Below, piece after piece: positions 1 to 64,000 of a stretch of 64,000 nt of DNA (within the stretch, counting starts at the first letter, position 1; every line of letters begins with the position of its first letter). Source of the stretch: Phycisphaerae bacterium (GTDB lineage: Bacteria > Planctomycetota > Phycisphaerae > Phycisphaerales > Phycisphaeraceae). Both the position numbers and the translations under genes were made by a program. Under the pieces are notes generated by a model. It worked only from the letters and a program-made list of their open reading frames with translations, made no database searches and was not told the origin of the DNA. The DNA lies in contig JAUIGU010000023.1 in NCBI GenBank assembly GCA_030432595.1, forward strand, positions 1-64,000, given 5' to 3'.

Positions 1-425
1 AGGGTGATGCCGGCGCGGTCGTAGACGGGGGGTTTGTGCTCGGCGAGGATGAAGAACGAGCAGCCGCGCTGGTTGATGCGGGGGTCGAGGCCCGAGGTGT
101 ATTTGAGGCCACGCGAGACGGTGAGGCGGATGTGCACGCCGTCACGCATGTGGTTGGCTTCGAGGGTTTTTTTGAGTTCCGCGACGAGCGTGTCGTCGTC
201 GGGGTAGCCGGCGTATTGCAGCATCGCGGCGCTCTTGCGGAGGCGGGCGAGGTGTTCGTCGAGCTTGAAGATCGCGCCGTCGTAGAGGCGGAGGCCTTCC
301 CAGACCGCGTCGCCGTTCTGCACGGCCGAGTCGAAGGGGGAGACGCCGGCCTGGTCGCGGTGGACGAGCTTGCCGTTGATGTTGACGATCAGGTCGGCGT
401 TGGCGGGGTTTTGGGGTTGGAGCAT
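1..425 (-). CDS. Class IV (branched-chain-type) aminotransferase, N-terminal part
   Basis: A PLP-dependent fold-type IV aminotransferase, probably acting on branched-chain or related amino acids. The gene runs off the left edge, so only about 141 N-terminal residues are visible. They start MLQPQNPANADLIVNINGK and include the family block GDAVWEGLRLYDG followed by KLDEHLARL, typical of BCAT/D-amino-acid aminotransferases. The catalytic lysine lies beyond the edge. It sits 109 bp downstream of a sulfotransferase-like gene on the same strand, probably in one transcript. Plant BCAT-like proteins carry the same two domains fused in the same order (from memory of the family). Substrate is not determined by what is visible. 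Confidence 0.85.
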   Translation of the reverse strand, partial: MLQPQNPANADLIVNINGKLVHRDQAGVSPFDSAVQNGDAVWEGLRLYDGAIFKLDEHLARLRKSAAMLQYAGYPDDDTLVAELKKTLEANHMRDGVHIRLTVSRGLKYTSGLDPRINQRGCSFFILAEHKPPVYDRAGIT

Positions 426-533
426 GGGGGCGGGATGACGGTTGATTGGAGGGGAAGATCCGGCTCTTCGCTGCGCTCAGAGGCCGGCTTAAGAAGGCGG
501 GGGAGTGTTGGTTTCTGGTTGCGTTATTGACGT

Positions 534-1310
534 TCAGCGGATGCGGTGTTGGGCGAGTTCTTGGTAGAGCGGTTGGGCGCTTTCGATCAGCGGTTCGTAG
601 CGCGTCGGCACGGTGTCGGTTTTTTCGGTACGGCGGGCGAAGCCGGTGGACTGGTGGACGCCGGCGTACCAGTGTTTGGCCCAGACGCCGTCGCTGTCGC
701 GCGGGCCGGGGGGCCAATTCAGCATGCCTTCGTCGAACGGCAGGCCGACGTGTTCGCAGAGCTTGGTCAGCACGCCGCGCGGGTCGGCGAGGACGTCGTC
801 GCTGTCGATGACGGCGGGTGTGGTGCCGGTGCGGTCGGCGGCTTCACGGAACAGTTCGCGTTGCCGGGGCAGGCCGATCTCGTCGAGCGTGACCTCGGGC
901 ATGACCTTGGCGAAGGAGCGCACGACGTCGCGTGGGTCGCGGATGAGGAAGACATGGCGAACGCGGTCCATCCACGCGGTCGGCACGCCGGCGATCATGT
1001 GGTGGCACATGTGCTTCTGGTAGTGCAGGTCGATATCAGGCGGAAGGGGGGCGGTGAGGCTCTCGGCGACCTTGGCGGGGTCGGTCTCGTGCTGCGTGAT
1101 CACTTCGTCGCGGCCGGGGTGGTCGAGGCCGGGGTTCTGCCGGAGGTAGTGGGCGTAGAACGGCTCGTCGGCGACGATGGTGCGCGGACGGTTGCCGAAC
1201 GAGCGCATCATCGCGGTCGAGAGGTTGCGCGGCCCGGACCACATGGCCAGGTGCGTCACGGGTGTGTCGGTTCGGAGGGATTCGGGACCGGTGGGGGGAT
1301 CGGCGGGCAT
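534..1310 (-). CDS. Sulfotransferase-like P-loop protein
   Basis: A 258-residue sulfotransferase-fold protein. Near residue 23 it has MWSGPRNLSTAMMRSF, the phosphosulfate-binding-loop-like start of this family. Near residue 120 RHVFLIRDPRDVVRSF matches the second cofactor-binding segment (RDPRD). PAVIDSDDVLADPRGVL and HQSTGF follow, as in the sulfotransferase half of plant BCAT-like proteins. No signal peptide or membrane segment, so cytoplasmic. The order sulfotransferase then aminotransferase on one strand suggests the two products work on one substrate. Whether it transfers sulfate is unproven; the fold call is firm and the reaction is open. Confidence 0.8.
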   Translation of the reverse strand: MPADPPTGPESLRTDTPVTHLAMWSGPRNLSTAMMRSFGNRPRTIVADEPFYAHYLRQNPGLDHPGRDEVITQHETDPAKVAESLTAPLPPDIDLHYQKHMCHHMIAGVPTAWMDRVRHVFLIRDPRDVVRSFAKVMPEVTLDEIGLPRQRELFREAADRTGTTPAVIDSDDVLADPRGVLTKLCEHVGLPFDEGMLNWPPGPRDSDGVWAKHWYAGVHQSTGFARRTEKTDTVPTRYEPLIESAQPLYQELAQHRIR

Positions 1311-1447
1311 GGTGACGCGACAACCTAGCGGCCCAGTTCGCTGCCCGGGGCTGAGAAAAGCGTTGGCCTGGACCCCGAATCGTTATAGAATTGTCTGCGA
1401 GTCGCCCGTTTTCCGTTGTTTTTGCGTGGCGACAGGAGAAAAACCGC

Positions 1448-4400
1448 ATGCCGACCCCGGAAACCCCCATGCCCCCGCATTTCGCGGGGCCGCGATGCGA
1501 GCCGCTCGAACCGCGGCAGTTGCTTTCGAGTGTGCCGCTGGTGCCGGTGGGGTCGCAGCCGGAGGGCGGGCTATCGGACAAGATCGTCTACCTGCACGGC
1601 GGGCACGGGTACACGGCCGACAACCTCAACAGCGGGAACTGGTCGTCGCAGCGGCCGAACCTGCTGGGGATGGTGGAGGACCTGGGCAACCAGGACCAGA
1701 TGTCGTTCCTGGCGGACTACCTCTGGCAGGCGGGGGCGACGGTGGTGCCGCTGCGGCCGGTCGGGCACCAGCCGTTCGAGGTGGTGCTGGACAACGACGA
1801 CGCGGAGGTAACGTTCAGCGGGAGCTGGAGCAACAGCAGCTCGTCGATCTACTTCGGCGATGCGGGCGACGTGCCGTACCGGTTTGCATCGACGTCGCTG
1901 ACCGAGACGGCGTACGCGCGGTACCGGCCGGACCTGCCGTCGGAAGGTTACTACCCGGTCTACGCGTGGACGCGCGCCGGGTCGGACCGCACCGAGCAGT
2001 TGTACCGCGTCCACCACGCCGGCGGCACGACGGAGGTCACGGTCAACCACCGACGCGTGGGCAACGGGCTGGTGTATCTGGGCACGTACTACTTCGACCG
2101 CGGCACCGAGGGTTACGTCGATATCTCGAACCGCTCGGACGAGACCGGCCGGGTGGTGATCGCCGACATGATCCGCTTCGGCAACGGCGTGGGCGACATC
2201 GACCGCGGCGGTGGCGTGTCGGGCGAGCTGCGCGAAGACGAGGCGGGCCTGTATTGGGTGAAGTGGCACGTCGATCGTTCGCAGGGCATCCCCGACAGCG
2301 AGTACCGCACGTCGTCGGACGACCGCAGTGCGACGGTGTCGTTGTCGCCGCGCTACGCCGAATACATGAACCGCGAGGCGGACGGCTCGCTGAGCGACCG
2401 CGTTTTTGTGAGCTTCCACTCCAACGCGGGCAGCGGGAGCAACCGCGGCGTGCTGGGCCTCTACAACGGGAACAACAACCCGTCGACGGCGACGCCGAAC
2501 CAGCTCCTGCTCGCGCAGACGCTGGCACAAGAAGTCAACGACGACCTGGTCGCCCAGGCCGGGCAGTTCGAGCACGACTGGCTCAATCGCACCACGGTGG
2601 TGCTGGACCGTAGCGATATCGAGTTCGGCGAGATCAACAACCTGCGGATCAACAACGAGTTCGACGCGACCATCATCGAGACCGGCTTCCACGACAACCA
2701 GCAGGACGCCGAGATGCTCCGCGACCCGCGGGTGCGTGACGCCATCGCCCGGGCGACGTACCAGGGGATCGTGAACTACTTCAACGACCTGGACGGCGCC
2801 ACGTCCACCGTCAAGCTGCCGGCCCCGGTGACGAACCTGCGGGCGCTGCCGATCGGCGCCGACGGCACGGTCGGGGTGGTCTGGGACGCCCCAGAAGTGA
2901 GCGGCCACGCGGGCGACGCGGCCACCGGCTACCGCGTCTACGTCTCGACCGACGGCACGAGTTTCGACGGCGGCACCGACGTCGCCGGCGGAAGCACCTT
3001 CGCGTTCATCGACGGCCTGGACCCGACGCAGGGCGTCTACTACTTCAAGGTCGCGGCCTACAACACCGGCGGCGAGTCGCTCGCGCCCGACGTGGTCGCC
3101 GCCACGCCCTACATCGGCGAGCAGTCGGTCCTGATCGTCAACGGCTTCGACCGCCTCGGCCGGGCCCAGAACTTCGTGCAGGACTACATCACCAGTGGCA
3201 CGACCGAGCGCCCACGCCCGCGCTTCTCCAACAGTTTCGACTACGCCGTCCAGCACGCCGAGGCGATCGAGGCCTGGGCACCGGCCGGATTGTCGATCTC
3301 GACCGTGCAGAACGAGTCGGTCATCGCCGGCACCACGGACCTTTCGGACTACGACGCGGTGGTCTGGATCCTGGGTGAAGAGTCCTCGGCCGACGACACG
3401 TTCGATTCCACCGAGCAGGCCTTGGTCGCGTCGTACCTGGGCGGTGGCGGGAAGCTGTTCGTCAGCGGTGCCGAGATCGGCTGGGATCTGGACAACCTCA
3501 ATAACGGCCGGGCGTTCTACAACGACACGCTCCGCGCGAACTACATCGCCGACGACGCGAATTCCTACGCCGCCGATGGCGAGGCCGGGACGATCTTCGA
3601 GGGCATCTCGCTGGACTTCGACGACCAGACGTACATCTACGACGTCAACTTCGCCGACGTACTGGCCGTCTCGAACGGCTCGACGCTGGCGATGCGCTAC
3701 GACACCGGCGGTGGGGCGGCGGTCCAGCACGGCAACGCGCTGGTCATGCTCGGGTTCCCCTTCGAGACCATCCTCAACCGCCAGGACCGCTACGACGTCA
3801 TGGCCGCGGCGCTGGAATACTTCGGCATCGACGGCGGCCTGACGCACGTCGAGGTGCTGGTGGACAACGATGACGGGCCGCCGAACTACATCGAGGCGAG
3901 CGCGAACTGGTCCGACGCGGCCGGTGGTTACAACGGCGGGACGTATCGGGTGACCAGCGGCGGCGTTTCCGACTTCGCGACGTGGTCGGGCTTCATCCCG
4001 CTGGCCGGGAAGTATGAGGTGCTCGTGCACACCCCCGGGACGCCGGCACCGGCGGCTTCAGAAGTGCAGTATTCGGTTCAGACCTCCGGCGGGTTCGTTC
4101 AGGTCGATTTGAATCAGGCCGTCGATCAGGACACGTGGCGGTCGCTAGGCGTTTACGAACTCGACGCCGGCGACAACACGCTCGCGCTGCTGACGCAATC
4201 GGCGTCCGGCAACGTCGCCGCCGACGCCGTCCGCTGGCGGGCCGTCTTTGACGACCTCGCCGCCGGCGACCTCGACCTCGACGGCGATGTCGACTTCACC
4301 GACGCGATGACCTTGCGCCGCAACTTCACCGGGGCGCAGGCCGACGCGGGCATGACTTGGCACGATGGCGACCTCGACTTCGACCAGGACGTGGATGCCG

Positions 4401-4876
4401 ACGACTACGCGATCCTGCTCGGCGCGTTCCAGGGCAACACGAACCGGCCCGACCCGCTGGTGCCGGCCACGAGCGTGCTCGCCCTGCGCGACGCCGATGC
4501 GCTCGAACTGACCCAGGGCCAGCGCATCCCGCCGTCGCAGGCGGGGGTGCTCAACGGCACGTCCGCGCCGCTGCTCGTCGGGGCCTCGGCGCCACTGTCG
4601 CCGCAACCGTCGGCACAACCGCAGGCTCGAGTTCAGACGCAAACCCGCCAGACGCAGCCGACGACACGCCTCCAGGGCCGGGCGGCGCTGCACGCGGCGA
4701 ATCTCACACCCGTCGGCACGTCCGCGGGCACGACGACCGACACCGCCGGACGTCAGACGCAGGCTCCGCAGCAGCAGGCGGTTTCGTGGCGGAGCCCACG
4801 CGCCACGCAGACGCTGTGGACCAAGCGCCCGGTCCAGACCGTGCTGGAAATCCCGGCGGACGAGGATCGGCTCTGA
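1448..4876 (+). CDS. LEPR-XLL amidase/golvesin/FN3/dockerin surface protein
   Basis: A 1142-residue modular exported protein. The start at 1448 is chosen because AGGAG lies just upstream; a longer frame to 1391 lacks such a site. TTGGCC (1363) and TATAGA (1384) may be its promoter. Residues 18-27 carry the planctomycete LEPR-XLL motif (EPLEPRQLLS), with no classical hydrophobic signal peptide. An N-acetylmuramoyl-L-alanine amidase (Amidase_3) is split: residues 45-108 hold HGGHG, and 265-445 hold SFHSNA and IIETGFHD (catalytic Glu about 411). A golvesin-like beta domain (about 110-245) is inserted between the halves. Then come FN3 (about 457-555), a glutamine-amidotransferase-like domain (about 560-800), a second golvesin-like domain (about 805-935) and a dockerin with two DxDxDxD loops (about 940-1000). 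The tail is rich in Gln and Thr. It probably cuts peptidoglycan at the envelope. It may be a substrate of the export-type genes that follow 82 bp downstream. Confidence 0.85.
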   Translation: MPTPETPMPPHFAGPRCEPLEPRQLLSSVPLVPVGSQPEGGLSDKIVYLHGGHGYTADNLNSGNWSSQRPNLLGMVEDLGNQDQMSFLADYLWQAGATVVPLRPVGHQPFEVVLDNDDAEVTFSGSWSNSSSSIYFGDAGDVPYRFASTSLTETAYARYRPDLPSEGYYPVYAWTRAGSDRTEQLYRVHHAGGTTEVTVNHRRVGNGLVYLGTYYFDRGTEGYVDISNRSDETGRVVIADMIRFGNGVGDIDRGGGVSGELREDEAGLYWVKWHVDRSQGIPDSEYRTSSDDRSATVSLSPRYAEYMNREADGSLSDRVFVSFHSNAGSGSNRGVLGLYNGNNNPSTATPNQLLLAQTLAQEVNDDLVAQAGQFEHDWLNRTTVVLDRSDIEFGEINNLRINNEFDATIIETGFHDNQQDAEMLRDPRVRDAIARATYQGIVNYFNDLDGATSTVKLPAPVTNLRALPIGADGTVGVVWDAPEVSGHAGDAATGYRVYVSTDGTSFDGGTDVAGGSTFAFIDGLDPTQGVYYFKVAAYNTGGESLAPDVVAATPYIGEQSVLIVNGFDRLGRAQNFVQDYITSGTTERPRPRFSNSFDYAVQHAEAIEAWAPAGLSISTVQNESVIAGTTDLSDYDAVVWILGEESSADDTFDSTEQALVASYLGGGGKLFVSGAEIGWDLDNLNNGRAFYNDTLRANYIADDANSYAADGEAGTIFEGISLDFDDQTYIYDVNFADVLAVSNGSTLAMRYDTGGGAAVQHGNALVMLGFPFETILNRQDRYDVMAAALEYFGIDGGLTHVEVLVDNDDGPPNYIEASANWSDAAGGYNGGTYRVTSGGVSDFATWSGFIPLAGKYEVLVHTPGTPAPAASEVQYSVQTSGGFVQVDLNQAVDQDTWRSLGVYELDAGDNTLALLTQSASGNVAADAVRWRAVFDDLAAGDLDLDGDVDFTDAMTLRRNFTGAQADAGMTWHDGDLDFDQDVDADDYAILLGAFQGNTNRPDPLVPATSVLALRDADALELTQGQRIPPSQAGVLNGTSAPLLVGASAPLSPQPSAQPQARVQTQTRQTQPTTRLQGRAALHAANLTPVGTSAGTTTDTAGRQTQAPQQQAVSWRSPRATQTLWTKRPVQTVLEIPADEDRL

Positions 4877-4957
4877 CCGGCAGCGCCGCGGCCGCGCCGA
4901 CCCGGGCCGGGACCGATACGGCGCACAGAGCCCGCCGATTTAGCCGATGATGGGGGC

Positions 4958-6829
4958 ATGAACGACGCCACGACCACCCTGCCCGCCGACGCGCCGGTCC
5001 GCGCCCTGGTCGACCGGCTGGTGCGGTTCGACGGCCCGCCGGATCAGTTTTTACGCGAGCTGATCATGGCCCAGTGCCGGTTCGCCGAGGTGCCCGCTGG
5101 CGCGTTCATCCGCCTGGGCGACGAGCACCGCGTCGAGGTGCTCGCGTCGCACCCGGCGATCCAGCCCAACGACACGCCGCCGGTCTGGCTCGCTCAGGCG
5201 GTGCAGGTGCTGCGCGAACAGCCTGCCGACCAGGCCGGGCAAACCCGCCTTATCGGCATCGGTCGCGGCGACGGAATGTACGGCCAGACCGCCAGCCAGC
5301 ACATCATCCTCCTTCCTACCGCGGGCACGACCTCGCTCGACGGCGTCGAGGCCTTCGTCGTCCCCACCGGCGACCCCGCCGCCGCGAAGCAGTGTCAGCA
5401 GCGCCTTGAACTGTCGCTCGCCCTGCTCACGCTCTACGAGATGCGCCGCACCCTCGTCCAGCGCGACGCCGACCTCAACGGCCTCGCGACCGCGACCAAG
5501 GTCCTCAACGCTGCCAACGCCCAGACCCGCTTCCGTGCCGCGGCGCTGGCGTTCTGCAACGAGCTGGCGTCGCGCTTCGGCGCCGAGCGCGTCAGCCTCG
5601 GCTTCCTCGAAGGCAAGTACGTCAAGCTCCGCGCGATGAGCCAGACGGAAAACATCAACCGCAAGATGACGCTGGTCCAGCAGATCGAGGCGGCGATGGA
5701 GGAGTGCCTCGACCAGGACGTCGAGGTGTTCACGCCCGCGCCGCCGGACGCCGGGTTCGCCAGCCGCGCCCACGAACAACTCGCCCAACGCGAGCACACG
5801 CAGGCGATCTGTTCTCTTCCGCTGCGGCGCGACGGGGAACCGGTCGCGGTCGTCACGCTCGAGAAGGCGCAGGACCAGGCGGTCGTGCCCGGCGAGATCG
5901 ACTTCCTCCGCATGGCGTGCGACCTGTCCGGGCCGCGCCTGCTCGAGCGGCACGACGCTGACCGCTGGATCGGGGCCCGCCTCGCCGCGTCCACCCGGCG
6001 GGGTTTGTCCGTCGCGCTGGGCCCGACGCACACCTGGGCCAAGGCCGCGGCCGTGGGTCTGCTCGCGGCGGTGCTGGCGTTGATCTTCGTCGAGGTGCCG
6101 TACCGGATCGACGCGCCCTTCACGTTCGAGGCCGTGACCCGCCGCGCGGTGCCCGCCCCGTTCGACGGGTTCCTCAGCGAAGTCAACGTCGAGCCCGGCG
6201 ACGCCGTCGCCGCCGGCGCGACCCTCGGCGGACTGGACACCGACGAGATCCGCTACGAACTCGCCGAGCTCCGCGCCCAACTCGCGACGCACCGCAAAGA
6301 AGCGGACCTCGCGCGACGTGAAGGCAAGGCCGTGGACGTTCAGATCGCCCAGGCCAAAGCCGACGAGGTGTCGGCTCGCATCGACCTGCTGGAGCATCGT
6401 TTGACGCGGGCGCGCCTGCGCAGCCCCGTCGACGGCAAGGTGGTCGAGGGCGACCTCAAGCAGCGCTTGGGCGCTCCGGTGCAGCGGGGTGACGTGCTGT
6501 TCGAAGTCGCGCCGCTCACCGAGCAACGCGCCGAGATGCTCGTCTCCGACGCCGACATCACCGAGATCGAAGAAGGCATGACCGGCACCCTCGCCGCCGC
6601 CTCCGCGCCCGGCGACCCGCTGCGGTTCGTGGTCGAGCAGATCCACCCCATCGCCGAGGTCGTCGAAGACCGCAACGCCTTTCGGGTGAAACTCAAGCTC
6701 GAAGAGTCGCGCCCCTGGCTGCGTCCAGGCATCGAGGGCGTGGCGAAGATCGACGTCGACCGCCGCGCCGCCGGCTGGGTCTGGACACGGGATGCGCGGA
6801 ACTGGCTGCGGCTCAAGCTTTGGTGGTGA
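4958..6829 (+). CDS. GAF domain-HlyD membrane adaptor
   Basis: A 623-residue inner-membrane protein. The N-terminal half is cytoplasmic, with a GAF-like domain at about residues 185-330 (SRFGAERVSLGFL ... ICSLPLRRDGEPVAVV). One membrane helix follows at about 361-380. The C-terminal half is a periplasmic membrane-fusion (HlyD) region: a biotinyl-lipoyl half motif (PFDGFLSEVNVEPGDAV, about 401), an alpha-helical hairpin, the second lipoyl half (LRSPVDGKVVEGDL) and a beta-barrel. Membrane-fusion proteins normally link an inner-membrane exporter to the outer membrane. A GAF sensor on the cytoplasmic side is unusual and suggests ligand-controlled export. The M50/HlyD gene starts 6 bp after its stop, so they are cotranscribed. 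Confidence 0.8.
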   Translation: MNDATTTLPADAPVRALVDRLVRFDGPPDQFLRELIMAQCRFAEVPAGAFIRLGDEHRVEVLASHPAIQPNDTPPVWLAQAVQVLREQPADQAGQTRLIGIGRGDGMYGQTASQHIILLPTAGTTSLDGVEAFVVPTGDPAAAKQCQQRLELSLALLTLYEMRRTLVQRDADLNGLATATKVLNAANAQTRFRAAALAFCNELASRFGAERVSLGFLEGKYVKLRAMSQTENINRKMTLVQQIEAAMEECLDQDVEVFTPAPPDAGFASRAHEQLAQREHTQAICSLPLRRDGEPVAVVTLEKAQDQAVVPGEIDFLRMACDLSGPRLLERHDADRWIGARLAASTRRGLSVALGPTHTWAKAAAVGLLAAVLALIFVEVPYRIDAPFTFEAVTRRAVPAPFDGFLSEVNVEPGDAVAAGATLGGLDTDEIRYELAELRAQLATHRKEADLARREGKAVDVQIAQAKADEVSARIDLLEHRLTRARLRSPVDGKVVEGDLKQRLGAPVQRGDVLFEVAPLTEQRAEMLVSDADITEIEEGMTGTLAAASAPGDPLRFVVEQIHPIAEVVEDRNAFRVKLKLEESRPWLRPGIEGVAKIDVDRRAAGWVWTRDARNWLRLKLWW

Positions 6830-6835
6830 CCCGGC

Positions 6836-9019
6836 ATGGCGATCGAACGCCCAACCTTTCACGAATCCTGGTACCGCGTCGCGGAGCTCAAGCCGCGGCT
6901 GCGCGGGGTCGTGCAGGTGTTCCGCCAGAGCTACCGCGGCCAGACCTGGCACGTCCTGCGCGACCCGGGCAACAACCAGTTCTTCCGGCTGGACGAGTCG
7001 GCGTACCGGTTTGTCTCGCTGCTCGACGGGAAACGCACCGTCGGCGACGCCTGGAACACGGTCGGCGAACAGCTCGGCGACGCGGCGCCCACACAGGGCG
7101 AAGCGATCCAACTGCTCGGGCAGCTCTACACCAGCAACCTCATCACGGCGGAGCTGCCGCCCGATGCCGAGGGGATGTTCGATCGGTACAAGCGGCGTAT
7201 CCAGCGGCAGGTCGGCGGATACTTGATGAACATTATGTTCGCCAAGATCCCGCTCATCGACCCCGAGCGGTTCCTGGAAAAGTGGAAGCACGCGGTGTCG
7301 TGGGTGTTCGGCCCGGTCGGCATCGCGCTGTGGCTTGTCCTGCTGGGCATCGGCGGGTGGCACCTGGCGGGCCGCGGCGACGACCTGTTCCGGCAGGCGG
7401 GCAACGTGCTCGATCCGTCGAACCTGTTCTACCTCTACGGCGGGTTCGTGATCGCCAAGGTGATCCACGAGCTCGGCCACGGCTTCGCGGTCAAACGCTT
7501 CGGGCGCAGCGAGCGCGTCGAGGCGGAGGTCCACACCATTGGGGTGATGCTCTTGGTGTTGATGCCCGTGCCGTACGTCGATGCGTCGGCGTCGTGGGCG
7601 TTTAGAAACAAGTGGCGGCGGGCGTTCGTGGGCGCGGCGGGGATGTACGTCGAGCTGGCCGTCGCCGCGATCGCCGCGGTGGTCTGGGCGCGCACGACCG
7701 ACGGCAGCGCGGTCCACGCGCTGGCCTACAACGTCATGTTCATCGCCAGCGTGTCCACGATCCTCTTCAACGCCAACCCGCTCATCCGCTTCGACGGGTA
7801 CTACATCCTCAGCGACCTCACGGAAACGCCCAACCTCTACCAGCGCAGCAACGACTACCTCAAGTATCTGGTCAAGAAGTTCGTCTACCGCGTGCGCAAC
7901 CCACGCAGCTCGGCGCACCGCCCGGCCGAACGGTGGTGGCTGACGGTGTACGGCGTCGCGTCGTTCATCTACCGCATCTTTCTGTTTGCGGGCATCCTAT
8001 TGTTCGTGGCGGATAAGTTGTTTTTCGTCGGCATGGTGATGGCCGCGGTGTCGATCATCGCGTGGGTATTCGTGCCGCTGGGCAAGTGGGTGAAGTATCT
8101 GCTGCTGGACGCCGAGCTGGAACGGACGCGCGGCCTCGCGCAGCTCGCGTCTGTCGGGTTCGTCGCGGCTTTGTTGGCGGCGGCAGGGTACATCCCGCTT
8201 CCAGACCGGGCGCGGGCGACGGGCCTGGTCGAGCCGACGCGGTTCGAGCCGGTGTATGCCGGAACGGACGGCTTCGTGGTCACGGTTGCGCCACAGCGCA
8301 CGCAGGCCGAGGCGCTGCTCGCGGTGGACAGCGACAACGCGGACCTACTCGCCGAGCGCGACACGCTGGCGGCGACGATCCGTCGGCTTGAAGCCGAGCG
8401 GCGTAAAGCTAGGCTCGAGGGCGTGGCGGAGTCGCAGATGGTGGACGACCAGATCGCGGCGCTGCGGGCACGGGTCGACCGCGCGAACCGCGAGATCGAT
8501 CGATTGCTAACCCGCTTGACCGGCGAGGGCGTCTGGGTGCCGGCCGAGGAAGATCGACTGGCGGGCCGATTCGTCCGGCGCGGTGACGCGCTGGGGGTCG
8601 TGGCGTCTCTGGACGACACGATCATCCGTGCCGCGGCCGACCAGTACCTCGGCCCGCAGCTCAAGGACACGACGCTGACGACTCAGGAGGTGGAGATTAA
8701 AACGCCGGGCCGGCCCGACGTGACGTACCGCGGCGTGATCGAAACGGTCAGCGACGTCGGCCGCGAGGAACTGCCGTCGGCGGCACTGGGTTACGCCGCG
8801 GGCGGCCCGATCGCGACCGACCTGACCGACCCGGAGGGGCGCAAGGCGGCGGAGCAGTTCTTCGAAGTCAAAGTGCGTCCAACAGAGTTGCCCGACGGTG
8901 CACCGCCGCTGCGCGCCGGGCAACGCGTGACCATCCGATTCACGTTCGAGCCCAAGCCCCTACTTGAGCAGGGGTGGCTGGAGCTTCGTCGGTTGTTCCA
9001 GAAGCGGTTCCAGATTTAG
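6836..9019 (+). CDS. PqqD-like/M50 zinc protease/HlyD fusion protein
   Basis: A 727-residue polytopic membrane protein. Residues about 20-110 look like a PqqD-type peptide-binding domain (FRLDESAYRFVSLLDGKRTV). The M50 site-2-protease core has HELGH at 211-215, with NPLIRFDGYYIL at about 314-325 giving the second zinc-site motif. Several hydrophobic helices lie between about 160 and 460. From about 470 the chain becomes a periplasmic HlyD-like arm with a coiled coil (LEAERRKARLEGVAESQ). Relatives are the peptide zinc metalloproteases found with peptide export systems. A role in processing or guiding an exported polypeptide fits its place between an HlyD adaptor and a SecA-like ATPase. Zinc motifs appear intact, so it is probably active. 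Confidence 0.82.
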   Translation: MAIERPTFHESWYRVAELKPRLRGVVQVFRQSYRGQTWHVLRDPGNNQFFRLDESAYRFVSLLDGKRTVGDAWNTVGEQLGDAAPTQGEAIQLLGQLYTSNLITAELPPDAEGMFDRYKRRIQRQVGGYLMNIMFAKIPLIDPERFLEKWKHAVSWVFGPVGIALWLVLLGIGGWHLAGRGDDLFRQAGNVLDPSNLFYLYGGFVIAKVIHELGHGFAVKRFGRSERVEAEVHTIGVMLLVLMPVPYVDASASWAFRNKWRRAFVGAAGMYVELAVAAIAAVVWARTTDGSAVHALAYNVMFIASVSTILFNANPLIRFDGYYILSDLTETPNLYQRSNDYLKYLVKKFVYRVRNPRSSAHRPAERWWLTVYGVASFIYRIFLFAGILLFVADKLFFVGMVMAAVSIIAWVFVPLGKWVKYLLLDAELERTRGLAQLASVGFVAALLAAAGYIPLPDRARATGLVEPTRFEPVYAGTDGFVVTVAPQRTQAEALLAVDSDNADLLAERDTLAATIRRLEAERRKARLEGVAESQMVDDQIAALRARVDRANREIDRLLTRLTGEGVWVPAEEDRLAGRFVRRGDALGVVASLDDTIIRAAADQYLGPQLKDTTLTTQEVEIKTPGRPDVTYRGVIETVSDVGREELPSAALGYAAGGPIATDLTDPEGRKAAEQFFEVKVRPTELPDGAPPLRAGQRVTIRFTFEPKPLLEQGWLELRRLFQKRFQI

Positions 9020-9034
9020 CTACTCGCCTACAGC

Positions 9035-9403
9035 ATGGATCGAAGTCGCAGTAAAAGCACGAAGCGTTCTCGCCACGAACTCAAACGGATCGTCGAGTCG
9101 ATTGTGCGCGAGGTCCGCGGGTTGGACGCGCGAAGCCTTGCGTTTGTGGTTGATGAGTTGGAAACCACAGGACGGCCGATCGAGCAAGTTCGCGTGTGGG
9201 GCACGCTTCATTTCCTCCCACGCAAAGACGACTTCTGTTGTTTCGAGCCCGGTTGCCACCTATGGCCTTTCGGTGACGTATTGGAAGAGATGAGCGAACG
9301 CTTGCGGTCGCGATTGAAGCTCTGGCAACGGGTTGAACTGGAGATCGTCGGCACGAATGTGGTCGTTCATGAAGTGGCTATCGCAGACCGGGGGGTCGTG
9401 TGA
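9035..9403 (+). CDS. Small conserved-looking protein of the export cluster
   Basis: A 122-residue soluble protein that I do not recognise. It has a basic N-terminus, a short helical region, and a centre with two cysteines (DDFCCFEPGCHLWPFGDV) that could hold a metal or be structural. It begins 15 bp after the M50/HlyD gene. Its stop overlaps the GTG start of the SecA-like gene in GTGA (9400-9403), so the two are translationally coupled. That coupling is the main reason to believe it is real. A chaperone or adaptor role for the SecA-like ATPase is only a guess. Confidence 0.65.
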   Translation: MDRSRSKSTKRSRHELKRIVESIVREVRGLDARSLAFVVDELETTGRPIEQVRVWGTLHFLPRKDDFCCFEPGCHLWPFGDVLEEMSERLRSRLKLWQRVELEIVGTNVVVHEVAIADRGVV

Positions 9404-11418
9404 GTTTTGCGGCCACTCCCCGAGACGCTCGCCAGTTGGCGAACCAAACGACTGAGCCGGGAACAGATTACGTCCCGCCCTCGGCGTGGTGGCGGACGAT
9501 GGCGACGCCGCCGCGCGGGCCTAAGGATTTGCGGGGGATGGATGCGGCGTGGGACACGGCGTTGAGCTACGCCGTGCCCTGGGTGCCGCGGACGGGGCGC
9601 TACCTCCGCAAAGCGAAACGGGTGCTCGCGTACGACGCTGAACTGTCTGCGCTATCCGATGAAGAACTGCGGGAACACACCGCGGTTCTGCGCGAAGCGG
9701 TGCGGCGCGGGCGCGACACCGCCGCCGACCGGTTCCGCGCCTTCGCCCTGGTGCGCGAACACGCGTCGCGGGCGTTGGGGCTCAAGGCCTACCCGGTGCA
9801 GGTCGCCGCGGCGTTGGCGATGGCCGACGGCTGCATTGCCGAGGTCGCCACCGGCGAGGGCAAGACGCTGCTGGCGACGATGCCCGCGGCGGTGGCGGCC
9901 TGGCGCGGGCGTGGTGTCCACGTCATCACCGCCAACGACTACCTCGCCCAGCGCGACGCCGAGACGATGCGCCCGGTCTACGAGGCGTGTGGCCTCACTG
10001 TCGGGTTTGTCATCGGCGAACTCGACCCGCTCGCCCGCCGTGCCGCGTACCACTGCGACGTGACCTACACGACCAACAAAGAGGCCGCCGCCGATTTTCT
10101 GCGTGACCGCCTGGTGCAGGGCCGGACGCGCGGCCTGCCGGACGTCATGCTCGACCGCATCACGGGCAAAGGCGTGTCGGCCCACCGCATGGTGCAACGC
10201 GGGCTCGAGTACGCGATTGTTGACGAGACCGACGCCGTACTCATCGACGAGGGTGTGACCCCGCTGATCATTTCCGGCGAAGCGCCCAACGCCGAGTTGA
10301 CCGACGCGTACCAGACCGCGTCGCTGCTGGCGGACCGCTTCCAGGCCGGCCAACACTTCAAGGTCGATACGCAGTTCCGCGAGGTTCGGATGACCCCGGC
10401 GGGGCGCGACCACCTTTTCTCGATGTCCGAAGCGTTCGGCGGCGCGGTGCGCGGGCAACGCCGGGCGGAGGAACTCGTGACCCAGGCGCTGACCGCGCGC
10501 GAGCTGTTCCACCCCGGGCAGCACTACGTCGTGCAGGAGGGCAAGGTCGTCATCGTCGACGAATCCACCGGACGACTCATGCCCGACCGCACGTGGCGCG
10601 AGGGCCTGCACCAGGCGATCGAAGCGAAGGAGGGCATCGAGGTCACCGCGCCCAAGGACACGCTGGCCCGCATCTCGTTCCAGCGCTACTTCCGCATGTA
10701 CCGGCACCTCAGCGGCATGACGGGCACCGCGTGGGAAGCACGACACGAGTTGTGGCGGACGTACCGCACGCCAGTGGTCCGTGTCCCGACGAACCGGCCG
10801 TGCGTACGTAAGGTCCGCAAGGACCGCGTGCTGCCGGATCGTGAGACGCGCCGGCAGGCCATCGCCGATCGTGTGCAGGAGTTGCACCGCGAGGGCCGAC
10901 CGGTCCTGGTGGGTTCGAGGTCCATCTCCGAGAGCGAAGCGCTCAGCACGCTGCTGCTCCAGCGTGGGTTGCCGCACGAGGTGCTCAACGCGGTCCGGCA
11001 CGAACAAGAGGCGGAGATCGTTTCACGGGCCGGGCAACCCGGAGCGATCACGATCGCGACGAACATGGCCGGCCGCGGCACCGACATCGAACTGGGCGAA
11101 GGCGTCAAGGAGGCGGGGGGCCTGCACGTGCTTGCCGCCGAGCGCAACGATGCGCGACGGATCGACCGCCAGCTCTTCGGCCGCGCCGCGCGGCAGGGCG
11201 ACCCGGGTTCGGCCGAGGCCGTCATCGCACTCGACGATGAGGTGATCCGCCGCTACGTCCCCACGCCGGTCCGCGCGGCGCTGGGCGTGTTGATGCCGCG
11301 TGTGCTGGTTCGACTGGCGCAGCGCCGCGCCCAGAAACGCGCGGTTGCCCAGCGCCGCGGCGTGCTCAAACGCGACCAGTGGCTCAGCGAATCGCTGGGG
11401 TTTGCGGGGGTGGAGTGA
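9400..11418 (+). CDS. Short SecA-like preprotein translocase ATPase
   Basis: A 672-residue SecA-family motor ATPase, clearly shorter than housekeeping SecA (usually 830 or more residues). Visible motifs: Walker A ATGEGKT (151-156 area), ITANDYLAQRD, YTTNKEAAADFLRDRL, DEAD-type DETDAVLIDEG (about 275), GMTGTAWE, NMAGRGTDIELGEG and GRAARQGDPGSA (arginine finger). After the second nucleotide-binding domain only about 110 residues remain. They end near the start of the helical scaffold, so the helical wing, two-helix finger and C-terminal zinc tail of normal SecA appear missing. It starts with GTG, overlapping the previous stop. It is probably an accessory SecA serving the HlyD/M50 cluster, not the essential SecA. 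Confidence 0.85.
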   Translation: MSFAATPRDARQLANQTTEPGTDYVPPSAWWRTMATPPRGPKDLRGMDAAWDTALSYAVPWVPRTGRYLRKAKRVLAYDAELSALSDEELREHTAVLREAVRRGRDTAADRFRAFALVREHASRALGLKAYPVQVAAALAMADGCIAEVATGEGKTLLATMPAAVAAWRGRGVHVITANDYLAQRDAETMRPVYEACGLTVGFVIGELDPLARRAAYHCDVTYTTNKEAAADFLRDRLVQGRTRGLPDVMLDRITGKGVSAHRMVQRGLEYAIVDETDAVLIDEGVTPLIISGEAPNAELTDAYQTASLLADRFQAGQHFKVDTQFREVRMTPAGRDHLFSMSEAFGGAVRGQRRAEELVTQALTARELFHPGQHYVVQEGKVVIVDESTGRLMPDRTWREGLHQAIEAKEGIEVTAPKDTLARISFQRYFRMYRHLSGMTGTAWEARHELWRTYRTPVVRVPTNRPCVRKVRKDRVLPDRETRRQAIADRVQELHREGRPVLVGSRSISESEALSTLLLQRGLPHEVLNAVRHEQEAEIVSRAGQPGAITIATNMAGRGTDIELGEGVKEAGGLHVLAAERNDARRIDRQLFGRAARQGDPGSAEAVIALDDEVIRRYVPTPVRAALGVLMPRVLVRLAQRRAQKRAVAQRRGVLKRDQWLSESLGFAGVE

Positions 11419-11467
11419 TGCGGACGCGCGGTCCGTTGGACCGCGGCTAACCAGGGCGCAATTCTTA

Positions 11468-12316
11468 TCAGTTCTGTGACGCGGTGCGTTGGTTGAGTTC
11501 TGCGTCGTAAAACACCGAGAACCCCGCAGGCAGTTTTTCGTCCGGGTTGTCGATCTCGAACACGCAACGAAAGGTGCGGCTGGCCGAGTCGATCAGCGGG
11601 TCGATGGTTTTGAGGGTCGCCGGGAGCGGGGCGTCGGTGATCGACGGGTCGGCACGGAGGGTGTAGTCCGCGCCCGCTTCGAGCTTGCCAAACATGGACA
11701 GCGGCATGTACAGCTCGGCCTCGAGCGGGTCGAGCTGGACGATGACCAGGATCTCGCTGCCGCGTTGGAGCGTCGCGCCCGGTTCCACGAGCGTGCGCAA
11801 CACGCGCCCGTCGAAGGGTGCGTGCAACTCGTGCTGGGCGAGGATTTCCAACTGGAGGTCGCGTTCGGCGGCGGCGAGCTTCATGCCGTCCTGCGTGCTG
11901 GCAACCTTGGCGATCGCCTGGTCGCGCTGCAGCCGGGCGCGGCGGACCTCCCACTCGCTGGCGGCGTTGCTGGCCAGGGCTTCCTCGGCGCGGTCAAGCA
12001 TGATCTGCATCTCGTCGCGGACCAGCTCGGCCTCTTCCAGCGCGGCCCGGCTCTCGGCGCGGACCTTCGCCTTGAGCACCTCGACCTGCTGGATGCGGTC
12101 GTCCATCTTCGCGACCACCGCGCCGGCCTCGACGGGCTGGTTCTCTTCGAAGGGCAGCGACTCAAGGATGCCGTCCAGCGGCGCCGCGAGCGTGACCTGC
12201 TTGCTGGGGACGACCAGGCCCTCGACGGGCTCGGCGTGCGCTGCGGTGCTGACCCACCCCAGCGCCGCGATCGCGGCGGCCGCGACAAACCTCGACGCCG
12301 GGTGGATTTTGCACAT
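11468..12316 (-). CDS. Periplasmic HlyD/RND-type adaptor protein
   Basis: A 282-residue exported membrane-fusion-like protein. A signal peptide with h-region AAAAIAALGWVSTA ends at AHA before EPVEG. The lipoyl half motifs are APLDGILESLPFEENQPV (about 46) and HAPFDGRVLRTLVEPGATL (about 165). A long coiled hairpin lies between them and a beta-barrel region follows. Its start overlaps the stop of the DUF3467 gene in TGATG, so they are coupled. It converges on the SecA-like gene, 50 bp from its stop. It may be a third HlyD-type part of the same envelope machinery, supplied from a separate transcript. Confidence 0.82.
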   Translation of the reverse strand: MCKIHPASRFVAAAAIAALGWVSTAAHAEPVEGLVVPSKQVTLAAPLDGILESLPFEENQPVEAGAVVAKMDDRIQQVEVLKAKVRAESRAALEEAELVRDEMQIMLDRAEEALASNAASEWEVRRARLQRDQAIAKVASTQDGMKLAAAERDLQLEILAQHELHAPFDGRVLRTLVEPGATLQRGSEILVIVQLDPLEAELYMPLSMFGKLEAGADYTLRADPSITDAPLPATLKTIDPLIDSASRTFRCVFEIDNPDEKLPAGFSVFYDAELNQRTASQN

Positions 12317-12699
12317 CAGTTGTCACCGTCCTGATTGGCGGGCGCGGCACCGGGGGCGGCCTGCTGGTTCTGCGGCATCTGGATCTCGCCGAAGCGCTCT
12401 TCGTAGGCGCGGATGATCCGGCCGAGCTCGATGGCGATGCCCTTGGCGGTGCGGTAGTTCACGACGGCGCGCTGGTCCCAGTTGATCTGCACCATGCCGG
12501 CGGGGGCCTTGGGGTCGGCCTGGGGCTGGCGGTTGACCTGCACCATGTTGAAACCCAGGTCGAGCATGACCTCGTCGGTGGTGGTGTGCACGCGGAACGC
12601 GTTGGCGTAGTGCGTCTGCATTTTGTCTTCGTTGACGCGCAGGCCGAACTGGCGCTGACCGCTCTGGGCGTTGGTGGCGTTGGGGTCGGCTTCGGACAT
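12316..12699 (-). CDS. DUF3467 domain protein
   Basis: A 127-residue protein of the DUF3467 family. It has HYANAFRVHTTTDEVMLDLG, then an INWDQRAVVNYRTAK block and a helical end (ELGRIIRAYEERFG). It is preceded by a strong GAGGAG site. No signal peptide, so probably cytoplasmic. Function of the family is unknown. Here it is the first gene of a two-gene unit with the periplasmic HlyD-like adaptor. Confidence 0.8.
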   Translation of the reverse strand: MSEADPNATNAQSGQRQFGLRVNEDKMQTHYANAFRVHTTTDEVMLDLGFNMVQVNRQPQADPKAPAGMVQINWDQRAVVNYRTAKGIAIELGRIIRAYEERFGEIQMPQNQQAAPGAAPANQDGDN

Positions 12700-12780
12700 C
12701 GGAACTCCTCGGTACGGGGGGCAAACGGTGGGGGGAAATCGGAACGGAGAGACACCGTATCACACCCGGCGGGCGCGTGG

Positions 12781-13731
12781 TCAGCCGCCGGTGTCGTCCA
12801 GCGGCACGATTTGGACGTCCCACCCGGGCGCATCGGGGGGCAGGGTCGTGAGGCGCTCGAGGGGCACGTCGGCGTTGGGCGTGGTCTGGTAGAGCAGGAT
12901 TCGCGTCAGGTCGCCGTCGGGGTCGCCGGTGACGGCGAGGACGGGGAGCATCGTTTCGGTGTCGAACCACGCGTCGAACGGCTCGGCCTCGTTTCCGGGG
13001 TGCGGCGTGAAGCGCAGGCCGATGGCGTCCTCGGGCACGTCCGTCGCGCGGGGGTCCTCTGGCGCGATGAAGGCGACGGCATACCGCGCTTGCACTTCCT
13101 CACGGTTCAGGCGGATCGGGATCGGCAAGGCGGCCCGGGCGTCGTCGCCGTCGGCGTCTTCGGGGGCGAGTTGTCGGCGGGTGGCCTGCTTCTTCTCGTA
13201 GTCGATGTCGAGAAGCCAGCGGCCGTCGAAGATGAGCCAGCGGTCGACCGGCTGCACCGCGCCGCCGATCAGCTCGCGCTGAAAGTGCACGGCGAGGCGT
13301 TCGTTCGGCTGATCCGCGTCTTCGTCCGGTGCCGCGTAAAACAGGTCGCCCACTCGGACCTGCTCGTCGCCCAGCAGCGCCTGAATCGTCTGGTGCCGGA
13401 CCTTGCTGTGCAGGGTGCGGACGTCGGCGGCGCGGGCTTCGATGCGTTCGAGCCAGGTGTCGATGTCGGGTGCCGCCTCCGCGTCGTCTGGCCCGGGCAC
13501 GGGTTCGGGTTCCTTGGGAATCGCCGCATCATCGATGTCGCTCTGCGGAATCGCGACCGGGCGATCAGGCGGCGCTGCGCTTTCCCTCTCCGTGCGCTGC
13601 GATTCAGGTTTCCCAAGATCACCCGTTGACTCGTTGCCCGCGTGACAACTCACGCTGACCAAAGCAATCGAGGCGATCAATGCCATCAAGGCAACGACTC
13701 GGAAGCGCCCCCGACCGATCGCACAGATCAT
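12781..13731 (-). CDS. Lipoprotein with LolA-like domain
   Basis: A 316-residue probable lipoprotein. The start at 13731 is preferred over a longer frame to 13983. It opens a lipoprotein signal with h-region VVALMALIASIALVSVSC, and its ATG overlaps the upstream small gene's stop in ATGA. The mature part has an acidic, proline-rich linker. From about residue 90 a LolA/outer-membrane-lipoprotein-sorting-like beta region follows (RTLHSKVRHQTIQALLGDEQ, WLIFDGRWLLDIDYEKKQAT). Such domains bind lipoproteins or lipids. Because it is itself lipidated, it is more likely an envelope lipid- or lipoprotein-binding protein than the LolA carrier. Exact role unknown. Confidence 0.7.
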   Translation of the reverse strand: MICAIGRGRFRVVALMALIASIALVSVSCHAGNESTGDLGKPESQRTERESAAPPDRPVAIPQSDIDDAAIPKEPEPVPGPDDAEAAPDIDTWLERIEARAADVRTLHSKVRHQTIQALLGDEQVRVGDLFYAAPDEDADQPNERLAVHFQRELIGGAVQPVDRWLIFDGRWLLDIDYEKKQATRRQLAPEDADGDDARAALPIPIRLNREEVQARYAVAFIAPEDPRATDVPEDAIGLRFTPHPGNEAEPFDAWFDTETMLPVLAVTGDPDGDLTRILLYQTTPNADVPLERLTTLPPDAPGWDVQIVPLDDTGG

Positions 13732-13928
13732 CGGTCGTCTTCGGGTTGCGTGGAGGCGGCCTGGGCCTGGGGGAGACCCAGCGAGGTCGCCGAGACCGGG
13801 CGCAGGTCCGTGCCCGGCCGGGAGACGGCGGGCGCGTCGCGGTCCAGCCCCGCGCCGCCGACGGGCAGCAGCAGCGGGGTCATGAACACCAGGACTTTGG
13901 TGCGGAAACTCAGACGCCGGGTCCACAT
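13728..13928 (-). CDS. Small membrane-anchored protein upstream of the lipoprotein
   Basis: A 66-residue protein with a basic N-terminus and one hydrophobic stretch (TKVLVFMTPLLLPVGGAGL), then a polar Ala/Pro-rich tail. Its stop codon overlaps the start of the lipoprotein gene in ATGA (13728-13731), which supports both the gene and the chosen start of its neighbour. I do not recognise the family. The sequence could be a membrane anchor or a leader that couples translation. Confidence 0.5.
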   Translation of the reverse strand: MWTRRLSFRTKVLVFMTPLLLPVGGAGLDRDAPAVSRPGTDLRPVSATSLGLPQAQAASTQPEDDR

Positions 13929-14066
13929 GGGCGTCGAGTATACCGGCCCGCCAAGAGGTCTGTGAAGGTGGGTAAAACCGCATGTTGACCGTTCTACGCC
14001 GATCGCGGCCCGGGGTTCGTCGGCCCGGGCGCGGCGATCAAACGGATGTGCTTCGGCACCCGCGTC

Positions 14067-14852
14067 TCAGCCGACCGGATCGACCGGGAACCGGCGGAAG
14101 ACGCTGCGGGTCGGGTCCATCTCGCGCACGGCGTCGGCGACGCGGTCGGAGAGCCCGCCGAGGTGGCCCACGAAGTAGCCCGCCAGGCACGGGTGCGACG
14201 CCAGCCGGTCGAGCTGGGCCCGCACGGCGTCGGACGGCCGGCCGTTCTCGTCGATCGGGACCGACTGCACCAGCAGGATCCCCGCGCGGTCGGCGGCGTC
14301 GTAGAGCGTCTGGTCGCCGTAGTGGTCGCGCACCAGCAGCAGCGACTCGCCCGTGGCCGGCAGCAGCGCCGCGGCGTCGGCCTGGTCGATCACGAGCACG
14401 TCGCGCACCTCGCAGATGCGGCCGTTCACCAGCAGCACCGGCTCGAAGTCGTGCCCCAGCGCCCGCTCGCGACGTACCGACGCCAGCCCGAACGTGACCC
14501 GCTGCTCGTCCAGCGGCTCGTCGTCCGCCAGCAGCGCGATCTTCAGCGTGTACAAGGGTTGCTCACCCATGCCCGACGGCCACCAGCGGTGCGGCGCACA
14601 CAGCTCGAACCGCACGCTGCCCTGCCCGTCCGTCTCAAGCCGCATTGGCGTGTCGCCCTCGTCGAAAAACCCGCTGTCGCCCTCGATCTCGACGTGGACC
14701 ACGACCGCCGGCCGGGGGTCCTGGTCGGCGGGGCGGCAGTCTTCGGCGGCCAGCCCGGGCCGGACGCGGAAGTGCGTATCGATGACGGCCACGTCTTCGT
14801 CGACGTAGCGGACCAGCGGACGGACGGATTCAAACCTCAGCGGCGCGACCAT
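14067..14852 (-). CDS. GH2-like sandwich protein without a normal catalytic barrel
   Basis: A 261-residue protein resembling the middle and end of glycoside hydrolase family 2 enzymes. PHRWWPSGMGEQPLYTLKI is the typical end of the GH2 jelly-roll/Ig region, followed by DEQRVTFGLASVR, which normally leads into the TIM barrel. The barrel part is short (about 110 residues: VLLVNGRICEVRDVLVIDQ ... HPCLAGYFVGHLGG), and the usual paired catalytic glutamates cannot be identified. It has no signal peptide. It may be a degraded hydrolase or a binding protein. It is divergent from the DUF1570-like gene at 14973. Confidence 0.6.
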   Translation of the reverse strand: MVAPLRFESVRPLVRYVDEDVAVIDTHFRVRPGLAAEDCRPADQDPRPAVVVHVEIEGDSGFFDEGDTPMRLETDGQGSVRFELCAPHRWWPSGMGEQPLYTLKIALLADDEPLDEQRVTFGLASVRRERALGHDFEPVLLVNGRICEVRDVLVIDQADAAALLPATGESLLLVRDHYGDQTLYDAADRAGILLVQSVPIDENGRPSDAVRAQLDRLASHPCLAGYFVGHLGGLSDRVADAVREMDPTRSVFRRFPVDPVG

Positions 14853-14972
14853 ACATGGACTCCAGAGACTTCGGAGAACACAGGCCCGACTCTATGATGT
14901 GATCGGTTTGGCGGTCCGGTCAAGCCGAGTTTTGGTTTTTTCGTCTTGCCTCGTGTTTTCTGGAGGTCTTGC

Positions 14973-16229
14973 GTGTTGTTGCCCCGAACCCAGTCGTTCC
15001 AAGCCCCCCGGCTTATCGTGACGGCCCGCATCGCGTCCTTGTTCTTCATGCTTTTGTTATGCGCCGCCGGCCCCACCGGTTCGGCCCGGGCACAGCCTGA
15101 ACTCACCGCCTACGAGACCCGCCACTACGTCATCCACACCAACCTCTCGCGCGACGAGGCGCTCGAGTACGGCCTGCACATGGACCTGATCTTCGCGGAG
15201 TACGCCCGCACCCTCCGCGCCCTGCGCGGCGAGGCCCGCTCCAAGCAGAAGATGTACCTCCTCCGCACCTACGACGACTACCACGCCACCCTCGCCCCGT
15301 ACGGCATCGACGCCACCGGCTCGGGCGGCATGTTCTTCTACCGCGGCAACGACACCGGGCTCGCCACCTTCATCGGGCAGCGCGACCGCGGCGAGATCTT
15401 CTCCACGCTCCAGCACGAAGGCTTCCACCAGTTCGCCTTCATCAAAGCCGGCGACAACCTGCCCATCTGGGTCAACGAAGGCCTTGCCGAGTACTTCGGC
15501 GACGCCATCGTCGTCGCGGGCAAGGTCCGGCACGGCATCGTCAACGCCCGCCGGCTCGAGCGCGTCCGTACGGCCGTCGAGAACGACCGCGCGATCCCGT
15601 TCGGAGACATGCTCACCATCGAGTCCGAGCGTTGGCTCGCCCAGTTGCGAGGCGGCTCGGCGTGGGGCAGCCTGCAGTACGACCAGGCCTGGTCCATCTG
15701 CCATTTCCTGATCCACGACTCGCGGAAGGTCCAGTCTGGCTTCGAACGCTACCTCGTGCTCCTGAGCAACAACCGCAACCCCGACCGCGCCTTCGCGGAA
15801 GCCTTCGGTTCCAACGACCCCAAGCCGTTTGAGCAGCGCTACCGCAAGTTCCTCGCCGACCTCGAGCCTGACCACTACAGCGCCGCGCTGTCACGGCTGC
15901 GATTCCTCGCCGCCGGCCTGCAATACCTGCACCGCGACGGCGAGCCGATGCCTGACGACCTGGAAGGCCTGAAGTCCGCGCTGCGCGACCGCCGCTTCGC
16001 CCTGACCCACCAGACCCACGGCCAGCAGACGGTGTACGACGCGGCCGACGACGACCTGTTCCTCTACCACGACCGCAGGGACGAGGCGCACGCGTTCGAA
16101 CTCTCGGCCGTGGACGGCGAGCCCCTGCCGACGATTGTGGCCGCGCAACTCAGCCCGCCCGCCCGCATCGTCTGGCAACACGACGCGGAGACCAACGAGC
16201 TGCGGTCGGAGGTGAAGTTCGGGCGGTGA
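14973..16229 (+). CDS. DUF1570-like secreted metallopeptidase, copy 1
   Basis: A secreted protein of 418 residues. GTG at 14973 is chosen as start because GGAGG lies 6 bp upstream; a TTG at 14946 lacks a site. A signal peptide (SLFFMLLLCAAGPTGSARA) is followed by ETRHYVIHTNLS, the usual opening of DUF1570/gluzincin-type peptidases. The zinc motif is LQHEGFHQFAF (HExxH) with NEGLAEYFGD downstream supplying the third ligand. It shares layout and motifs with the gene at 22026 (HEGFHQFAW, NEGLAQYFED), so the two are paralogs about 6 kb apart. Substrate is unknown; periplasmic or extracellular. Confidence 0.78.
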   Translation: MLLPRTQSFQAPRLIVTARIASLFFMLLLCAAGPTGSARAQPELTAYETRHYVIHTNLSRDEALEYGLHMDLIFAEYARTLRALRGEARSKQKMYLLRTYDDYHATLAPYGIDATGSGGMFFYRGNDTGLATFIGQRDRGEIFSTLQHEGFHQFAFIKAGDNLPIWVNEGLAEYFGDAIVVAGKVRHGIVNARRLERVRTAVENDRAIPFGDMLTIESERWLAQLRGGSAWGSLQYDQAWSICHFLIHDSRKVQSGFERYLVLLSNNRNPDRAFAEAFGSNDPKPFEQRYRKFLADLEPDHYSAALSRLRFLAAGLQYLHRDGEPMPDDLEGLKSALRDRRFALTHQTHGQQTVYDAADDDLFLYHDRRDEAHAFELSAVDGEPLPTIVAAQLSPPARIVWQHDAETNELRSEVKFGR

Positions 16230-16573
16230 AGAATGAGGAAAGGGGGCGGGCGAGTGCGCCGTGCAAGAGGGCGGTATTCGTCACGGCACATTCCGTGAGA
16301 TAACGAATCGCTCGCTTAGACGCCGCTCGCGATCCCCGGATCAACCGAGGATGCCACGCCGGGTCAGTTCTTGCTCGTCGATACAAACGGCCTAAAGGTG
16401 TTTCTTGATCACTGTCGAATCATCTCGGCATCGGTGCATCCGAGATCACCTATCCCAAACGCGACAGACACGGTGATATGCGACAGAACGTGACTCGGGA
16501 ACATATCTCGGACACGGCAGCCTGAACGCTCGCCTGCTATCCTATTGGGACTGGCCAACCGGGAGATTGAAAG
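16230..16573 (+). other. Intergenic region, 344 bp
   Basis: No gene is supported here; a long minus-strand open frame is a shadow of the PEP-CTERM gene. The region is less GC-rich than its surroundings. It presumably holds the promoter of the gene at 16574, with TATCCT (about 16541) a possible -10. GGGAGA, the ribosome site of that gene, is at the right end. Nothing else is recognised. Confidence 0.4.
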
Positions 16574-17500
16574 ATGAAAACCTTCAGAGTCGGCGTAACG
16601 TTCCTGATTACTTCGGTGATGAGTATGGCCGCGTCGGCGGGTCTGTTCGGTCAGCTCGAATTCAGTCACGAATTCACCACAAACGTGCAATCGCCCAACG
16701 GCTTGCTTGCGTCGATGTCGACGACCGGTATCGTCATGGACGAGTCGGCTGAAACCGTGACGGTCTTGGGCGGCGGAGGGTTTTTGAATGGAAACGGATC
16801 GGTCGCGGTCAAGCGCGTGTTTACGTTCGACGGCGACTTTGTCGGCGAGTCGATCTACCCGGAACTCAACCGAAACACCTTCGTGACCTTCGGCTCGGCG
16901 GCGCTCGACCGGGCGACGGGCGACATCATCGCGGGCAGGTTGGCGTCCAACACCGCGTACACCATTACGCCGGCAGACGAAACACGCTTGGTTTTTTTGG
17001 GGTTGAGTATTACGACCGATATCGCCGCGATCGCAACGCACCCGGACACCGGGAATATCTGGGTTGCCACAACCGAGGGAGTCACCCAGAGAACGGAAGT
17101 GGTTTACGAGTACACGCCGGGGTTTCAGCAACTGAGCAGGATCCCATTGCCGGACATCGGGTTCCGTTTCCGTGGCCTCGATATTGACCCACAGACCGGG
17201 AATTTTCTTGCCGGTGGAAGGGACGAAGCATCGCAGGAGAACATGCTGGTCGAGTTTTCGCCCGACTTCTCTACCCGGGTGTCTGAAACAGGCTTCGGCG
17301 ATTTCATGATTGGCGGCATTAAGAACCCCCAATCCCTGGCGATTGACGCGGAAAGCCGCCAACTGTTTGTCGCGGAGGGCAATGAGAGTCGAATCCTGGT
17401 CTTCGATGTTGTTCCCGAGCCATCGTCGGCCGGGCTGCTTGTCGCGCTGTCGTCGGTTCTGTGCCTTCGGTCGCGTCGTGTCGCGAGCAGGATGAAATGA
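16574..17500 (+). CDS. PEP-CTERM sorted beta-propeller-like protein
   Basis: A 308-residue secreted protein. A signal peptide (VTFLITSVMSMAASA) opens it, with GGGAGA upstream of the ATG. The C-terminus is a PEP-CTERM sorting signal: VVPEPSSAGLL, a hydrophobic stretch, then a basic end RSRRVASRMK. An exosortase would cut it. The body has repeated segments such as AIATHPDTGNIWVAT and GLDIDPQTGNFLAGG, like NHL/SMP-30-type propeller blades. Composition is lower in GC than the neighbours. Probably surface-displayed; function unknown. Confidence 0.8.
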   Translation: MKTFRVGVTFLITSVMSMAASAGLFGQLEFSHEFTTNVQSPNGLLASMSTTGIVMDESAETVTVLGGGGFLNGNGSVAVKRVFTFDGDFVGESIYPELNRNTFVTFGSAALDRATGDIIAGRLASNTAYTITPADETRLVFLGLSITTDIAAIATHPDTGNIWVATTEGVTQRTEVVYEYTPGFQQLSRIPLPDIGFRFRGLDIDPQTGNFLAGGRDEASQENMLVEFSPDFSTRVSETGFGDFMIGGIKNPQSLAIDAESRQLFVAEGNESRILVFDVVPEPSSAGLLVALSSVLCLRSRRVASRMK

Positions 17501-17557
17501 ATCTGTCGGAAGTTTTGTATGTGTGTCCCGGCGAGGCGGGGTGAAACCAACTCGGTA

Positions 17558-18742
17558 TCACTTCAGGATGTAGACCCGGTCTGCGGTAGTGTCGGACGCA
17601 TGGTGTACTGACCACTTGGCTCCGTCGCGCACCACCGGCCGGTACAGCGTGTCGCGCTCGACCGGGCGGTAGCCCGCTTCGCGGATCGTGCGCCGCATCG
17701 TGTCGATCGTGACTTCCTGGTGCGTGCCGGCCCCGCCGACCTTGGTGATGTCGTACCACACCACCGTGCCGTCCACGTCGTCGGCGCCCCAGTCGAGCAT
17801 GACCTGGGCCATCGGCAGCGTCTGCATGATCCAGAACGCCTTGACGTGTTCGATGTTGTCGAGCATCAGCCGGGCGACCGCGAGGGTGCGCAGGTTTTCC
17901 AGGCCGCTCGGGCCGGGCAGATGCTGGAGCGCCGAGCCGTCGGGGAAGAACGGCAGCGGGATGACGCACTGAAACCGCCCCGGCAATTCGTTCTGCAGCG
18001 CGTGGTCTTGCTCGTCGCGCAGCTTAAGCAGGTGCTGGACGCGGTTCTCGCGCGTCTCGATGTGCCCGTACAGCATCGTCGCGTTGGTGAACAGCCCGAC
18101 CTCGTGGGCGACGCGGTGGACGGTCAACCATTCGTCGCTGCGGATCTTGCCCCGCCAGGCCTCGTCGTGGACGCGGTCGTCGAACACCTCGGCCCCGCCC
18201 CCCGGCAGCGAATCCAGACCGGCGTCACGCAGCGCTTCGAGCACGACCTTCACGCCGCCGGCGAAGTCCTTCCGCAGCGCCTGCTTGCTCACCCGCGCGA
18301 GGTGCACGATCTCCACGGCCGTGAACGCCTTGAGGTGTAGCTTGGGTGCTTCTGTCTTGAGCGTCCGCAGCATCTCCAGGTAGTAGTCGAATGAAAGTTT
18401 CGGGTGCAGCCCGCCCACGATGTGCATCTCGGTCGCACCGCGGGCCTGCGCGTCCCTCCCCTTCTGCGCGATCTGCTCGATCGAAAACTCGTACGCCCCG
18501 GCCTGACCGGGCTTGCGTTGGAACTCGCAGAACCGGCAGCTCAGCAGGCAGACGTTGGAGTAGTTGAGGTGCTGGTTGACGTTGTAGTACGCGGCGTCGC
18601 CGTGCTTGGCGCGACGCACACGGTTCGCCAGCTCGCCGAGCGTCCACAGATCGGGTGTGTCGAACAGCAGGGCCCCGTCGTCGGCGTCGAGGCGGTCGCC
18701 GTGGTCGATCTTGCGGGCGATGTCGGCGAGGCGGGCGTCCAT
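17558..18742 (-). CDS. mqnE: Aminofutalosine synthase MqnE
   Basis: A radical SAM enzyme of the futalosine menaquinone pathway. It joins the enolpyruvyl product of chorismate to SAM, giving aminofutalosine. The cluster motif CLLSCRFC (CxxxCxxC) is at about residue 64, followed by the MqnE/MqnC signature FQRKPGQAGAY. HIVGGLHPKLSFDYY, LKAFTAVEI and LPGGGAEVFDDRV match MqnE and not MqnC. Length, about 394 residues, is normal. The start at 18742 (MDARLADIARKI) matches other MqnE proteins; ATG at 18763 is an alternative and neither has a clear ribosome site. It is divergent from the GH113-like gene. No other mqn gene is in the window. Confidence 0.9.
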   Translation of the reverse strand: MDARLADIARKIDHGDRLDADDGALLFDTPDLWTLGELANRVRRAKHGDAAYYNVNQHLNYSNVCLLSCRFCEFQRKPGQAGAYEFSIEQIAQKGRDAQARGATEMHIVGGLHPKLSFDYYLEMLRTLKTEAPKLHLKAFTAVEIVHLARVSKQALRKDFAGGVKVVLEALRDAGLDSLPGGGAEVFDDRVHDEAWRGKIRSDEWLTVHRVAHEVGLFTNATMLYGHIETRENRVQHLLKLRDEQDHALQNELPGRFQCVIPLPFFPDGSALQHLPGPSGLENLRTLAVARLMLDNIEHVKAFWIMQTLPMAQVMLDWGADDVDGTVVWYDITKVGGAGTHQEVTIDTMRRTIREAGYRPVERDTLYRPVVRDGAKWSVHHASDTTADRVYILK

Positions 18743-18798
18743 GGCGAGCCAGTTTAGACTCATATCCGGGCTCGGGAATCTCCAGCACACGACGTAAG

Positions 18799-19866
18799 AT
18801 GGAGAGGATGTCGTGCTCGGGTGTCCTGCGAATATTCTTGGTCTTGCTGACCGTTTTTGCGGTCGGTGGCGCATCGGGGCAAACCGGGACCGACCCCGCC
18901 CACGAACTTTTTGCCGGGCCGATCCGTGGGATCACAATCAGTTGCTTCCGCAACGGCCCGGGCGAGTGGGACGGGCCCGACATGCCGGCCACACTCGACG
19001 AGCTTGCGGCATTGGGCGCGAACTGGGTCACGATCCACCCGTACGCGCGGATCAGTCAAGACGGCGCGCTGCGCTGGAGCGACCGCGACGCCGACACCGT
19101 CGAAGCCACCGCCCGGCTCGCGCACGAGCGGGGGATGAAGGTGATGATCAAGCCGCACCTGGCGTACTGGCGCACCGGGTTCGCGTGGCGCGGCGACATC
19201 GCCTTCGACAACCCCGAAGACGAAGCACGCTTCTGGCGGGACTACGAACGCTGGATCATTCACCACGCCGAGCTGGCCGAAACGCACGGCGTCGATTTGC
19301 TGGCCGTGGGCACCGAACTCAAACAGCTCTCCAACGAGGGGCACGAGGCCGTCTGGCGCGGCCTGATCGCGAAGGTCCGCCAACGCTACGCGGGCCCGCT
19401 CACCTACGCCGCGAACTGGGACGAGTACGAACACGTCCGCTTCTGGGACGCGTTGGATATCGTCGGCATCCAGGCGTACTTCGCATTGGGCCGCGGGCTC
19501 GACGGGCCGCCGGACTACGAAGGGCTGCCTAAGGCGTGGGCGCGACAGATGACCACGATGCGAAAGGTGCGAAACGAACACGGCAAGCCCGTCGTGTTCA
19601 CCGAGCTGGGCTACGCGCTTTCGACGGCCGCGGCGCTGCGGCCCTGGGAGGACGACCGTGTCGGCGACGCCGAGGCCGCAAACACGACAAAGCTGCGCTG
19701 CATGGCCATCGCGCTCGAAGCCGTCGAGGGCGAGCCGGCGGTGGCGGGGGCTTTCCTGTGGAAGTGGTTCGCCACCCCGCGCGAGTTCAACCGCGAGTTT
19801 GTGCTGCAGTACCCGGCCATGAAACGCGTGATCCGTAACGCGTGGGTCGCCCCGGACCTGAATTAA
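18799..19866 (+). CDS. GH113-like secreted glycoside hydrolase
   Basis: A 355-residue exported TIM-barrel hydrolase related to glycoside hydrolase family 113 (beta-mannanase type). Signal peptide: GVLRIFLVLLTVFAVGGASG. Candidate catalytic residues are the Glu in LAVGTELKQL (acid/base) and the Glu in PVVFTELGYA (nucleophile), near the ends of barrel strands 4 and 7. Barrel strands show as NWVTIHPYAR, KVMIKPHLAYW and DIVGIQAYF. Start at 18799 opens the signal peptide; 18808 is possible. It probably acts on mannan-like polysaccharide outside the cytoplasm. Substrate is inferred from the family only. Confidence 0.75.
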   Translation: MERMSCSGVLRIFLVLLTVFAVGGASGQTGTDPAHELFAGPIRGITISCFRNGPGEWDGPDMPATLDELAALGANWVTIHPYARISQDGALRWSDRDADTVEATARLAHERGMKVMIKPHLAYWRTGFAWRGDIAFDNPEDEARFWRDYERWIIHHAELAETHGVDLLAVGTELKQLSNEGHEAVWRGLIAKVRQRYAGPLTYAANWDEYEHVRFWDALDIVGIQAYFALGRGLDGPPDYEGLPKAWARQMTTMRKVRNEHGKPVVFTELGYALSTAAALRPWEDDRVGDAEAANTTKLRCMAIALEAVEGEPAVAGAFLWKWFATPREFNREFVLQYPAMKRVIRNAWVAPDLN

Positions 19867-20218
19867 TCCGCTGGGCGGGAACCAAACGGGCAGTCATCCG
19901 TCGTCACGCCATGGTCGCGGACCGTCAAGCAGTCGCCGGATCTGTCGAGCTCGGGGAAACCGGGGGATTCGAGCCGTACGGACCGCGGCCAAAGACATCG
20001 CCGCCGCGTGCAAGCTGTTCCGGATGGTTTTCCAATTCCTGAGCTGGCCGGCGGGTCGAATGCCATGAACGACATCGGCCGACGCTCGCGGGGCTCCCCC
20101 CAAGCCTTCTTACGAAAAACCCGCCATACTCCGCTTGGCAATGACTGAACGTGATCGGAGAGCGGTCGGACACGAATCTATAATGGTACAGAACGTGACT
20201 TTAACCGGGACACAATAA
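19867..20218 (+). other. Intergenic region, 352 bp
   Basis: No supported gene. Short open frames here have no ribosome site and look non-coding. A TATAAT box (20179-20184) lies 35 bp before the VOC gene and is the likely promoter of that gene. The 13-base string ACAGAACGTGACT just after it also occurs at about 16483 upstream of the PEP-CTERM gene; a shared string of this length can arise by chance. Confidence 0.4.
20179..20184 (+). promoter_or_regulatory. Possible -10 box of the VOC gene
   Basis: A perfect TATAAT in otherwise GC-rich sequence, 35 bp before the start codon at 20219. No good -35 box is seen 16-18 bp upstream, so the promoter call is tentative. Confidence 0.35.
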
Positions 20219-20620
20219 ATGCCCAAGCTCACGACCTCCGCCCCGGTCCTGCTCGTGCGTGACGTGAAAGCGTCCGCCGACTATTTCCGCGATTGCTGCG
20301 GGTTCAAGTACGACAAGCTGTGGGGCGACCCGCCGGGGTTCTGCATGGTGTGGCGGGACAATTTGTGCATCATGCTCAGCCAGACGGACGAGCCGGACAG
20401 GATCGTGCCCAACTGGAAGATCGTGCATCACATGTGGAACGCGTACTTCTGGGTGGACGACGCGAAGGCGCTGTACGACGAGTTCTCCGCCGCGGGCGCG
20501 AAGATCGACTACGAACTCCACGAGAAAGACTACGGCTGCCTGGAGTTCGGCATCCAGGACCTCGACGGCCACGACATCGCGTTCGGCCAGGACCTGGACC
20601 AGTTCCCGTTGAAGGCGTGA
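20219..20620 (+). CDS. VOC-superfamily (glyoxalase/bleomycin-resistance-like) protein
   Basis: A 133-residue single-domain vicinal-oxygen-chelate protein with two beta-alpha-beta-beta-beta modules. APVLLVRDVKASADYF opens the first, and AYFWVDDAKALYDEFSAAGA opens the second. The C-terminal metal-site region is YGCLEFGIQDLDGHDIAFG. It would bind a divalent metal as a dimer. The family includes isomerases, dioxygenases and drug-binding proteins, so no reaction can be assigned. It stands alone, with the oxidoreductase gene 140 bp downstream. Confidence 0.8.
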   Translation: MPKLTTSAPVLLVRDVKASADYFRDCCGFKYDKLWGDPPGFCMVWRDNLCIMLSQTDEPDRIVPNWKIVHHMWNAYFWVDDAKALYDEFSAAGAKIDYELHEKDYGCLEFGIQDLDGHDIAFGQDLDQFPLKA

Positions 20621-20760
20621 GGCGTTCTACAAAGCCGCCGACGGTGTCGGCGGTCCGGGGACCACGGCACACGTCATCCGAGAGCCGCCGATGCCAGTGT
20701 TGGCGCTGTGGCGCGGTGGATTGCGGTAGCATCGGGCTTTTGCATTCACGAGGAATCGAC

Positions 20761-21840
20761 ATGGCTTCCGCATCCGACGGCATGAATTACGCCCCGCAGG
20801 GCAAACCCGAGCCGGTGGTGGAGCCCGGCGAGTTCTGTTTCGCGGTCGCCGCGATGGACCACGGGCACATCTTCGGGCAGACCAACGGCCTGACCGAGGC
20901 GGGCGCGACGCTCAAGTACGTCTTCGACAAGGCGGACCCGGACAAGGCCAGGAAGATGGCTGAGGAACGCGGGGCGCAGCACGTCACGGACCTGGACGTG
21001 ATCCTCAACGACGACGAAGTCCAACTCGTCGCGGCCGCCGCGATCCCCAACGAGCGGGCGCCGCTGGGCGTCGCCTGCATGAACGCCGGCAAGCACTACT
21101 TCACGGACAAGACGCCGTTGGTGTCGCTGGACCAGCTCAGCAACGTGTGGGACGCGGTCAAGCGGACCGGCAAGAAATACATGGTCTACTACTCCGAGCG
21201 GCTCCACGTTGAAAGCGCGGGTTACGCCGGGCAACTCATCGAGCAGGGCGCAATCGGCCGGGTCGTGCACATGGAGATCACCGGCCCACACCGCGTCGGC
21301 GATTACGACAAACGGCCCGACTGGTTCTACAAGCTCGATCAGTACGGCGGGATCATCTGCGACATCGGCAGCCACCAGATCGACCAATTCCTGTATTACG
21401 CCGGCTGCAAGGACGCCACGGTGAGTTCCGCCCACGTCGGTAATTACGGCAACCCCGGATACCCCGAGCTGCAGGACTTCGGCGACTACCACCTAGTCGG
21501 CGACAACGGCACGACGATGTACGGACGCGTCGATTGGTTCACGCCCCACAACTTCCCGGTCTTCGGCGACGGCCGTGCGTTCATCATCGGCACAGAGGGC
21601 TTCATCGAGATCCGCAAGTACATCGACGTCACCACCGACAACGGCGGCAACCAGGTCTTCCTCTCCAACGCGGACGGGCAGCAACGCTTCTCGGTCTCCG
21701 GGCAGGTGGGCTACCCCTACTTCGGCCGGCTCATCCGAGACTGCCTGGACGGCACGGAGACGGCGATGACGCAGGAACACGCGCTCAAGACGGCGGAGCT
21801 GTGCGTCAAGGCCCAGGCTGCGGCGGTGAAGGTGGCGTGA
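20761..21840 (+). CDS. Gfo/Idh/MocA-family oxidoreductase
   Basis: A 359-residue NAD(P)-dependent oxidoreductase, probably acting on a sugar or inositol. The start at 20761 has GAGGA upstream (20750-20754). N-terminal Rossmann region FCFAVAAMDHGHIFGQ replaces the usual GxGxxG with a looser form. LVAAAAIPNERAPLGVACMNAGKHYFTDKT is the family core but is interrupted by variation: the usual EKP becomes DKT. The substrate domain has GGIICDIGSHQIDQFLYYAG, with the catalytic-type D-x-x-x-H. Similar cytoplasmic enzymes are numerous in planctomycetes. TAGCAT at about 20727 may be its -10 box. Confidence 0.85.
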   Translation: MASASDGMNYAPQGKPEPVVEPGEFCFAVAAMDHGHIFGQTNGLTEAGATLKYVFDKADPDKARKMAEERGAQHVTDLDVILNDDEVQLVAAAAIPNERAPLGVACMNAGKHYFTDKTPLVSLDQLSNVWDAVKRTGKKYMVYYSERLHVESAGYAGQLIEQGAIGRVVHMEITGPHRVGDYDKRPDWFYKLDQYGGIICDIGSHQIDQFLYYAGCKDATVSSAHVGNYGNPGYPELQDFGDYHLVGDNGTTMYGRVDWFTPHNFPVFGDGRAFIIGTEGFIEIRKYIDVTTDNGGNQVFLSNADGQQRFSVSGQVGYPYFGRLIRDCLDGTETAMTQEHALKTAELCVKAQAAAVKVA

Positions 21841-22025
21841 GGCGGGGGACGCTGCGCGTCGCCCGCTAAACGCGGTTGGGTTGCTTTGCCGGTGGTCGGG
21901 TGCCGTTCGGGCTCGGCCGGTTGTGCGGTCGGTGCGGATGGCACGGGCCGATAACGGGCGAACGCTTCCGGTAACCGCGGGTCGGCCGCAGCGGGCGCGG
22001 CGACGGGTCGATTTTCTCCACGCCG

Positions 22026-23237
22026 ATGCGTGGATACCGACCCCTGCTCTGGACGCTGGCGTGGCTGTGGTGCCTCGTGCCGGCGGTGGTTGCGGCAGAG
22101 CTGCCGAGGCTCCAGGTCTTCGCGTCGGACCACTACCACATCCACACGGATTTGACGCGGACGCAGACCGTGCCCTTCGGCCGGCACATGGACGCGGTCT
22201 TCGATGAGTACGTCCGGCGTTTCGCGGCGTTCGAGCAGCGTGACTCTGGGCCGATGCCGCTGTACCTGTTCAGCCGCAGCGAGGACTACCACGCGTTTCT
22301 CAAATCACTGGGCATCGAGGCGCGGCACTCGGGCGGGATGTTTTTTGTCACCCACGACGCCCGCGGGTTGGCGACGTACATCGACAACGAGCGCATCGAC
22401 GAGACCTACGCGGTGCTGCAGCACGAAGGGTTCCACCAGTTCGCGTGGACGCGCCTGGGGCCGGACCTGCCGACGTGGGTGAACGAAGGGCTGGCGCAGT
22501 ACTTCGAGGACGCGCCGCTGGTCAACGGCCGGCTGGTGGTGGGCGCGACGGACCGGACGCGCCTCAAACGGGTTCGCCAGGCGTTGCAGGGCCGACAGAC
22601 GCTGCCGCTGGGCACGCTGTTCGGGCTGAGCGAGCGGCAGTGGGGCGACGCGCTGCATACGGACGCGGACCACTCGGGGTTGATCTACGCGCAGGCGTGG
22701 TCGGTCGTGTACTTCCTGATCCACGGCGAGGACGGCAAGTACCGCGACGCGTTCAACCGCTACCTGCAGGCCGTGAGCACCGGGCGGGAGGAAGGCGTGG
22801 CGTTCGCCGAGGCGTTCGGTGGGAGCAACCCGTCGTCCATGCAGCGCCGCTGGGCGGCTTACGTGCAGGGCATGGAGGCGCCGGCGATGTCGGCGGCGAC
22901 CGAGGGCCTCGAGTTCCTCGCGACGGCGGTGCGGTACTACGACCAGCAGGGCTGGCCCGTGCCTGACCGGCTCGACGACCTCGAGACCCAGCTCCAGGCG
23001 ATCAAGTTCGCGGTGCGCCGCGTCGAGCAGGGGCACGAAAGCACGCTCAGCTCGGCCGACCCGGGCGTGTTCGAGTTCGGCATTCCCGGCGGCGCGACGC
23101 GACGGTTCGAATTGCTCGAGCCGTCGCGCAACGACCTGCCGCCGCGCATCGCGGCGCCGGGGCTCAGTCCCGAGCCGCGCGTCGAGTGGACCCGGCTGGG
23201 CGACGGGTCGCTGCGGCACACGCTTGTTTACCGATAG
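22026..23237 (+). CDS. DUF1570-like secreted metallopeptidase, copy 2
   Basis: A 403-residue secreted protein. Signal peptide LLWTLAWLWCLVPAVVAA precedes the mature start. Domain opening SDHYHIHTDLTRT, zinc motif LQHEGFHQFAW (HExxH) and NEGLAQYFED match copy 1 at 14973, as do SGGMFF and the YAQAWSVVYFLIHG segment. A C-terminal all-beta tail follows. It has no ORF partner in an obvious operon; the MscS gene starts 36 bp after its stop. Probably a periplasmic or outer-surface peptidase of unknown substrate. Confidence 0.78.
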   Translation: MRGYRPLLWTLAWLWCLVPAVVAAELPRLQVFASDHYHIHTDLTRTQTVPFGRHMDAVFDEYVRRFAAFEQRDSGPMPLYLFSRSEDYHAFLKSLGIEARHSGGMFFVTHDARGLATYIDNERIDETYAVLQHEGFHQFAWTRLGPDLPTWVNEGLAQYFEDAPLVNGRLVVGATDRTRLKRVRQALQGRQTLPLGTLFGLSERQWGDALHTDADHSGLIYAQAWSVVYFLIHGEDGKYRDAFNRYLQAVSTGREEGVAFAEAFGGSNPSSMQRRWAAYVQGMEAPAMSAATEGLEFLATAVRYYDQQGWPVPDRLDDLETQLQAIKFAVRRVEQGHESTLSSADPGVFEFGIPGGATRRFELLEPSRNDLPPRIAAPGLSPEPRVEWTRLGDGSLRHTLVYR

Positions 23238-23272
23238 CTCACGCCGGAACGTGCGGGCTTTACACTGCCCGC

Positions 23273-23974
23273 ATGCTTCCTCCGCTCCCGCTTCTGCTCG
23301 CCCAGAACAACCAGGACCCGGCTGCGCCTCCGGCACCGCGTTCGCACGACGCGGCGCTGATCGAAAAGTTGTCGTCCGCCGACCAGTGGCTGGCCCGGGC
23401 CGAGCAATACACCACCGAGATCGTCGGCACCGGCGTGATCCTGCTGATCATGATCGTGGCCTACGTGCTGCTGGGGCGTGGGCTCAAGCTGCTGGTCCGC
23501 AGTTCGCACCTCGACCCGTCGGTGGGCGTGACGCTGCGGACGGTGCTGCGCTGGCTGGTCTTCATCCTCGGCGGGGCGGCGATCCTCAACCACTGGAACC
23601 TGCTGGAGAACTTCTGGGCCGCGGCGACGGCGGCGGTCACGCTCGTGGCCATCGGGTTCGTCGCCGTGTGGTCGGTGCTGAGCAACGTGCTGTGCTCGCT
23701 GATCCTCATGGGCAGCCGGCCGTTCCGCATCGGCGACCACCTCCAACTGCCGCCGGACGACATCCAGGGCACCGTCACCGACATCAGCCTGCTGCACACG
23801 ACGCTGCGCAGCGAGGACGGGCATTTGTTTCAGATCCCCAACAACATGTTCTTCCAGCGCGTGGTCAAGCGCAAGCCGCGGGCCGGTCAGGGCAAGCTGT
23901 TCGGCGTCCTGCCGATGGACGACGAGGATGACTCGCTGGTGGAGTTTGGCGGGAAGGATTCGGGGGTGGTGTAA
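23273..23974 (+). CDS. Small MscS-family mechanosensitive channel
   Basis: A 233-residue membrane protein. Start at 23273 gives a hydrophobic N-terminus (MLPPLPLLLAQNN). Transmembrane helices lie at about 50-70 (GTGVILLIMIVAYVLLG), 92-110 and the pore helix at about 115-140 (AAATAAVTLVAIGFVAVWSVLSN region). Then comes the MscS beta domain SRPFRIGDHLQLPPDDIQGTV and IPNNMFFQRVVKR. It protects against osmotic shock by releasing solutes when the membrane is stretched. The C-terminal vestibule is shorter than in E. coli MscS. Confidence 0.85.
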   Translation: MLPPLPLLLAQNNQDPAAPPAPRSHDAALIEKLSSADQWLARAEQYTTEIVGTGVILLIMIVAYVLLGRGLKLLVRSSHLDPSVGVTLRTVLRWLVFILGGAAILNHWNLLENFWAAATAAVTLVAIGFVAVWSVLSNVLCSLILMGSRPFRIGDHLQLPPDDIQGTVTDISLLHTTLRSEDGHLFQIPNNMFFQRVVKRKPRAGQGKLFGVLPMDDEDDSLVEFGGKDSGVV

Positions 23975-23982
23975 ACGTCTTC

Positions 23983-24144
23983 AACTCCCCTCCCTTTGGG
24001 AGGGGCCGGGGGAGGGTGCTCGTTGCGGAAGAACCTTCAACCAACGGATAACAAGACAGCGATTGCAACTCGCAGTGGCGGCCACGTATCGTGATGGCGA
24101 TATTGGGGCACCCTCCCCCAACCCCTCCCGGCGGGAGGGGAGTT
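23983..24144. repeat. Large inverted repeat between mscS-like gene and topA
   Basis: Two 37-bp arms, 23983-24019 and 24108-24144, are reverse complements with 32 of 37 matches. Each arm contains its own short hairpin (CTCCC ... GGGAGGGG type). The 88-bp centre has no gene. It lies between two convergent genes and may act as a two-way terminator. The form fits a REP/MITE-like element. Confidence 0.75.
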
Positions 24145-24148
24145 TCAG

Positions 24149-27007
24149 TCAAGCCGCGTCCACGCCCACCGCGCTGTCGTCGGGGTCGATCGACCCCACC
24201 GGGTCGCCTGCTGAATCACCCGCGAGAACGGGGATGTAGTTGTCGCCTTCCTTGAGTACGCGGCCGTCGGTGGTCTTGATCTCGGGGACGGGGTGTTCCT
24301 TTTCGTGCTTCTTCCAGGCCTTTTCGAGCTCGGCCTGCTTGTCGTCTTCGAGCGTGGTGAACCCGACGCGGCCGCGGCACTTGGGGAAGCCCGAGCAGCT
24401 CAGCCACAAACCGTTCTTGCCGTCGCGGAGGTAGAGCGGGCGCTCTTCGCATTTCGGACAGGTGATGTCGGTCTCGAACGGCTCGGTCTTGGGCAGGACG
24501 ACGTGGCCCTTCTTGGGGTCGAGCTTGACGATGAACTGCACGTCGGGGTACGTCGACGCCGCGAGGAACGGGCCGAAGCGTCCGGTGCGGCGGATCATCG
24601 GCTGGCCGTCTTCGGGGCAGACGATGTCGGTGAGCTCGGGCTCCATCGGGTTGCCGTCGCGGTCGATGGGCGCGGCGTAAGTGCACGGCTCGGGCATCTC
24701 GTCGGAGAGCTTCTGGAACTTCTCTTTGTCGTCCTTGCTGAGCTTGGTCCAGTTGACCTTGTCGCTGCCGTCTTCGCTCATGACCTTGGGGCGGGCCTTG
24801 CCCTTGGCCTTGTGCAGCCACCACTGCCCGGGGTGGCCTTCCACTTTGACCTTGACTGGGGGCACGTTAAAGGCGGTGCAGGAAAGGAATCGCCCGTTGC
24901 GGCCGAACTTGTACTCGGTCGCGCTGCCGCACTTGGGGCAGGTGTGCGGGGCGGGTTCGGCAGTCGCCTTGGCGTGGGTGAGGTTTTCCATCGCGTGGGC
25001 GAGCTTGCCGACGAAGGGGTCGTAGAACTCGTGCAGGGTCTTGCGCCAGTCGCGCTCGTCGGACTCGATCTCGTCGAGGTGCGACTCGATCTCGCGGGTG
25101 AACCCGACGTCGAGGATGCCGGGGAAGGCCTCGACGAGCATGTCGGTGACGACCTTGCCCAGGTCGGTGGCCATGAGGCGCTTGTCGCGGGGCGTAACGG
25201 TATCGACGTACTTGCGGTCCTGGATGGTGCCGATGATCGCGGCGTAGGTGGACGGCCGGCCGATGCCTTCTTCTTCGAGCTTCTTTTGCAGCGACGCCTC
25301 GGTGAAGCGCGGCGGTGGCGAGGTGAAGTGCTGCGTCGGGTCCAGGTCGATCGGCGCGACGTCCTGCTCTTCCTTAAGCCCTTCGGGCAGGAGCACGTCG
25401 TCGGACTTGGGCAGGCCCGTGACCTTGAGGTGGCCGTCGAAGACCAGAACCCGGCCGGTGGCGCGGAAGGTCGCGGTCTGGTCGTCGTTGACGATGTTGA
25501 TCGCGGTGGCGTCGAACTGGGCGGGCGTCATCTGGCAGGCGACGAAGCGGCGCCAGATCAGGTCGTACAGCTTGAACTGCTCTTCAGAAAGCTGTTTGCG
25601 GATCGACTCGGGCGTGATCGTGACGTCCGTGGGGCGTATCGCCTCGTGGGCTTCCTGCGCATCTTTGTTGGAGGACTTGAAGAAGTTGGGTTTGTCGGGC
25701 AGGTATTTTTTGCCGTACTTGCCGTCGATCCAGTTGCGGGCCATGGTGAGCGCATCGCCCGACAGGTGGGTCGAGTCGGTACGCATGTAGGTGATCAGGC
25801 CGGTCTGCCCGCGGGCGCCCTTGAGGTCGATGCCCTCGTAGAGCTGCTGGGCGACGCGCATGGTGCGCTGCAGGTTGAAGCCGAGGCGAGTGGACGCCTG
25901 CTGCTGCATCGTCGAAGTGATGAAGGGCGGGCCGGGGCGCGAGCTGGTGCGCTTGGTCTCGATCGAGTCGATGCGGTAGCCGGGCGCGTCGGACGCGATG
26001 CCGCCGAGGTAGCGGACCTTTTGCTGGGCCGGGCCCTTGGCTTTCTCGTCCGTGGTTTCGACGGTGTCGTCGAGGTTGAAGCCGAGCTGCTGGGCGATCT
26101 TCAGGGCGCTGCTGCGCTCGGTCGCTTCGAATTTCTTGCCTTTGAGATCGACGAGCTCGGCCCGCATCACGCCGCGGTCGGAGAGCCAGGCGTTCTGCTC
26201 TTTAATGGTGCGGTCGTTCTGGTCGTCGGCGGTGTAGAAGAAGCCCCGCCACGCCTCGCCGAGCTTCTTCGCTTCGTCGGGGGTCGGGGTGAAAAAGCCC
26301 GTGATCTTCCAGTATTCATCGGGGATGAACGCCTCGATCTCGCGTTCGCGTTCGACGACCAGGCGTGTCGCGACGGACTGCACCCGGCCGGCGCTCAGGC
26401 CGCCCGCGACTTTCTTCCACAGCAGCGGCGAGACCTGGTAGCCCACGATGCGGTCGAGGATGCGGCGGGCCTGCTGGGCGTCGACGCGGTTGGTCTCGAT
26501 GGAACGCGGGCTCTCGAAGGCGTGCTCGATCTCGGCCTTGGTGATCGCGTTGAACACGACGCGCTTGGCCGAGTCGACCGGGATCTTGAGCGCCTCGGCG
26601 AGGTGCCACGCGATCGCCTCGCCCTCGCGGTCCAGGTCGGTCGCGAACCAGACGTCGGCGGCGACCTTCGCGGCCTTCTTCAGATCGCCGACGGTCTGCT
26701 TCTTGTCGGCCATGACCTCGTAGCTGGGCTCGAAGTCGTTCTTGAGGTCGACCCCCGGAACCGGGTGGTCTTCGCGCTTGGCACCCTTGGGGGCGGACTT
26801 GGGCAGGTCGCGGACGTGCCCGACCGAGGCCATGACGTGGTAGTCCGGCCCGAGGTACTTGTTGATCGTCTTGGCCTTGGTGGGCGACTCGACGATGACC
26901 AGGTGCTTGCCCTCGGCGTCCTTGACGTTGAAGGCGGCGCGCCCACGGGTGCGTCCCCGGCTGGTGCCGGCCTTTTTCTTCGTGCTGGTGGACTTCTTTT
27001 TGGCCAT
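24149..27007 (-). CDS. topA: DNA topoisomerase I (type IA)
   Basis: A 952-residue type IA topoisomerase that relaxes negative supercoils. Start at 27007 (MAKKKSTSTKKKAG) opens a basic leader; a longer frame to 27163 has no support. TOPRIM: LVIVESPTKAKTI at about 38 and DLDREGEAIAWH (DxDxE). Catalytic tyrosine: GLITYMRTDS. C-terminal zinc ribbons: CPKCGSATEYKFGRNGRFLSC near residue 720, a partly degenerate CPEDGQPMIRRTGRFGPFL, and CPKCEERPLYLRDGKNG with a C-x-x-x-x-x-C end. Soluble, nucleoid-acting and housekeeping. It converges on the MscS gene across the large inverted repeat. Confidence 0.95.
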   Translation of the reverse strand: MAKKKSTSTKKKAGTSRGRTRGRAAFNVKDAEGKHLVIVESPTKAKTINKYLGPDYHVMASVGHVRDLPKSAPKGAKREDHPVPGVDLKNDFEPSYEVMADKKQTVGDLKKAAKVAADVWFATDLDREGEAIAWHLAEALKIPVDSAKRVVFNAITKAEIEHAFESPRSIETNRVDAQQARRILDRIVGYQVSPLLWKKVAGGLSAGRVQSVATRLVVEREREIEAFIPDEYWKITGFFTPTPDEAKKLGEAWRGFFYTADDQNDRTIKEQNAWLSDRGVMRAELVDLKGKKFEATERSSALKIAQQLGFNLDDTVETTDEKAKGPAQQKVRYLGGIASDAPGYRIDSIETKRTSSRPGPPFITSTMQQQASTRLGFNLQRTMRVAQQLYEGIDLKGARGQTGLITYMRTDSTHLSGDALTMARNWIDGKYGKKYLPDKPNFFKSSNKDAQEAHEAIRPTDVTITPESIRKQLSEEQFKLYDLIWRRFVACQMTPAQFDATAINIVNDDQTATFRATGRVLVFDGHLKVTGLPKSDDVLLPEGLKEEQDVAPIDLDPTQHFTSPPPRFTEASLQKKLEEEGIGRPSTYAAIIGTIQDRKYVDTVTPRDKRLMATDLGKVVTDMLVEAFPGILDVGFTREIESHLDEIESDERDWRKTLHEFYDPFVGKLAHAMENLTHAKATAEPAPHTCPKCGSATEYKFGRNGRFLSCTAFNVPPVKVKVEGHPGQWWLHKAKGKARPKVMSEDGSDKVNWTKLSKDDKEKFQKLSDEMPEPCTYAAPIDRDGNPMEPELTDIVCPEDGQPMIRRTGRFGPFLAASTYPDVQFIVKLDPKKGHVVLPKTEPFETDITCPKCEERPLYLRDGKNGLWLSCSGFPKCRGRVGFTTLEDDKQAELEKAWKKHEKEHPVPEIKTTDGRVLKEGDNYIPVLAGDSAGDPVGSIDPDDSAVGVDAA

Positions 27008-27219
27008 GCGGGTCGCCGATACGCGGCGGGGATCGGTGCGGTTCAGGCTCGGCTCAACCACGGCCGGGCTTTTCCCGGGAGGGAGTTTTCGGACCTTCCG
27101 GGCCCCCTGTCCATCGGCCGTAGCCGGGTGCAACACTTGAGCGGCGGAAACGGAAAAAGTCAAGCGATCATCTTAAATTATTGATGTCGCTGTATTTACG
27201 GTCGCTATCGAATCGGGGT

Positions 27220-28749
27220 TCAGTGGGCCCACGCCGCGATCGCCGCCGTCAGGCCCACGAGGCCGTAGGTGACCGGGTCGCTCATCGCGAACAGCAGCGG
27301 GTCGCCGCGGAGGGTCCGCCGGTGGGCCCGGAACCATAGCCGGCTGATCCAGTAGAGCATGATCGGCGTGACCAGCCAGAGGCGCTCGGGGTGGGCGTAG
27401 AGGTCTTCGTGGAGGCTGTCGCCCGCCAGGTCGCGGTTGATGTAGAACGCCAGGACGAGCACCGACAGGTAGCCGGCGATCACGCCCATCATCATCACCA
27501 GCGGGATGTCGTCGGTGCGGTAGTTCCGCCCGGCGGCCTGGGTATCGCCGCGGTCGAGGATCATCGCCAACTCGCTGTAGCGCTTCGCAAAGGCGAGGGA
27601 GAGGAACAGGAAAGACCCGAACGCCAGCAGCCACGCCGTGGGGAACAGACCGACGGCGATGCCGCCGGCGATGATGCGCAGCACGTAGAGCAGCGCCAGG
27701 CAGATCACGTCGAGCATCGCGATGCCCTTGATGTGCAGCGCGTACGACATCGCGGTCACGAGATACACCGCCACCACGGCGACAAACGACGAACTGCCGA
27801 GCTTCCACGACAACAAACCGGCGACCACAAAAGCCCCCAGCAGGCACACCGGGATCGCCAGCAGCGCCCAAGGGATCGGCAGTTTGCCCGCCGCGAGCGG
27901 GCGTTTGGACTTGCGCGGGTGTTGGCGGTCGGCGGGAAGGTCGATCAGGTCGTTGGTGAGGTACACCGCCGAGCCGGCGAGGCAGAACGCGGCGATGGCT
28001 GGGATCACGAGTGCCCACCGCGACAGGTCGCCCACGGCCATGCCGGTCATCATGGGCAGCAGCAGCAGCAGGTTTTTCGCCCACTGGTGCGGGCGGATGG
28101 CCTTGAACAACGAGCCCCAGCGGGACGTGCGGTCGGGGACCAGCGCGTGGACGTTGACGCCCTCGTCGCGGAGGTCGCGGGTGTGGTGGCTGGCGGCACC
28201 GACGGTGTACGCGGTGCGCGCGGCTTTCCAGAGCGCGAGGTCCTGCGTGCTGTCGCCGACGTAGTCGAAGGGGACATCGCCCAAGTGGGCGCGGAGTGCG
28301 TCGAGTTTCGCGGGGCCGACGTTATTGACGGGGGTGTCGGTGGAGCCGTCGTTGGTCGCGGAGACGCCGTCGAACAGCCCGAGGTGGTCGGCGACGGCGC
28401 GGGCGTTGGCGACGTCGGCACCGGTGGCGAGCCAGACGGGCCGGCCCTCTTCCCGCGCGGCCTCGATGATGGTCAGCACCTCCGGCCGGTAGGGCAGCAC
28501 CGTCGGATCGACCGGCGACACGTCCGAGACGCGCTGCTTGAACGCGGCCCGGCCGTCGGAAAGCGTCTTGAGTGCCGAGAGCAGCGCCAGCGGGTTCCGC
28601 TGCACAAGCTGGAGGCACGACTCCCAGAGCGTGTCGGTCGCCACGAGCGAGCCGTCGAGATCGACGCACAGCGGGATTGACGCCGCGTGGTCGGTGGCGG
28701 CGGTTTCGTCGGCGTCGGCCGGGATGGGCGGGGCGTCCGGTTCGGGCAT
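27220..28749 (-). CDS. HAD phosphatase-UbiA prenyltransferase fusion
   Basis: A 509-residue fusion. Start at 28749 begins MPEPDAPPIPAD. Residues about 25-215 form a HAD hydrolase (CVDLDGSLVATD, WLATGADVANARAV, FDYVGDSTQDLALW). From about 225 a UbiA-type membrane prenyltransferase with about nine helices follows. Its motif NDLIDLPADRQHPRKSKRP (NDxxDxxxDxxHPxKxxRP) and KRYSELAMI match decaprenyl-phosphate phosphoribosyltransferase (DPPR synthase)-like members. In actinobacteria the equivalents put phosphoribose on polyprenyl phosphate and a phosphatase follows. Here both activities would be on one chain, which supports a polyprenyl-linked sugar donor. Donor identity is inferred. Confidence 0.82.
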   Translation of the reverse strand: MPEPDAPPIPADADETAATDHAASIPLCVDLDGSLVATDTLWESCLQLVQRNPLALLSALKTLSDGRAAFKQRVSDVSPVDPTVLPYRPEVLTIIEAAREEGRPVWLATGADVANARAVADHLGLFDGVSATNDGSTDTPVNNVGPAKLDALRAHLGDVPFDYVGDSTQDLALWKAARTAYTVGAASHHTRDLRDEGVNVHALVPDRTSRWGSLFKAIRPHQWAKNLLLLLPMMTGMAVGDLSRWALVIPAIAAFCLAGSAVYLTNDLIDLPADRQHPRKSKRPLAAGKLPIPWALLAIPVCLLGAFVVAGLLSWKLGSSSFVAVVAVYLVTAMSYALHIKGIAMLDVICLALLYVLRIIAGGIAVGLFPTAWLLAFGSFLFLSLAFAKRYSELAMILDRGDTQAAGRNYRTDDIPLVMMMGVIAGYLSVLVLAFYINRDLAGDSLHEDLYAHPERLWLVTPIMLYWISRLWFRAHRRTLRGDPLLFAMSDPVTYGLVGLTAAIAAWAH

Positions 28750-28874
28750 GCGGGGAGAAGGTACGGGGTCGGGGCTGGCGCGTGGGCGTGAGCGGTTGGG
28801 CCGGACACGGCCGGTACGATGCCGCGCCGCGTCGGGTTGGCCGGTTTGCGGGTTCGTCGGCCGATAGGGGACAC

Positions 28875-29591
28875 ATGCCGCCGTTTTCCGCCCCTGCAGC
28901 ATCGTCCACTGCCGGTGACGACGCCAGCGCCCCCGCGGTGCCGGGCGTGGAAGCGCTGTGCAGGCGGGCCGACGAGTTGTTCTCGGACCGCGGCGCGGTG
29001 ACGCGTTGGATGATGCGGACCCGGCCGCGTATCTGCCCGTTCGAGTGGGTGCTGGGCGCGGTTCCGCCGGGCGGCCGGGTGCTGGACATCGGCTGCGGGC
29101 GGGGGCTGCTGGCGGGGTTGCTGTCGTCGTTCGGCCGGGCGAACTCGGGCGTCGGTGTCGACGTTTCGGAGGATGTGTTGACCGAAGCGCGGGCCGCGAC
29201 GGACAAGGCCGGCGGGGGTTGGCGTTTTGTCTGTGCGCGGGAGGTCGAGGCGTGGCCGGAGGAAGCGTTCGACGTTGTGACCATGCTCGACGTGATGCAT
29301 CATCTTCCGAAAGACATGCGGCCCGAGGCGATCCGTGCGGCGGCGTCGCGCTTGAACCCCGGCGGGCGGCTGGTGTTCAAGGACATGGCCGATTCACCGT
29401 GGTGGGCGGTGATGATGGCCCGGCTACACGACCTGACGCTGGTGCGCGAGTGGGCGGTGGAAGAGCCGATCGAAAACGTGGAGCGCTGGGCGGACGAGGC
29501 CGGGCTCGAGCTCGTCGAAAGCAAGGCCGGGCTGCGGTGGTGGTACGCCCATGAGCTGCGCGTCTTCGTCAAGCCGGGGGGTGAGGCGTGA
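28875..29591 (+). CDS. Class I SAM-dependent methyltransferase
   Basis: A 238-residue methyltransferase. Start at 28875 has AGGGG upstream. SAM-binding motif I is VLDIGCGRGLLAGLL (about 75), motif II is VGVDVSEDVL, and VVTMLDVMHHLP marks motif IV. The acceptor is unknown. Its stop overlaps the next start in GTGA (29588-29591), so it is coupled to the GT-C glycosyltransferase. A glycan or lipid-linked sugar target is therefore plausible. It is divergent from the HAD-UbiA gene 125 bp away. Confidence 0.8.
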   Translation: MPPFSAPAASSTAGDDASAPAVPGVEALCRRADELFSDRGAVTRWMMRTRPRICPFEWVLGAVPPGGRVLDIGCGRGLLAGLLSSFGRANSGVGVDVSEDVLTEARAATDKAGGGWRFVCAREVEAWPEEAFDVVTMLDVMHHLPKDMRPEAIRAAASRLNPGGRLVFKDMADSPWWAVMMARLHDLTLVREWAVEEPIENVERWADEAGLELVESKAGLRWWYAHELRVFVKPGGEA

Positions 29592-31012
29592 GCGAATTGA
29601 GACCCACCGCTTCGACGGTTTCGTCCGACGCGTGCGACCTCGCCGGCCACGGTTGTCGCCGCTGCCCCAAACGCCTGACCGCGTGGCTCTGGGCGCTCTA
29701 CCTCGGATGCGCGGTGCCGCTCATCGTCACCGGCTTCGAGATTCCCGGCACCCGGCTGGACAACGACCAGAACCTCTTCCACCTGCCGGTGATCCGGCAG
29801 TTCATTCAGCAGTGGCCGACGCCGGATTACTCTGACTACGCCTCGGCGACGACGCCTGGCTATCACACCGTGCTCGCCGCGGCGGGCGTGGTGTTCGGCG
29901 ACTCGATCATGACGCTGCGCCTCGTCGGCGCGCTCTTCACGCTTGGGCTGCTTGCGCTGTGGGGGTTCGTCCTCGGGAAGCGTTTGCCGTGGCCGCAGGC
30001 GCTGGCGGTGGCGGCGACGCTGCCCGCGTCGCTGTATGTGTTCCCGGCCGGGGTGTGGCTGCTGCCGGACAACGCGGGGTGGTGGGGCGTTCTGGCGATC
30101 CTCGCGCTGGCGTGGTTCGGCGACTGGCGGAAGACGCGGACGTACGTGGTGGCTTCGGTCGTGCTCGCGCTGCTCGTGTACGTCCGGCAGTCGCACCTCT
30201 GGGTCGCGGGCGCGATGGTGATGTCGGCGTGGTTCGGCGGGGCGGAACAAACCAAGGGGGACAACCCCGGAACGAAATCGATTGCGTCGGTCGTGCTGCA
30301 ACGGCCGAACGTGAAACGCTTCGTCTTCGCCGGACTCGCCACGCTGCCGGCGGTGTTGCTGCTGGGGTGGTTCGTCTGGCTGTGGGGGGCAGCGACGCCG
30401 CCGACGTTCGCGGTGCAGGACGACCCGGACCTGGGCGTGCAGGGCATGAACCCCGCGGCACCGGCGGCGGTCTTCGCGGTGGCGTCGTACGTCGGGCTGG
30501 CGTTCGTCGGGTTCTGGGGGCCGGCGGCGTGCGCAAAACTCAAGTGCAACAAGGCGAACTTGGCTTGGATCGCGTTGGCATTGGTCGTCGCGTTGTCTGC
30601 GGGCTTGATCCCGGAAACCACGAAGGACGCTGATGCGCACCGCTTCGGCGGCATCTGGGGGATCGCGAATCTCGCCGTCGTGTCCGGCCGTTCGTTGACG
30701 TTCACGGCCACCGCGGTGGTGGGTGCGCTCACCCTCGCGATGACGATGCTCGCGCTGCCGTGGCGGCAGCGCGTCGTGATGTTGACCGCCGTGGCCGGCT
30801 TTCTCCCGGCCATGACCGTCAACGCCTGGGCGTTGCCGCGTTACTACGAGCCGTTGATGCTGATGCTCTTCGCGCTGTCCGCGGTGACGCTCCGTCACAA
30901 GGAAAGCAGCGACAACCAACCCAACGCGTCGGCTCCGCTTTCTTTCGCATGGCTTGGCCCCGCGCTGCTCGCTTTAGGCTTCGCGGCGCTCACCGTGTTC
31001 AAGCTGTCGTAG
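29588..31012 (+). CDS. Polytopic GT-C glycosyltransferase, ALG10-like N-terminus
   Basis: A 474-residue membrane protein with about 10-12 hydrophobic helices and a GTG start coupled to the preceding methyltransferase. The first extracytoplasmic loop has TRLDNDQNLFHLPVIRQF and TTPGYH, an acidic-residue/TTPG arrangement like ALG10/DIE2 and other GT-C transferases that use polyprenyl-phosphate sugars. It probably transfers a sugar from a lipid carrier, matching the nearby HAD-UbiA gene. Donor and acceptor are unknown. Confidence 0.68.
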   Translation: MSELRPTASTVSSDACDLAGHGCRRCPKRLTAWLWALYLGCAVPLIVTGFEIPGTRLDNDQNLFHLPVIRQFIQQWPTPDYSDYASATTPGYHTVLAAAGVVFGDSIMTLRLVGALFTLGLLALWGFVLGKRLPWPQALAVAATLPASLYVFPAGVWLLPDNAGWWGVLAILALAWFGDWRKTRTYVVASVVLALLVYVRQSHLWVAGAMVMSAWFGGAEQTKGDNPGTKSIASVVLQRPNVKRFVFAGLATLPAVLLLGWFVWLWGAATPPTFAVQDDPDLGVQGMNPAAPAAVFAVASYVGLAFVGFWGPAACAKLKCNKANLAWIALALVVALSAGLIPETTKDADAHRFGGIWGIANLAVVSGRSLTFTATAVVGALTLAMTMLALPWRQRVVMLTAVAGFLPAMTVNAWALPRYYEPLMLMLFALSAVTLRHKESSDNQPNASAPLSFAWLGPALLALGFAALTVFKLS

Positions 31013-31013
31013 C

Positions 31014-31757
31014 TCAATCGGGAGACGACGCGCTTTGCGTTTGGCTCGGCGTAATGACCGCGAAGTACTGCAGCCCGCCGGTGAACACCAGCGAAAACGG
31101 CAGCGGGTACAACCGCATGTGCGTTGACTCGGCCGCGAGACCCGCGCTCAGCCGGTCGAACATCGCCCGCCACTGCGACGGCCGGGGGTAGCGGTAGAGG
31201 CACTTCACGCCGTAAGGCGCGTTGGCCGCCCAGTCCATGAGCGCGATGCGGGCCTGCTTCCACGCCCGCCAGGGTGCCGGGCCGTCGCCAGGCGTATGGT
31301 CCTTGACGATCACCGCGCGCCGCGCAACACGCAAACACTCGCCCAGCAGCGTGTCGGGGTCGGGCTCGTGGTGCAGCACGTCCGCGATGGTGACCACGTC
31401 GAACGCGTCGTCGTCGAACGGCATGCGCCCGCCGGCGTACGCCGTGACCGGGATCGCCTCGCCGCCGCGCGGATAGCGCTCCAGGCCTTCGACGTGCAGC
31501 GACATCTCCGGGAACGCCTCAATCAGCTTCGATCCCAGCGTGCCGACGCCGCAACCCACGTCGAGCACGCGGTCGCCTGTTTTCAGGTGTTCGCCAATGG
31601 CGCGCGACAAGACTTCCAGCCGCCGCCGGTACACCGGGCCGTGCATCGCCTGCATCAGCCGGGACGTGGGCGAAGCGCGGTCTTGATTCGATTCCTGCGT
31701 TGGGGTGGCCGCGGGTGGCCGCGCGTCGGCGGGTTCGTGGCCGGGGTCGTCTGGCAT
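31014..31757 (-). CDS. Class I SAM-dependent methyltransferase
   Basis: A 247-residue methyltransferase with VLDVGCGVGTLGSKLIEAFP (motif I, about 63) and FDVVTIADVLHHEPDPD (motif IV). A C-terminal extension (WDWAANAPYGVKCLYRYP-like, containing NAPYGVKCLYRYPRPSQW) is typical of methyltransferases near glycan or lipid genes. It converges on the GT-C gene with 1 bp between the stops. Target unknown. Confidence 0.78.
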   Translation of the reverse strand: MPDDPGHEPADARPPAATPTQESNQDRASPTSRLMQAMHGPVYRRRLEVLSRAIGEHLKTGDRVLDVGCGVGTLGSKLIEAFPEMSLHVEGLERYPRGGEAIPVTAYAGGRMPFDDDAFDVVTIADVLHHEPDPDTLLGECLRVARRAVIVKDHTPGDGPAPWRAWKQARIALMDWAANAPYGVKCLYRYPRPSQWRAMFDRLSAGLAAESTHMRLYPLPFSLVFTGGLQYFAVITPSQTQSASSPD

Positions 31758-31820
31758 GCCGCGAGTGTAGAGAAGGCCCTCCGCAAAAGGGTGGGCCGCG
31801 AAAGGTCGGGCAGGGCGGGG

Positions 31821-32000
31821 TCAGGCCGCCTTGCCGGAGAGGCGCGACGGCTCTGGGTATTTGTGCACGACGATGGAGGCGGGGTCGCTGGATTCGCGCA
31901 TGGGGTCTGGCCGACGACCGCGGCGCACCAGCAGGTAGATGCCGTACGCGTAGCACGCGGCGAGGTAGAGCGACAGGGCGATCAGGACGGTCATCAGCAT
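31821..32000 (-). CDS. 59-residue single-pass membrane protein
   Basis: A short gene, ATG at 32000 and TGA at 31821-31823. It encodes a hydrophobic helix at the N-terminus (MLMTVLIALSLYLAACYAYG), then YLLVRRGRRPDP and a polar tail ending RLSGKAA. AAGG lies about 7 bp before the start. Basic residues after the helix put the tail in the cytoplasm. It fits the gap between the methyltransferase and NeuB-like genes on the same strand, which supports it. No family is recognised. Confidence 0.55.
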   Translation of the reverse strand: MLMTVLIALSLYLAACYAYGIYLLVRRGRRPDPMRESSDPASIVVHKYPEPSRLSGKAA

Positions 32001-32105
32001 GGGTCACACCTTCGGCAAGAAATACGGATACGAATCAGCCCCACGCAGAGGATGCATCGGCCGCCGCCGTCGGATGTCTTGAAAAGGCCGGGGTTTGCGA
32101 ACGGT

Positions 32106-33164
32106 TCAGGCCCGGGCCGGCGTCGCGAGGTCGTCTTCCCGGACCAGGGCCGCCGCGGACGCCTCGCACAACAGGACCCGGCCGACCACCGCATCGACCG
32201 CCGCCGCCGGGATGCCGGTGCCGGGCCGGCGGGTGCTCAGGTCGTCGCGCGTGAGGACGTGCCCGGCCGGCAGGTCCCGCCGGTACGCCAGCGATTGCCG
32301 GGACACGGACCGCACGTCGCGCTCGACATCGAGGGCGCGCTTCGCTACCGCGCCCAGCGAAGCGGCGGCGTCGCGGACCTGCCGGACGTATTCCGCGAAC
32401 GCCTCGGGCGGCAGCGACGCCGCGTGGTCCGGCCCGTCGGCGGCGGCGTTGTGCGTCAGATGTTTCTCCAGCACGCACGCCCCAGCCATGACCGCCCACG
32501 CCCCGGTCTGTACGCCCGTCGTGTGGTCCGAGTACCCGGTGGGCAACTCGAAGGCCGACCGCAGCGCCGCGATCCCGCCCAGCGCCGCGTCGTCCATCGG
32601 CGTGGGGTACGCGCTGACGCAGTGCAGCAGTGCGCCGCCGGATCGTCGGGCGATGTCCGCCGCGAGCTTAAGCTCCTCCAGGGCGCACGTCCCGGTTGAG
32701 ACGACCACCAGCCGACCGGTGCGCCCGGCCGCTTCGAGCAACAGGGGGTTCACCGCGTCGGGCGAAGCGATCTTCAGCGCGTCCGGCTCCACCGCCTTCA
32801 AATCCGCTACATCCTCCGGGCTGAACGGCGTCACCACGAACGCCAGCCCGGCCGCATGCGCGGCCTCTCGCAGCCGACGCAGTGTCTTCACGTCCAGCCG
32901 CAGCGGTTCGAGCAGATCGCGGGCGTCTCTGGCCCGGCCTTCCTGGTACCCCGCCAGCGCCGCCTCGTCGGACAGCAGCCGACCCGGGTCGAAGTATTGG
33001 AACTTCACCGCGTCCGCCCCCGCCTCCGCCGCCGCGCCGATCAAACGCTCGGCAACCACCGGGTCGCCGTCGTGGTTGACCCCGATCTCAGCCACCACCG
33101 CCACGCGCGGCCCATGTTGCGCGTCGGCGTGGTGAAACCTCAAGGCTGGACGCTCCGGGCCCAT
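32106..33164 (-). CDS. NeuB-family nonulosonate/sialic acid synthase
   Basis: A 352-residue N-acetylneuraminate-synthase-like enzyme. It condenses phosphoenolpyruvate with an N-acylated hexosamine to make a nonulosonic acid. The TIM barrel has VVAEIGVNHDGD (start), ADAVKFQYFDP, FVVTPFSPEDV, LKIASPDAVNPLLL, VSTGTCALEEL, GYSDHTTG and LEKHLTHN. From about residue 290 an antifreeze/SAF domain follows (RRDLPAGHVLTRDDLS). No NeuA, NeuC or Pse/Leg genes are beside it, so the exact sugar is uncertain. It would feed the surrounding surface-glycan cluster. It is divergent from the tRNA-Lys gene. Confidence 0.88.
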   Translation of the reverse strand: MGPERPALRFHHADAQHGPRVAVVAEIGVNHDGDPVVAERLIGAAAEAGADAVKFQYFDPGRLLSDEAALAGYQEGRARDARDLLEPLRLDVKTLRRLREAAHAAGLAFVVTPFSPEDVADLKAVEPDALKIASPDAVNPLLLEAAGRTGRLVVVSTGTCALEELKLAADIARRSGGALLHCVSAYPTPMDDAALGGIAALRSAFELPTGYSDHTTGVQTGAWAVMAGACVLEKHLTHNAAADGPDHAASLPPEAFAEYVRQVRDAAASLGAVAKRALDVERDVRSVSRQSLAYRRDLPAGHVLTRDDLSTRRPGTGIPAAAVDAVVGRVLLCEASAAALVREDDLATPARA

Positions 33165-33195
33165 GCCGCCGATGGTACCGCCGGATCACGGCCGC

Positions 33196-33201
33196 TATGA
33201 T
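33196..33201 (+). promoter_or_regulatory. Likely -10 box of the tRNA-Lys gene
   Basis: TATGAT sits 13 bp before the mature 5' end of the tRNA, a fitting distance for its promoter. The -35 region is poor. Confidence 0.4.
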
Positions 33202-33214
33202 GCCGCGTCCCCCG

Positions 33215-33286
33215 GACCGGGTAGCTCAATGGCAGAGCATCGGCCTTTTAAGCCGCTGGTTGTGGGTTCGAATCCCACCCTGGTCA
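33215..33286 (+). tRNA. tRNA-Lys (anticodon UUU)
   Basis: A 72-nt cloverleaf. The acceptor stem GACCGGG pairs with CCTGGTC (one G-U), with a discriminator A. D stem is GCTC/GAGC, and the anticodon loop CTTTTAA gives UUU (lysine). T arm is GTGGG-TTCGAAT-CCCAC. The outermost anticodon-stem pair is mismatched. CCA is not encoded. Its 3' 48 nt lie in the element's left attachment core; the 5' part is host DNA, so the tRNA is intact after integration. Confidence 0.93.
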
Positions 33287-34737
33287 TTGTCGGAAATCAC
33301 CGAGTCAGACGCAGAAAACCCCTTGTTTGCAAGGGGTTTTTGATGCGCCGTGGTGGTCGCAACCCCCGTCCGCAGACGTGCGGGAATGTCCCGGTTTTCA
33401 GATGCCGTTGCGGGCGCGTTGCGGGCGCGGGCGTCGTCGGTGCCGGTCGCCAGGAGCGGGATCGGGGCCACCATCGCGGCCGCGGCACGGGCTCGCTGAT
33501 CGTCTGAACTCGAGTAGTGCTTCTGCCGGACCACCGCCGACGAGTGGCCCGTGATCCGCCGGGCGGTCGCGTCGTCCACGCCCGCCTGTTCCAGCCAGAC
33601 GCTTCCCGTGTGACGCAGCGCGTGGAAATCGAGCTTTCGGCCCTCGGCGTCCACGGCGGCCAGGAAATCGCCCTCAGCCCGTTTCGCGCGATCGTCAGCG
33701 TCGGGGGCGGCGGCGATGTACGCGGCTCTCGCGGCCTCCAGGTCCGCCCGCAGCATCGCGGCGGTCTTTACCCCCGGCGGCATGTCGAACAGCGGGGCGG
33801 CTGGCAGCCGGGCGGCAACGTGGTCGCGCAGCCGCTTGACCAGAACGGCGTCGGCCAGGGGGATGCGGCGCAGCTTCTTCTCTTTGCCGTGAGGCTTCAC
33901 CGTCACCATCGGTGCGTCGCCCAGATCGATGTCGGCCACAACGAGGCGCTCGATCGCGCCACGGCGCAGCGTCGTCTTGACCGCAAAGAGATACAGCAGG
34001 GCGCGCATCGGGCCGTCCAGCTCCCAAACGACATCCTCCGCCATCACGGGGCGGCCGAGGCGCTGGGCCGCGACGCCTCGCTTGGTCATGCCACGCAGGA
34101 CCTCGCCCGACTCCGCAGCACGACTCAGCCAGGCGAACTCATCGGGCGACAGTGCCCGTCGGTGCTCGCCGGCGTCGGCCGTTTCGTTCTCCAGGTTTTT
34201 CAAGGGCATCACCGCAAGACGTCCATCCTTCACACACCACCGGCAGAACTCGCGGGCGGCGTCCCGATGCTTGTTGCGCGTCGACACCGAAAGCCGCTTC
34301 TTTCGCTTCTTCGACGGCGCGGCCAGCTTCGACACTCCGGCGTTGACCGATTCCACCGACACGCCCCGCAGCGTCTTGACGCCGCTGGCCGCGAACAGCC
34401 GCTCAAGCCGCGACTTCTTCAAACTCGCCTGGGCCGCACTCGCTTTACCGGCAAGGTGGTCGCGGTACGCATCGACGTGAACACCGATGGGCTCTTTGAT
34501 TCGCTCGCTCACCTGATCGAGCCTGGGGTCGCGCAGGCCGGCGCGGTACTCGGCCTCCACCGTCAACTGTTTTTCGAGCATCCGTTCGGCGACGCTGCGA
34601 TCCGTCTGGCGCGTCGATCGCTCCCGACGGTGGCCGGTGTGATCATGCCACGCGATGACCCAAACGGGGGAGTCGCCACGGCGGTAGACGGAGCCGCGAT
34701 GGTTTCCGCGACCAATCGGGGCGGTGGGGGCGCTCAT
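33226..34737 (-). CDS. int: Tyrosine recombinase (integrase), C-terminus altered by integration
   Basis: A 503-residue phage-type tyrosine recombinase that would catalyse integration and excision at the tRNA. The N-terminal arm- and core-binding domains cover about 1-190. Catalytic residues are Arg 258/259 (TTLRRGAIERL), His372-x-x-Arg375 (DFHALRHTGS), His398 (ITGHSS) and Tyr408 (QKHYSS). The frame then runs through the attachment core and stops inside the tRNA, on the opposite strand (last residues RLKRP then MLCH). In the excised circle the same frame would instead continue from 48998 to 48842, adding 52 residues and giving a 551-residue protein. It is coupled to the upstream HTH gene by ATGA (34734-34737). 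Confidence 0.93.
   Translation of the reverse strand: MSAPTAPIGRGNHRGSVYRRGDSPVWVIAWHDHTGHRRERSTRQTDRSVAERMLEKQLTVEAEYRAGLRDPRLDQVSERIKEPIGVHVDAYRDHLAGKASAAQASLKKSRLERLFAASGVKTLRGVSVESVNAGVSKLAAPSKKRKKRLSVSTRNKHRDAAREFCRWCVKDGRLAVMPLKNLENETADAGEHRRALSPDEFAWLSRAAESGEVLRGMTKRGVAAQRLGRPVMAEDVVWELDGPMRALLYLFAVKTTLRRGAIERLVVADIDLGDAPMVTVKPHGKEKKLRRIPLADAVLVKRLRDHVAARLPAAPLFDMPPGVKTAAMLRADLEAARAAYIAAAPDADDRAKRAEGDFLAAVDAEGRKLDFHALRHTGSVWLEQAGVDDATARRITGHSSAVVRQKHYSSSDDQRARAAAAMVAPIPLLATGTDDARARNAPATASENRDIPARLRTGVATTTAHQKPLANKGFSASDSVISDNDQGGIRTHNQRLKRPMLCH
33239..33292. repeat. attL core of the integrated element
   Basis: Identical over 54 bp to 48999-49052. It begins in the tRNA anticodon stem and ends 6 bp after the tRNA 3' end. 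Base 33238 differs (C against G at 48998), and base 33293 differs (G against A), fixing both limits. It also encodes integrase residues up to Pro499 on the minus strand. Confidence 0.95.
33315..33341 (+). terminator. Intrinsic terminator for tRNA-Lys, inside int
   Basis: Stem AAAACCCCTTG / CAAGGGGTTTT (11 bp, 4-nt loop) ending in a run of five T on the plus strand, 29 bp after the tRNA. It lies in element DNA and inside the integrase frame, where it encodes KPLANKGF (residues 467-474). It would end the tRNA transcript and block antisense transcription into int. Confidence 0.75.
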
Positions 34738-34970
34738 GCTTTTCTCCGCTTGCGTTTGACCAGGTGGAGCCCGAGGTACACGGCGAGGCCGTCGATCAAC
34801 TCAATGCCCGGTGAGAACCCGGGGACGCCGAGGAAGCGCGACAATGCCGACCGGCTGATCTTCGCGTCACGCGCGATGGAGCTGATCGTCTCGCCGGCGT
34901 CCACGCGACGCCGCGCCTCAGCTCGCAGCTTTTCACTGATCCGCTCGATGTCCTGATCGACAGACGACAC
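34734..34970 (-). CDS. Small HTH regulator coupled to int
   Basis: A 78-residue DNA-binding protein starting with GTG. A helix-turn-helix lies at about residues 25-45 (AGETISSIARDAKISRSALSRFL), the resolvase/Xre-like type, with a basic end LVKRKRRKA. GTG at 34970 is chosen because it sits about where transcription should begin from the promoter at 34978-35005, giving a leaderless message; GTG 34979 would lie in the -10 box. Its stop overlaps the int start in ATGA. It is the best candidate for the element's repressor or integrase regulator. Confidence 0.7.
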   Translation of the reverse strand: MSSVDQDIERISEKLRAEARRRVDAGETISSIARDAKISRSALSRFLGVPGFSPGIELIDGLAVYLGLHLVKRKRRKA

Positions 34971-34977
34971 GGCCCGC

Positions 34978-35005
34978 ACTATACCGCGTGTGCGAATCAG
35001 CACAA
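34978..35005 (-). promoter_or_regulatory. Promoter of the HTH-int operon
   Basis: Read on the minus strand: -35 TTGTGC (35005-35000), 16-bp spacer, -10 TATAGT (34983-34978). The expected start point falls at about 34971, next to the GTG at 34970, suggesting leaderless translation. Confidence 0.55.
34989..35004. promoter_or_regulatory. Operator-like palindrome TGTGC-N6-GCACA
   Basis: A 16-bp inverted repeat placed between and partly over the -35 and -10 boxes of the HTH-int promoter. A protein bound here would block that promoter. Self-repression by the HTH protein is the simplest reading. Confidence 0.5.
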
Positions 35006-35227
35006 GTAAAAAGTTGCGCCATTCAAAAGTTTTTGTTGGTTCGATTTTTCGTTGATTAAGTAACGATTTCCAAAACACGCCGCGCCTCGACCAGCGCCCA
35101 ACATCGCCGTAAGCCGTTGTGAATAAACACATCGTCTGCGGTTCCAAAACTCTTGGATCGTCGAAAACGTTACAAAACAAGGCCAAAAATAAAACCTGCT
35201 TGTTGTGTGCGCCTCTGCCCGTGCCCC

Positions 35228-35255
35228 TTGACTTTGGACGCGGGCGGACTAATCT
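35228..35255 (+). promoter_or_regulatory. Rightward promoter for xis and early genes
   Basis: -35 TTGACT (35228-35233), 16-bp spacer, -10 TAATCT (35250-35255). It lies 187 bp upstream of the Xis-like gene on the same strand. Confidence 0.5.
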
Positions 35256-35441
35256 TCACTTGTCACCACACCTCGCGCCGTGGCGAGAGGCACCACGAAA
35301 GGATGAACCCGAAACGTCCCCCACGCATCACGCGTGCCGGAGGTTCATCCGCGTGCCCAAGCCAAACACCACAACCCACCACCAGCCCAAGCCGCCAGCC
35401 GCGGCGTGCGCTGTCCTCTACCCACGCAAGGAGAACTCCCC

Positions 35442-35648
35442 ATGAATGCCGCCGAACGCCTATCGAAAAACACGCCGTTGCTCAAAGTCTCAGACCTCTG
35501 CGAAATGCTGTCTCTGAGCCGCTCAAAGGTTTACACGCTCATCCGCGAAGACAAGCTCAAGAGCTTCACCATCGACGGAGCGCGGCGGATTCACCAGCGC
35601 GACCTCGACGAGTTTCTCGAGAAGCACCGCACCGCGGCGACCACCTGA
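35442..35648 (+). CDS. Xis/AlpA-like excisionase-family HTH protein
   Basis: A 68-residue protein with a MerR-type winged HTH of the excisionase family (HTH_17). The order is LLKVSDLCEMLSLSRSKVYTLIR, then DKLKSFTIDGARRIHQRDLDEFLEKH. AAGGAG lies 9 bp before the ATG at 35442. It probably acts as a directionality factor for the integrase or as an activator of early genes. It is the first gene of the rightward unit. Confidence 0.85.
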   Translation: MNAAERLSKNTPLLKVSDLCEMLSLSRSKVYTLIREDKLKSFTIDGARRIHQRDLDEFLEKHRTAATT

Positions 35649-35758
35649 TCCAAGCCAGCGCGGTACGGACGCCGCGCGCCCACCTGCCCCATGCGGAGCC
35701 GTAAAAAGGCCCCGCACTGCCGCGACGCAGAACGGGGCGAAGTCGTGAAGACCTACCC

Positions 35759-36232
35759 ATGACATCCTACCCATGCTCCGCGCCAACCACAACGAAACCC
35801 CAGCCGATCCACCTACCCCAGTCGATGCGCGATTTGGGGTTGCGGGCGTACGTCGAGCCGATCCGGCTGGCTGACGGCTCGGCGACCTATCGCGCTCGCG
35901 CGTACGAGGCCGACCTCGCCGCAGAGTTCCGCGCGTTCGACCACCACATCGACCACGCCAACCCCGTCGAGGCGGTCGACGAACTGCTCCATCACCTGGT
36001 CGCGTTGTTCGGCATCGGTGACGCCCAGCCCGAAACAATCACCGAGCGGTTTCTCGAACGCGGACAGAGCGTTAACGGCGGATTCTCGGATCGTCAGCGC
36101 CGTCTGTTGGGGCAAGGAATGGGAAAAGGCTGGCGCCGACGCGCGATCGGAAAACGGATCGGTCCCCGAAGCGCGGCTCGGTTCCTCGCCCTGCGCGATG
36201 TTCATCTTTTGCGGAAAGGTGGCCGGCGATGA
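35759..36232 (+). CDS. Unknown early protein of the element
   Basis: A 157-residue soluble protein not recognised. The central part is helical and acidic (EFRAFDHHIDHANPVEAVDELLHHL), while the C-terminus is basic (GWRRRAIGKRIG ... LRKGGRR). Its stop overlaps the next start in ATGA (36229-36232), so the two are coupled. It probably belongs to the replication or regulation module by position only. Confidence 0.6.
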   Translation: MTSYPCSAPTTTKPQPIHLPQSMRDLGLRAYVEPIRLADGSATYRARAYEADLAAEFRAFDHHIDHANPVEAVDELLHHLVALFGIGDAQPETITERFLERGQSVNGGFSDRQRRLLGQGMGKGWRRRAIGKRIGPRSAARFLALRDVHLLRKGGRR

Positions 36233-36966
36233 ACCAGCCGCCCGACCTGCCGGCGATGCTTGCGACCTGGCTACACGACCGCCCGGCCGTCGACCGCGCC
36301 ACGGTCCAGCGCGCCATCACCGCCGCCGTACGCAAGCACCAGGCCGGCCTGCATCACCTCGCCGAACAGCGCGAACAGCAACTCGCCCGCGGCGTACCCG
36401 CCGGCGACGTGCGGGAAGGACGGACTAAGGCGTATCTCGCCGCGATCTGGTCACTCGCCCGCCAACTCAAATTCGCCAACGTCGATCCCGGGATCAACGT
36501 AGCGGCGTGCCGTCCCGTGACGAAGTGGTTTCACGTCAACCAGCTCGCACCCATCGCCGGCAACCGCGAAGAGCTCGACACCTGGGCGGAGTTCGGCGTC
36601 GCCTGGGACAAGGCACAGATGAGCCCCGACCAGTCGCCCGTCATCGTTGCGACCCGCTACACGGAGCAGCACGCCCCGCCGGCCACGCTGGCCCGCTACA
36701 ACGACGACCCGCCGCTTTTCCGACTCGCGCGGCTCTGTTGGGCCATGGAGGAAACGAAGGCGTCAGCGTCGCCCTGGTGGCTGGGGTACCGAGACGCCGG
36801 CGCGGCGCTCGGCGTCGATCACACGCGCCTCGGCCCGTGGTTCAAACAGCTCGACCGCGACGGCATTACCGCCGTCGTCGCGCCGGGCGACCAGGCCAAA
36901 CGCAAGTCACCGCTGCGCCGGTTCATCGGCTACGACGACTCCACACAGACGGAGCCTTCACCGTGA
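36229..36966 (+). CDS. Putative replication-module protein
   Basis: A 245-residue protein, coupled at both ends by 4-bp overlaps. The C-terminal half has ARLCWAMEETKASASPWWLG, followed by DAGAALGVDHTRLGPWFKQL, which looks like a winged helix or primase-C-like HTH. A basic end (QAKRKSPLRRF) follows. Genes of this size and position in phages often initiate or regulate replication, but no catalytic motif (Walker, DnaG, Rep tyrosine) is seen. The role is inferred from place alone. Confidence 0.5.
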   Translation: MNQPPDLPAMLATWLHDRPAVDRATVQRAITAAVRKHQAGLHHLAEQREQQLARGVPAGDVREGRTKAYLAAIWSLARQLKFANVDPGINVAACRPVTKWFHVNQLAPIAGNREELDTWAEFGVAWDKAQMSPDQSPVIVATRYTEQHAPPATLARYNDDPPLFRLARLCWAMEETKASASPWWLGYRDAGAALGVDHTRLGPWFKQLDRDGITAVVAPGDQAKRKSPLRRFIGYDDSTQTEPSP

Positions 36967-37256
36967 ACGGATCGCCGACCCTCAAGACCGCGACGCTCAG
37001 CCCTCGCCAAACCGAGGTCTATGAGCTGATCCGCCGCTACCGGGCTCTGAACGCGCACGGGCCCACGCTCGCCGAGCTGGCCCACGCCCTCAACGTCTCT
37101 CCTTGCACCGTCGGCCGCCACGTCCGGGCTCTACAGGGCGTCGGCGCAGTCGTGTGGCTCCGACACCTACCGCGCTCCCTGGACGTCGCGGCCGACTTCA
37201 CGCTCCAGAACGAGCGCCGCAACGTCCGCTTCCCCATCGCCGGCTCGGTGTCATAG
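36963..37256 (+). CDS. LexA-type winged-helix protein without protease domain
   Basis: A 97-residue protein starting with GTG that overlaps the previous stop (GTGA). It is essentially the LexA N-terminal DNA-binding domain: LSPRQTEVYELIRRYRALN, then GPTLAELAHALNVSPCTVGRHVRAL. The self-cleaving peptidase half of LexA is absent. It could compete for SOS operators or regulate the late genes beyond the inverted-repeat region. Confidence 0.7.
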   Translation: MNGSPTLKTATLSPRQTEVYELIRRYRALNAHGPTLAELAHALNVSPCTVGRHVRALQGVGAVVWLRHLPRSLDVAADFTLQNERRNVRFPIAGSVS

Positions 37257-37273
37257 CACTCACGCGAATGCCG

Positions 37274-37492
37274 GAGGGTGGCGCAAAGCGCCGCCTGTGC
37301 GAATCCGTTAGGTATCTCTGCGTTCAAATCAACATAGCGTTCACAGCGTACATAGCTACACAGCAACACAGCCATCCGTGACCACGCTGCGACGCTATGA
37401 ACGCTGCGACGCTATGAACGCTGCGACGCTATGTTGAATCTTCGGAGCACCACCCAAACAGATACGCATAACCGGCGCTTTGCGCCACCCTC
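37274..37492. repeat. Imperfect inverted repeat, candidate origin or REPIN-like element
   Basis: Outer arms 37274-37293 and 37473-37492 are exact 20-bp reverse complements, each with the hairpin GGCGC-AAA-GCGCC. The similarity continues inward with gaps: CATAGCG/CAGCG blocks at 37333-37355 are inverted relative to the iterons at 37384-37433. The whole is about 220 bp with its axis near 37380. It could be a replication origin, a REP doublet or a structured RNA. Confidence 0.75.
37384..37433 (+). repeat. Three tandem 17-bp iterons
   Basis: Three head-to-tail copies of ACGCTGCGACGCTATGA (the last lacks the final base), inside the large inverted repeat. Iterons of this size are typical binding sites for a replication initiator. 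Confidence 0.85.
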
Positions 37493-37494
37493 TG

Positions 37495-37893
37495 ACGTGT
37501 GAACCCTCGACCGATTCCGTCGCCGGCACTTGTGCGGCGCGGTCGATAACAGTCGGCGCAGCGGCCAACCCCCCGGTACCCCCCCCCTCGACCCGCCCGA
37601 TCCGCCCCGCGTTGCTGGTGAGAGGAGCACCAACCCCGCCAGGACAAGGGGTTACATCGCACAGCATCGGCCGACGCAGCCGCTCCTTGTGGTCGCGGAC
37701 GATTCATCACCCTGCCAAGCGCGGCAGACGCATAAGTCCGCACCCCCGTTTCCGCGTCGCCAAGCTCGCGGCAAATATTTTTTAGACGACAAAGCGCACG
37801 CCGGACACCCACGCTACGCAGTGGACGCGCTTACGAATCCCCCGAGAAACACAGCACTTCACGCATCTTCTCACCGGTGTTACGCTCGAAGCA
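37495..37893 (+). other. Non-coding stretch before the late genes
   Basis: About 400 bp with no supported gene. It includes a C-rich run (about 37570-37590) and an AT patch AAATATTTTTTAG (about 37772) in otherwise GC-rich sequence. It must hold the promoter of the gene chain starting at 37894, but no good promoter pair was found. Confidence 0.4.
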
Positions 37894-38142
37894 ATGCACC
37901 GCGCCAACGGCCACGACCGACCCGACCTGCGCCCACCCGCCGGCCGCCTCGCGCAGTACCACGACGCCGTCAGCGACCTGGTCGAGCAGCTCGACCGCGC
38001 GATTGATACGGCGTTCCTCGCCGGCCTGCAGGGCGGCCGCTACGACCTGAGTTTTTTGCGCCACGCCGCCGCCTGGGCGGGGTACCGCCGCGGTTACTTC
38101 CGCACCGTCGGCGAGGCGCTCAACTTTTTCGGTGAAGCGTGA
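37894..38142 (+). CDS. Unknown small protein, first of the late gene chain
   Basis: An 82-residue mostly helical protein (YHDAVSDLVEQLDRAIDTAF, then LRHAAAWAGYRRGYFRTVGEAL). No family recognised. Its stop overlaps the next gene's GTG start (38139-38142). Its place at the head of a strictly coupled chain ending in ejection-like proteins is the best argument that it is real. Confidence 0.55.
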   Translation: MHRANGHDRPDLRPPAGRLAQYHDAVSDLVEQLDRAIDTAFLAGLQGGRYDLSFLRHAAAWAGYRRGYFRTVGEALNFFGEA

Positions 38143-38600
38143 ACATGACCACCGGCGCACCCGCCACCGTCGAGAACGAACCCGGCCGCCTCGAAGCCGC
38201 GCACCGCGCCGGCTTCGGTGACGCCGACGCGATCAACGCGCTCTTGCAATGGGGGTACGAGCATCTGGACGCGAACACCCGCCAGCGTTTCATGGATCGC
38301 GAGCACACGGTCGCGGGGTTTGTAACCAACCTGCGCGTCATCCAGGACTTGCGCGACGGCAACGTCACCGCCCGGGTCGGCACCAACGTTCACACAATCG
38401 CCCGCGGCGGCGTGATGCACCAGGACACCGCCGGCACCGCCGCACCACCGGCCGGCGGCGCGCAGCCGTTCGCCTCCACGCGGGAGATGTTGACGGCCCA
38501 GCGCGAAGCCACAGCGCGGTTCGGGCGGTGGGAATACGACGACGAATTCATGGCCCGGATCAAGGCCACGCCTCGATCCATCACGACAGGCATCGCCTGA
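38139..38600 (+). CDS. Unknown protein of the late gene chain
   Basis: A 153-residue protein starting with GTG in a GTGA overlap (ATG at 38145 is an alternative). It has a helical N-terminal part (DADAINALLQWGYEHLDANTRQRF). An Ala/Pro/Gly linker near residue 95 leads to an acidic-aromatic end. No membrane segment or known motif. Possibly a virion or DNA-binding protein by position only. Confidence 0.55.
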   Translation: MNMTTGAPATVENEPGRLEAAHRAGFGDADAINALLQWGYEHLDANTRQRFMDREHTVAGFVTNLRVIQDLRDGNVTARVGTNVHTIARGGVMHQDTAGTAAPPAGGAQPFASTREMLTAQREATARFGRWEYDDEFMARIKATPRSITTGIA

Positions 38601-38625
38601 CCCAGCAACGCAAAGACACGACCCG

Positions 38626-39420
38626 ATGACGACGACCACGACCACGATCGGCACGCCGAACAATTATCCGCAGCTGTCCCAGGCGGAGGTTTTGAATCGC
38701 CTCGACGCAGAGATTTCCTTCATCACCTTGGCGTCGTCTCTGCCCAACGATCCCCGGACACTGATCCGCGCCATCCTGCGCCGGCGCCTCGACGGTTCCG
38801 AGATTGCACGCGCCGAGGCCACCGACAAGAAGCTTGCCGAGCGGGACATCATGGCAAAAGCCACAGAGCTCTTGCGGGAGGTTGCCGTCGGCGTGGGGAA
38901 CCCCCTCGACGTCGTCGCGCACGCATCGCAAATCAACGGCGATTCGGAAGACTTCTACCACATCGGCAACCCGTCGTATCCGGAAATCATCACGCGAATT
39001 GCCGAGGGCAAGGATGAGGACGGCGACGCCGAAAAACTCGCCGGGCACATGCGGAAGCTCGGGATAACGCGTGACGGCGCGAACGCCGACGTGGCCGCGG
39101 TTCGCGGGCGCATGGCCGAGGAAGCCCGCATCAAACGCAAGGAGGACGAGCTCCGCGGTATCCCGAGCTTCGAAAAGATCGCCTACAGCGTGGCCCGACT
39201 CGACGAAGAGATCGACCGCGTGCTCGCCCCCTTGAAAGCCAAGCGGGACGAGCTGATCGAACTCCAGCAGAAGCGTTGCGACGTCGAGTGGGACCACGCA
39301 CACGCCACGTTCACCCCGACGATCAACCAGATCGACCGACTCGGCCCCGCCGTGCGCGTCGAACGTGGCGACCCCCGCGTGCTGTGCTCGGACCACGCCG
39401 GCGACGACCCCCCGCAGTAA
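38626..39420 (+). CDS. Unknown coiled-coil protein of the late gene chain
   Basis: A 264-residue protein. After a Thr-rich start, residues about 15-75 and 150-230 are strongly helical and charged (RGRMAEEARIKRKEDELRG; VARLDEEIDRVLAPLKAKRD), suggesting coiled coils. It is not a recognisable portal, scaffold or capsid protein, though a scaffold-like role cannot be excluded. Codon use is like its neighbours. Confidence 0.55.
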   Translation: MTTTTTTIGTPNNYPQLSQAEVLNRLDAEISFITLASSLPNDPRTLIRAILRRRLDGSEIARAEATDKKLAERDIMAKATELLREVAVGVGNPLDVVAHASQINGDSEDFYHIGNPSYPEIITRIAEGKDEDGDAEKLAGHMRKLGITRDGANADVAAVRGRMAEEARIKRKEDELRGIPSFEKIAYSVARLDEEIDRVLAPLKAKRDELIELQQKRCDVEWDHAHATFTPTINQIDRLGPAVRVERGDPRVLCSDHAGDDPPQ

Positions 39421-39424
39421 CACC

Positions 39425-39790
39425 ATGCCCCGCCCCTTGAAAAACCCGGCGACCAAACTCGGGCGCGAGCTCGACCGCGTCATGCTGCGCCTGCTGCGCG
39501 AAGGTGTTCCGCTGTTCAACAGCCAGACCGGCGAGCCGATGCTCGACGCCGACGGCAAGGCCGTCACCCGCCCGCCCAACGGCTCGGAAATGTCAGCCGT
39601 GCAAGCGCGGATCAAGTACCTCCAGGGCGGCAAGGCGCCCAAGGCCGAAACGCCCGACGCCAAGAGCGTGATGGAGATGCTCAAGCGTTCCCGTGACAGC
39701 GCCGCCGGCCCGCCAGGCCTCCAGGAGAGCGACGCCCCGCACGACCCGCGCTCACCCGCCGATCCCCCGTTGCGCATGACTACCGGATGA
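39425..39790 (+). CDS. Small protein with weak resemblance to T7-type small terminase
   Basis: A 121-residue protein from ATG 39425, 4 bp after the previous stop. RELDRVMLRLLREGVPLF, then MLDADGKAVTRPPNGSEMSA and ARIKYLQGGKAP, recalls the layout of small terminase subunits of T7-like phages. Those have helices, a short hairpin with DGxxVxxPP, and a helix ending in a short basic segment. The match is by eye and weak. If right, the element would carry a DNA-recognition subunit without the large terminase. It is coupled to the next gene by ATGA. Confidence 0.4.
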   Translation: MPRPLKNPATKLGRELDRVMLRLLREGVPLFNSQTGEPMLDADGKAVTRPPNGSEMSAVQARIKYLQGGKAPKAETPDAKSVMEMLKRSRDSAAGPPGLQESDAPHDPRSPADPPLRMTTG

Positions 39791-40125
39791 CCGTTTCGAC
39801 ACGCGAGCCCGAGCGCACCGAGTTGTTGACCGCGGAGCAGGTCGCGCAGGTGCTGGGCTGGAAGGTCCGTTATGTGGCCGACCGGCTCGACCAGGAAGAA
39901 CTGATCCCCGCCGCCATCGATCCCTTCATGAAGGGCAAACGTTGGCGGCGTCGGGAGCTGGACGACTGGCTCGCCGCCGGCTGTCCGCCCCGTTCGCTCT
40001 GGCGCTGGGAACCCGTGGTCGCGGAAGACCTGGCCCAGCGCATCCGCCGACTTCACCGTGAACTCGCCGACCTCGAGGCCCGCGTCGCCTGCCGGCGGGC
40101 GGAACTCGCGGAGATGAACGCATGA
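39787..40125 (+). CDS. HTH protein of the MerR/excisionase fold
   Basis: A 112-residue protein with a DNA-binding fold resembling HTH_17. LLTAEQVAQVLGWKVRYVADRL is followed by the wing GKRWRRRELDDWLAAG, then a C-terminal coiled coil (DLAQRIRRLHRELADLEARV). Its start and stop overlap both neighbours in ATGA. Its place in front of the large proteins suggests a late regulator or DNA-packaging role. Confidence 0.65.
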   Translation: MTVSTREPERTELLTAEQVAQVLGWKVRYVADRLDQEELIPAAIDPFMKGKRWRRRELDDWLAAGCPPRSLWRWEPVVAEDLAQRIRRLHRELADLEARVACRRAELAEMNA

Positions 40126-42863
40126 CCGCCGTCCCCACATCCGGCCTACCCGGCTCGCTCCGCCGCAACGTGGCGCCGACCCCGCCGCCACGTCAGGGCA
40201 TCGAGCAGCGCCTCCTGGCCCCGGGCCTGGCCGCACCGCCACCCGACTTGAGCGGCGTGCGCCAGATCCAGCAGATCGAGCGGGCGCTCGGGCTTGCGGG
40301 CAACGCCGCCGGCCAGGTCGGCGTCATTGCTCGCCGCCAGCGGCTGGAGTTGGAACAGGAGGCACGGGAGATTGAAAGCCAGTACCGCGGCGACGCGTCC
40401 CTGGACGCCCGCACCCAGCTCCCCGTGCTGCGCCAGCGTGTCGCGGCGGGGGAGTTTGACCACCTGCTCAACGCCGACGTGCCGCTCGACCAGGTCGTCG
40501 AACAGTTCCTCACCGAGCAGCTCACCGACCCCGAGACCGGCGAGCCCTTCGCCACGACGCCGTACGTTGACCAGTACCGCCAGGTGATCCAGCCGTCGCT
40601 GACCGCCGCCCTGGTCCAGCGCCAGACCGCACGACAGGACAGCGCCCGCGCCGAAGTCGTCGCCCTCGACGCCGAGGCCGTCACGTCGGCGACGTCGGCC
40701 GACGTGATCCGCAAGGCCGTCGAGAACACACGCCGGGTTCACCCCGACCTCACCGAGACGCAGGCGCTCAACCTCGTGCTGGTCCCCGGCCTGCGCGTCG
40801 CCGCCGAGCAGGGCGACGTGGGGCGCTTCAACCTCATCGCCGGCGAGCTCGGCGACCGCTTCCCCGGCATGGTGGCGCTGCTGCGCCTCGAAGCCCAGAA
40901 CAACAAACGCCAGGCCCAGACCCGGGCCCGGGCCCAACGCGCCGAAGCCGTCGAGAACCTGGTCGCGGACGAGCTCGACCGCTCCGCCCCCAACTTCGAC
41001 GCCGCCCGTGACGCCGTCGCCGGCGCCCAGGTCGACCCCGTCCTCAAGCTCAACCTCAACCAGCGGATCGACGCCACCGCCGACCGCTTCTTCCGGGACG
41101 CCGAGCGCCGCCAGGAGGAATGGTTGCAGGCGGAGTTTGACGGGCTCGCCGCCGAGGGGTTGCCGCCCGACGAGCTCGCCGCGCAGCTACACGAGCGTGC
41201 CGACACCGTCGCCCTGGGCATCGACGCCGAGAAGCTCGCGCCGCTCATCCAGCGGTACAGCCTCCACGCCATCCAGCGCGCCGCCCAGGCCGGCGACGTG
41301 GTCACCGTGGACCGCCTCACGCCGATGGTGGACCAACGCCCCGAGTCCCAGGCGTTCGTGATCCAGCAGCGGGGCGAAGCCCTGAACCGCCACCGTGACC
41401 GGGTGACCCAGCAGCTCCAGGCCGACGCCATCGCCCGGCCCGGCGCCGCCGCCGCCGTGTTCAACCAGGCGGCGCAGCGCCTCGACGTGTTCCGCAACCA
41501 GCCGGCGTCACCCGGGGGCATCACGCCGCAGCAGTACGCCGCCGTCGCCAACGCCGCCGCCCGCGAATCGGTGAAGGTCACCCGCCGCGAGTTGGAAGTC
41601 GCCACGCTCCGAGGCGTCTACGGCCAGGCGGCGCGTCAGCTCATCGACCCCAACGTCCCCACGCCGCCCCGGGCACAGGTCAGCGGCGACGCCGTTCTCG
41701 AAGTCTGGGCCGACGCCGGCATCGCCGAGGTCAACGCAGCCGACGGTCAGACCGTGCTGCGCCGCATCGCCGAGCCCGAACGCGCCGCCGTCCTCACCCA
41801 CCTGGCCGGCGGCGTGCCGGCTGCCGGTTGGTACGAGCAGATCGGCGCCGGCTTCGACCTGCACACCGATGCGCAGCAGGTCACGGGCAGCGCGTACGCC
41901 GAGTCCGCGCGCGCCCTCCTGGCCCTGCACCGGCAGAACCCGGCGCTGGCGCAGGAGGTCATCGCCCGCCACATCGACACCGACGCCGGCCGGACCCGGG
42001 CCCAGCGCTTCATCGAGGTGTCTGCCCAGCGGATCGGCCCGCTCACCGTGGACCCCGGCGACACCGGCACCACCGCCGGCGTGATCGCCGGCCGCCAGCT
42101 CCGCCCCGACGTGCTCGGCGAGATCAACGCCGCCGCCAAGGCCGTGGCCGCCGTCTCCCCCGTCAACCTCGACCGCACCGCCGCCCTCACGCTCGCCACC
42201 GGCGACACCTCCGCCGCCGTCGTCGCCGAGGAAACGCTCACCCGGCACCTGCCGCCGGGCTTCGAGCCCACACTCGGCATCCTGTTCGGCCGCCGCCTCG
42301 ACTTCGGCGCCGACACCGACATCGCCCCGATCCAGAGCGACGTCGCCCAGGCGTTCGAGCACCACCTGATCGACGCGTTCCGCGAACGAAAAGCCATGGG
42401 CGAAACCGACGACGCCGCGGCCAAGAACGCCCGCACCGTCGCCGCCGCTCGGACGATGGCGCTGTTCCCCCCGGTGGAATGGAACCAGGAGATCATGTTC
42501 CTGCGCGGCGGCGCCCTGGTCCCCGGCTTCGGCGGCTACGCCGAGCAGCGACTCCAGGCGCTCGACGCCACCGGACGCCTTAACCAGTCGCCGGCGTTCA
42601 TCCTCGACAACTACCTGCCCCGCTGGTCCGACAACCTCGGCGCGTGGACCCTCGTGTCGCGCGGCAACGCCGACGTGCCGCTCCGCGACGTTGACGGCGA
42701 CCTGGTCGTGATCCGCGCCGGCACCGCCGTCCGTGACGCCTTGCAGCAGCACATCGACGACATCGCCAACCAGATCGGCGACGTCGAAGCGCAACGCATC
42801 GCCCGCGAACAGTGGCGCCACACCGTCAACCAATCCATGGGCTCGATGATGTTTCAACCATGA
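40122..42863 (+). CDS. Large protein resembling T7 internal virion protein gp15
   Basis: A 913-residue mostly helical, Gln/Ala/Arg-rich protein with no membrane segment. It has the same build as T7 gp15-type ejection proteins. An N-terminal segment (RRQRLELEQEAREIESQYRG) is followed by a long alpha-solenoid. The C-terminal region ends in helices after IRAGTAVRDALQQHIDDI. Size, place before a still larger gene and the 4-bp ATGA overlap with it (42860-42863) match the gp15-gp16 order. The call rests on layout more than motifs; other large phage structural proteins are possible. Confidence 0.45.
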   Translation: MTAVPTSGLPGSLRRNVAPTPPPRQGIEQRLLAPGLAAPPPDLSGVRQIQQIERALGLAGNAAGQVGVIARRQRLELEQEAREIESQYRGDASLDARTQLPVLRQRVAAGEFDHLLNADVPLDQVVEQFLTEQLTDPETGEPFATTPYVDQYRQVIQPSLTAALVQRQTARQDSARAEVVALDAEAVTSATSADVIRKAVENTRRVHPDLTETQALNLVLVPGLRVAAEQGDVGRFNLIAGELGDRFPGMVALLRLEAQNNKRQAQTRARAQRAEAVENLVADELDRSAPNFDAARDAVAGAQVDPVLKLNLNQRIDATADRFFRDAERRQEEWLQAEFDGLAAEGLPPDELAAQLHERADTVALGIDAEKLAPLIQRYSLHAIQRAAQAGDVVTVDRLTPMVDQRPESQAFVIQQRGEALNRHRDRVTQQLQADAIARPGAAAAVFNQAAQRLDVFRNQPASPGGITPQQYAAVANAAARESVKVTRRELEVATLRGVYGQAARQLIDPNVPTPPRAQVSGDAVLEVWADAGIAEVNAADGQTVLRRIAEPERAAVLTHLAGGVPAAGWYEQIGAGFDLHTDAQQVTGSAYAESARALLALHRQNPALAQEVIARHIDTDAGRTRAQRFIEVSAQRIGPLTVDPGDTGTTAGVIAGRQLRPDVLGEINAAAKAVAAVSPVNLDRTAALTLATGDTSAAVVAEETLTRHLPPGFEPTLGILFGRRLDFGADTDIAPIQSDVAQAFEHHLIDAFRERKAMGETDDAAAKNARTVAAARTMALFPPVEWNQEIMFLRGGALVPGFGGYAEQRLQALDATGRLNQSPAFILDNYLPRWSDNLGAWTLVSRGNADVPLRDVDGDLVVIRAGTAVRDALQQHIDDIANQIGDVEAQRIAREQWRHTVNQSMGSMMFQP

Positions 42864-45800
42864 CCCAACTCGCCGACCCGCTGAATCCGCTGGTGATCGA
42901 CACCGTCCGCGACGCCGCCCCCGTCGGCCGCACCCAGGCGGCCCTGTTGGGCGTGAGCGCCGGCGAGGCCCGCCTCGACCCCGTCGCCGTCGCCGAGGCC
43001 CGGGCGCAGCAGGCGCAATCGACGGGCTTTCTCGGGATGCTCCGGTTGTCGGCAGCGCAGGAGAGCATCACCGGCACCGGCGCCGAGAACCTCGGCGCGT
43101 TCCTGGGCGACGGCGCAATCGACACGTTCCTCCACGGGCCGCGCACCGAGGACCGGTTCGACCCCGACTTCAACCCGTTCGACCTCATCGACGCCGACTT
43201 CCTCCAGGCGCACCCCTTCATGGTGGACGCCGTCGAATCCCTCGACGTCCTCGACATCCCCAACCGCCAGGCGTTCGACCGCTACGTCGCGCGCCGCCGC
43301 CGCCGCCACGAAGACGCGCAGCAGCTCGCGCAGGTCCCCCTGGGCCCCAAGCGCATCACCGCTACGCTGGTCGGCCAGGTCCCCGACGTGTTGCTCGGCG
43401 GCTACCTGGTGCGGGGCGCCGGCGTGGTGACCAACGCCGCGGGGTACGGCCAGCGCGCACGCCAGACCATTCAGCTCTTCCAGGGCACGACCGGCCGCGC
43501 GCGCCTCGCCCGCATCGCCGCCGCCGGCGGCGCGAACACTTTTCAAGAACTGGGGCTCCAGTGGGCGGACCCGAACCGGGACGTGGACCTCACCGACCCC
43601 GCCGTCGCCACGGCCGCCGTCTTCGGCCTGGGCTTCGGCGCCAGCTTCGAGGCCATCGGCGCCGCCCGCCAGCGCATCGGCAGCGTCACGCCCGTGCCCG
43701 GCTTCCGCCGCAGCCTCCAGCGCCTGCGCGAATCCTTCGCCCCCGAGACGATCCACGGTCCCGAGGACGTGGCGCGTTCCGACGTCGCCACCCTGGAGCA
43801 GCTCATCGCCGAGCCGGTCACCGGCCCGCGCACCGTTGCCGTCGTGGACAGCAACGTCACGCGGCCGCTCATCGAGCGCCTGCAACACAAGTACGACCAG
43901 GCCGGCGTCGCGCTGCACGTCCAGCCCCACCCCGGGCAGGAGTTCCTGGAGTGGGCCCACGCCCTCGACCAGCTCGAGGCCGGGCTCGACGAGCTGCGCC
44001 CCGCCGCCGCCACGGAGATCGCCGAGGGGCGCGTCGCCGGCGCCGCCGGCTCGGTGATCGAGCGTTACGTCCGCTTGCTCAACAGCGGGCCGGGTCCGTT
44101 CGCCGTCCCCGCCCAGGGCCTGCGCAACTCGATCAGCCGCGCCGCCCGCCTGGCGCACCGGGTGTTCTTCGATGAGGCCACGCCCACGGCCGAGCAGGCG
44201 GCGCGTCCGCTCACCGAAGCGCCCTTCATCCCCGCCGAGTCGCTGCGCGTCGAGGTCCGCACCGCGGTCATGCAGGCACGTCAGGACCTCCACGCCGCCA
44301 TCGACAAGCACCTTAAGAGCAAGGCCGGCCCGGTGACGTACCACGCCGCCGACGGCGAGGCCATCACCATCACCAACCGCCGCCAGGTCCACCGCCTGGG
44401 GCGCGCCGCCCTCGACTACATCCGCCAGACCGGCGAGGCCCGACGCGGCCGCGTCGATGCGCGCGCCCTCGACGACGCCACCCCGGAAGTCGTTAAGGAC
44501 GCCGCCGCGCCGCTGCGCCACTACTTCGCCGACATGCTCGACCGGCTCGACCAGGTCGAGCTGCTCCAGGGCCGTCGCACGCTGGAGCGCATGGACGACA
44601 ATATCGGCGACCTCGACGAAGCGATCGGTATCGCCGAGGCCAACCTCCGCCCGCCCCCCGGAAGCACCGACCCCACGCTCCCGCAACCAGGAGCGGGCGA
44701 CGTCCCCACTGTCCCCGACGCCCCGGTGGTCGCGGTCAACACGAGCATCCCACCGCAGTGGCGCGGTGAAGACCTGCACCTCTGGCGCGACGGCACGCTC
44801 CGCACCGGTGGCAACCGCGCGATCCAGCCCGACCAGGGGCGGGCCCGCAAGACGTTCGATGCCCGCTGGCTCCAGGAGCTCGAACGCATCGACGTCGGCG
44901 CCGAGCCCCAGGTCATCCGCCGGCTACGCCAGCTCACCGACGAGGTCTGGAAGGTGCGCCAGCGCCGCGGGCAGTTCTGGCAGGCCACCCACTACCTCGC
45001 GCCGCCGCGGCTGATCGAAGAGGCCCGCCGCACCGTGGACCAGGTCCGGCACGACCAGGCCACCGCCGCCATCGCCAAGCAGAAACGCCGGCTCGCCCAG
45101 CTCCAGGAGCAGGCCAACAACCTGCGCGCCTTCGTGGACGCTGCCGACAGCTACGTCCCCCGCCGCTGGGTCGCGCCGCTGATCCGCAAACAGGAGCTGC
45201 GCTTCAAGTCCCTGCTTGTCGAGCAGTGGCGCAAGAACCGCGAGGTGGACTTCCACACCAGCGAGAGCATCCAGCCGTCCGGCCGCGCCCTCGACGAACC
45301 GGTGATCGACCGCCTCCCCGTCGATGACCGCAACCTGATCGACGAGTTCGAGATCAGCACCGAGCAGGGGCTCATCGACGCCGGCGGTGACCTGCACGCC
45401 CGCTACCTCACGGAGCTCGACGCGTACCTCCAGGAGCAGGCCGAGGCGACGATCCGCCGGATGCTGGACCCGCAGCACGGCCACGGCATCGAAGACGCCT
45501 ACGCCGGCGGCTCGCCCCTGATGATGCGCCGGCTGCGCGAGCTGGACGAGAGCACGTTCCGCGAGTTCCTCGACGACTCGGTCGAGCAGGTTCTGTTGAT
45601 CTACGACAACCAGCTTGGCGGCAAGATCGCTGCGCGCCGCGCGATCCAGCGCAACGCCGACCGCCTCACGCCGTTCGTCCGCGAGACGCTCGACGAGGAC
45701 CTGGAGCTCGACCCCGGCCAGGTCCTGCGCGCCGTCGAAGAAGACTTCCGCAACTGGCGCCGCGCCGCCGAGGCGCTGGGCAACGAGGACCTGGGCCGCA

Positions 45801-47344
45801 AGATCGAACGCAGCCGCCAGGACACGCTGCGCATCCTCACCCGCAAGCTCGACGAGCTCCAGGGCATCCCCGCCATCCCCGAGAACGTGGGGCTGGAAGT
45901 CGGCTGGTCGCACTTCCTGCAGCGCAACTTCCTGAAGATGCCGGCGATGGCGTTCCTGGGCAAGGTGACGGCGTCGAGCTTCCCCGACATCGCCAACCTC
46001 AGCCTCTATACCCGGATGGAACGCTCGCACTTCCGCGCGATCGTCACCGGCCTGCGCCAGTTCGCCGAGGGGGTCGCGCTTAAGCCGGTTTCCAAAGACG
46101 GCCTAGAAGGACTTTCGGCGGCGCTCGACGACGACGGCCTCGCCCGCACCATGCAGCTCATGGAGATCAACGACCTGCCGTTCTCGCCGCACTTCGGCGA
46201 CAGCGTCACCGGCCGGGCGCTCCAGAAAGCCGACGCGGTCCTCGACGGGCTCAACCGCGGGTTCTTCCGCGTCAACGGCATGACCCGGTGGAACACGGTC
46301 TGGAAGCGCGTCGCCGCCCGCCTGGTGTCGTGGCAGATGCTCCACGGCGCCCAGCTCATGGCCCGGGCCCGCCGCTTCATGGACGCCGGCGAGAGCGAGG
46401 GGCAGGCGCTCCGCCACGCCGGCCTGAGTCGCGACGACGCCGCGCGCCTGAACCGCCTGGGGATCAACGGCAACAACGCCGCCGCCGTCGTCGAGCAGTT
46501 TCACCGGCACGGCACCGACGTTGACGGGCAGGCGTTCTCGGGCCTGAGCGCCGACGACTTTGCCGGCTACAAGCGGATCGTTCACCCCAACCTCAAGGAC
46601 TGGAACGACCCCGACCTCGTCGAAGCCGTCACCGCCGCGATCAACTCGGAGGTTGACAACCTCATCGTCACGCCCAAGCTGCTGAGCCGGCCGCTGTTCA
46701 ACACCGATCCGCGCTTCGGCTTCATCGGAAAAGTCTTCCACCAGTTCCAGGCGTTCGCGTTCGCCTACGGGAACCAGCTCGCCCCGCAGCTCGCCGGCCG
46801 GCCCGGCTTCGCCATCACCAACTTCCTCACACAAGCGCTCTTCCTGGGCGCGATCAGCGACGCCGTCCACAACGCCGCCAGCGGGCGCCGCGACCTGGGC
46901 GAGACGATCAACTTGTGGACCGACCCCAAGACGGCGCCGGGCATGGCCTACGCCGCCGTCAACCGCGCCGGCGTGTTCGGCTACCTCGCGCGGCCCATGG
47001 CCATCGCCGACCAGGCCGGCGTCGGCGTCGGGCCGATCCTGGGCAACGACGTCTCGAGCATGGCGGCGGCCAACGCCATCACCGTGAGCGGCAACCTCGG
47101 CCCGTTCGTGGATTGGGCCGACGCGCTCACCACCAACACGCTCGGCCCGATGGTGATGGAGGGGCGCAGCTACGACGCCCGCACGCGCCACGCGCTGCGG
47201 AAGACCCTGCCGTTCCAGAATCTGCTTTGGACCGAGGCGCTCTACACCGCCACGCGGGACCTGGGATTCGACTCGCCGATCGGGCGGGGGGAAGGGGTGG
47301 ACGTGTTCTTGACGCGGCCGGCGTACGAGGCGGAGCGGGAGTGA
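42860..47344 (+). CDS. Giant protein resembling T7 internal virion protein gp16 (ejection)
   Basis: A 1494-residue protein starting at ATG 42860, coupled to the gp15-like gene. N-terminal 300 residues include hydrophobic segments (QVPDVLLGGYLVRGAGVV; VATAAVFGLGFGASFEAI). The middle (about 350-1040) is helical and charged. The last 300 residues resemble the end of podovirus gp16-like proteins: KVFHQFQAFAFAYGNQ, TQALFLGAISDAVHNAASG, NRAGVFGYLARPMA and a terminal LRKTLPFQNLLWTEAL. Such proteins leave the virion with the DNA and form a channel across the envelope. No transglycosylase motif was seen at the N-terminus, unlike T7 gp16. Confidence 0.55.
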   Translation: MTQLADPLNPLVIDTVRDAAPVGRTQAALLGVSAGEARLDPVAVAEARAQQAQSTGFLGMLRLSAAQESITGTGAENLGAFLGDGAIDTFLHGPRTEDRFDPDFNPFDLIDADFLQAHPFMVDAVESLDVLDIPNRQAFDRYVARRRRRHEDAQQLAQVPLGPKRITATLVGQVPDVLLGGYLVRGAGVVTNAAGYGQRARQTIQLFQGTTGRARLARIAAAGGANTFQELGLQWADPNRDVDLTDPAVATAAVFGLGFGASFEAIGAARQRIGSVTPVPGFRRSLQRLRESFAPETIHGPEDVARSDVATLEQLIAEPVTGPRTVAVVDSNVTRPLIERLQHKYDQAGVALHVQPHPGQEFLEWAHALDQLEAGLDELRPAAATEIAEGRVAGAAGSVIERYVRLLNSGPGPFAVPAQGLRNSISRAARLAHRVFFDEATPTAEQAARPLTEAPFIPAESLRVEVRTAVMQARQDLHAAIDKHLKSKAGPVTYHAADGEAITITNRRQVHRLGRAALDYIRQTGEARRGRVDARALDDATPEVVKDAAAPLRHYFADMLDRLDQVELLQGRRTLERMDDNIGDLDEAIGIAEANLRPPPGSTDPTLPQPGAGDVPTVPDAPVVAVNTSIPPQWRGEDLHLWRDGTLRTGGNRAIQPDQGRARKTFDARWLQELERIDVGAEPQVIRRLRQLTDEVWKVRQRRGQFWQATHYLAPPRLIEEARRTVDQVRHDQATAAIAKQKRRLAQLQEQANNLRAFVDAADSYVPRRWVAPLIRKQELRFKSLLVEQWRKNREVDFHTSESIQPSGRALDEPVIDRLPVDDRNLIDEFEISTEQGLIDAGGDLHARYLTELDAYLQEQAEATIRRMLDPQHGHGIEDAYAGGSPLMMRRLRELDESTFREFLDDSVEQVLLIYDNQLGGKIAARRAIQRNADRLTPFVRETLDEDLELDPGQVLRAVEEDFRNWRRAAEALGNEDLGRKIERSRQDTLRILTRKLDELQGIPAIPENVGLEVGWSHFLQRNFLKMPAMAFLGKVTASSFPDIANLSLYTRMERSHFRAIVTGLRQFAEGVALKPVSKDGLEGLSAALDDDGLARTMQLMEINDLPFSPHFGDSVTGRALQKADAVLDGLNRGFFRVNGMTRWNTVWKRVAARLVSWQMLHGAQLMARARRFMDAGESEGQALRHAGLSRDDAARLNRLGINGNNAAAVVEQFHRHGTDVDGQAFSGLSADDFAGYKRIVHPNLKDWNDPDLVEAVTAAINSEVDNLIVTPKLLSRPLFNTDPRFGFIGKVFHQFQAFAFAYGNQLAPQLAGRPGFAITNFLTQALFLGAISDAVHNAASGRRDLGETINLWTDPKTAPGMAYAAVNRAGVFGYLARPMAIADQAGVGVGPILGNDVSSMAAANAITVSGNLGPFVDWADALTTNTLGPMVMEGRSYDARTRHALRKTLPFQNLLWTEALYTATRDLGFDSPIGRGEGVDVFLTRPAYEAERE

Positions 47345-47347
47345 CGG

Positions 47348-47833
47348 CTAATCAACGTCGAGCACCCACTCCGAATCAGGCCAATAGGGGTACCGCGGCG
47401 TTTCCTCCATCGCGAAAAGAATCTCCAACGCTTCGAGTTTGGCGTTGATGTCGGCCGGCGTCAGCATCGACAACGAAAAGAACGCGTGCGCCCACAGGCT
47501 CAGCGGTTGCTCGGCGTCGTCGCTCTCCACCCCGGCGAGCCATTCCCGCTGCAGATACTCGTGGAACCAATGCACCTGACCCGGCAACTCCACCGTGAAC
47601 GCTTCGCGAGGAAGCGCATCGAGCGCCGCGGGGTCGGCAACGCCGGCGGCGGCGACGTGCCGATCAATCACAATCAGCCGGTGCGGGGGCTCCAGGCGGT
47701 AGAACTCCATGACCGCCAAGCAACAAGCCTTCTTCGCGCCGATCCGCTCCGCCACCGACAGCGACGCCTCGGCCGCCGCGCGGTCGATGACGAACTCCAC
47801 GGCGACGGGTTTCCACTCGGCGGGCTCAGGCAT
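47348..47833 (-). CDS. Unknown cargo protein of the element
   Basis: A 161-residue protein, ATG at 47833 (a GTG 15 bp upstream is possible). It converges on the giant gene, with the two stops only 3 bp apart. Motifs such as RLIVIDRHVAAAGVADPA and WFHEYLQREWLAGV suggest an alpha/beta fold, but I do not recognise a family. It is in the same direction as the next gene (48249), 44 bp apart, so the two probably form a unit. Position near attR is typical for accessory genes such as defence or immunity. Confidence 0.55.
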   Translation of the reverse strand: MPEPAEWKPVAVEFVIDRAAAEASLSVAERIGAKKACCLAVMEFYRLEPPHRLIVIDRHVAAAGVADPAALDALPREAFTVELPGQVHWFHEYLQREWLAGVESDDAEQPLSLWAHAFFSLSMLTPADINAKLEALEILFAMEETPRYPYWPDSEWVLDVD

Positions 47834-47877
47834 AAAGCCCTGACCCACTTTGAAGCGGGCCGGGGCGGAAAGATGAT

Positions 47878-48249
47878 TTAGTTCGCATCGCTGGCGGCAT
47901 TACCTGCCCGCGCAACTTCTTGGCTTTTAAGCCACTGCGATACGTCTAGGCGTATATTGCAACAGTTGCCGGGCGCAGGTATTTGACCGGGGTCAGCCAC
48001 GTTAACAACTTCCAGCCCGCCCTCCACACTGCCTTCAATCCGGCTCCAGACCCGCTCATCCTTGAGCAGCGTCTCAAAAAAACTGTCGGGGAACACGGCG
48101 TTGGGTGGGGTATCAAGTCTGAGACGAAGAACCTCCATCCAACAGAGCACACGCCGGATGTGAATCTCGTCGTGTTTGTAGGCGTCCTCGCAGTCCTCAA
48201 GACAACTACGAATCTGGCGGTCGGCTTCAAAGAGTACATCCGAAATCAT
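47878..48249 (-). CDS. Unknown cargo protein of the element
   Basis: A 123-residue acidic protein (LFEADRQIRSCLEDCEDAYKHDE, shortened here to its helical start DRQIRSCLEDCEDAY). It has several cysteines and no membrane segment. Base composition is visibly less GC-rich than the late genes beside it, suggesting a separate origin. Not recognised. Confidence 0.5.
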   Translation of the reverse strand: MISDVLFEADRQIRSCLEDCEDAYKHDEIHIRRVLCWMEVLRLRLDTPPNAVFPDSFFETLLKDERVWSRIEGSVEGGLEVVNVADPGQIPAPGNCCNIRLDVSQWLKSQEVARAGNAASDAN

Positions 48250-48437
48250 GGCCGTTCACTCCAATCAGTTTGATCAAGGGGGTGTGCATTTCCGCTCAGA
48301 CCCTACCGACCGTCGGCAGAAATCCAAGCGATATTTCTGTCAACCTGCGGTGTGGTAAACCGCAGTCGCGCGCCGTCGTCGCAACGACTTGCGCCAATGT
48401 TGGGCGCTGGGTTGGGCGCTCGAATTACAGGAAAGTC

Positions 48438-48770
48438 CTACCCGTTCACCACGGCCACGACCTCACCCCGCGCCGCCTCCAGCGCCGCCGTCGCCCCGCT
48501 GGTCGCTATGAACTGGTCCAGGCCCTTCAGCGCGTCGCCGGCGGCGTCGAGCAGGTTCTCACGGTCTATGCCGTGGACCCGGCGGTCGGGCCCCTCGACG
48601 TCGAGCTCGCTCCACAGCCAGGCGGACACGCGCCCGTCTTGCTCGGCGAAGGCGTAGGCCTCGGTCATCTCGACCAGCTCGCCGACGGTGCCGACGAACT
48701 CGGCGTGTTCGAGCGTGATCCCCAGGGCGGGCAGGGCGGTCGGCGCGGGCGCAGTCATCAGGGCGGTCAT
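48438..48770 (-). CDS. Unknown small protein of the element
   Basis: A 110-residue protein from ATG 48770 (MTALMTAPAPTALPALG). The middle is a helical acidic region (GTVGELVEMTEAYAFAEQDG) with ENLLDAAGDALKGLDQF near the end. No family recognised. It lies 71 bp from the displaced integrase end, on the same strand, so in the excised circle it is downstream of int. Confidence 0.5.
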   Translation of the reverse strand: MTALMTAPAPTALPALGITLEHAEFVGTVGELVEMTEAYAFAEQDGRVSAWLWSELDVEGPDRRVHGIDRENLLDAAGDALKGLDQFIATSGATAALEAARGEVVAVVNG

Positions 48771-48841
48771 GGTTCGATCCTCGGCCGGCGGGGTGAGTGA
48801 ACGCGGCAGCCGCACGCCGGCGGCGCGGCCGCGCGTGTGGG

Positions 48842-48998
48842 TCAGGTGTTGGCGTCGATGAGCGTCTGGATCGTCTGCCGGACGTGGTCAGGCAACGCCG
48901 GCCACGCCCGGATCAGGCGGTCCAGCTCCGACGCGTTGCGGGGGTCTGTGTCACCCCCGCCTGTAAGTTGAGGTGTAACACCACTTGCAGATTCGCTG
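48842..48998 (-). pseudogene. Displaced 3' end of int (joined to int only in the circular form)
   Basis: A 157-bp tail of an open frame that runs through attR in the same frame as int runs through attL. It encodes 52 residues starting ISESASGVTP, with an amphipathic end ELDRLIRAWPALPDHVRQTI, of a type common at integrase C-termini. In the integrated state it lacks its own start and the rest of the gene. Excision would restore a 551-residue integrase. Confidence 0.75.
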
Positions 48999-49052
48999 AT
49001 CGGCCTTTTAAGCCGCTGGTTGTGGGTTCGAATCCCACCCTGGTCATTGTCG
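48999..49052. repeat. attR core of the integrated element
   Basis: The second copy of the 54-bp core, with the tRNA 3' half but no 5' half, so it is not a functional tRNA gene. Element DNA is on the left, host DNA on the right. Confidence 0.95.
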
Positions 49053-49062
49053 ATGCCCGTTG

Positions 49063-49087
49063 GCCCGCCCCCAGGCCACGGGCGGGC
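49063..49087 (+). terminator. Hairpin after attR, probably the original tRNA terminator
   Basis: Perfect 8-bp stem GCCCGCCC / GGGCGGGC with a 9-base loop, 11 bp after attR in host DNA. No T-run follows, so strength is uncertain. Before integration it would have stood just after the tRNA gene. Confidence 0.45.
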
Positions 49088-49303
49088 GTCCCCGTTCGCG
49101 TTTGGCTCGGTTTTTGACGCGAAATCGTCTAGATTCACGGCATCGCTCGGTCATAATAGGGGTGGCACTTTCTGAACTCCGCGGACAAGCGTTTGGTCTC
49201 GCGATGTTTCGAGAAGGGTGCGGCGGGGGTTCCGCGAAATGGTCTCAATGCGGAAGCGGTGGGGCGGAGAAGCCATCGCTCGGTCACGTCACTCGGAGGC
49301 AAG

Positions 49304-51913
49304 ATGCCCGCACGATTGTTGAAACGAACCCTTCTCTTGCCGGCATGGCTCGCCCTGGGACCGGTTGCGATGACGCACGCCCTGACCTGGGGCACGTTCG
49401 GCAGTTGGGATACCCAGCAACGCCGAGACGCCGCCGACGCCGCAATGCTGCGCGTCACCGACCGGCACAACGCCTACGGCGACTTTAACTTCGGCAACGA
49501 CGGGTTCGTCGACGTCTACTACAACCCCGGCGTGCCGACGGCCCAGGCGAACTTTTACGGCTCGATCGAGTTTGGCGGGACGTACCCCAACGAACGTGTC
49601 GCCCAGCACGAACTCAACCACTGGGTCGGGTCGGGCACGATCCAGGCCTGGTACGACCGATTCAGCGGCGGCGTCTGGACCGGGCCCAAGGTCAACGCGC
49701 TCATGGCGCAGTTTGACGGCGACGGCGCGGCGTTCCGTCAGTCCGGGGTGCACTTCTTCCCGTACGGCCTGAACTTCGACACCGAGGTCGTCGAGGCCAG
49801 CGTGTACATGCGCAACGTAGCCCTGATGTACGCGATGCGTCAGGACATGGGCATCGGCAACCCGGCCGACCCGTGGTCGGCGACGAGCGTCACGCTCAGC
49901 GCCTCCGACCCCGCGGGCACGTCGTCGTTCAACTGGGCGCCGGACCCGCACCCGATCTTCGGCAGCACCTACCAGGGCTGGGACGACGGCTACTTCGCGC
50001 ACGTCGGCGCGGCCTACACGACCGGCGACTTCGTCATCCGCACCCCGCTGCGCACCGACAACCCCGGCGGCGCGACGCCGAACTTCACCTTCGCCGGCGA
50101 CTCGCTGCGGATCAACAACACCAACGGCAGCGCCGGCGGCCTGCTCTATCAAGGCGTGGGCAGCGGCGGGGTCGTCACCGTCAACAACCTCATCCTCGAC
50201 GGCGGCTACGTCCGCCACGGCAGCGGATCGGCCGACGTGTTCAAGCTCGCGGGCAGCACGACGCTCCTGGGCAACCCGACGATCGACGCGGACCAGGGCG
50301 ACATCCGGATCGACGCAACCATCGGCGGGCCGGGCACGCTGAACGTCACCGGCAACCACCGCGTCATCCTCGGAGGCACGGCCAACACGTACTCCGGCGG
50401 GACGGTGGTGCAGAGCGGCACGCTCGTCGTCGACGGCGGCACCGGCACCGGCACCACGACCGTCCAGAACGGCGCGACGCTCACCGGCGACGGCGCGGTC
50501 CGCGGGGCGCTCGTGGCTCAGGCCGGGTCGATCATCCGGGTCGGCGGCGCGGGTTTGCCGGCCACGCTGCCCGGCGGCCGGCAACTCATCGACGACTTCG
50601 AGGGCTACCCCACCGGTGTGATCGGTGCCACGCCCAACACCACCGGAAACGTGTGGACCGGCGTGTTTAACGGCACGGGCAACGCCGAGATCGTTGACAA
50701 CGCCGGCGACGCCGCGCTGCAGGTGCACGGCATCGGCAGCGGCGGCAACAACTGGCGCGGCGCGATCACCGACCTCGCCGGCGCCCACGCCGACGACTTC
50801 AGCCTCGCCCACGGGCAGACCGGCACCTACTTCTTCCGCGTCCGCCGCAACGGCACCGGCAACATCGACACCATCTTCGGCCTCACGGACCAGGGCGCCG
50901 GCACCGGCAGCGCCCCGGGCAACGACATCGACAGCCCCTGGGACGAGTACGCCGTGTTGCTCTCCATCTTCGGCGGAGCCGGTTCGTCGCAGCTTCGCGC
51001 CTATAGCGACGGTTCGGGCGACGTCCCGTTGATCTCGGCCGGCAACGGCGACTGGATCAACATCTGGCTCGAAGTCGACAACGCCGCCAAGTCCTACCGC
51101 GTCGCCACCTCGACCGGCACGCAGGACGGCACGTACCAGGGCGGCACCTACCAGTTCGGCCGACGTACCGCCGGCGTCGTCGCCACCAACGCGCTGGTCA
51201 CGTTCGGCATCCACGAACTGCTCAACACCGACGCCGAGCTCGACGACCTCTACTTCGTCGATGGCGTCGACCTGACCAACCCGCTGCTGCAGACGCCGAC
51301 GCTCGCGGCGGAGAGCCTCGGCGTCCTGGGCGACGTCACACTCCAGGCCGGCGCGACGCTCTCGATGGACATCGGGGTGAACGCCGACGGCGCGGCCGTG
51401 TCCGACACGATCGCCACGCTGGGGCAGTTCAACGCCGGCGGCGTGCTCGAAATCGTCCTCGACACGGGCAGCGCTGCCCTCGACGCCGGCGATCGCTTCG
51501 GCCTGTTCGGTGCGTCCGGGTTCTCGGGCACGTTCGACACGCTCGACCTGCCGGGCCTGGGCCCGGACCTGCTGTGGGACGCGTCGCGGCTGCTGGTGGA
51601 CGGGACGCTGGCGGTCATCGGCAACAACGGCCTGTCCGGGGACTTCAACTTCTCCGGCCAGGTCGAACAGGGCGACCTGGACCTTGTGCTTCAGAACTGG
51701 GGGTACGACGCCGGCGCGTTCGGCGTGCCGACGGCGTGGATCAACGACCTGCCGACCGGCCTGATCGACCAGGAAGAACTCGACCGCGTGCTCCTGAACT
51801 GGGGGGCCATTGCGACGGGCGGCGGCGGGTTCATCACGGTCGTGCCCGAGCCCACGGGGTTGGGGCTCTTCGTGTTGAGCGCTGGTGTGGCCTTGCGCCG
51901 ACGCCGAAGGTGA
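49304..51913 (+). CDS. PEP-CTERM protein with HExxH motif and beta-strand repeats
   Basis: An 869-residue exported protein; GGAGG lies 4 bp before the ATG at 49304. Signal peptide LLPAWLALGPVAMTHA. Residues about 25-215 look like a peptidase-type domain: NDGFVDVYYNPG then VAQHELNHWVGSG, an HExxH zinc motif. A beta-helix follows with an autotransporter-type strand repeat (TYSGGTVVQSGTLVVDGGTG). Next is a jelly-roll-like domain opening DDFEGYPTGVIG, and a dockerin-like pair (GDFNFSGQVEQGDLDLVLQ; DQEELDRVLLNWG). The C-terminus is a PEP-CTERM signal (VVPEPTGLGLF ... LRRRRR). Probably displayed on the surface by an exosortase. Protease activity is inferred. Confidence 0.8.
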   Translation: MPARLLKRTLLLPAWLALGPVAMTHALTWGTFGSWDTQQRRDAADAAMLRVTDRHNAYGDFNFGNDGFVDVYYNPGVPTAQANFYGSIEFGGTYPNERVAQHELNHWVGSGTIQAWYDRFSGGVWTGPKVNALMAQFDGDGAAFRQSGVHFFPYGLNFDTEVVEASVYMRNVALMYAMRQDMGIGNPADPWSATSVTLSASDPAGTSSFNWAPDPHPIFGSTYQGWDDGYFAHVGAAYTTGDFVIRTPLRTDNPGGATPNFTFAGDSLRINNTNGSAGGLLYQGVGSGGVVTVNNLILDGGYVRHGSGSADVFKLAGSTTLLGNPTIDADQGDIRIDATIGGPGTLNVTGNHRVILGGTANTYSGGTVVQSGTLVVDGGTGTGTTTVQNGATLTGDGAVRGALVAQAGSIIRVGGAGLPATLPGGRQLIDDFEGYPTGVIGATPNTTGNVWTGVFNGTGNAEIVDNAGDAALQVHGIGSGGNNWRGAITDLAGAHADDFSLAHGQTGTYFFRVRRNGTGNIDTIFGLTDQGAGTGSAPGNDIDSPWDEYAVLLSIFGGAGSSQLRAYSDGSGDVPLISAGNGDWINIWLEVDNAAKSYRVATSTGTQDGTYQGGTYQFGRRTAGVVATNALVTFGIHELLNTDAELDDLYFVDGVDLTNPLLQTPTLAAESLGVLGDVTLQAGATLSMDIGVNADGAAVSDTIATLGQFNAGGVLEIVLDTGSAALDAGDRFGLFGASGFSGTFDTLDLPGLGPDLLWDASRLLVDGTLAVIGNNGLSGDFNFSGQVEQGDLDLVLQNWGYDAGAFGVPTAWINDLPTGLIDQEELDRVLLNWGAIATGGGGFITVVPEPTGLGLFVLSAGVALRRRRR

Positions 51914-51952
51914 TCGGATTTGGTTTTGCCTTCCCGACCGGCTGTGCTTGCC

Positions 51953-53113
<1,161 letters not shown>

Positions 53114-53133
53114 GATTTGATCCTACCGAGACA

Positions 53134-53207
53134 TCGGTCGCTCACGCTCCCGGCTCCCACGCGAACGCCACATTCATGCCAACGGAGCCCTGAGCGTCAG
53201 CGACGGG
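53134..53207. repeat. REP-like inverted repeat, copy 1
   Basis: Arms 53134-53157 and 53184-53207 are imperfect reverse complements (CGGTCGCTCACGCTCCCGG type). The same element occurs at 58550-58624. It lies between the divergent queG and nuoD genes. Confidence 0.75.
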
Positions 53208-53307
53208 TGACTCAGTGCCAGTGCGGTCCCCGTTTGGCCCCGCGCCCGACATCTCTCTACAATCCAATCGCCGGCACGGACTCGCCGAAACCCCACGCCC
53301 CCTCGCC

Positions 53308-54594
53308 ATGCCCTACGACCTCAAACCCATCGACATCGACGTGGAAACCACCCCGTACGTCGAGGGCGAGGGCTGGACGCAGCGCGGCGACCGCTGGACC
53401 CTCAACTTCGGGCCCCAGCACCCCGCGACCCACACCACGCTCCGCATCGTCATGGAGCTCGACGGCGAGCGCATCGTCCGCGCGGTGCCGCACATCGGGT
53501 ACCTGCACTCGGGATTCGAGAAGCTGGCCGAGGCGCTGGACTACAACCAGTACGTCACGATCGTCTCGCGGATGGACTACATCAGCCCGATCGTCAACGA
53601 TCTGAGTTGGCATAACGCGGCGGAAAAACTCTTCGACATCGACATCACGCCGCGCTGCAAGGTCGTGCGCACGATCCTCGGCGAGTTGGGCCGGATCCAG
53701 AACCACCTGCTGTGCGTCGGCGCCGCGGCGCTGGACCTGGGGGCCTTCACCGGCTTCCTCTACGGGTTCAACCAGCGCGAGCACATCTACGACATCATGG
53801 ACTACATCTCCGGCCAGCGGTTCCACCCCGACTGGACGCGCCTGGGCGGCGCGATGCAGGACCTGCCGGACGAGAAAATGTTTGTCAAGATTGTCAAGCA
53901 GTTCATCCACGAGCAGCTCCCGCCGGCGATGGACGACCTGACCGGGCTCTTGAACAAGAACCGCATCTTCCGCGACCGTACCGACGGCATTGGCGTGGTG
54001 TCGCATGACGAGGCCATCGCCTGGTCGCTCACCGGCCCGGTCGCCCGCGCATCCGGCGTCAAGCGCGACGTCCGCAAGGACGAGCCGTACCTTTGTTTCA
54101 AGGACAACTGGGACGGGCAGGGCAGCAGCGCCCTCGACTTCAAGGTGCCGATCACCACGACCGGCGACGTCTTGGGGCGGTACCTCGTCCGCGTGGCCGA
54201 GATTGAGCAGAGTGTCAAGATCATCGAGCAACTCATCGACGACATCCCCGGCGGCCCGATGAACACCTGGGCGGACGCGAAGGTCGCCAAGCCCAGCAAG
54301 GCCGAGGTGTACGGCAGCATCGAGGGTTTGATCGAGCACTTCGAGCTGGTCATGACCAACCGCAAGTGGAAAGCCCCGATCAACGAGACTTACGCCGCCA
54401 TCGAGAGCGCCAACGGGCAGCACGGGTTCTACATCGTCGCCGACGGCGGGCCCAAGCCGTGGCGGGCGAAACACCGGCCGTGCTCGTTCATCAACTTCGC
54501 CTGCTTCGGCAAGATGCTCGAAGGGCACCTGCTGGCCGACGCGGTCGCGGTGCTGGGGAGTTTGAACATCATCGCGGCGGAGTTGGACCGGTAG
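53308..54594 (+). CDS. nuoD: NADH-quinone oxidoreductase subunit D (NuoD)
   Basis: A 428-residue 49-kDa subunit of complex I, in the peripheral arm where it helps form the quinone site. Signatures are NFGPQHPATHTTLR, HIGYLHSGFEKLAE, RTILGELGRIQNHLL and SGQRFHPDWTRLGG, and a normal end with VLGSLNIIAAELDR. Start at 53308. It opens a partial nuo set (nuoD-nuoE-two small genes-nuoF). nuoA, B and C are not upstream: queG lies there, divergent. Confidence 0.95.
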   Translation: MPYDLKPIDIDVETTPYVEGEGWTQRGDRWTLNFGPQHPATHTTLRIVMELDGERIVRAVPHIGYLHSGFEKLAEALDYNQYVTIVSRMDYISPIVNDLSWHNAAEKLFDIDITPRCKVVRTILGELGRIQNHLLCVGAAALDLGAFTGFLYGFNQREHIYDIMDYISGQRFHPDWTRLGGAMQDLPDEKMFVKIVKQFIHEQLPPAMDDLTGLLNKNRIFRDRTDGIGVVSHDEAIAWSLTGPVARASGVKRDVRKDEPYLCFKDNWDGQGSSALDFKVPITTTGDVLGRYLVRVAEIEQSVKIIEQLIDDIPGGPMNTWADAKVAKPSKAEVYGSIEGLIEHFELVMTNRKWKAPINETYAAIESANGQHGFYIVADGGPKPWRAKHRPCSFINFACFGKMLEGHLLADAVAVLGSLNIIAAELDR

Positions 54595-54596
54595 GT

Positions 54597-54665
54597 ATTT
54601 CAGATTTGCGATTTCAGATTGCAGATGTGTCGAACATCTGAAATCTCCAATCTGAAATCTGAAAT
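54597..54665. repeat. AT-rich imperfect hairpin between nuoD and nuoE
   Basis: Arms 54597-54628 and 54634-54665 are imperfect reverse complements built from TTTCAGATT-type words, with a 5-base loop. The strong contrast with the GC-rich genes suggests an inserted repeat. In RNA it would form a hairpin before the nuoE ribosome site. Confidence 0.75.
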
Positions 54666-54676
54666 GGAGCAAGCGA

Positions 54677-55204
54677 ATGGCCTGGCTGACCAAACCCTCC
54701 GGCACGCAGGAGATCGAGCGGCGCGACACGCCGTACTTGACGGATGCGCTCAAGAAGGAGCTCGACGACAAGTACGCTCACCGCTACCCGACCCGGCGGG
54801 CGATGGCGTTGCCGGTGCTGCACGCGATCCAGCACGAATACAACTGGCTGCCTTACCAGGCGCTCGAAGAAGCCGCCGAGTTTCTCGAGATCGCGCCCAG
54901 CGAGCTGCTCGACACCGCGACGTTTTACGAGGAGTACTTCACCCAGCCGCGCGGCAAGCACACGATCTGGGTCTGCCAGTCCGTGAGCTGCGAGGTGATG
55001 AACGAGGCCGCGATCACCGACGCGATCGCCGAGAAGCTCGGCGTTCGGCCGGGCGAGACCACGGATGATGACAAGTTCACCTTCATGAAGGTCGAGTGCA
55101 TCGGTGCCTGCGGCGGGGCTCCGTGCATGCTCGTAGACGAAGAGCTGCACGAAAACCTGGCCCCGCAGAACGTCGGCGGCATCCTCGACAAGGTGAAAGA
55201 CTGA
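54677..55204 (+). CDS. nuoE: NADH-quinone oxidoreductase subunit E (NuoE)
   Basis: A 175-residue 24-kDa thioredoxin-fold subunit of complex I, holding the N1a [2Fe-2S] cluster. Cluster ligands are in CQSVSCEV and CIGACGGAPCMLV (C-x4-C ... C-x3-C pattern). N-terminal LPVLHAIQHEYNWLP and TATFYEEYF are family marks. GGAGC lies before the ATG at 54677. Confidence 0.94.
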   Translation: MAWLTKPSGTQEIERRDTPYLTDALKKELDDKYAHRYPTRRAMALPVLHAIQHEYNWLPYQALEEAAEFLEIAPSELLDTATFYEEYFTQPRGKHTIWVCQSVSCEVMNEAAITDAIAEKLGVRPGETTDDDKFTFMKVECIGACGGAPCMLVDEELHENLAPQNVGGILDKVKD

Positions 55205-55213
55205 GACTGCGTT

Positions 55214-55243
55214 AAAGCCCGGGGACGGCCGTCCCCGGGCTTT
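55214..55243. terminator. 30-bp perfect palindrome after nuoE
   Basis: A perfect 15-bp inverted repeat (AAAGCCCGGGGACGG and its complement) 9 bp after the nuoE stop. It ends in TTT, not a long T-run. It may end or attenuate transcription, or protect the upstream message. Confidence 0.6.
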
Positions 55244-55254
55244 GAAAGAACCCC

Positions 55255-55446
55255 ATGCCCTGGTTCCAGAAACTCTGCCGCCACACGGGCCTCGCGCTGC
55301 ACGGCCTCATGCACCCCGACGGCAAACACACCGAGGAACTCAAACGCACCGTCGAGGAAGAACAAGTCAGCGACACCGTGACCCTGCGACGCACCACGAT
55401 CGAAGAAGTAGAAATCAAGCCCTGCCAGGGCGGATCGAAGGATTGA
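55255..55446 (+). CDS. Small protein in the nuo cluster
   Basis: A 63-residue protein (MPWFQKLCRHTGLALHGLMH start, ending PCQGGSKD) with two widely spaced cysteines and no membrane segment. It is followed immediately by the next gene's start (55447). Codon use matches nuo genes. I do not recognise a family; a cluster-associated planctomycete protein is possible. Confidence 0.6.
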   Translation: MPWFQKLCRHTGLALHGLMHPDGKHTEELKRTVEEEQVSDTVTLRRTTIEEVEIKPCQGGSKD

Positions 55447-55890
55447 ATGATGGTGAAGTGGTCAACAATCCAGCGAGATCAGGTTGCCAAAGATTTGGAA
55501 GGCCTCGAAAGGCTGCCTGAAGGTAGTTTTTTGCAGTGGTCTTGGTATCGGCACGGCGCATTCGTTCGTGCCTGCAGAACTAATTCGGGTCTACAGGTTT
55601 TATCATTCGGGGACGTGGAACCCTCGGTTTCATATCAACAAATGAATGAAAAACTCGCCCGGATTGGTTTTGATCATCGCGACCCCAAGGGGACTGCAAT
55701 CAATCCATTTACGGGCGAAGAAGTAGAGACGTTTCCGCCAAAGAGAACGGAAAGTCTTAGTATGGATGCCGCAATCGACATAGTTTGTAAGGTTGTAACC
55801 AGTATCTACGCGATATCTGATTCGGAGCCGATTATCCTTTCCGATCAGGAAGATGAAGATCCCGACACTTGGCCCGAGGAGTTTTCCTGA
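55447..55890 (+). CDS. Unknown low-GC protein between nuoE and nuoF
   Basis: A 147-residue soluble acidic protein starting at ATG 55447, right after the previous stop. Its DNA is clearly less GC-rich and its codons differ from the nuo genes around it (many AT-ending codons). It has no known motif; FLQWSWYRHGAFVRAC and the acidic end DQEDEDPDTWPEEFS stand out. It overlaps the nuoF start by 38 bp if nuoF begins at 55853. Probably acquired horizontally, inside the operon. Confidence 0.65.
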   Translation: MMVKWSTIQRDQVAKDLEGLERLPEGSFLQWSWYRHGAFVRACRTNSGLQVLSFGDVEPSVSYQQMNEKLARIGFDHRDPKGTAINPFTGEEVETFPPKRTESLSMDAAIDIVCKVVTSIYAISDSEPIILSDQEDEDPDTWPEEFS

Positions 55891-57256
55891 ATTGCCCCTT
55901 GACCAACCCATCCTCCTGAAGCGCATCCCCACCCCGCCGTGGGGCGACTTCCACGACCGCAAGTACGTCGGCTACGACGACTACGTCAAGACCGACGGTT
56001 ATGCAGCGCTCGAGCAGTGCATCGCGATGGAGCCCAAGGACATCGTCGAGCAGGTCAAGGCCGCCGAGCTGCGCGGGCGCGGCGGCGCGGGGTTCCCGGC
56101 CGGGATGAAGTGGTCGTTCCTCCCGCCGCTGGACGACGGGCCGCGCTACCTGACCATCAACGCCGACGAGTCCGAGCCCGCGACCTTCAAGGACCAGGTG
56201 CTCATCCAGTACGACCCGCACCTGGTCATCGAGGGCATCGCGATCTGCATGCTCGCCTGCCAGCTCGACACGGCGTACTTCTACATCCGCGGCGAGTACC
56301 ACCACCACCGCGACCTCTTCGAGCGCGCCATCGCCGAGGCGTACGACAACAAAATCTTCGGCAAAGGCTCGCGCATGGGGCAGGTCAACGGGCGCGACCC
56401 GAATCTGTACCTGCACCGCGGCGCGGGCGCCTACATCTGCGGCGAGGAGACCGGGCTGATCGAGTCGCTCGAGGGCAAGCGCGGCTGGCCGCGCATCAAG
56501 CCGCCGTTCCCTGCGGTGCAGGGCGCGTTCGCCCGGCCGACCATCATCAACAACGTCGAGACCCTCGCCAACGTGCCGTTCATCATCACCAACGGCGCCG
56601 ACTGGTGGAAGGGCTTCGGCAAGGGCCGGCCCGACGGTGCGCCGCCGACCGTGCCCGCGTCGTTCGGCACCAAGCTCATGGGCGTGTCCGGACCGGTCAA
56701 ACGCCCCGGCGTCTACGAGTGCGAGTTGGGCATCCCACTCACCGACCTCGTCGCCGACTTCGCGCAGGGCCCGCTAGACGGCACGGAGATCAAGGCGTAC
56801 TTCCACGGCGGGATCTCGATGGGCGTCGTCAGCCAGGAAGAGGCCGAGGCCGGCGTCGAGATGGACTTCGACATCGGCAAGAAGTGGAACAACCTCGGGC
56901 TCGGGACCGCGTGCGTGACCGTGATCCCCGAGTCGGTGTCGATGGTGTCGATGGCCCGCAACGTCGCGCGGTTCTTCAGCCACGAGTCGTGCGGCCAGTG
57001 CACCCACTGCCGCGAGGGAAGCAAGTGGATGTACCAGATGCTTTCGCGCATCGAGGCCGGCGACGGCACGACCAAGGACCTGGACCTGCTGCTCGAATTA
57101 TCCACCTCGATGGGCTCGATGCCCGGCCACAACATCTGCGGCCTCAGCGACGGCGCGAACTGGGCGATCCGCACGATCGTCAACAAGTTCTGGGACGAGT
57201 TCGAAAGCGCGGTCCGCAAGCCGGGCGGCGTGTCGCTGGCGGTGCTGGGGGCGTGA
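55853..57256 (+). CDS. nuoF: NADH-quinone oxidoreductase subunit F (NuoF)
   Basis: The 51-kDa FMN- and NADH-binding subunit of complex I, 467 residues. It has the NADH-binding GRGGAGFPAGMKWSF, FMN-site NADESEPATFKDQ, GAGAYICGEETGLIESLEGK and the 4Fe-4S motif SCGQCTHCREGS. Start is uncertain: ATG 55853 has AGGA just upstream, but it overlaps the low-GC gene. TTG 55892 (LPLDQPILLKR) fits the usual NuoF N-terminus and may be the ancestral start. The stop TGA shares an A with the next start (TGATG). Confidence 0.93.
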   Translation: MKIPTLGPRSFPELPLDQPILLKRIPTPPWGDFHDRKYVGYDDYVKTDGYAALEQCIAMEPKDIVEQVKAAELRGRGGAGFPAGMKWSFLPPLDDGPRYLTINADESEPATFKDQVLIQYDPHLVIEGIAICMLACQLDTAYFYIRGEYHHHRDLFERAIAEAYDNKIFGKGSRMGQVNGRDPNLYLHRGAGAYICGEETGLIESLEGKRGWPRIKPPFPAVQGAFARPTIINNVETLANVPFIITNGADWWKGFGKGRPDGAPPTVPASFGTKLMGVSGPVKRPGVYECELGIPLTDLVADFAQGPLDGTEIKAYFHGGISMGVVSQEEAEAGVEMDFDIGKKWNNLGLGTACVTVIPESVSMVSMARNVARFFSHESCGQCTHCREGSKWMYQMLSRIEAGDGTTKDLDLLLELSTSMGSMPGHNICGLSDGANWAIRTIVNKFWDEFESAVRKPGGVSLAVLGA

Positions 57257-57489
57257 TGTCGGATGCGTCCGAACAACATCCGCTCCGCCGGCCGCCGATG
57301 GAGCGTGTGGTCCGCCGGTACGATGCGGACCAGTGGGAGCAGGCCGAGATCGACGCGCTGCGTGACTGGTTGAAGCTCTCGCCCGCCGAGCGTCTGATCG
57401 AGGCCGACCGCATCCGCTGGGAGCATCACGGTGGAGTTCTCCCAAGACTGGAAAGAACTGTGCGTGTTGTTCGACCGCCATGGCGTTGA
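57256..57489 (+). CDS. Small protein overlapping a nucleotidyltransferase gene
   Basis: A 77-residue charged protein (DADQWEQAEIDALRDWLKL, SPAERLIEADRIRWEHHGG). Its start overlaps the nuoF stop (TGATG), and its 3' end overlaps the nucleotidyltransferase gene by 59 bp. This long overlap with a nucleotidyltransferase partner resembles toxin-antitoxin or similar two-gene units. The family is not certain. Confidence 0.6.
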   Translation: MSDASEQHPLRRPPMERVVRRYDADQWEQAEIDALRDWLKLSPAERLIEADRIRWEHHGGVLPRLERTVRVVRPPWR

Positions 57490-57922
57490 GTACGCCGTGG
57501 TCGGTGGCATCGCGCTTGCGCTGCACGGCCAGGCGCGTTACACCAAAGACCTGGACATCTACGTCAAGCCCGATCCGGCCAACGCGGAGCGGATTGTGGC
57601 CGCGCTCGAGGCATTTGGCTTTGGTGGCGCTGGGTTCAGGCCCGTAGATTTCGCGACGCCGGGCCCGTTCTTCATCCTCGGCCGGGAGCCGACGCGGGTC
57701 GATCTGTTGACCGAGATCCCGGCGGTGACGTGGGAGCAGGTTGAGCAGGGACGGGTGCGAGTCGATATGGCCGGGGTGTCGGTCTGGGTGATCGGGAGAA
57801 ACGAGTTCATCAAGAACAAGCGCGCCGCCGGCCGCCCGCAAGACCTCGCCGACGCCGAGGCGGTGGATGAGGACGCGATCCGAAAAAGGAAACGCAAGAA
57901 TCCTCCGACGGAAGACCCGTAA
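57431..57922 (+). CDS. MNT/AbiEii-type nucleotidyltransferase-fold protein
   Basis: A 163-residue protein starting at GTG 57431. AVVGGIALALHGQARYTKDL followed by DIYV is the GGxAxxxHG..R.T.DxD pattern of nucleotidyltransferase-fold proteins (DUF6036/AbiEii-like). RVDLLTEIP and a C-terminal helix (EFIKNKRAAGRPQDLADAEA) follow, as in the family. Members add nucleotides to tRNA or proteins, often as part of toxin-antitoxin pairs. Its neighbour at 57256 may be the partner. Confidence 0.8.
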   Translation: MEFSQDWKELCVLFDRHGVEYAVVGGIALALHGQARYTKDLDIYVKPDPANAERIVAALEAFGFGGAGFRPVDFATPGPFFILGREPTRVDLLTEIPAVTWEQVEQGRVRVDMAGVSVWVIGRNEFIKNKRAAGRPQDLADAEAVDEDAIRKRKRKNPPTEDP

Positions 57923-57968
57923 ACAGATTCTCCTTGGGTCGTCCGATCCGCACGGATAAACTGCGGAC

Positions 57969-58523
57969 ATGCCCGACAACCTCCAAGGCCACCTCCTGCT
58001 TGCGGCGCCGTCGATGCTCGATCCGAATTTCGAGCGGACGGTGATCCTGCTGGTGCATCACAACGACGAGGGGGCGTTGGGGCTGGTGCTGAACAAGCCG
58101 ACGCCGATGCGGGTGCGGGATGCGTTGCCGGCGTCGGTGGAGCACGGGCACGAGGTGGAGGACGTTCTGCGCAAGGGCGGGCCGTGCGAGGGGCCGTTGA
58201 TGGTGTTGCACGGCAGCGCCGAGGCGTCGCAGGTCGAGGTGTTGCCGGGCGTGTATTTTGCGACCGAGCAGGACCTGGTGGAGCGCGTGATGGAATCGGC
58301 GGAGGGCCGGACGATGTACTTCGCCGGTTACGCCGGCTGGGGCCCGGGCCAGCTCGAGGACGAGATCGCGGCGGACGCGTGGATGGTGCTCGAGGGTCAG
58401 CCCGACGAGGTGTTCGGCGCGGGGCACGACACGTGGTCGCGCCTGGTCCGCACGCTGGCGAAGGAAGCGATGAAGCAGCAGATCAACCCGAACATCGTGC
58501 CGGACGATCCGTCGTTGAACTGA
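57969..58523 (+). CDS. YqgE/AlgH family protein (UPF0301)
   Basis: A 184-residue protein of the UPF0301 family: LQGHLLLAAPSMLDPNFERT, then VILLVHHNDEGALGLVLNKP, a GGP-x-GPLMVLH strand and YFAGYAGWGPGQLEDEI. The fold is an alpha/beta layer; function is unknown, though alginate regulation (AlgH) was the first link. It lies 46 bp after the nucleotidyltransferase. Confidence 0.92.
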   Translation: MPDNLQGHLLLAAPSMLDPNFERTVILLVHHNDEGALGLVLNKPTPMRVRDALPASVEHGHEVEDVLRKGGPCEGPLMVLHGSAEASQVEVLPGVYFATEQDLVERVMESAEGRTMYFAGYAGWGPGQLEDEIAADAWMVLEGQPDEVFGAGHDTWSRLVRTLAKEAMKQQINPNIVPDDPSLN

Positions 58524-58549
58524 CAGGGCGTTGCTTGATCTTTTCGGCA

Positions 58550-58624
58550 ACCGGTCGCTGACGCTCCCGGCTCTGTCGAAAGCCTGGCATGATTTTAACG
58601 GAGCCGGGAGCGTGAGCGACCGGT
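58550..58624. repeat. REP-like inverted repeat, copy 2
   Basis: Arms 58550-58573 and 58601-58624 match as reverse complements with one mismatch in 24, and share their sequence with 53134-53207. It lies between the YqgE/AlgH and GH63-like genes. Confidence 0.85.
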
Positions 58625-58637
58625 AGGTTTTAACGTC

Positions 58638-61406
58638 ATGTCAAACCCGCAGATGACGTCACTTCGTGTTGCCGGGTATGTTGTCGCCATGCCCGCGACG
58701 GTGACGGACCACCCGCCTTCCCCTGAGACTTCGCACCCCACGGCCGAGCACGCCCGGCTCGCGCAGGACCTGGCCCGCGATGCGAACTGGAAGCGCTGGG
58801 GGCCGTACCTCTCCGAACGCCAGTGGGGCACGGTCCGCGAGGACTACTCGTCCGACGGCAACTGCTGGGACTACTTCCCCTTCGAGCACGCCCACCTGCG
58901 GGCCTACCGCTGGGGCGAGGACGGGTTGCTCGGCTTCACCGACCGCCAGTGCCGGCTGTGCTTCGGGCTTGCGCTGTGGAACGGCCAAGACCCGATCCTC
59001 AAGGAGCGGCTCTACGGACTGACCGGCCCGCAGGGCAACCACGGCGAGGACGTCAAGGAGCGCTACTGGTACCTCGATTCCACGCCGACGCACAGCTACT
59101 GCAAGGCGGCGTACCACTACCCGTTCGCCGCGTTTCCGTACGACCCGATCAAGAAAGAGAACGCGAAACGCACCCGTGAGGACGCCGAGTTCGAGGTGGA
59201 GGACACGGGGGTGTTCGTTGGTGGGGAGTTTTTCGATGTCGTTGCCGAGTACGCCAAGGCCGACGCGAACGACGTGCTGATCCGGCTGACGTTCACGAAC
59301 ATGGCCAAGGAAGGCGGGCCGCAGCCGCTGCACGTGCTGCCGCAGATGTGGTACCGCAACACGTGGGTCTGGGGCTGCGAGCACGAGGGCTGCACGATCA
59401 AGCCGTGGATGTGGACCGAGGCGACCGGCACCGACGACACGCCCGACGTGATCGTCACCGACCACCAGACGCTCGGCCGGTTCGCGTTGTTCGTCGGCAA
59501 GAGCCCGGACGGGGCGCAGCCGCCGGTGTTGTTCACCGAGAACCAGTCGAACACCAAGCTGCTCTACGGCGACGAGCGCCCGCCGCGCTTCATGAAAGAC
59601 GCGTTCGGGCGGTTCGTGATCGACGGCGACGACAAGGCGGTCAACCGCAGCCGGAAGGGCACCAAGGCGGCACCGCACTACGCGCTGTCCCTGGGCCCGG
59701 GCGAAAGCGCGACGCTGCGGCTGCGGCTGCGCGACGTGTCGCTGCCCGAACCGAGCGGCGATCTGCTCGGCGATGACTACGAGCGCGTGTTCGAAGAACG
59801 GCTCGCCGAGGCCGACGCGTTCTACGCCCACGTTCTGCCCGACACCCTCGACGATCAGCAGCGCACCGTCAGCCGGCAGGCGTACGCGGGGCTGGCGTGG
59901 TCCAAGCAGTTCTATCACTACATCATTCAGCCGTGGCTGGACGGCGACCCGGACACGCCGCCGCCGCCTGCCCAGCGCAAGGAAGGGCGCAACCACGAGT
60001 GGCGGCATTTTTTCGCGCGGGACGTGTTGTCCATGCCGGACAAGTGGGAGTACCCGTGGTTCGCCGCGTGGGACACGGCGTTTCACATGCTGCCGTACTC
60101 GCGGATCGACCCGACGTTCGCCAAGCGGCAGATGGAGCTGTTCCTGCGCGAGTGGTACATGCACCCCAACGGGCAGATCCCCGCGTACGAGTTCGCGTTC
60201 GGCGATGTCAACCCGCCGGTGCACGCGTGGGCGGTGTGGCGGCTTTACAAAATGACCGCGCCGCGCGGGAAGCGGGACCGGGCGTTCCTCGCGTCGTGTT
60301 TCCAGAAGCTGCTGCTGAACTTCACCTGGTGGGTCAACCGTAAAGACCCGCAGGGAAACAATGTGTTCGGCGGCGGCTTCCTGGGTCTGGACAACATTGG
60401 CGTGTTCGATCGGAGTCAGCCGCTTCCGGGAGGTGGACAACTCACGCAGTCGGACGGCACCGCGTGGATGGCGTTCTACAGCGCGACCATGCTCGCGATC
60501 GCGATGGAGTTGGCGGACAGCGACGCGCCCGACGCGCGGGCCTACGCCGACATGGCCAGCAAGTTTTTCGAGCACTTCGTCCATATCGCCGACGCCGCGA
60601 ACCACCTGGGTGGCACCGGGCTCTGGGACAACCGCGACGGGTTCTACTACGACCACCTCCGCGTCAACGGCAAGACCGAGCCGATCCGCCTGCGCTCGTT
60701 GGTGGGCTTGATGCCGCTCATCGCCGTCGAGACGTTCAAGCGCGACCGCATCGAGCGCATCCCCGGCTTCCGCAAACGCCTGAACTGGTTCCTCGCCAAC
60801 CGCAAGGACCTCGCGCGCACGATCACGTACATGGTCGAGCACGACGACGCCGTCGGCACGACCGACCGCCTGCACAGTCACCGCTTCCTGCTCGCGCTGC
60901 CGTCACGGACGCGCCTCGAAAAAGTGTTGTCGTACCTGTTCGACGAGAAGGAGTTCTTCGGGCCCTTCGGCATCCGCTCCATGTCTCGGCACCACGAGGC
61001 GGAGCCGTACGAGGTGCAGATCGGCCGGGAGCACTTCGCCGTCGAGTACGCGCCCGGCGAGTCGACCACCGAACTGTTCGGCGGCAACTCGAACTGGCGT
61101 GGCCCGGTGTGGTTCCCGGTGAACTTCCTCATCATGGAGGCGCTGCAGCGGTACCACTACTTTTACGGCGACACGCTCAAGGTCGAGGTGCCCACAGGCT
61201 CGGGGAACTGGATGAACCTGCGGGACGCGTCGCGCGAGTTGTCGCGGCGGTTGTGCGGGTTGTGCGTCCCGGACGAGGCGGGGCGGACGCTGTTCTACGA
61301 GTACTTCCACGCCGACACCGGGCGCGGCTGCGGGGCGTCGCACCAGACCGGGTGGACGGCGCTGGTGACGCGCTGCATCGAGGAGTGCGTGGCGACGACC
61401 GGATAA
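58638..61406 (+). CDS. GH63-like glucosidase (MGH1 type)
   Basis: A 922-residue soluble (alpha/alpha)6 hydrolase related to mannosyl-oligosaccharide glucosidases of family GH63. Family marks: WKRWGPYLSERQWGTVREDY, DYFPFEHAHLRAYRWGEDG, YPWFAAWDTAFHMLPYSRID, QMELFLREWYMHPNGQIPAYE and LFGGNSNWRGPVWFPVNFL near the end. The Asp in AAWDTAFH and a Glu/Asp near FGGNSNW are candidate catalytic residues. Start at 58638 is the longest; ATG 58689 is an alternative. No signal peptide, so probably cytoplasmic, acting on glucosyl glycerate, trehalose-like or oligosaccharide substrates. Confidence 0.88.
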   Translation: MSNPQMTSLRVAGYVVAMPATVTDHPPSPETSHPTAEHARLAQDLARDANWKRWGPYLSERQWGTVREDYSSDGNCWDYFPFEHAHLRAYRWGEDGLLGFTDRQCRLCFGLALWNGQDPILKERLYGLTGPQGNHGEDVKERYWYLDSTPTHSYCKAAYHYPFAAFPYDPIKKENAKRTREDAEFEVEDTGVFVGGEFFDVVAEYAKADANDVLIRLTFTNMAKEGGPQPLHVLPQMWYRNTWVWGCEHEGCTIKPWMWTEATGTDDTPDVIVTDHQTLGRFALFVGKSPDGAQPPVLFTENQSNTKLLYGDERPPRFMKDAFGRFVIDGDDKAVNRSRKGTKAAPHYALSLGPGESATLRLRLRDVSLPEPSGDLLGDDYERVFEERLAEADAFYAHVLPDTLDDQQRTVSRQAYAGLAWSKQFYHYIIQPWLDGDPDTPPPPAQRKEGRNHEWRHFFARDVLSMPDKWEYPWFAAWDTAFHMLPYSRIDPTFAKRQMELFLREWYMHPNGQIPAYEFAFGDVNPPVHAWAVWRLYKMTAPRGKRDRAFLASCFQKLLLNFTWWVNRKDPQGNNVFGGGFLGLDNIGVFDRSQPLPGGGQLTQSDGTAWMAFYSATMLAIAMELADSDAPDARAYADMASKFFEHFVHIADAANHLGGTGLWDNRDGFYYDHLRVNGKTEPIRLRSLVGLMPLIAVETFKRDRIERIPGFRKRLNWFLANRKDLARTITYMVEHDDAVGTTDRLHSHRFLLALPSRTRLEKVLSYLFDEKEFFGPFGIRSMSRHHEAEPYEVQIGREHFAVEYAPGESTTELFGGNSNWRGPVWFPVNFLIMEALQRYHYFYGDTLKVEVPTGSGNWMNLRDASRELSRRLCGLCVPDEAGRTLFYEYFHADTGRGCGASHQTGWTALVTRCIEECVATTG

Positions 61407-61479
61407 AGCCGAAAACCCGGCAAAGAACGCCCGGGGTTGGCCCGATACTGGACGGGAACCGCACGGACCCCGCCCGGGC

Positions 61480-64000
61480 ATGCCCACGCAGACCCAGAAC
61501 AACCCGGCCACGGCGCTGCCCGTCCCCGACCCCGAGTCGGTGACGCTTTCGGCCCGTTTTTGCGCGGTGGTGGAGCGTTTCGGCGGGCGCGTCGCGCTGA
61601 CCAGCCGCGGCCGGTCGTGGACGTACGCCCAACTCGGGCACGCCGCGACGAACCTGGCCGGGCGCATTCACGACGCCGAAGGCCCCGCCGGTGATACGCC
61701 GGTCGGCCTGTTATTGGACCAGGGCTTCGACTTTCTGACCGGCATCTACGGCACACTCGCGACCGGCCGGCCGTTCGTGCCGCTGGACCCGAGTTACCCC
61801 GTCGAGCGGCTCGCCGCGATGCGCGAAGACGCCGGCTTGTCGCGCGTCGTCTGCACCGCTGAGCACCTGGATCAGGCGCGGGCGATCGGGTTCGGCACCG
61901 GCGAGATGGTCGTGCTCGACCGCGGCGCGACCGGAGCCAACACGCGTTACCAACCCGGCCCCGCGACGCCGCGCGACCCGGCGTACATCATGTTCACCTC
62001 CGGCTCGACCGGCCGGCCCAAGGGCGTGATCCAGACCCACCGCAACGCCGTCCAGAACTACACCAAACACCTGCTCGGGTTCGAGCTCAAACCGACGGAC
62101 CGCCAGTCGCTCGTCTACCCCACGAGCGTGTACGGCGGGATGCGCGACATCCTCAACGCCACGCTCACCGGCGCGACGCTCTGCCACTACCCGCTGCGCG
62201 AACTCGGATACGCCGGCCTGGGCGCGTGGGTCCGCGACGAACGGCTCTCGATCTACTGCTCGGTCGCGTCGGTGTTCCGCCGGTTCGCCCGGCACGTCGA
62301 GGAAACCGGGCAGTTCCCACAGGTCCGCCTGATCAAACTCGGCGGCGAGTCGGTCCACCCCGAAGACCTCCGGCAGTTCCAGAGGCTGTTCTCCGCAGAG
62401 TGCGTGCTGTTCAGCGGGTTGGGCTCGACCGAGACCGGCATGTCGTGCCGGCACCCGATCCATGCGAACGACCAGGTCGATCCGACGCGCGTCCCGCTGG
62501 GCCGGCCGGTCGAAGCGACGGACGTCCTGCTCGTCGATGAGCAACGCAACCCCGTCGCCGAGGGCGCGGTTGGCGAGATCGCGGTGCGAAGCCGGTACCT
62601 GACCGAGGGCTACCTCGGGAGGGACGACCTCAACGCGCAGGTGTTCACGCGGGACGCCGACGACCCGGACCTCAAGACGTATTACACGGGCGACCTCGGC
62701 CAGCGCGGCGACGACGGCCTGCTCTACCACCGCGGCCGGAAGGACCACCAGGTCAAGGTGCGCGGCAACCGCGTCGAGCTCACCGAGGTCGAGACCCGTC
62801 TGCAGGAACACCCCGCGATCCACGACGCCGTCGCCCTCGCGCTGCCCGACGAGTCGGGCGACACCCGCCTCGAGGCGTTCGTCGTCTTCGAGTCTGCCGA
62901 AGCCGAGCAACCCACGGCAACGCAGCTCCGCGACGACATGATCGAGAAGCTCCCGCGGTTTGCCGTGCCTTGCGTGTTCCGGGCGTTGGACGCGTTCCCG
63001 CTGACGCCCAACGGGAAGATCGACCGCAAGCAACTGCCCGAAGTCGAGTCCCGCCGGCTGCTGGCCTCGACGCACGGCAACCCGCCTCACGGCCCGACGG
63101 AAGAAACGCTCGCGGACCTTTTTTCCAAGACCTTGGGCGAGAACGTCAACGACGCGGAGGCGAGCTTCTTCGACCTGGGCGGCGACTCGCTCAAAGCGGT
63201 GGACCTGCTGCTGCGGATCGAGGCGACGCTGGGGCGTGAGGTCCCGCTGTCCGGGTTGCTCGGCGCCCCGAGCGTGCGCCTGCTCGCCGGGTTGCTGGAT
63301 GAGGACGACGATGCGGATGTGACCGGGCACGGCGTGGTCGCGCTGCGCTGCCAGGGGGCGCGGCCGCCGCTGTTCGTGCTGTCCGGGCGCGGCGGGTCGG
63401 TGGCGTGCTACCACGCGCTGCTCTCGCATTTGCCCGACGACGTCCCGGTGTACGGCATCGAGCTGCCGGGCATCGCGCCCGGTACCGAGCCGATCGACCG
63501 CGTGGAGCCGCTGGCGACGTGGGTGCTCGACGCCATCCGCACGATCGAACCCGAAGGCCCGCACCGGTTGCTGGGGTACTCCTTCGGCGGCCTGGTCGTC
63601 TACGAGGTCGCGCGGCAACTCGAAGCGCTGCGTCAACGCCCCGCGTGGGTCGGCATCATCGACAAGCACACGCCGGGGTCACGCCAACCTTTGTCGCGCC
63701 CCCAGCGCGCTGCCATCCGCTTCAAGATGCTGCTCAAACAGAGCGGGCCGCAGCGCAGGCAGTGGTTCGCCGACAAGGTCAAGCGGATGCGCGGCCAGCG
63801 CACCGACAAGCCCGGCCTCGCGCCCGACGGCGATGCCGCGCTGCTGCAACGGCTCAACGCCGTGAACGCCGCCAGCATCCGGGCCGGCGACGCCTACGAG
63901 CCCGGCGAGTACGGCGGGATCGTGGACGTCTTCCCCTGCCGGCTGAAACACGACTACGAGATGTTCTTCGCCCACGCCCCGGACTGCGGCTGGTCGTCAT
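61480..64000 (+). CDS. NRPS-like adenylation-carrier-thioesterase synthetase, N-terminal part
   Basis: About 840 residues are visible before the window ends. Adenylation domain: A3 YIMFTSGSTGRPKGV, A5 GLGSTETG, A7 YYTGDLGQ, A8 GRKDHQVKVRGNRVELTEVE and A10 PLTPNGKIDRK (Lys). Then a carrier domain with FFDLGGDSLKAV (phosphopantetheine serine), and a thioesterase with GYSFGGLVVYE (nucleophile serine). No condensation domain precedes it: the adenylation domain starts within the first 30 residues. At A4 the segment YPTSVYGGMRDI has Pro where amino-acid-activating domains have Asp (FDxS), so the substrate may lack an alpha-amino group. This A-T-TE layout is that of aryl-keto-acid synthetases. Confidence 0.88.
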   Translation, partial: MPTQTQNNPATALPVPDPESVTLSARFCAVVERFGGRVALTSRGRSWTYAQLGHAATNLAGRIHDAEGPAGDTPVGLLLDQGFDFLTGIYGTLATGRPFVPLDPSYPVERLAAMREDAGLSRVVCTAEHLDQARAIGFGTGEMVVLDRGATGANTRYQPGPATPRDPAYIMFTSGSTGRPKGVIQTHRNAVQNYTKHLLGFELKPTDRQSLVYPTSVYGGMRDILNATLTGATLCHYPLRELGYAGLGAWVRDERLSIYCSVASVFRRFARHVEETGQFPQVRLIKLGGESVHPEDLRQFQRLFSAECVLFSGLGSTETGMSCRHPIHANDQVDPTRVPLGRPVEATDVLLVDEQRNPVAEGAVGEIAVRSRYLTEGYLGRDDLNAQVFTRDADDPDLKTYYTGDLGQRGDDGLLYHRGRKDHQVKVRGNRVELTEVETRLQEHPAIHDAVALALPDESGDTRLEAFVVFESAEAEQPTATQLRDDMIEKLPRFAVPCVFRALDAFPLTPNGKIDRKQLPEVESRRLLASTHGNPPHGPTEETLADLFSKTLGENVNDAEASFFDLGGDSLKAVDLLLRIEATLGREVPLSGLLGAPSVRLLAGLLDEDDDADVTGHGVVALRCQGARPPLFVLSGRGGSVACYHALLSHLPDDVPVYGIELPGIAPGTEPIDRVEPLATWVLDAIRTIEPEGPHRLLGYSFGGLVVYEVARQLEALRQRPAWVGIIDKHTPGSRQPLSRPQRAAIRFKMLLKQSGPQRRQWFADKVKRMRGQRTDKPGLAPDGDAALLQRLNAVNAASIRAGDAYEPGEYGGIVDVFPCRLKHDYEMFFAHAPDCGWSS

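Follow-up and report, generated by a model that had tools for sequence, protein, structure and literature searches.

An Attachment Site inside the Integrase Gene and a Severable Integrase Tail, Predicted from Sequence, in Integrated Elements of Planctomycetota

In the window, that is, the whole 64,000-nucleotide stretch of Phycisphaerae DNA that was analysed, the gene of a tyrosine integrase runs into the attachment core of its own element. This raises the question of what integration does to the enzyme, and whether the part that is cut off has a function.

The integrase gene and the attachment core

An exact repeat of 54 bp is present in two copies, at 33239-33292 (attL) and 48999-49052 (attR), spaced by 15,760 bp, and with the core repeats as boundaries the integrated element covers 15,760 bp (33239-48998). 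A tRNA-Lys(TTT) gene was located by ARAGORN at 33215-33286 on the forward strand, so the left copy consists of the 3′ part of this tRNA and a further 6 bp. In the right copy no tRNA was called by ARAGORN; it is a displaced tRNA 3′ fragment. The tRNA gene is the attachment target, restored by the element.

The integrase is encoded on the reverse strand at 33229-34737 (PF00589, E=3.5e-11; phrog_1, E=1.2e-25), with its stop codon at 33226-33228. In its prophage form it has 503 aa, and the open frame (34737-33226) ends in GGIRTHNQRLKRP followed by MLCH. The frame reads the attL core as DNDQGGIRTHNQRLKRP, and the last four residues and the stop (33226-33238, reverse strand) are host encoded, antisense to the 5′ part of the tRNA. 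When the two ends are joined at the core, the same frame gives a protein of 551 aa, composed of the 499 shared residues and ISESASGVTPQLTGGGDTDPRNASELDRLIRAWPALPDHVRQTIQTLIDANT, with its stop at 48844-48842. The 52 codons and stop of this tail (48842-49000, reverse strand) would be connected to int in the circle only, as is indicated by the in-frame joining and by the detached motif in relatives. In other words, the attP core lies within the reading frame of int, and integration swaps a 52-aa tail for the host-encoded MLCH.

The earlier note had claimed that the core is read in one integrase frame at both ends, and its repeats, coordinates and arithmetic hold. The same applies to its view that attP lies inside int and that integration truncates the enzyme, that is, 503 aa in the prophage against 551 aa in the joined form. 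The length and the stop of the tail were also correct, but not its start at 48998, because the first tail codon takes the core bases 49000-48999. At the level of sequence, an attP inside int with a severed tail is a confirmed observation.

All catalytic residues (R258, K285, H372, R375, H398 and Y408) are found upstream of the core, within the 503-aa frame. They make up the R-K-H-R-H-Y set of tyrosine recombinases (PF00589), and the six positions are invariant across four viral-contig homologs. Foldseek matches of the integrase fold were lambda Int, Cre, XerA and XerH. The AlphaFold model is confident to about residue 410 and has a pLDDT below 50 for residues 419-503, which places the cut in a predicted unfolded tether, about 90 residues past Tyr408. 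For the tail alone, which has no match in Pfam, two helices were predicted with modest confidence (tail residues 23-32 and 38-51). Since the catalytic domain stays intact, integration takes off an accessory domain and does not kill the enzyme.

Regarding the rest of the element, an HTH_17/AlpA-like protein on the forward strand (35334-35648; HTH_17, E=4.7e-13; phrog_66, E=2.2e-8) is a candidate excisionase, and a second AlpA/excisionase-like HTH protein is located in the same small element at 39787-40125. A protein of 1510 aa (42812-47344) resembles internal virion proteins (phrog_16310, E=4.5e-31; phrog_342, E=3.6e-22), and no capsid, portal or terminase family was matched among the other ORFs of the element that were scanned; this is perhaps a satellite or a reduced prophage. 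An inverted repeat of 39 nt with 85% complementarity (37274-37312 and 37454-37492) has its arms 141 nt apart. A weak terminator-like hairpin (33319-33336), readable on both strands, lies within the int ORF, immediately inward of the core. The transcript of the restored tRNA might be terminated there, or the int mRNA ahead of the core, and the hairpin could lower the expression of the 3′ end of either form of the integrase. A tRNA terminator inside int was rejected as a general feature (6 of 27 elements, with about 2 expected).

The detached tail in related elements

A search of 61 relatives with the 52-aa tail as query gave recurrent, though weak, matches; they are located in short open frames, the upstream part of which reads like antisense tRNA (e.g., GFEP.., GIRTH.., DSNP..). 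The two-helix tail motif, L..LI.AWP.LP..VR..I..LV, is detached at the far end of these other elements. A lack of integrase homologs with such a tail had been named in the earlier note as evidence against its reading; the motif does occur in relatives, in the frame of their integrases.

A tail profile built from 16 sequences matched 181 of the 297 genomes of the class (E ≤ 1e-3) and, with the stricter cut-off of E ≤ 1e-6, 39 of the 294 genomes of the phylum. Most of these matches are in short open frames. The first Leu and the Trp are shared by all of 106 distinct tails, and 99% of them have the second Pro, figures obtained by protein-profile detection, which is biased toward amino-acid conservation of the motif. 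An antisense tRNA T-loop lies within 300 nt upstream in 64 out of 110 tails and downstream in none (0/110). In 62 of these 64 cases it is inside the tail's own open frame. Tails stop 28-41 aa past the start of the motif in 26 of 27 pairs. On the other side of the elements, the replacement ends of the integrated state are mostly unrelated between relatives and range from 0 to more than 50 residues. As the motif is conserved and the replacement ends are mostly unrelated, the domain lost on integration is a conserved one, and what replaces it is not.

Differences between related tails are distributed as 31, 18 and 55 over codon positions 1, 2 and 3. The linker codons have no third-position bias (71, 84 and 75, respectively). 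To judge from these substitutions, the tail is constrained as a protein and the linker is not. Integrase and tail show a weak signal of co-phylogeny (r=0.16, p=0.04), and tails accompany distant integrase subfamilies as well (L085 and L091). Three loci (L051, L171 and L174; G468) have near-identical tails, with an open frame that is short or broken by stops before any tRNA core; these may be decayed ends or may reflect another attachment arrangement.

According to the model, the integrase should be on the strand of the tail, downstream of it, and should end in the same core. Up to 20 kb were fetched on the predicted side of the tails and, for 11 contigs, on the other side as well. In six of these 11, the predicted side had an integrase within 20 kb; the other side had one in none. 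Every integrase found is on the strand of its tail. About half of the fetched tails have no integrase within 20 kb, which points to longer elements or to decay. At another locus (L161, 9497-13552), three consecutive tyrosine recombinase ORFs are located on one strand, and the last ends in antisense tRNA; a tail ORF at a distance of about 12 kb has a similar upstream part.

Integrase ends and tails were counted as pairs when they had a common repeat of score 16 or more (a core of at least 16 bp). The same frame runs through the repeat in 27 of 27 pairs, two of which come from the window and from the IMG/VR contig L175, whereas in the control, where integrases were combined with the tails of other elements, frames agreed in 32 of 60 combinations. 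A separate scan of named GTDB contigs gave agreement in nine out of nine, two of them elements already counted. In total, the frame of the core joins integrase to tail in 34/34 distinct pairs, some of which are related, so that they do not stand for 34 independent events. The best single control of frame matching is provided by genome G231 (L117, L126 and L127; G231:C18), where two tandem elements with identical core DNA occupy one tRNA gene. Their integrases read the common core in different frames, RAKGLEPSTFSLEG and SGRRDSNPQHSAWKA, and both tails keep the frame of their own integrase. The architecture and its recurrence through Planctomycetota are thereby shown on sequence grounds.

Neither a free circular genome nor an excised contig with intact integrase, core and tail was found in viral contigs or in phage and plasmid records, and we infer the excised junction from the two integrated ends. 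Among viral contigs, no close relative of the whole integrase was detected and profile searches returned only split or tail-less cases; phage and plasmid records held no useful relative. Open frames with contiguous integrase and tail are rare in chromosomes, and all of them (L141, L142, L146 and L207) are broken. In the circularity check, contigs with contiguous integrase and tail had no terminal repeats, and their genes were broken. When the empty attB was sought in relatives, the tRNA itself was the sole match and the flanks were too diverged.

Known systems and the role of the tail

In the case of Mx8 (and Mx9), attP lies inside int and the prophage gains a new 3′ end of int; integration is reported in a review to change the specificity of the integrase without inactivating it (PMC6070905). 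Integrases that extend across attP are also allowed for by the authors of Islander, who name Mx8 and SSV (PMC4383910). Overlooked in the earlier note, as was the spread of the arrangement through a phylum, Int/IntX of Mx8 is the direct precedent for the element of the window, which has the same arrangement of attP in the int coding sequence and a new 3′ end. The two integrases are only distantly related (25 bits, N-terminal half), and with the tail profile Mx8 Int (AF396866) gives no match (best domain at -3.4 bits), so the Mx8 tail is unrelated. The target of Mx8, according to the papers on this phage, is reportedly the 3′ end of a tRNA gene as well.

The best explanation as a whole, to which we assign a probability of about 0.55, is that the tail is used in the circle, that the tail-less integrase excises, and that the two states form a self-resetting switch. 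In the circle, the 551-aa enzyme would be made, with a small two-helix tail at its C-terminus that is linked to the catalytic domain by a disordered tether, in which attP would lie. Recombination with the tRNA-Lys gene would cut int at the tether. The resulting 503-aa enzyme would keep its whole catalytic domain and gain a few residues encoded by the host, and the tail codons, separated from their gene, would be left at the other end of the element until excision rejoins both. The tail would be a domain that the integrase uses in the circle, most likely favouring attP × attB recombination through inter-subunit contact or stability, and the tail-less form would act in excision together with the excisionase. 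Thus, the state of the integrase would be coupled to the state of the DNA, as in Mx8. An integrated copy makes the tail-less form only, so an element that is mobile must rely on this form for excision. For the same reason the suggestion of the earlier note that truncation may block excision is, in its strong form, unlikely.

The main rival of this two-isoform model is that attP lies in int simply because integrase and attP then travel as one compact module, with no regulation; the tail would be kept as the proper C-terminus of the circular-form protein, and both isoforms would work alike. The unconstrained linker, the unaffected catalytic domain and the presence of tails with distant integrase subfamilies are all consistent with such a module. 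On the contrary, the conservation of the Trp/Pro/Leu motif in 106 distinct tails indicates a function that integrated copies always lack, and we consider the module the less probable reading, though a serious one. A chance open frame is refuted as the origin of the tail. Long chance ORFs are abundant in GC-rich DNA, but in many elements the motif is found again at the far end, where the model predicts it, and its frame is that of their integrase.

Two further explanations are drawn from known systems. In the mycobacteriophage BPs, attP lies in the repressor gene and the prophage makes a C-terminally shortened protein (PMC4557955). By analogy, the tail could destabilize the integrase in the circle and integration would give a stable enzyme, as with the C-terminal tag of the BPs repressor. 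The geometry equals that of BPs gp33 (PMC4557955), and to this extent the likeness to integration-dependent immunity proposed in the earlier note holds. However, the switched gene in BPs is a repressor with an ssrA-like degron as its tail, whereas in the window it is an integrase (PF00589) with a conserved two-helix motif and variable ends. As far as the terminal residues are concerned, the tails bear no likeness to ssrA degrons: no two of 27 tails share a final tripeptide, most of these tripeptides are charged or polar, and the conserved part lies in the interior. A degron is therefore quite unlikely. Even less probable is a suicidal integrase, inactivated by integration and replaced in excision by an integrase acting in trans from another copy. 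Archaeal integrases of the SSV1 type do have the attachment site in int and are divided by integration (PMC8371274), but neither product of that division, an N part and a catalytic C part, is active, whereas in the window the accessory tail alone is lost. The SSV-type separation of the catalytic domain was not found here; R258 to Y408 are all within the 503-aa ORF, and the cut falls well past the catalytic tyrosine.

Significance for Planctomycetota elements

Under the preferred model, we infer that it is in the circular state of the element that the tail acts. The simplest functional form of the model, an integrating and an excising isoform of one enzyme, stands at roughly even odds. That Planctomycetota elements carry an integrase domain needed only in the circle, so that the state of the DNA would select the integrating or the excising isoform, is put forward tentatively, at somewhat less than even odds.

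What is new, as read from the genomes, is a conserved and severable integrase tail across Planctomycetota, in dozens of related elements. Among bacterial phages, an attP inside int was previously known chiefly from Myxococcus phages. A phylum-wide conserved integrase tail is not described in the open-access papers searched, and no report of the int-tail arrangement in Planctomycetota was found in the open-access literature, an absence that is not proof.

These results suggest that what looked like a peculiarity of two Myxococcus phages is a frequent arrangement in another phylum, where the detachable domain is conserved. The choice of an integrase between insertion and excision becomes testable, as two natural isoforms can be compared. 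In Planctomycetota genomes, the far ends of mobile elements can be recognized with the tail profile; detached tails and integrase ends antisense to tRNA otherwise look like unrelated small ORFs.
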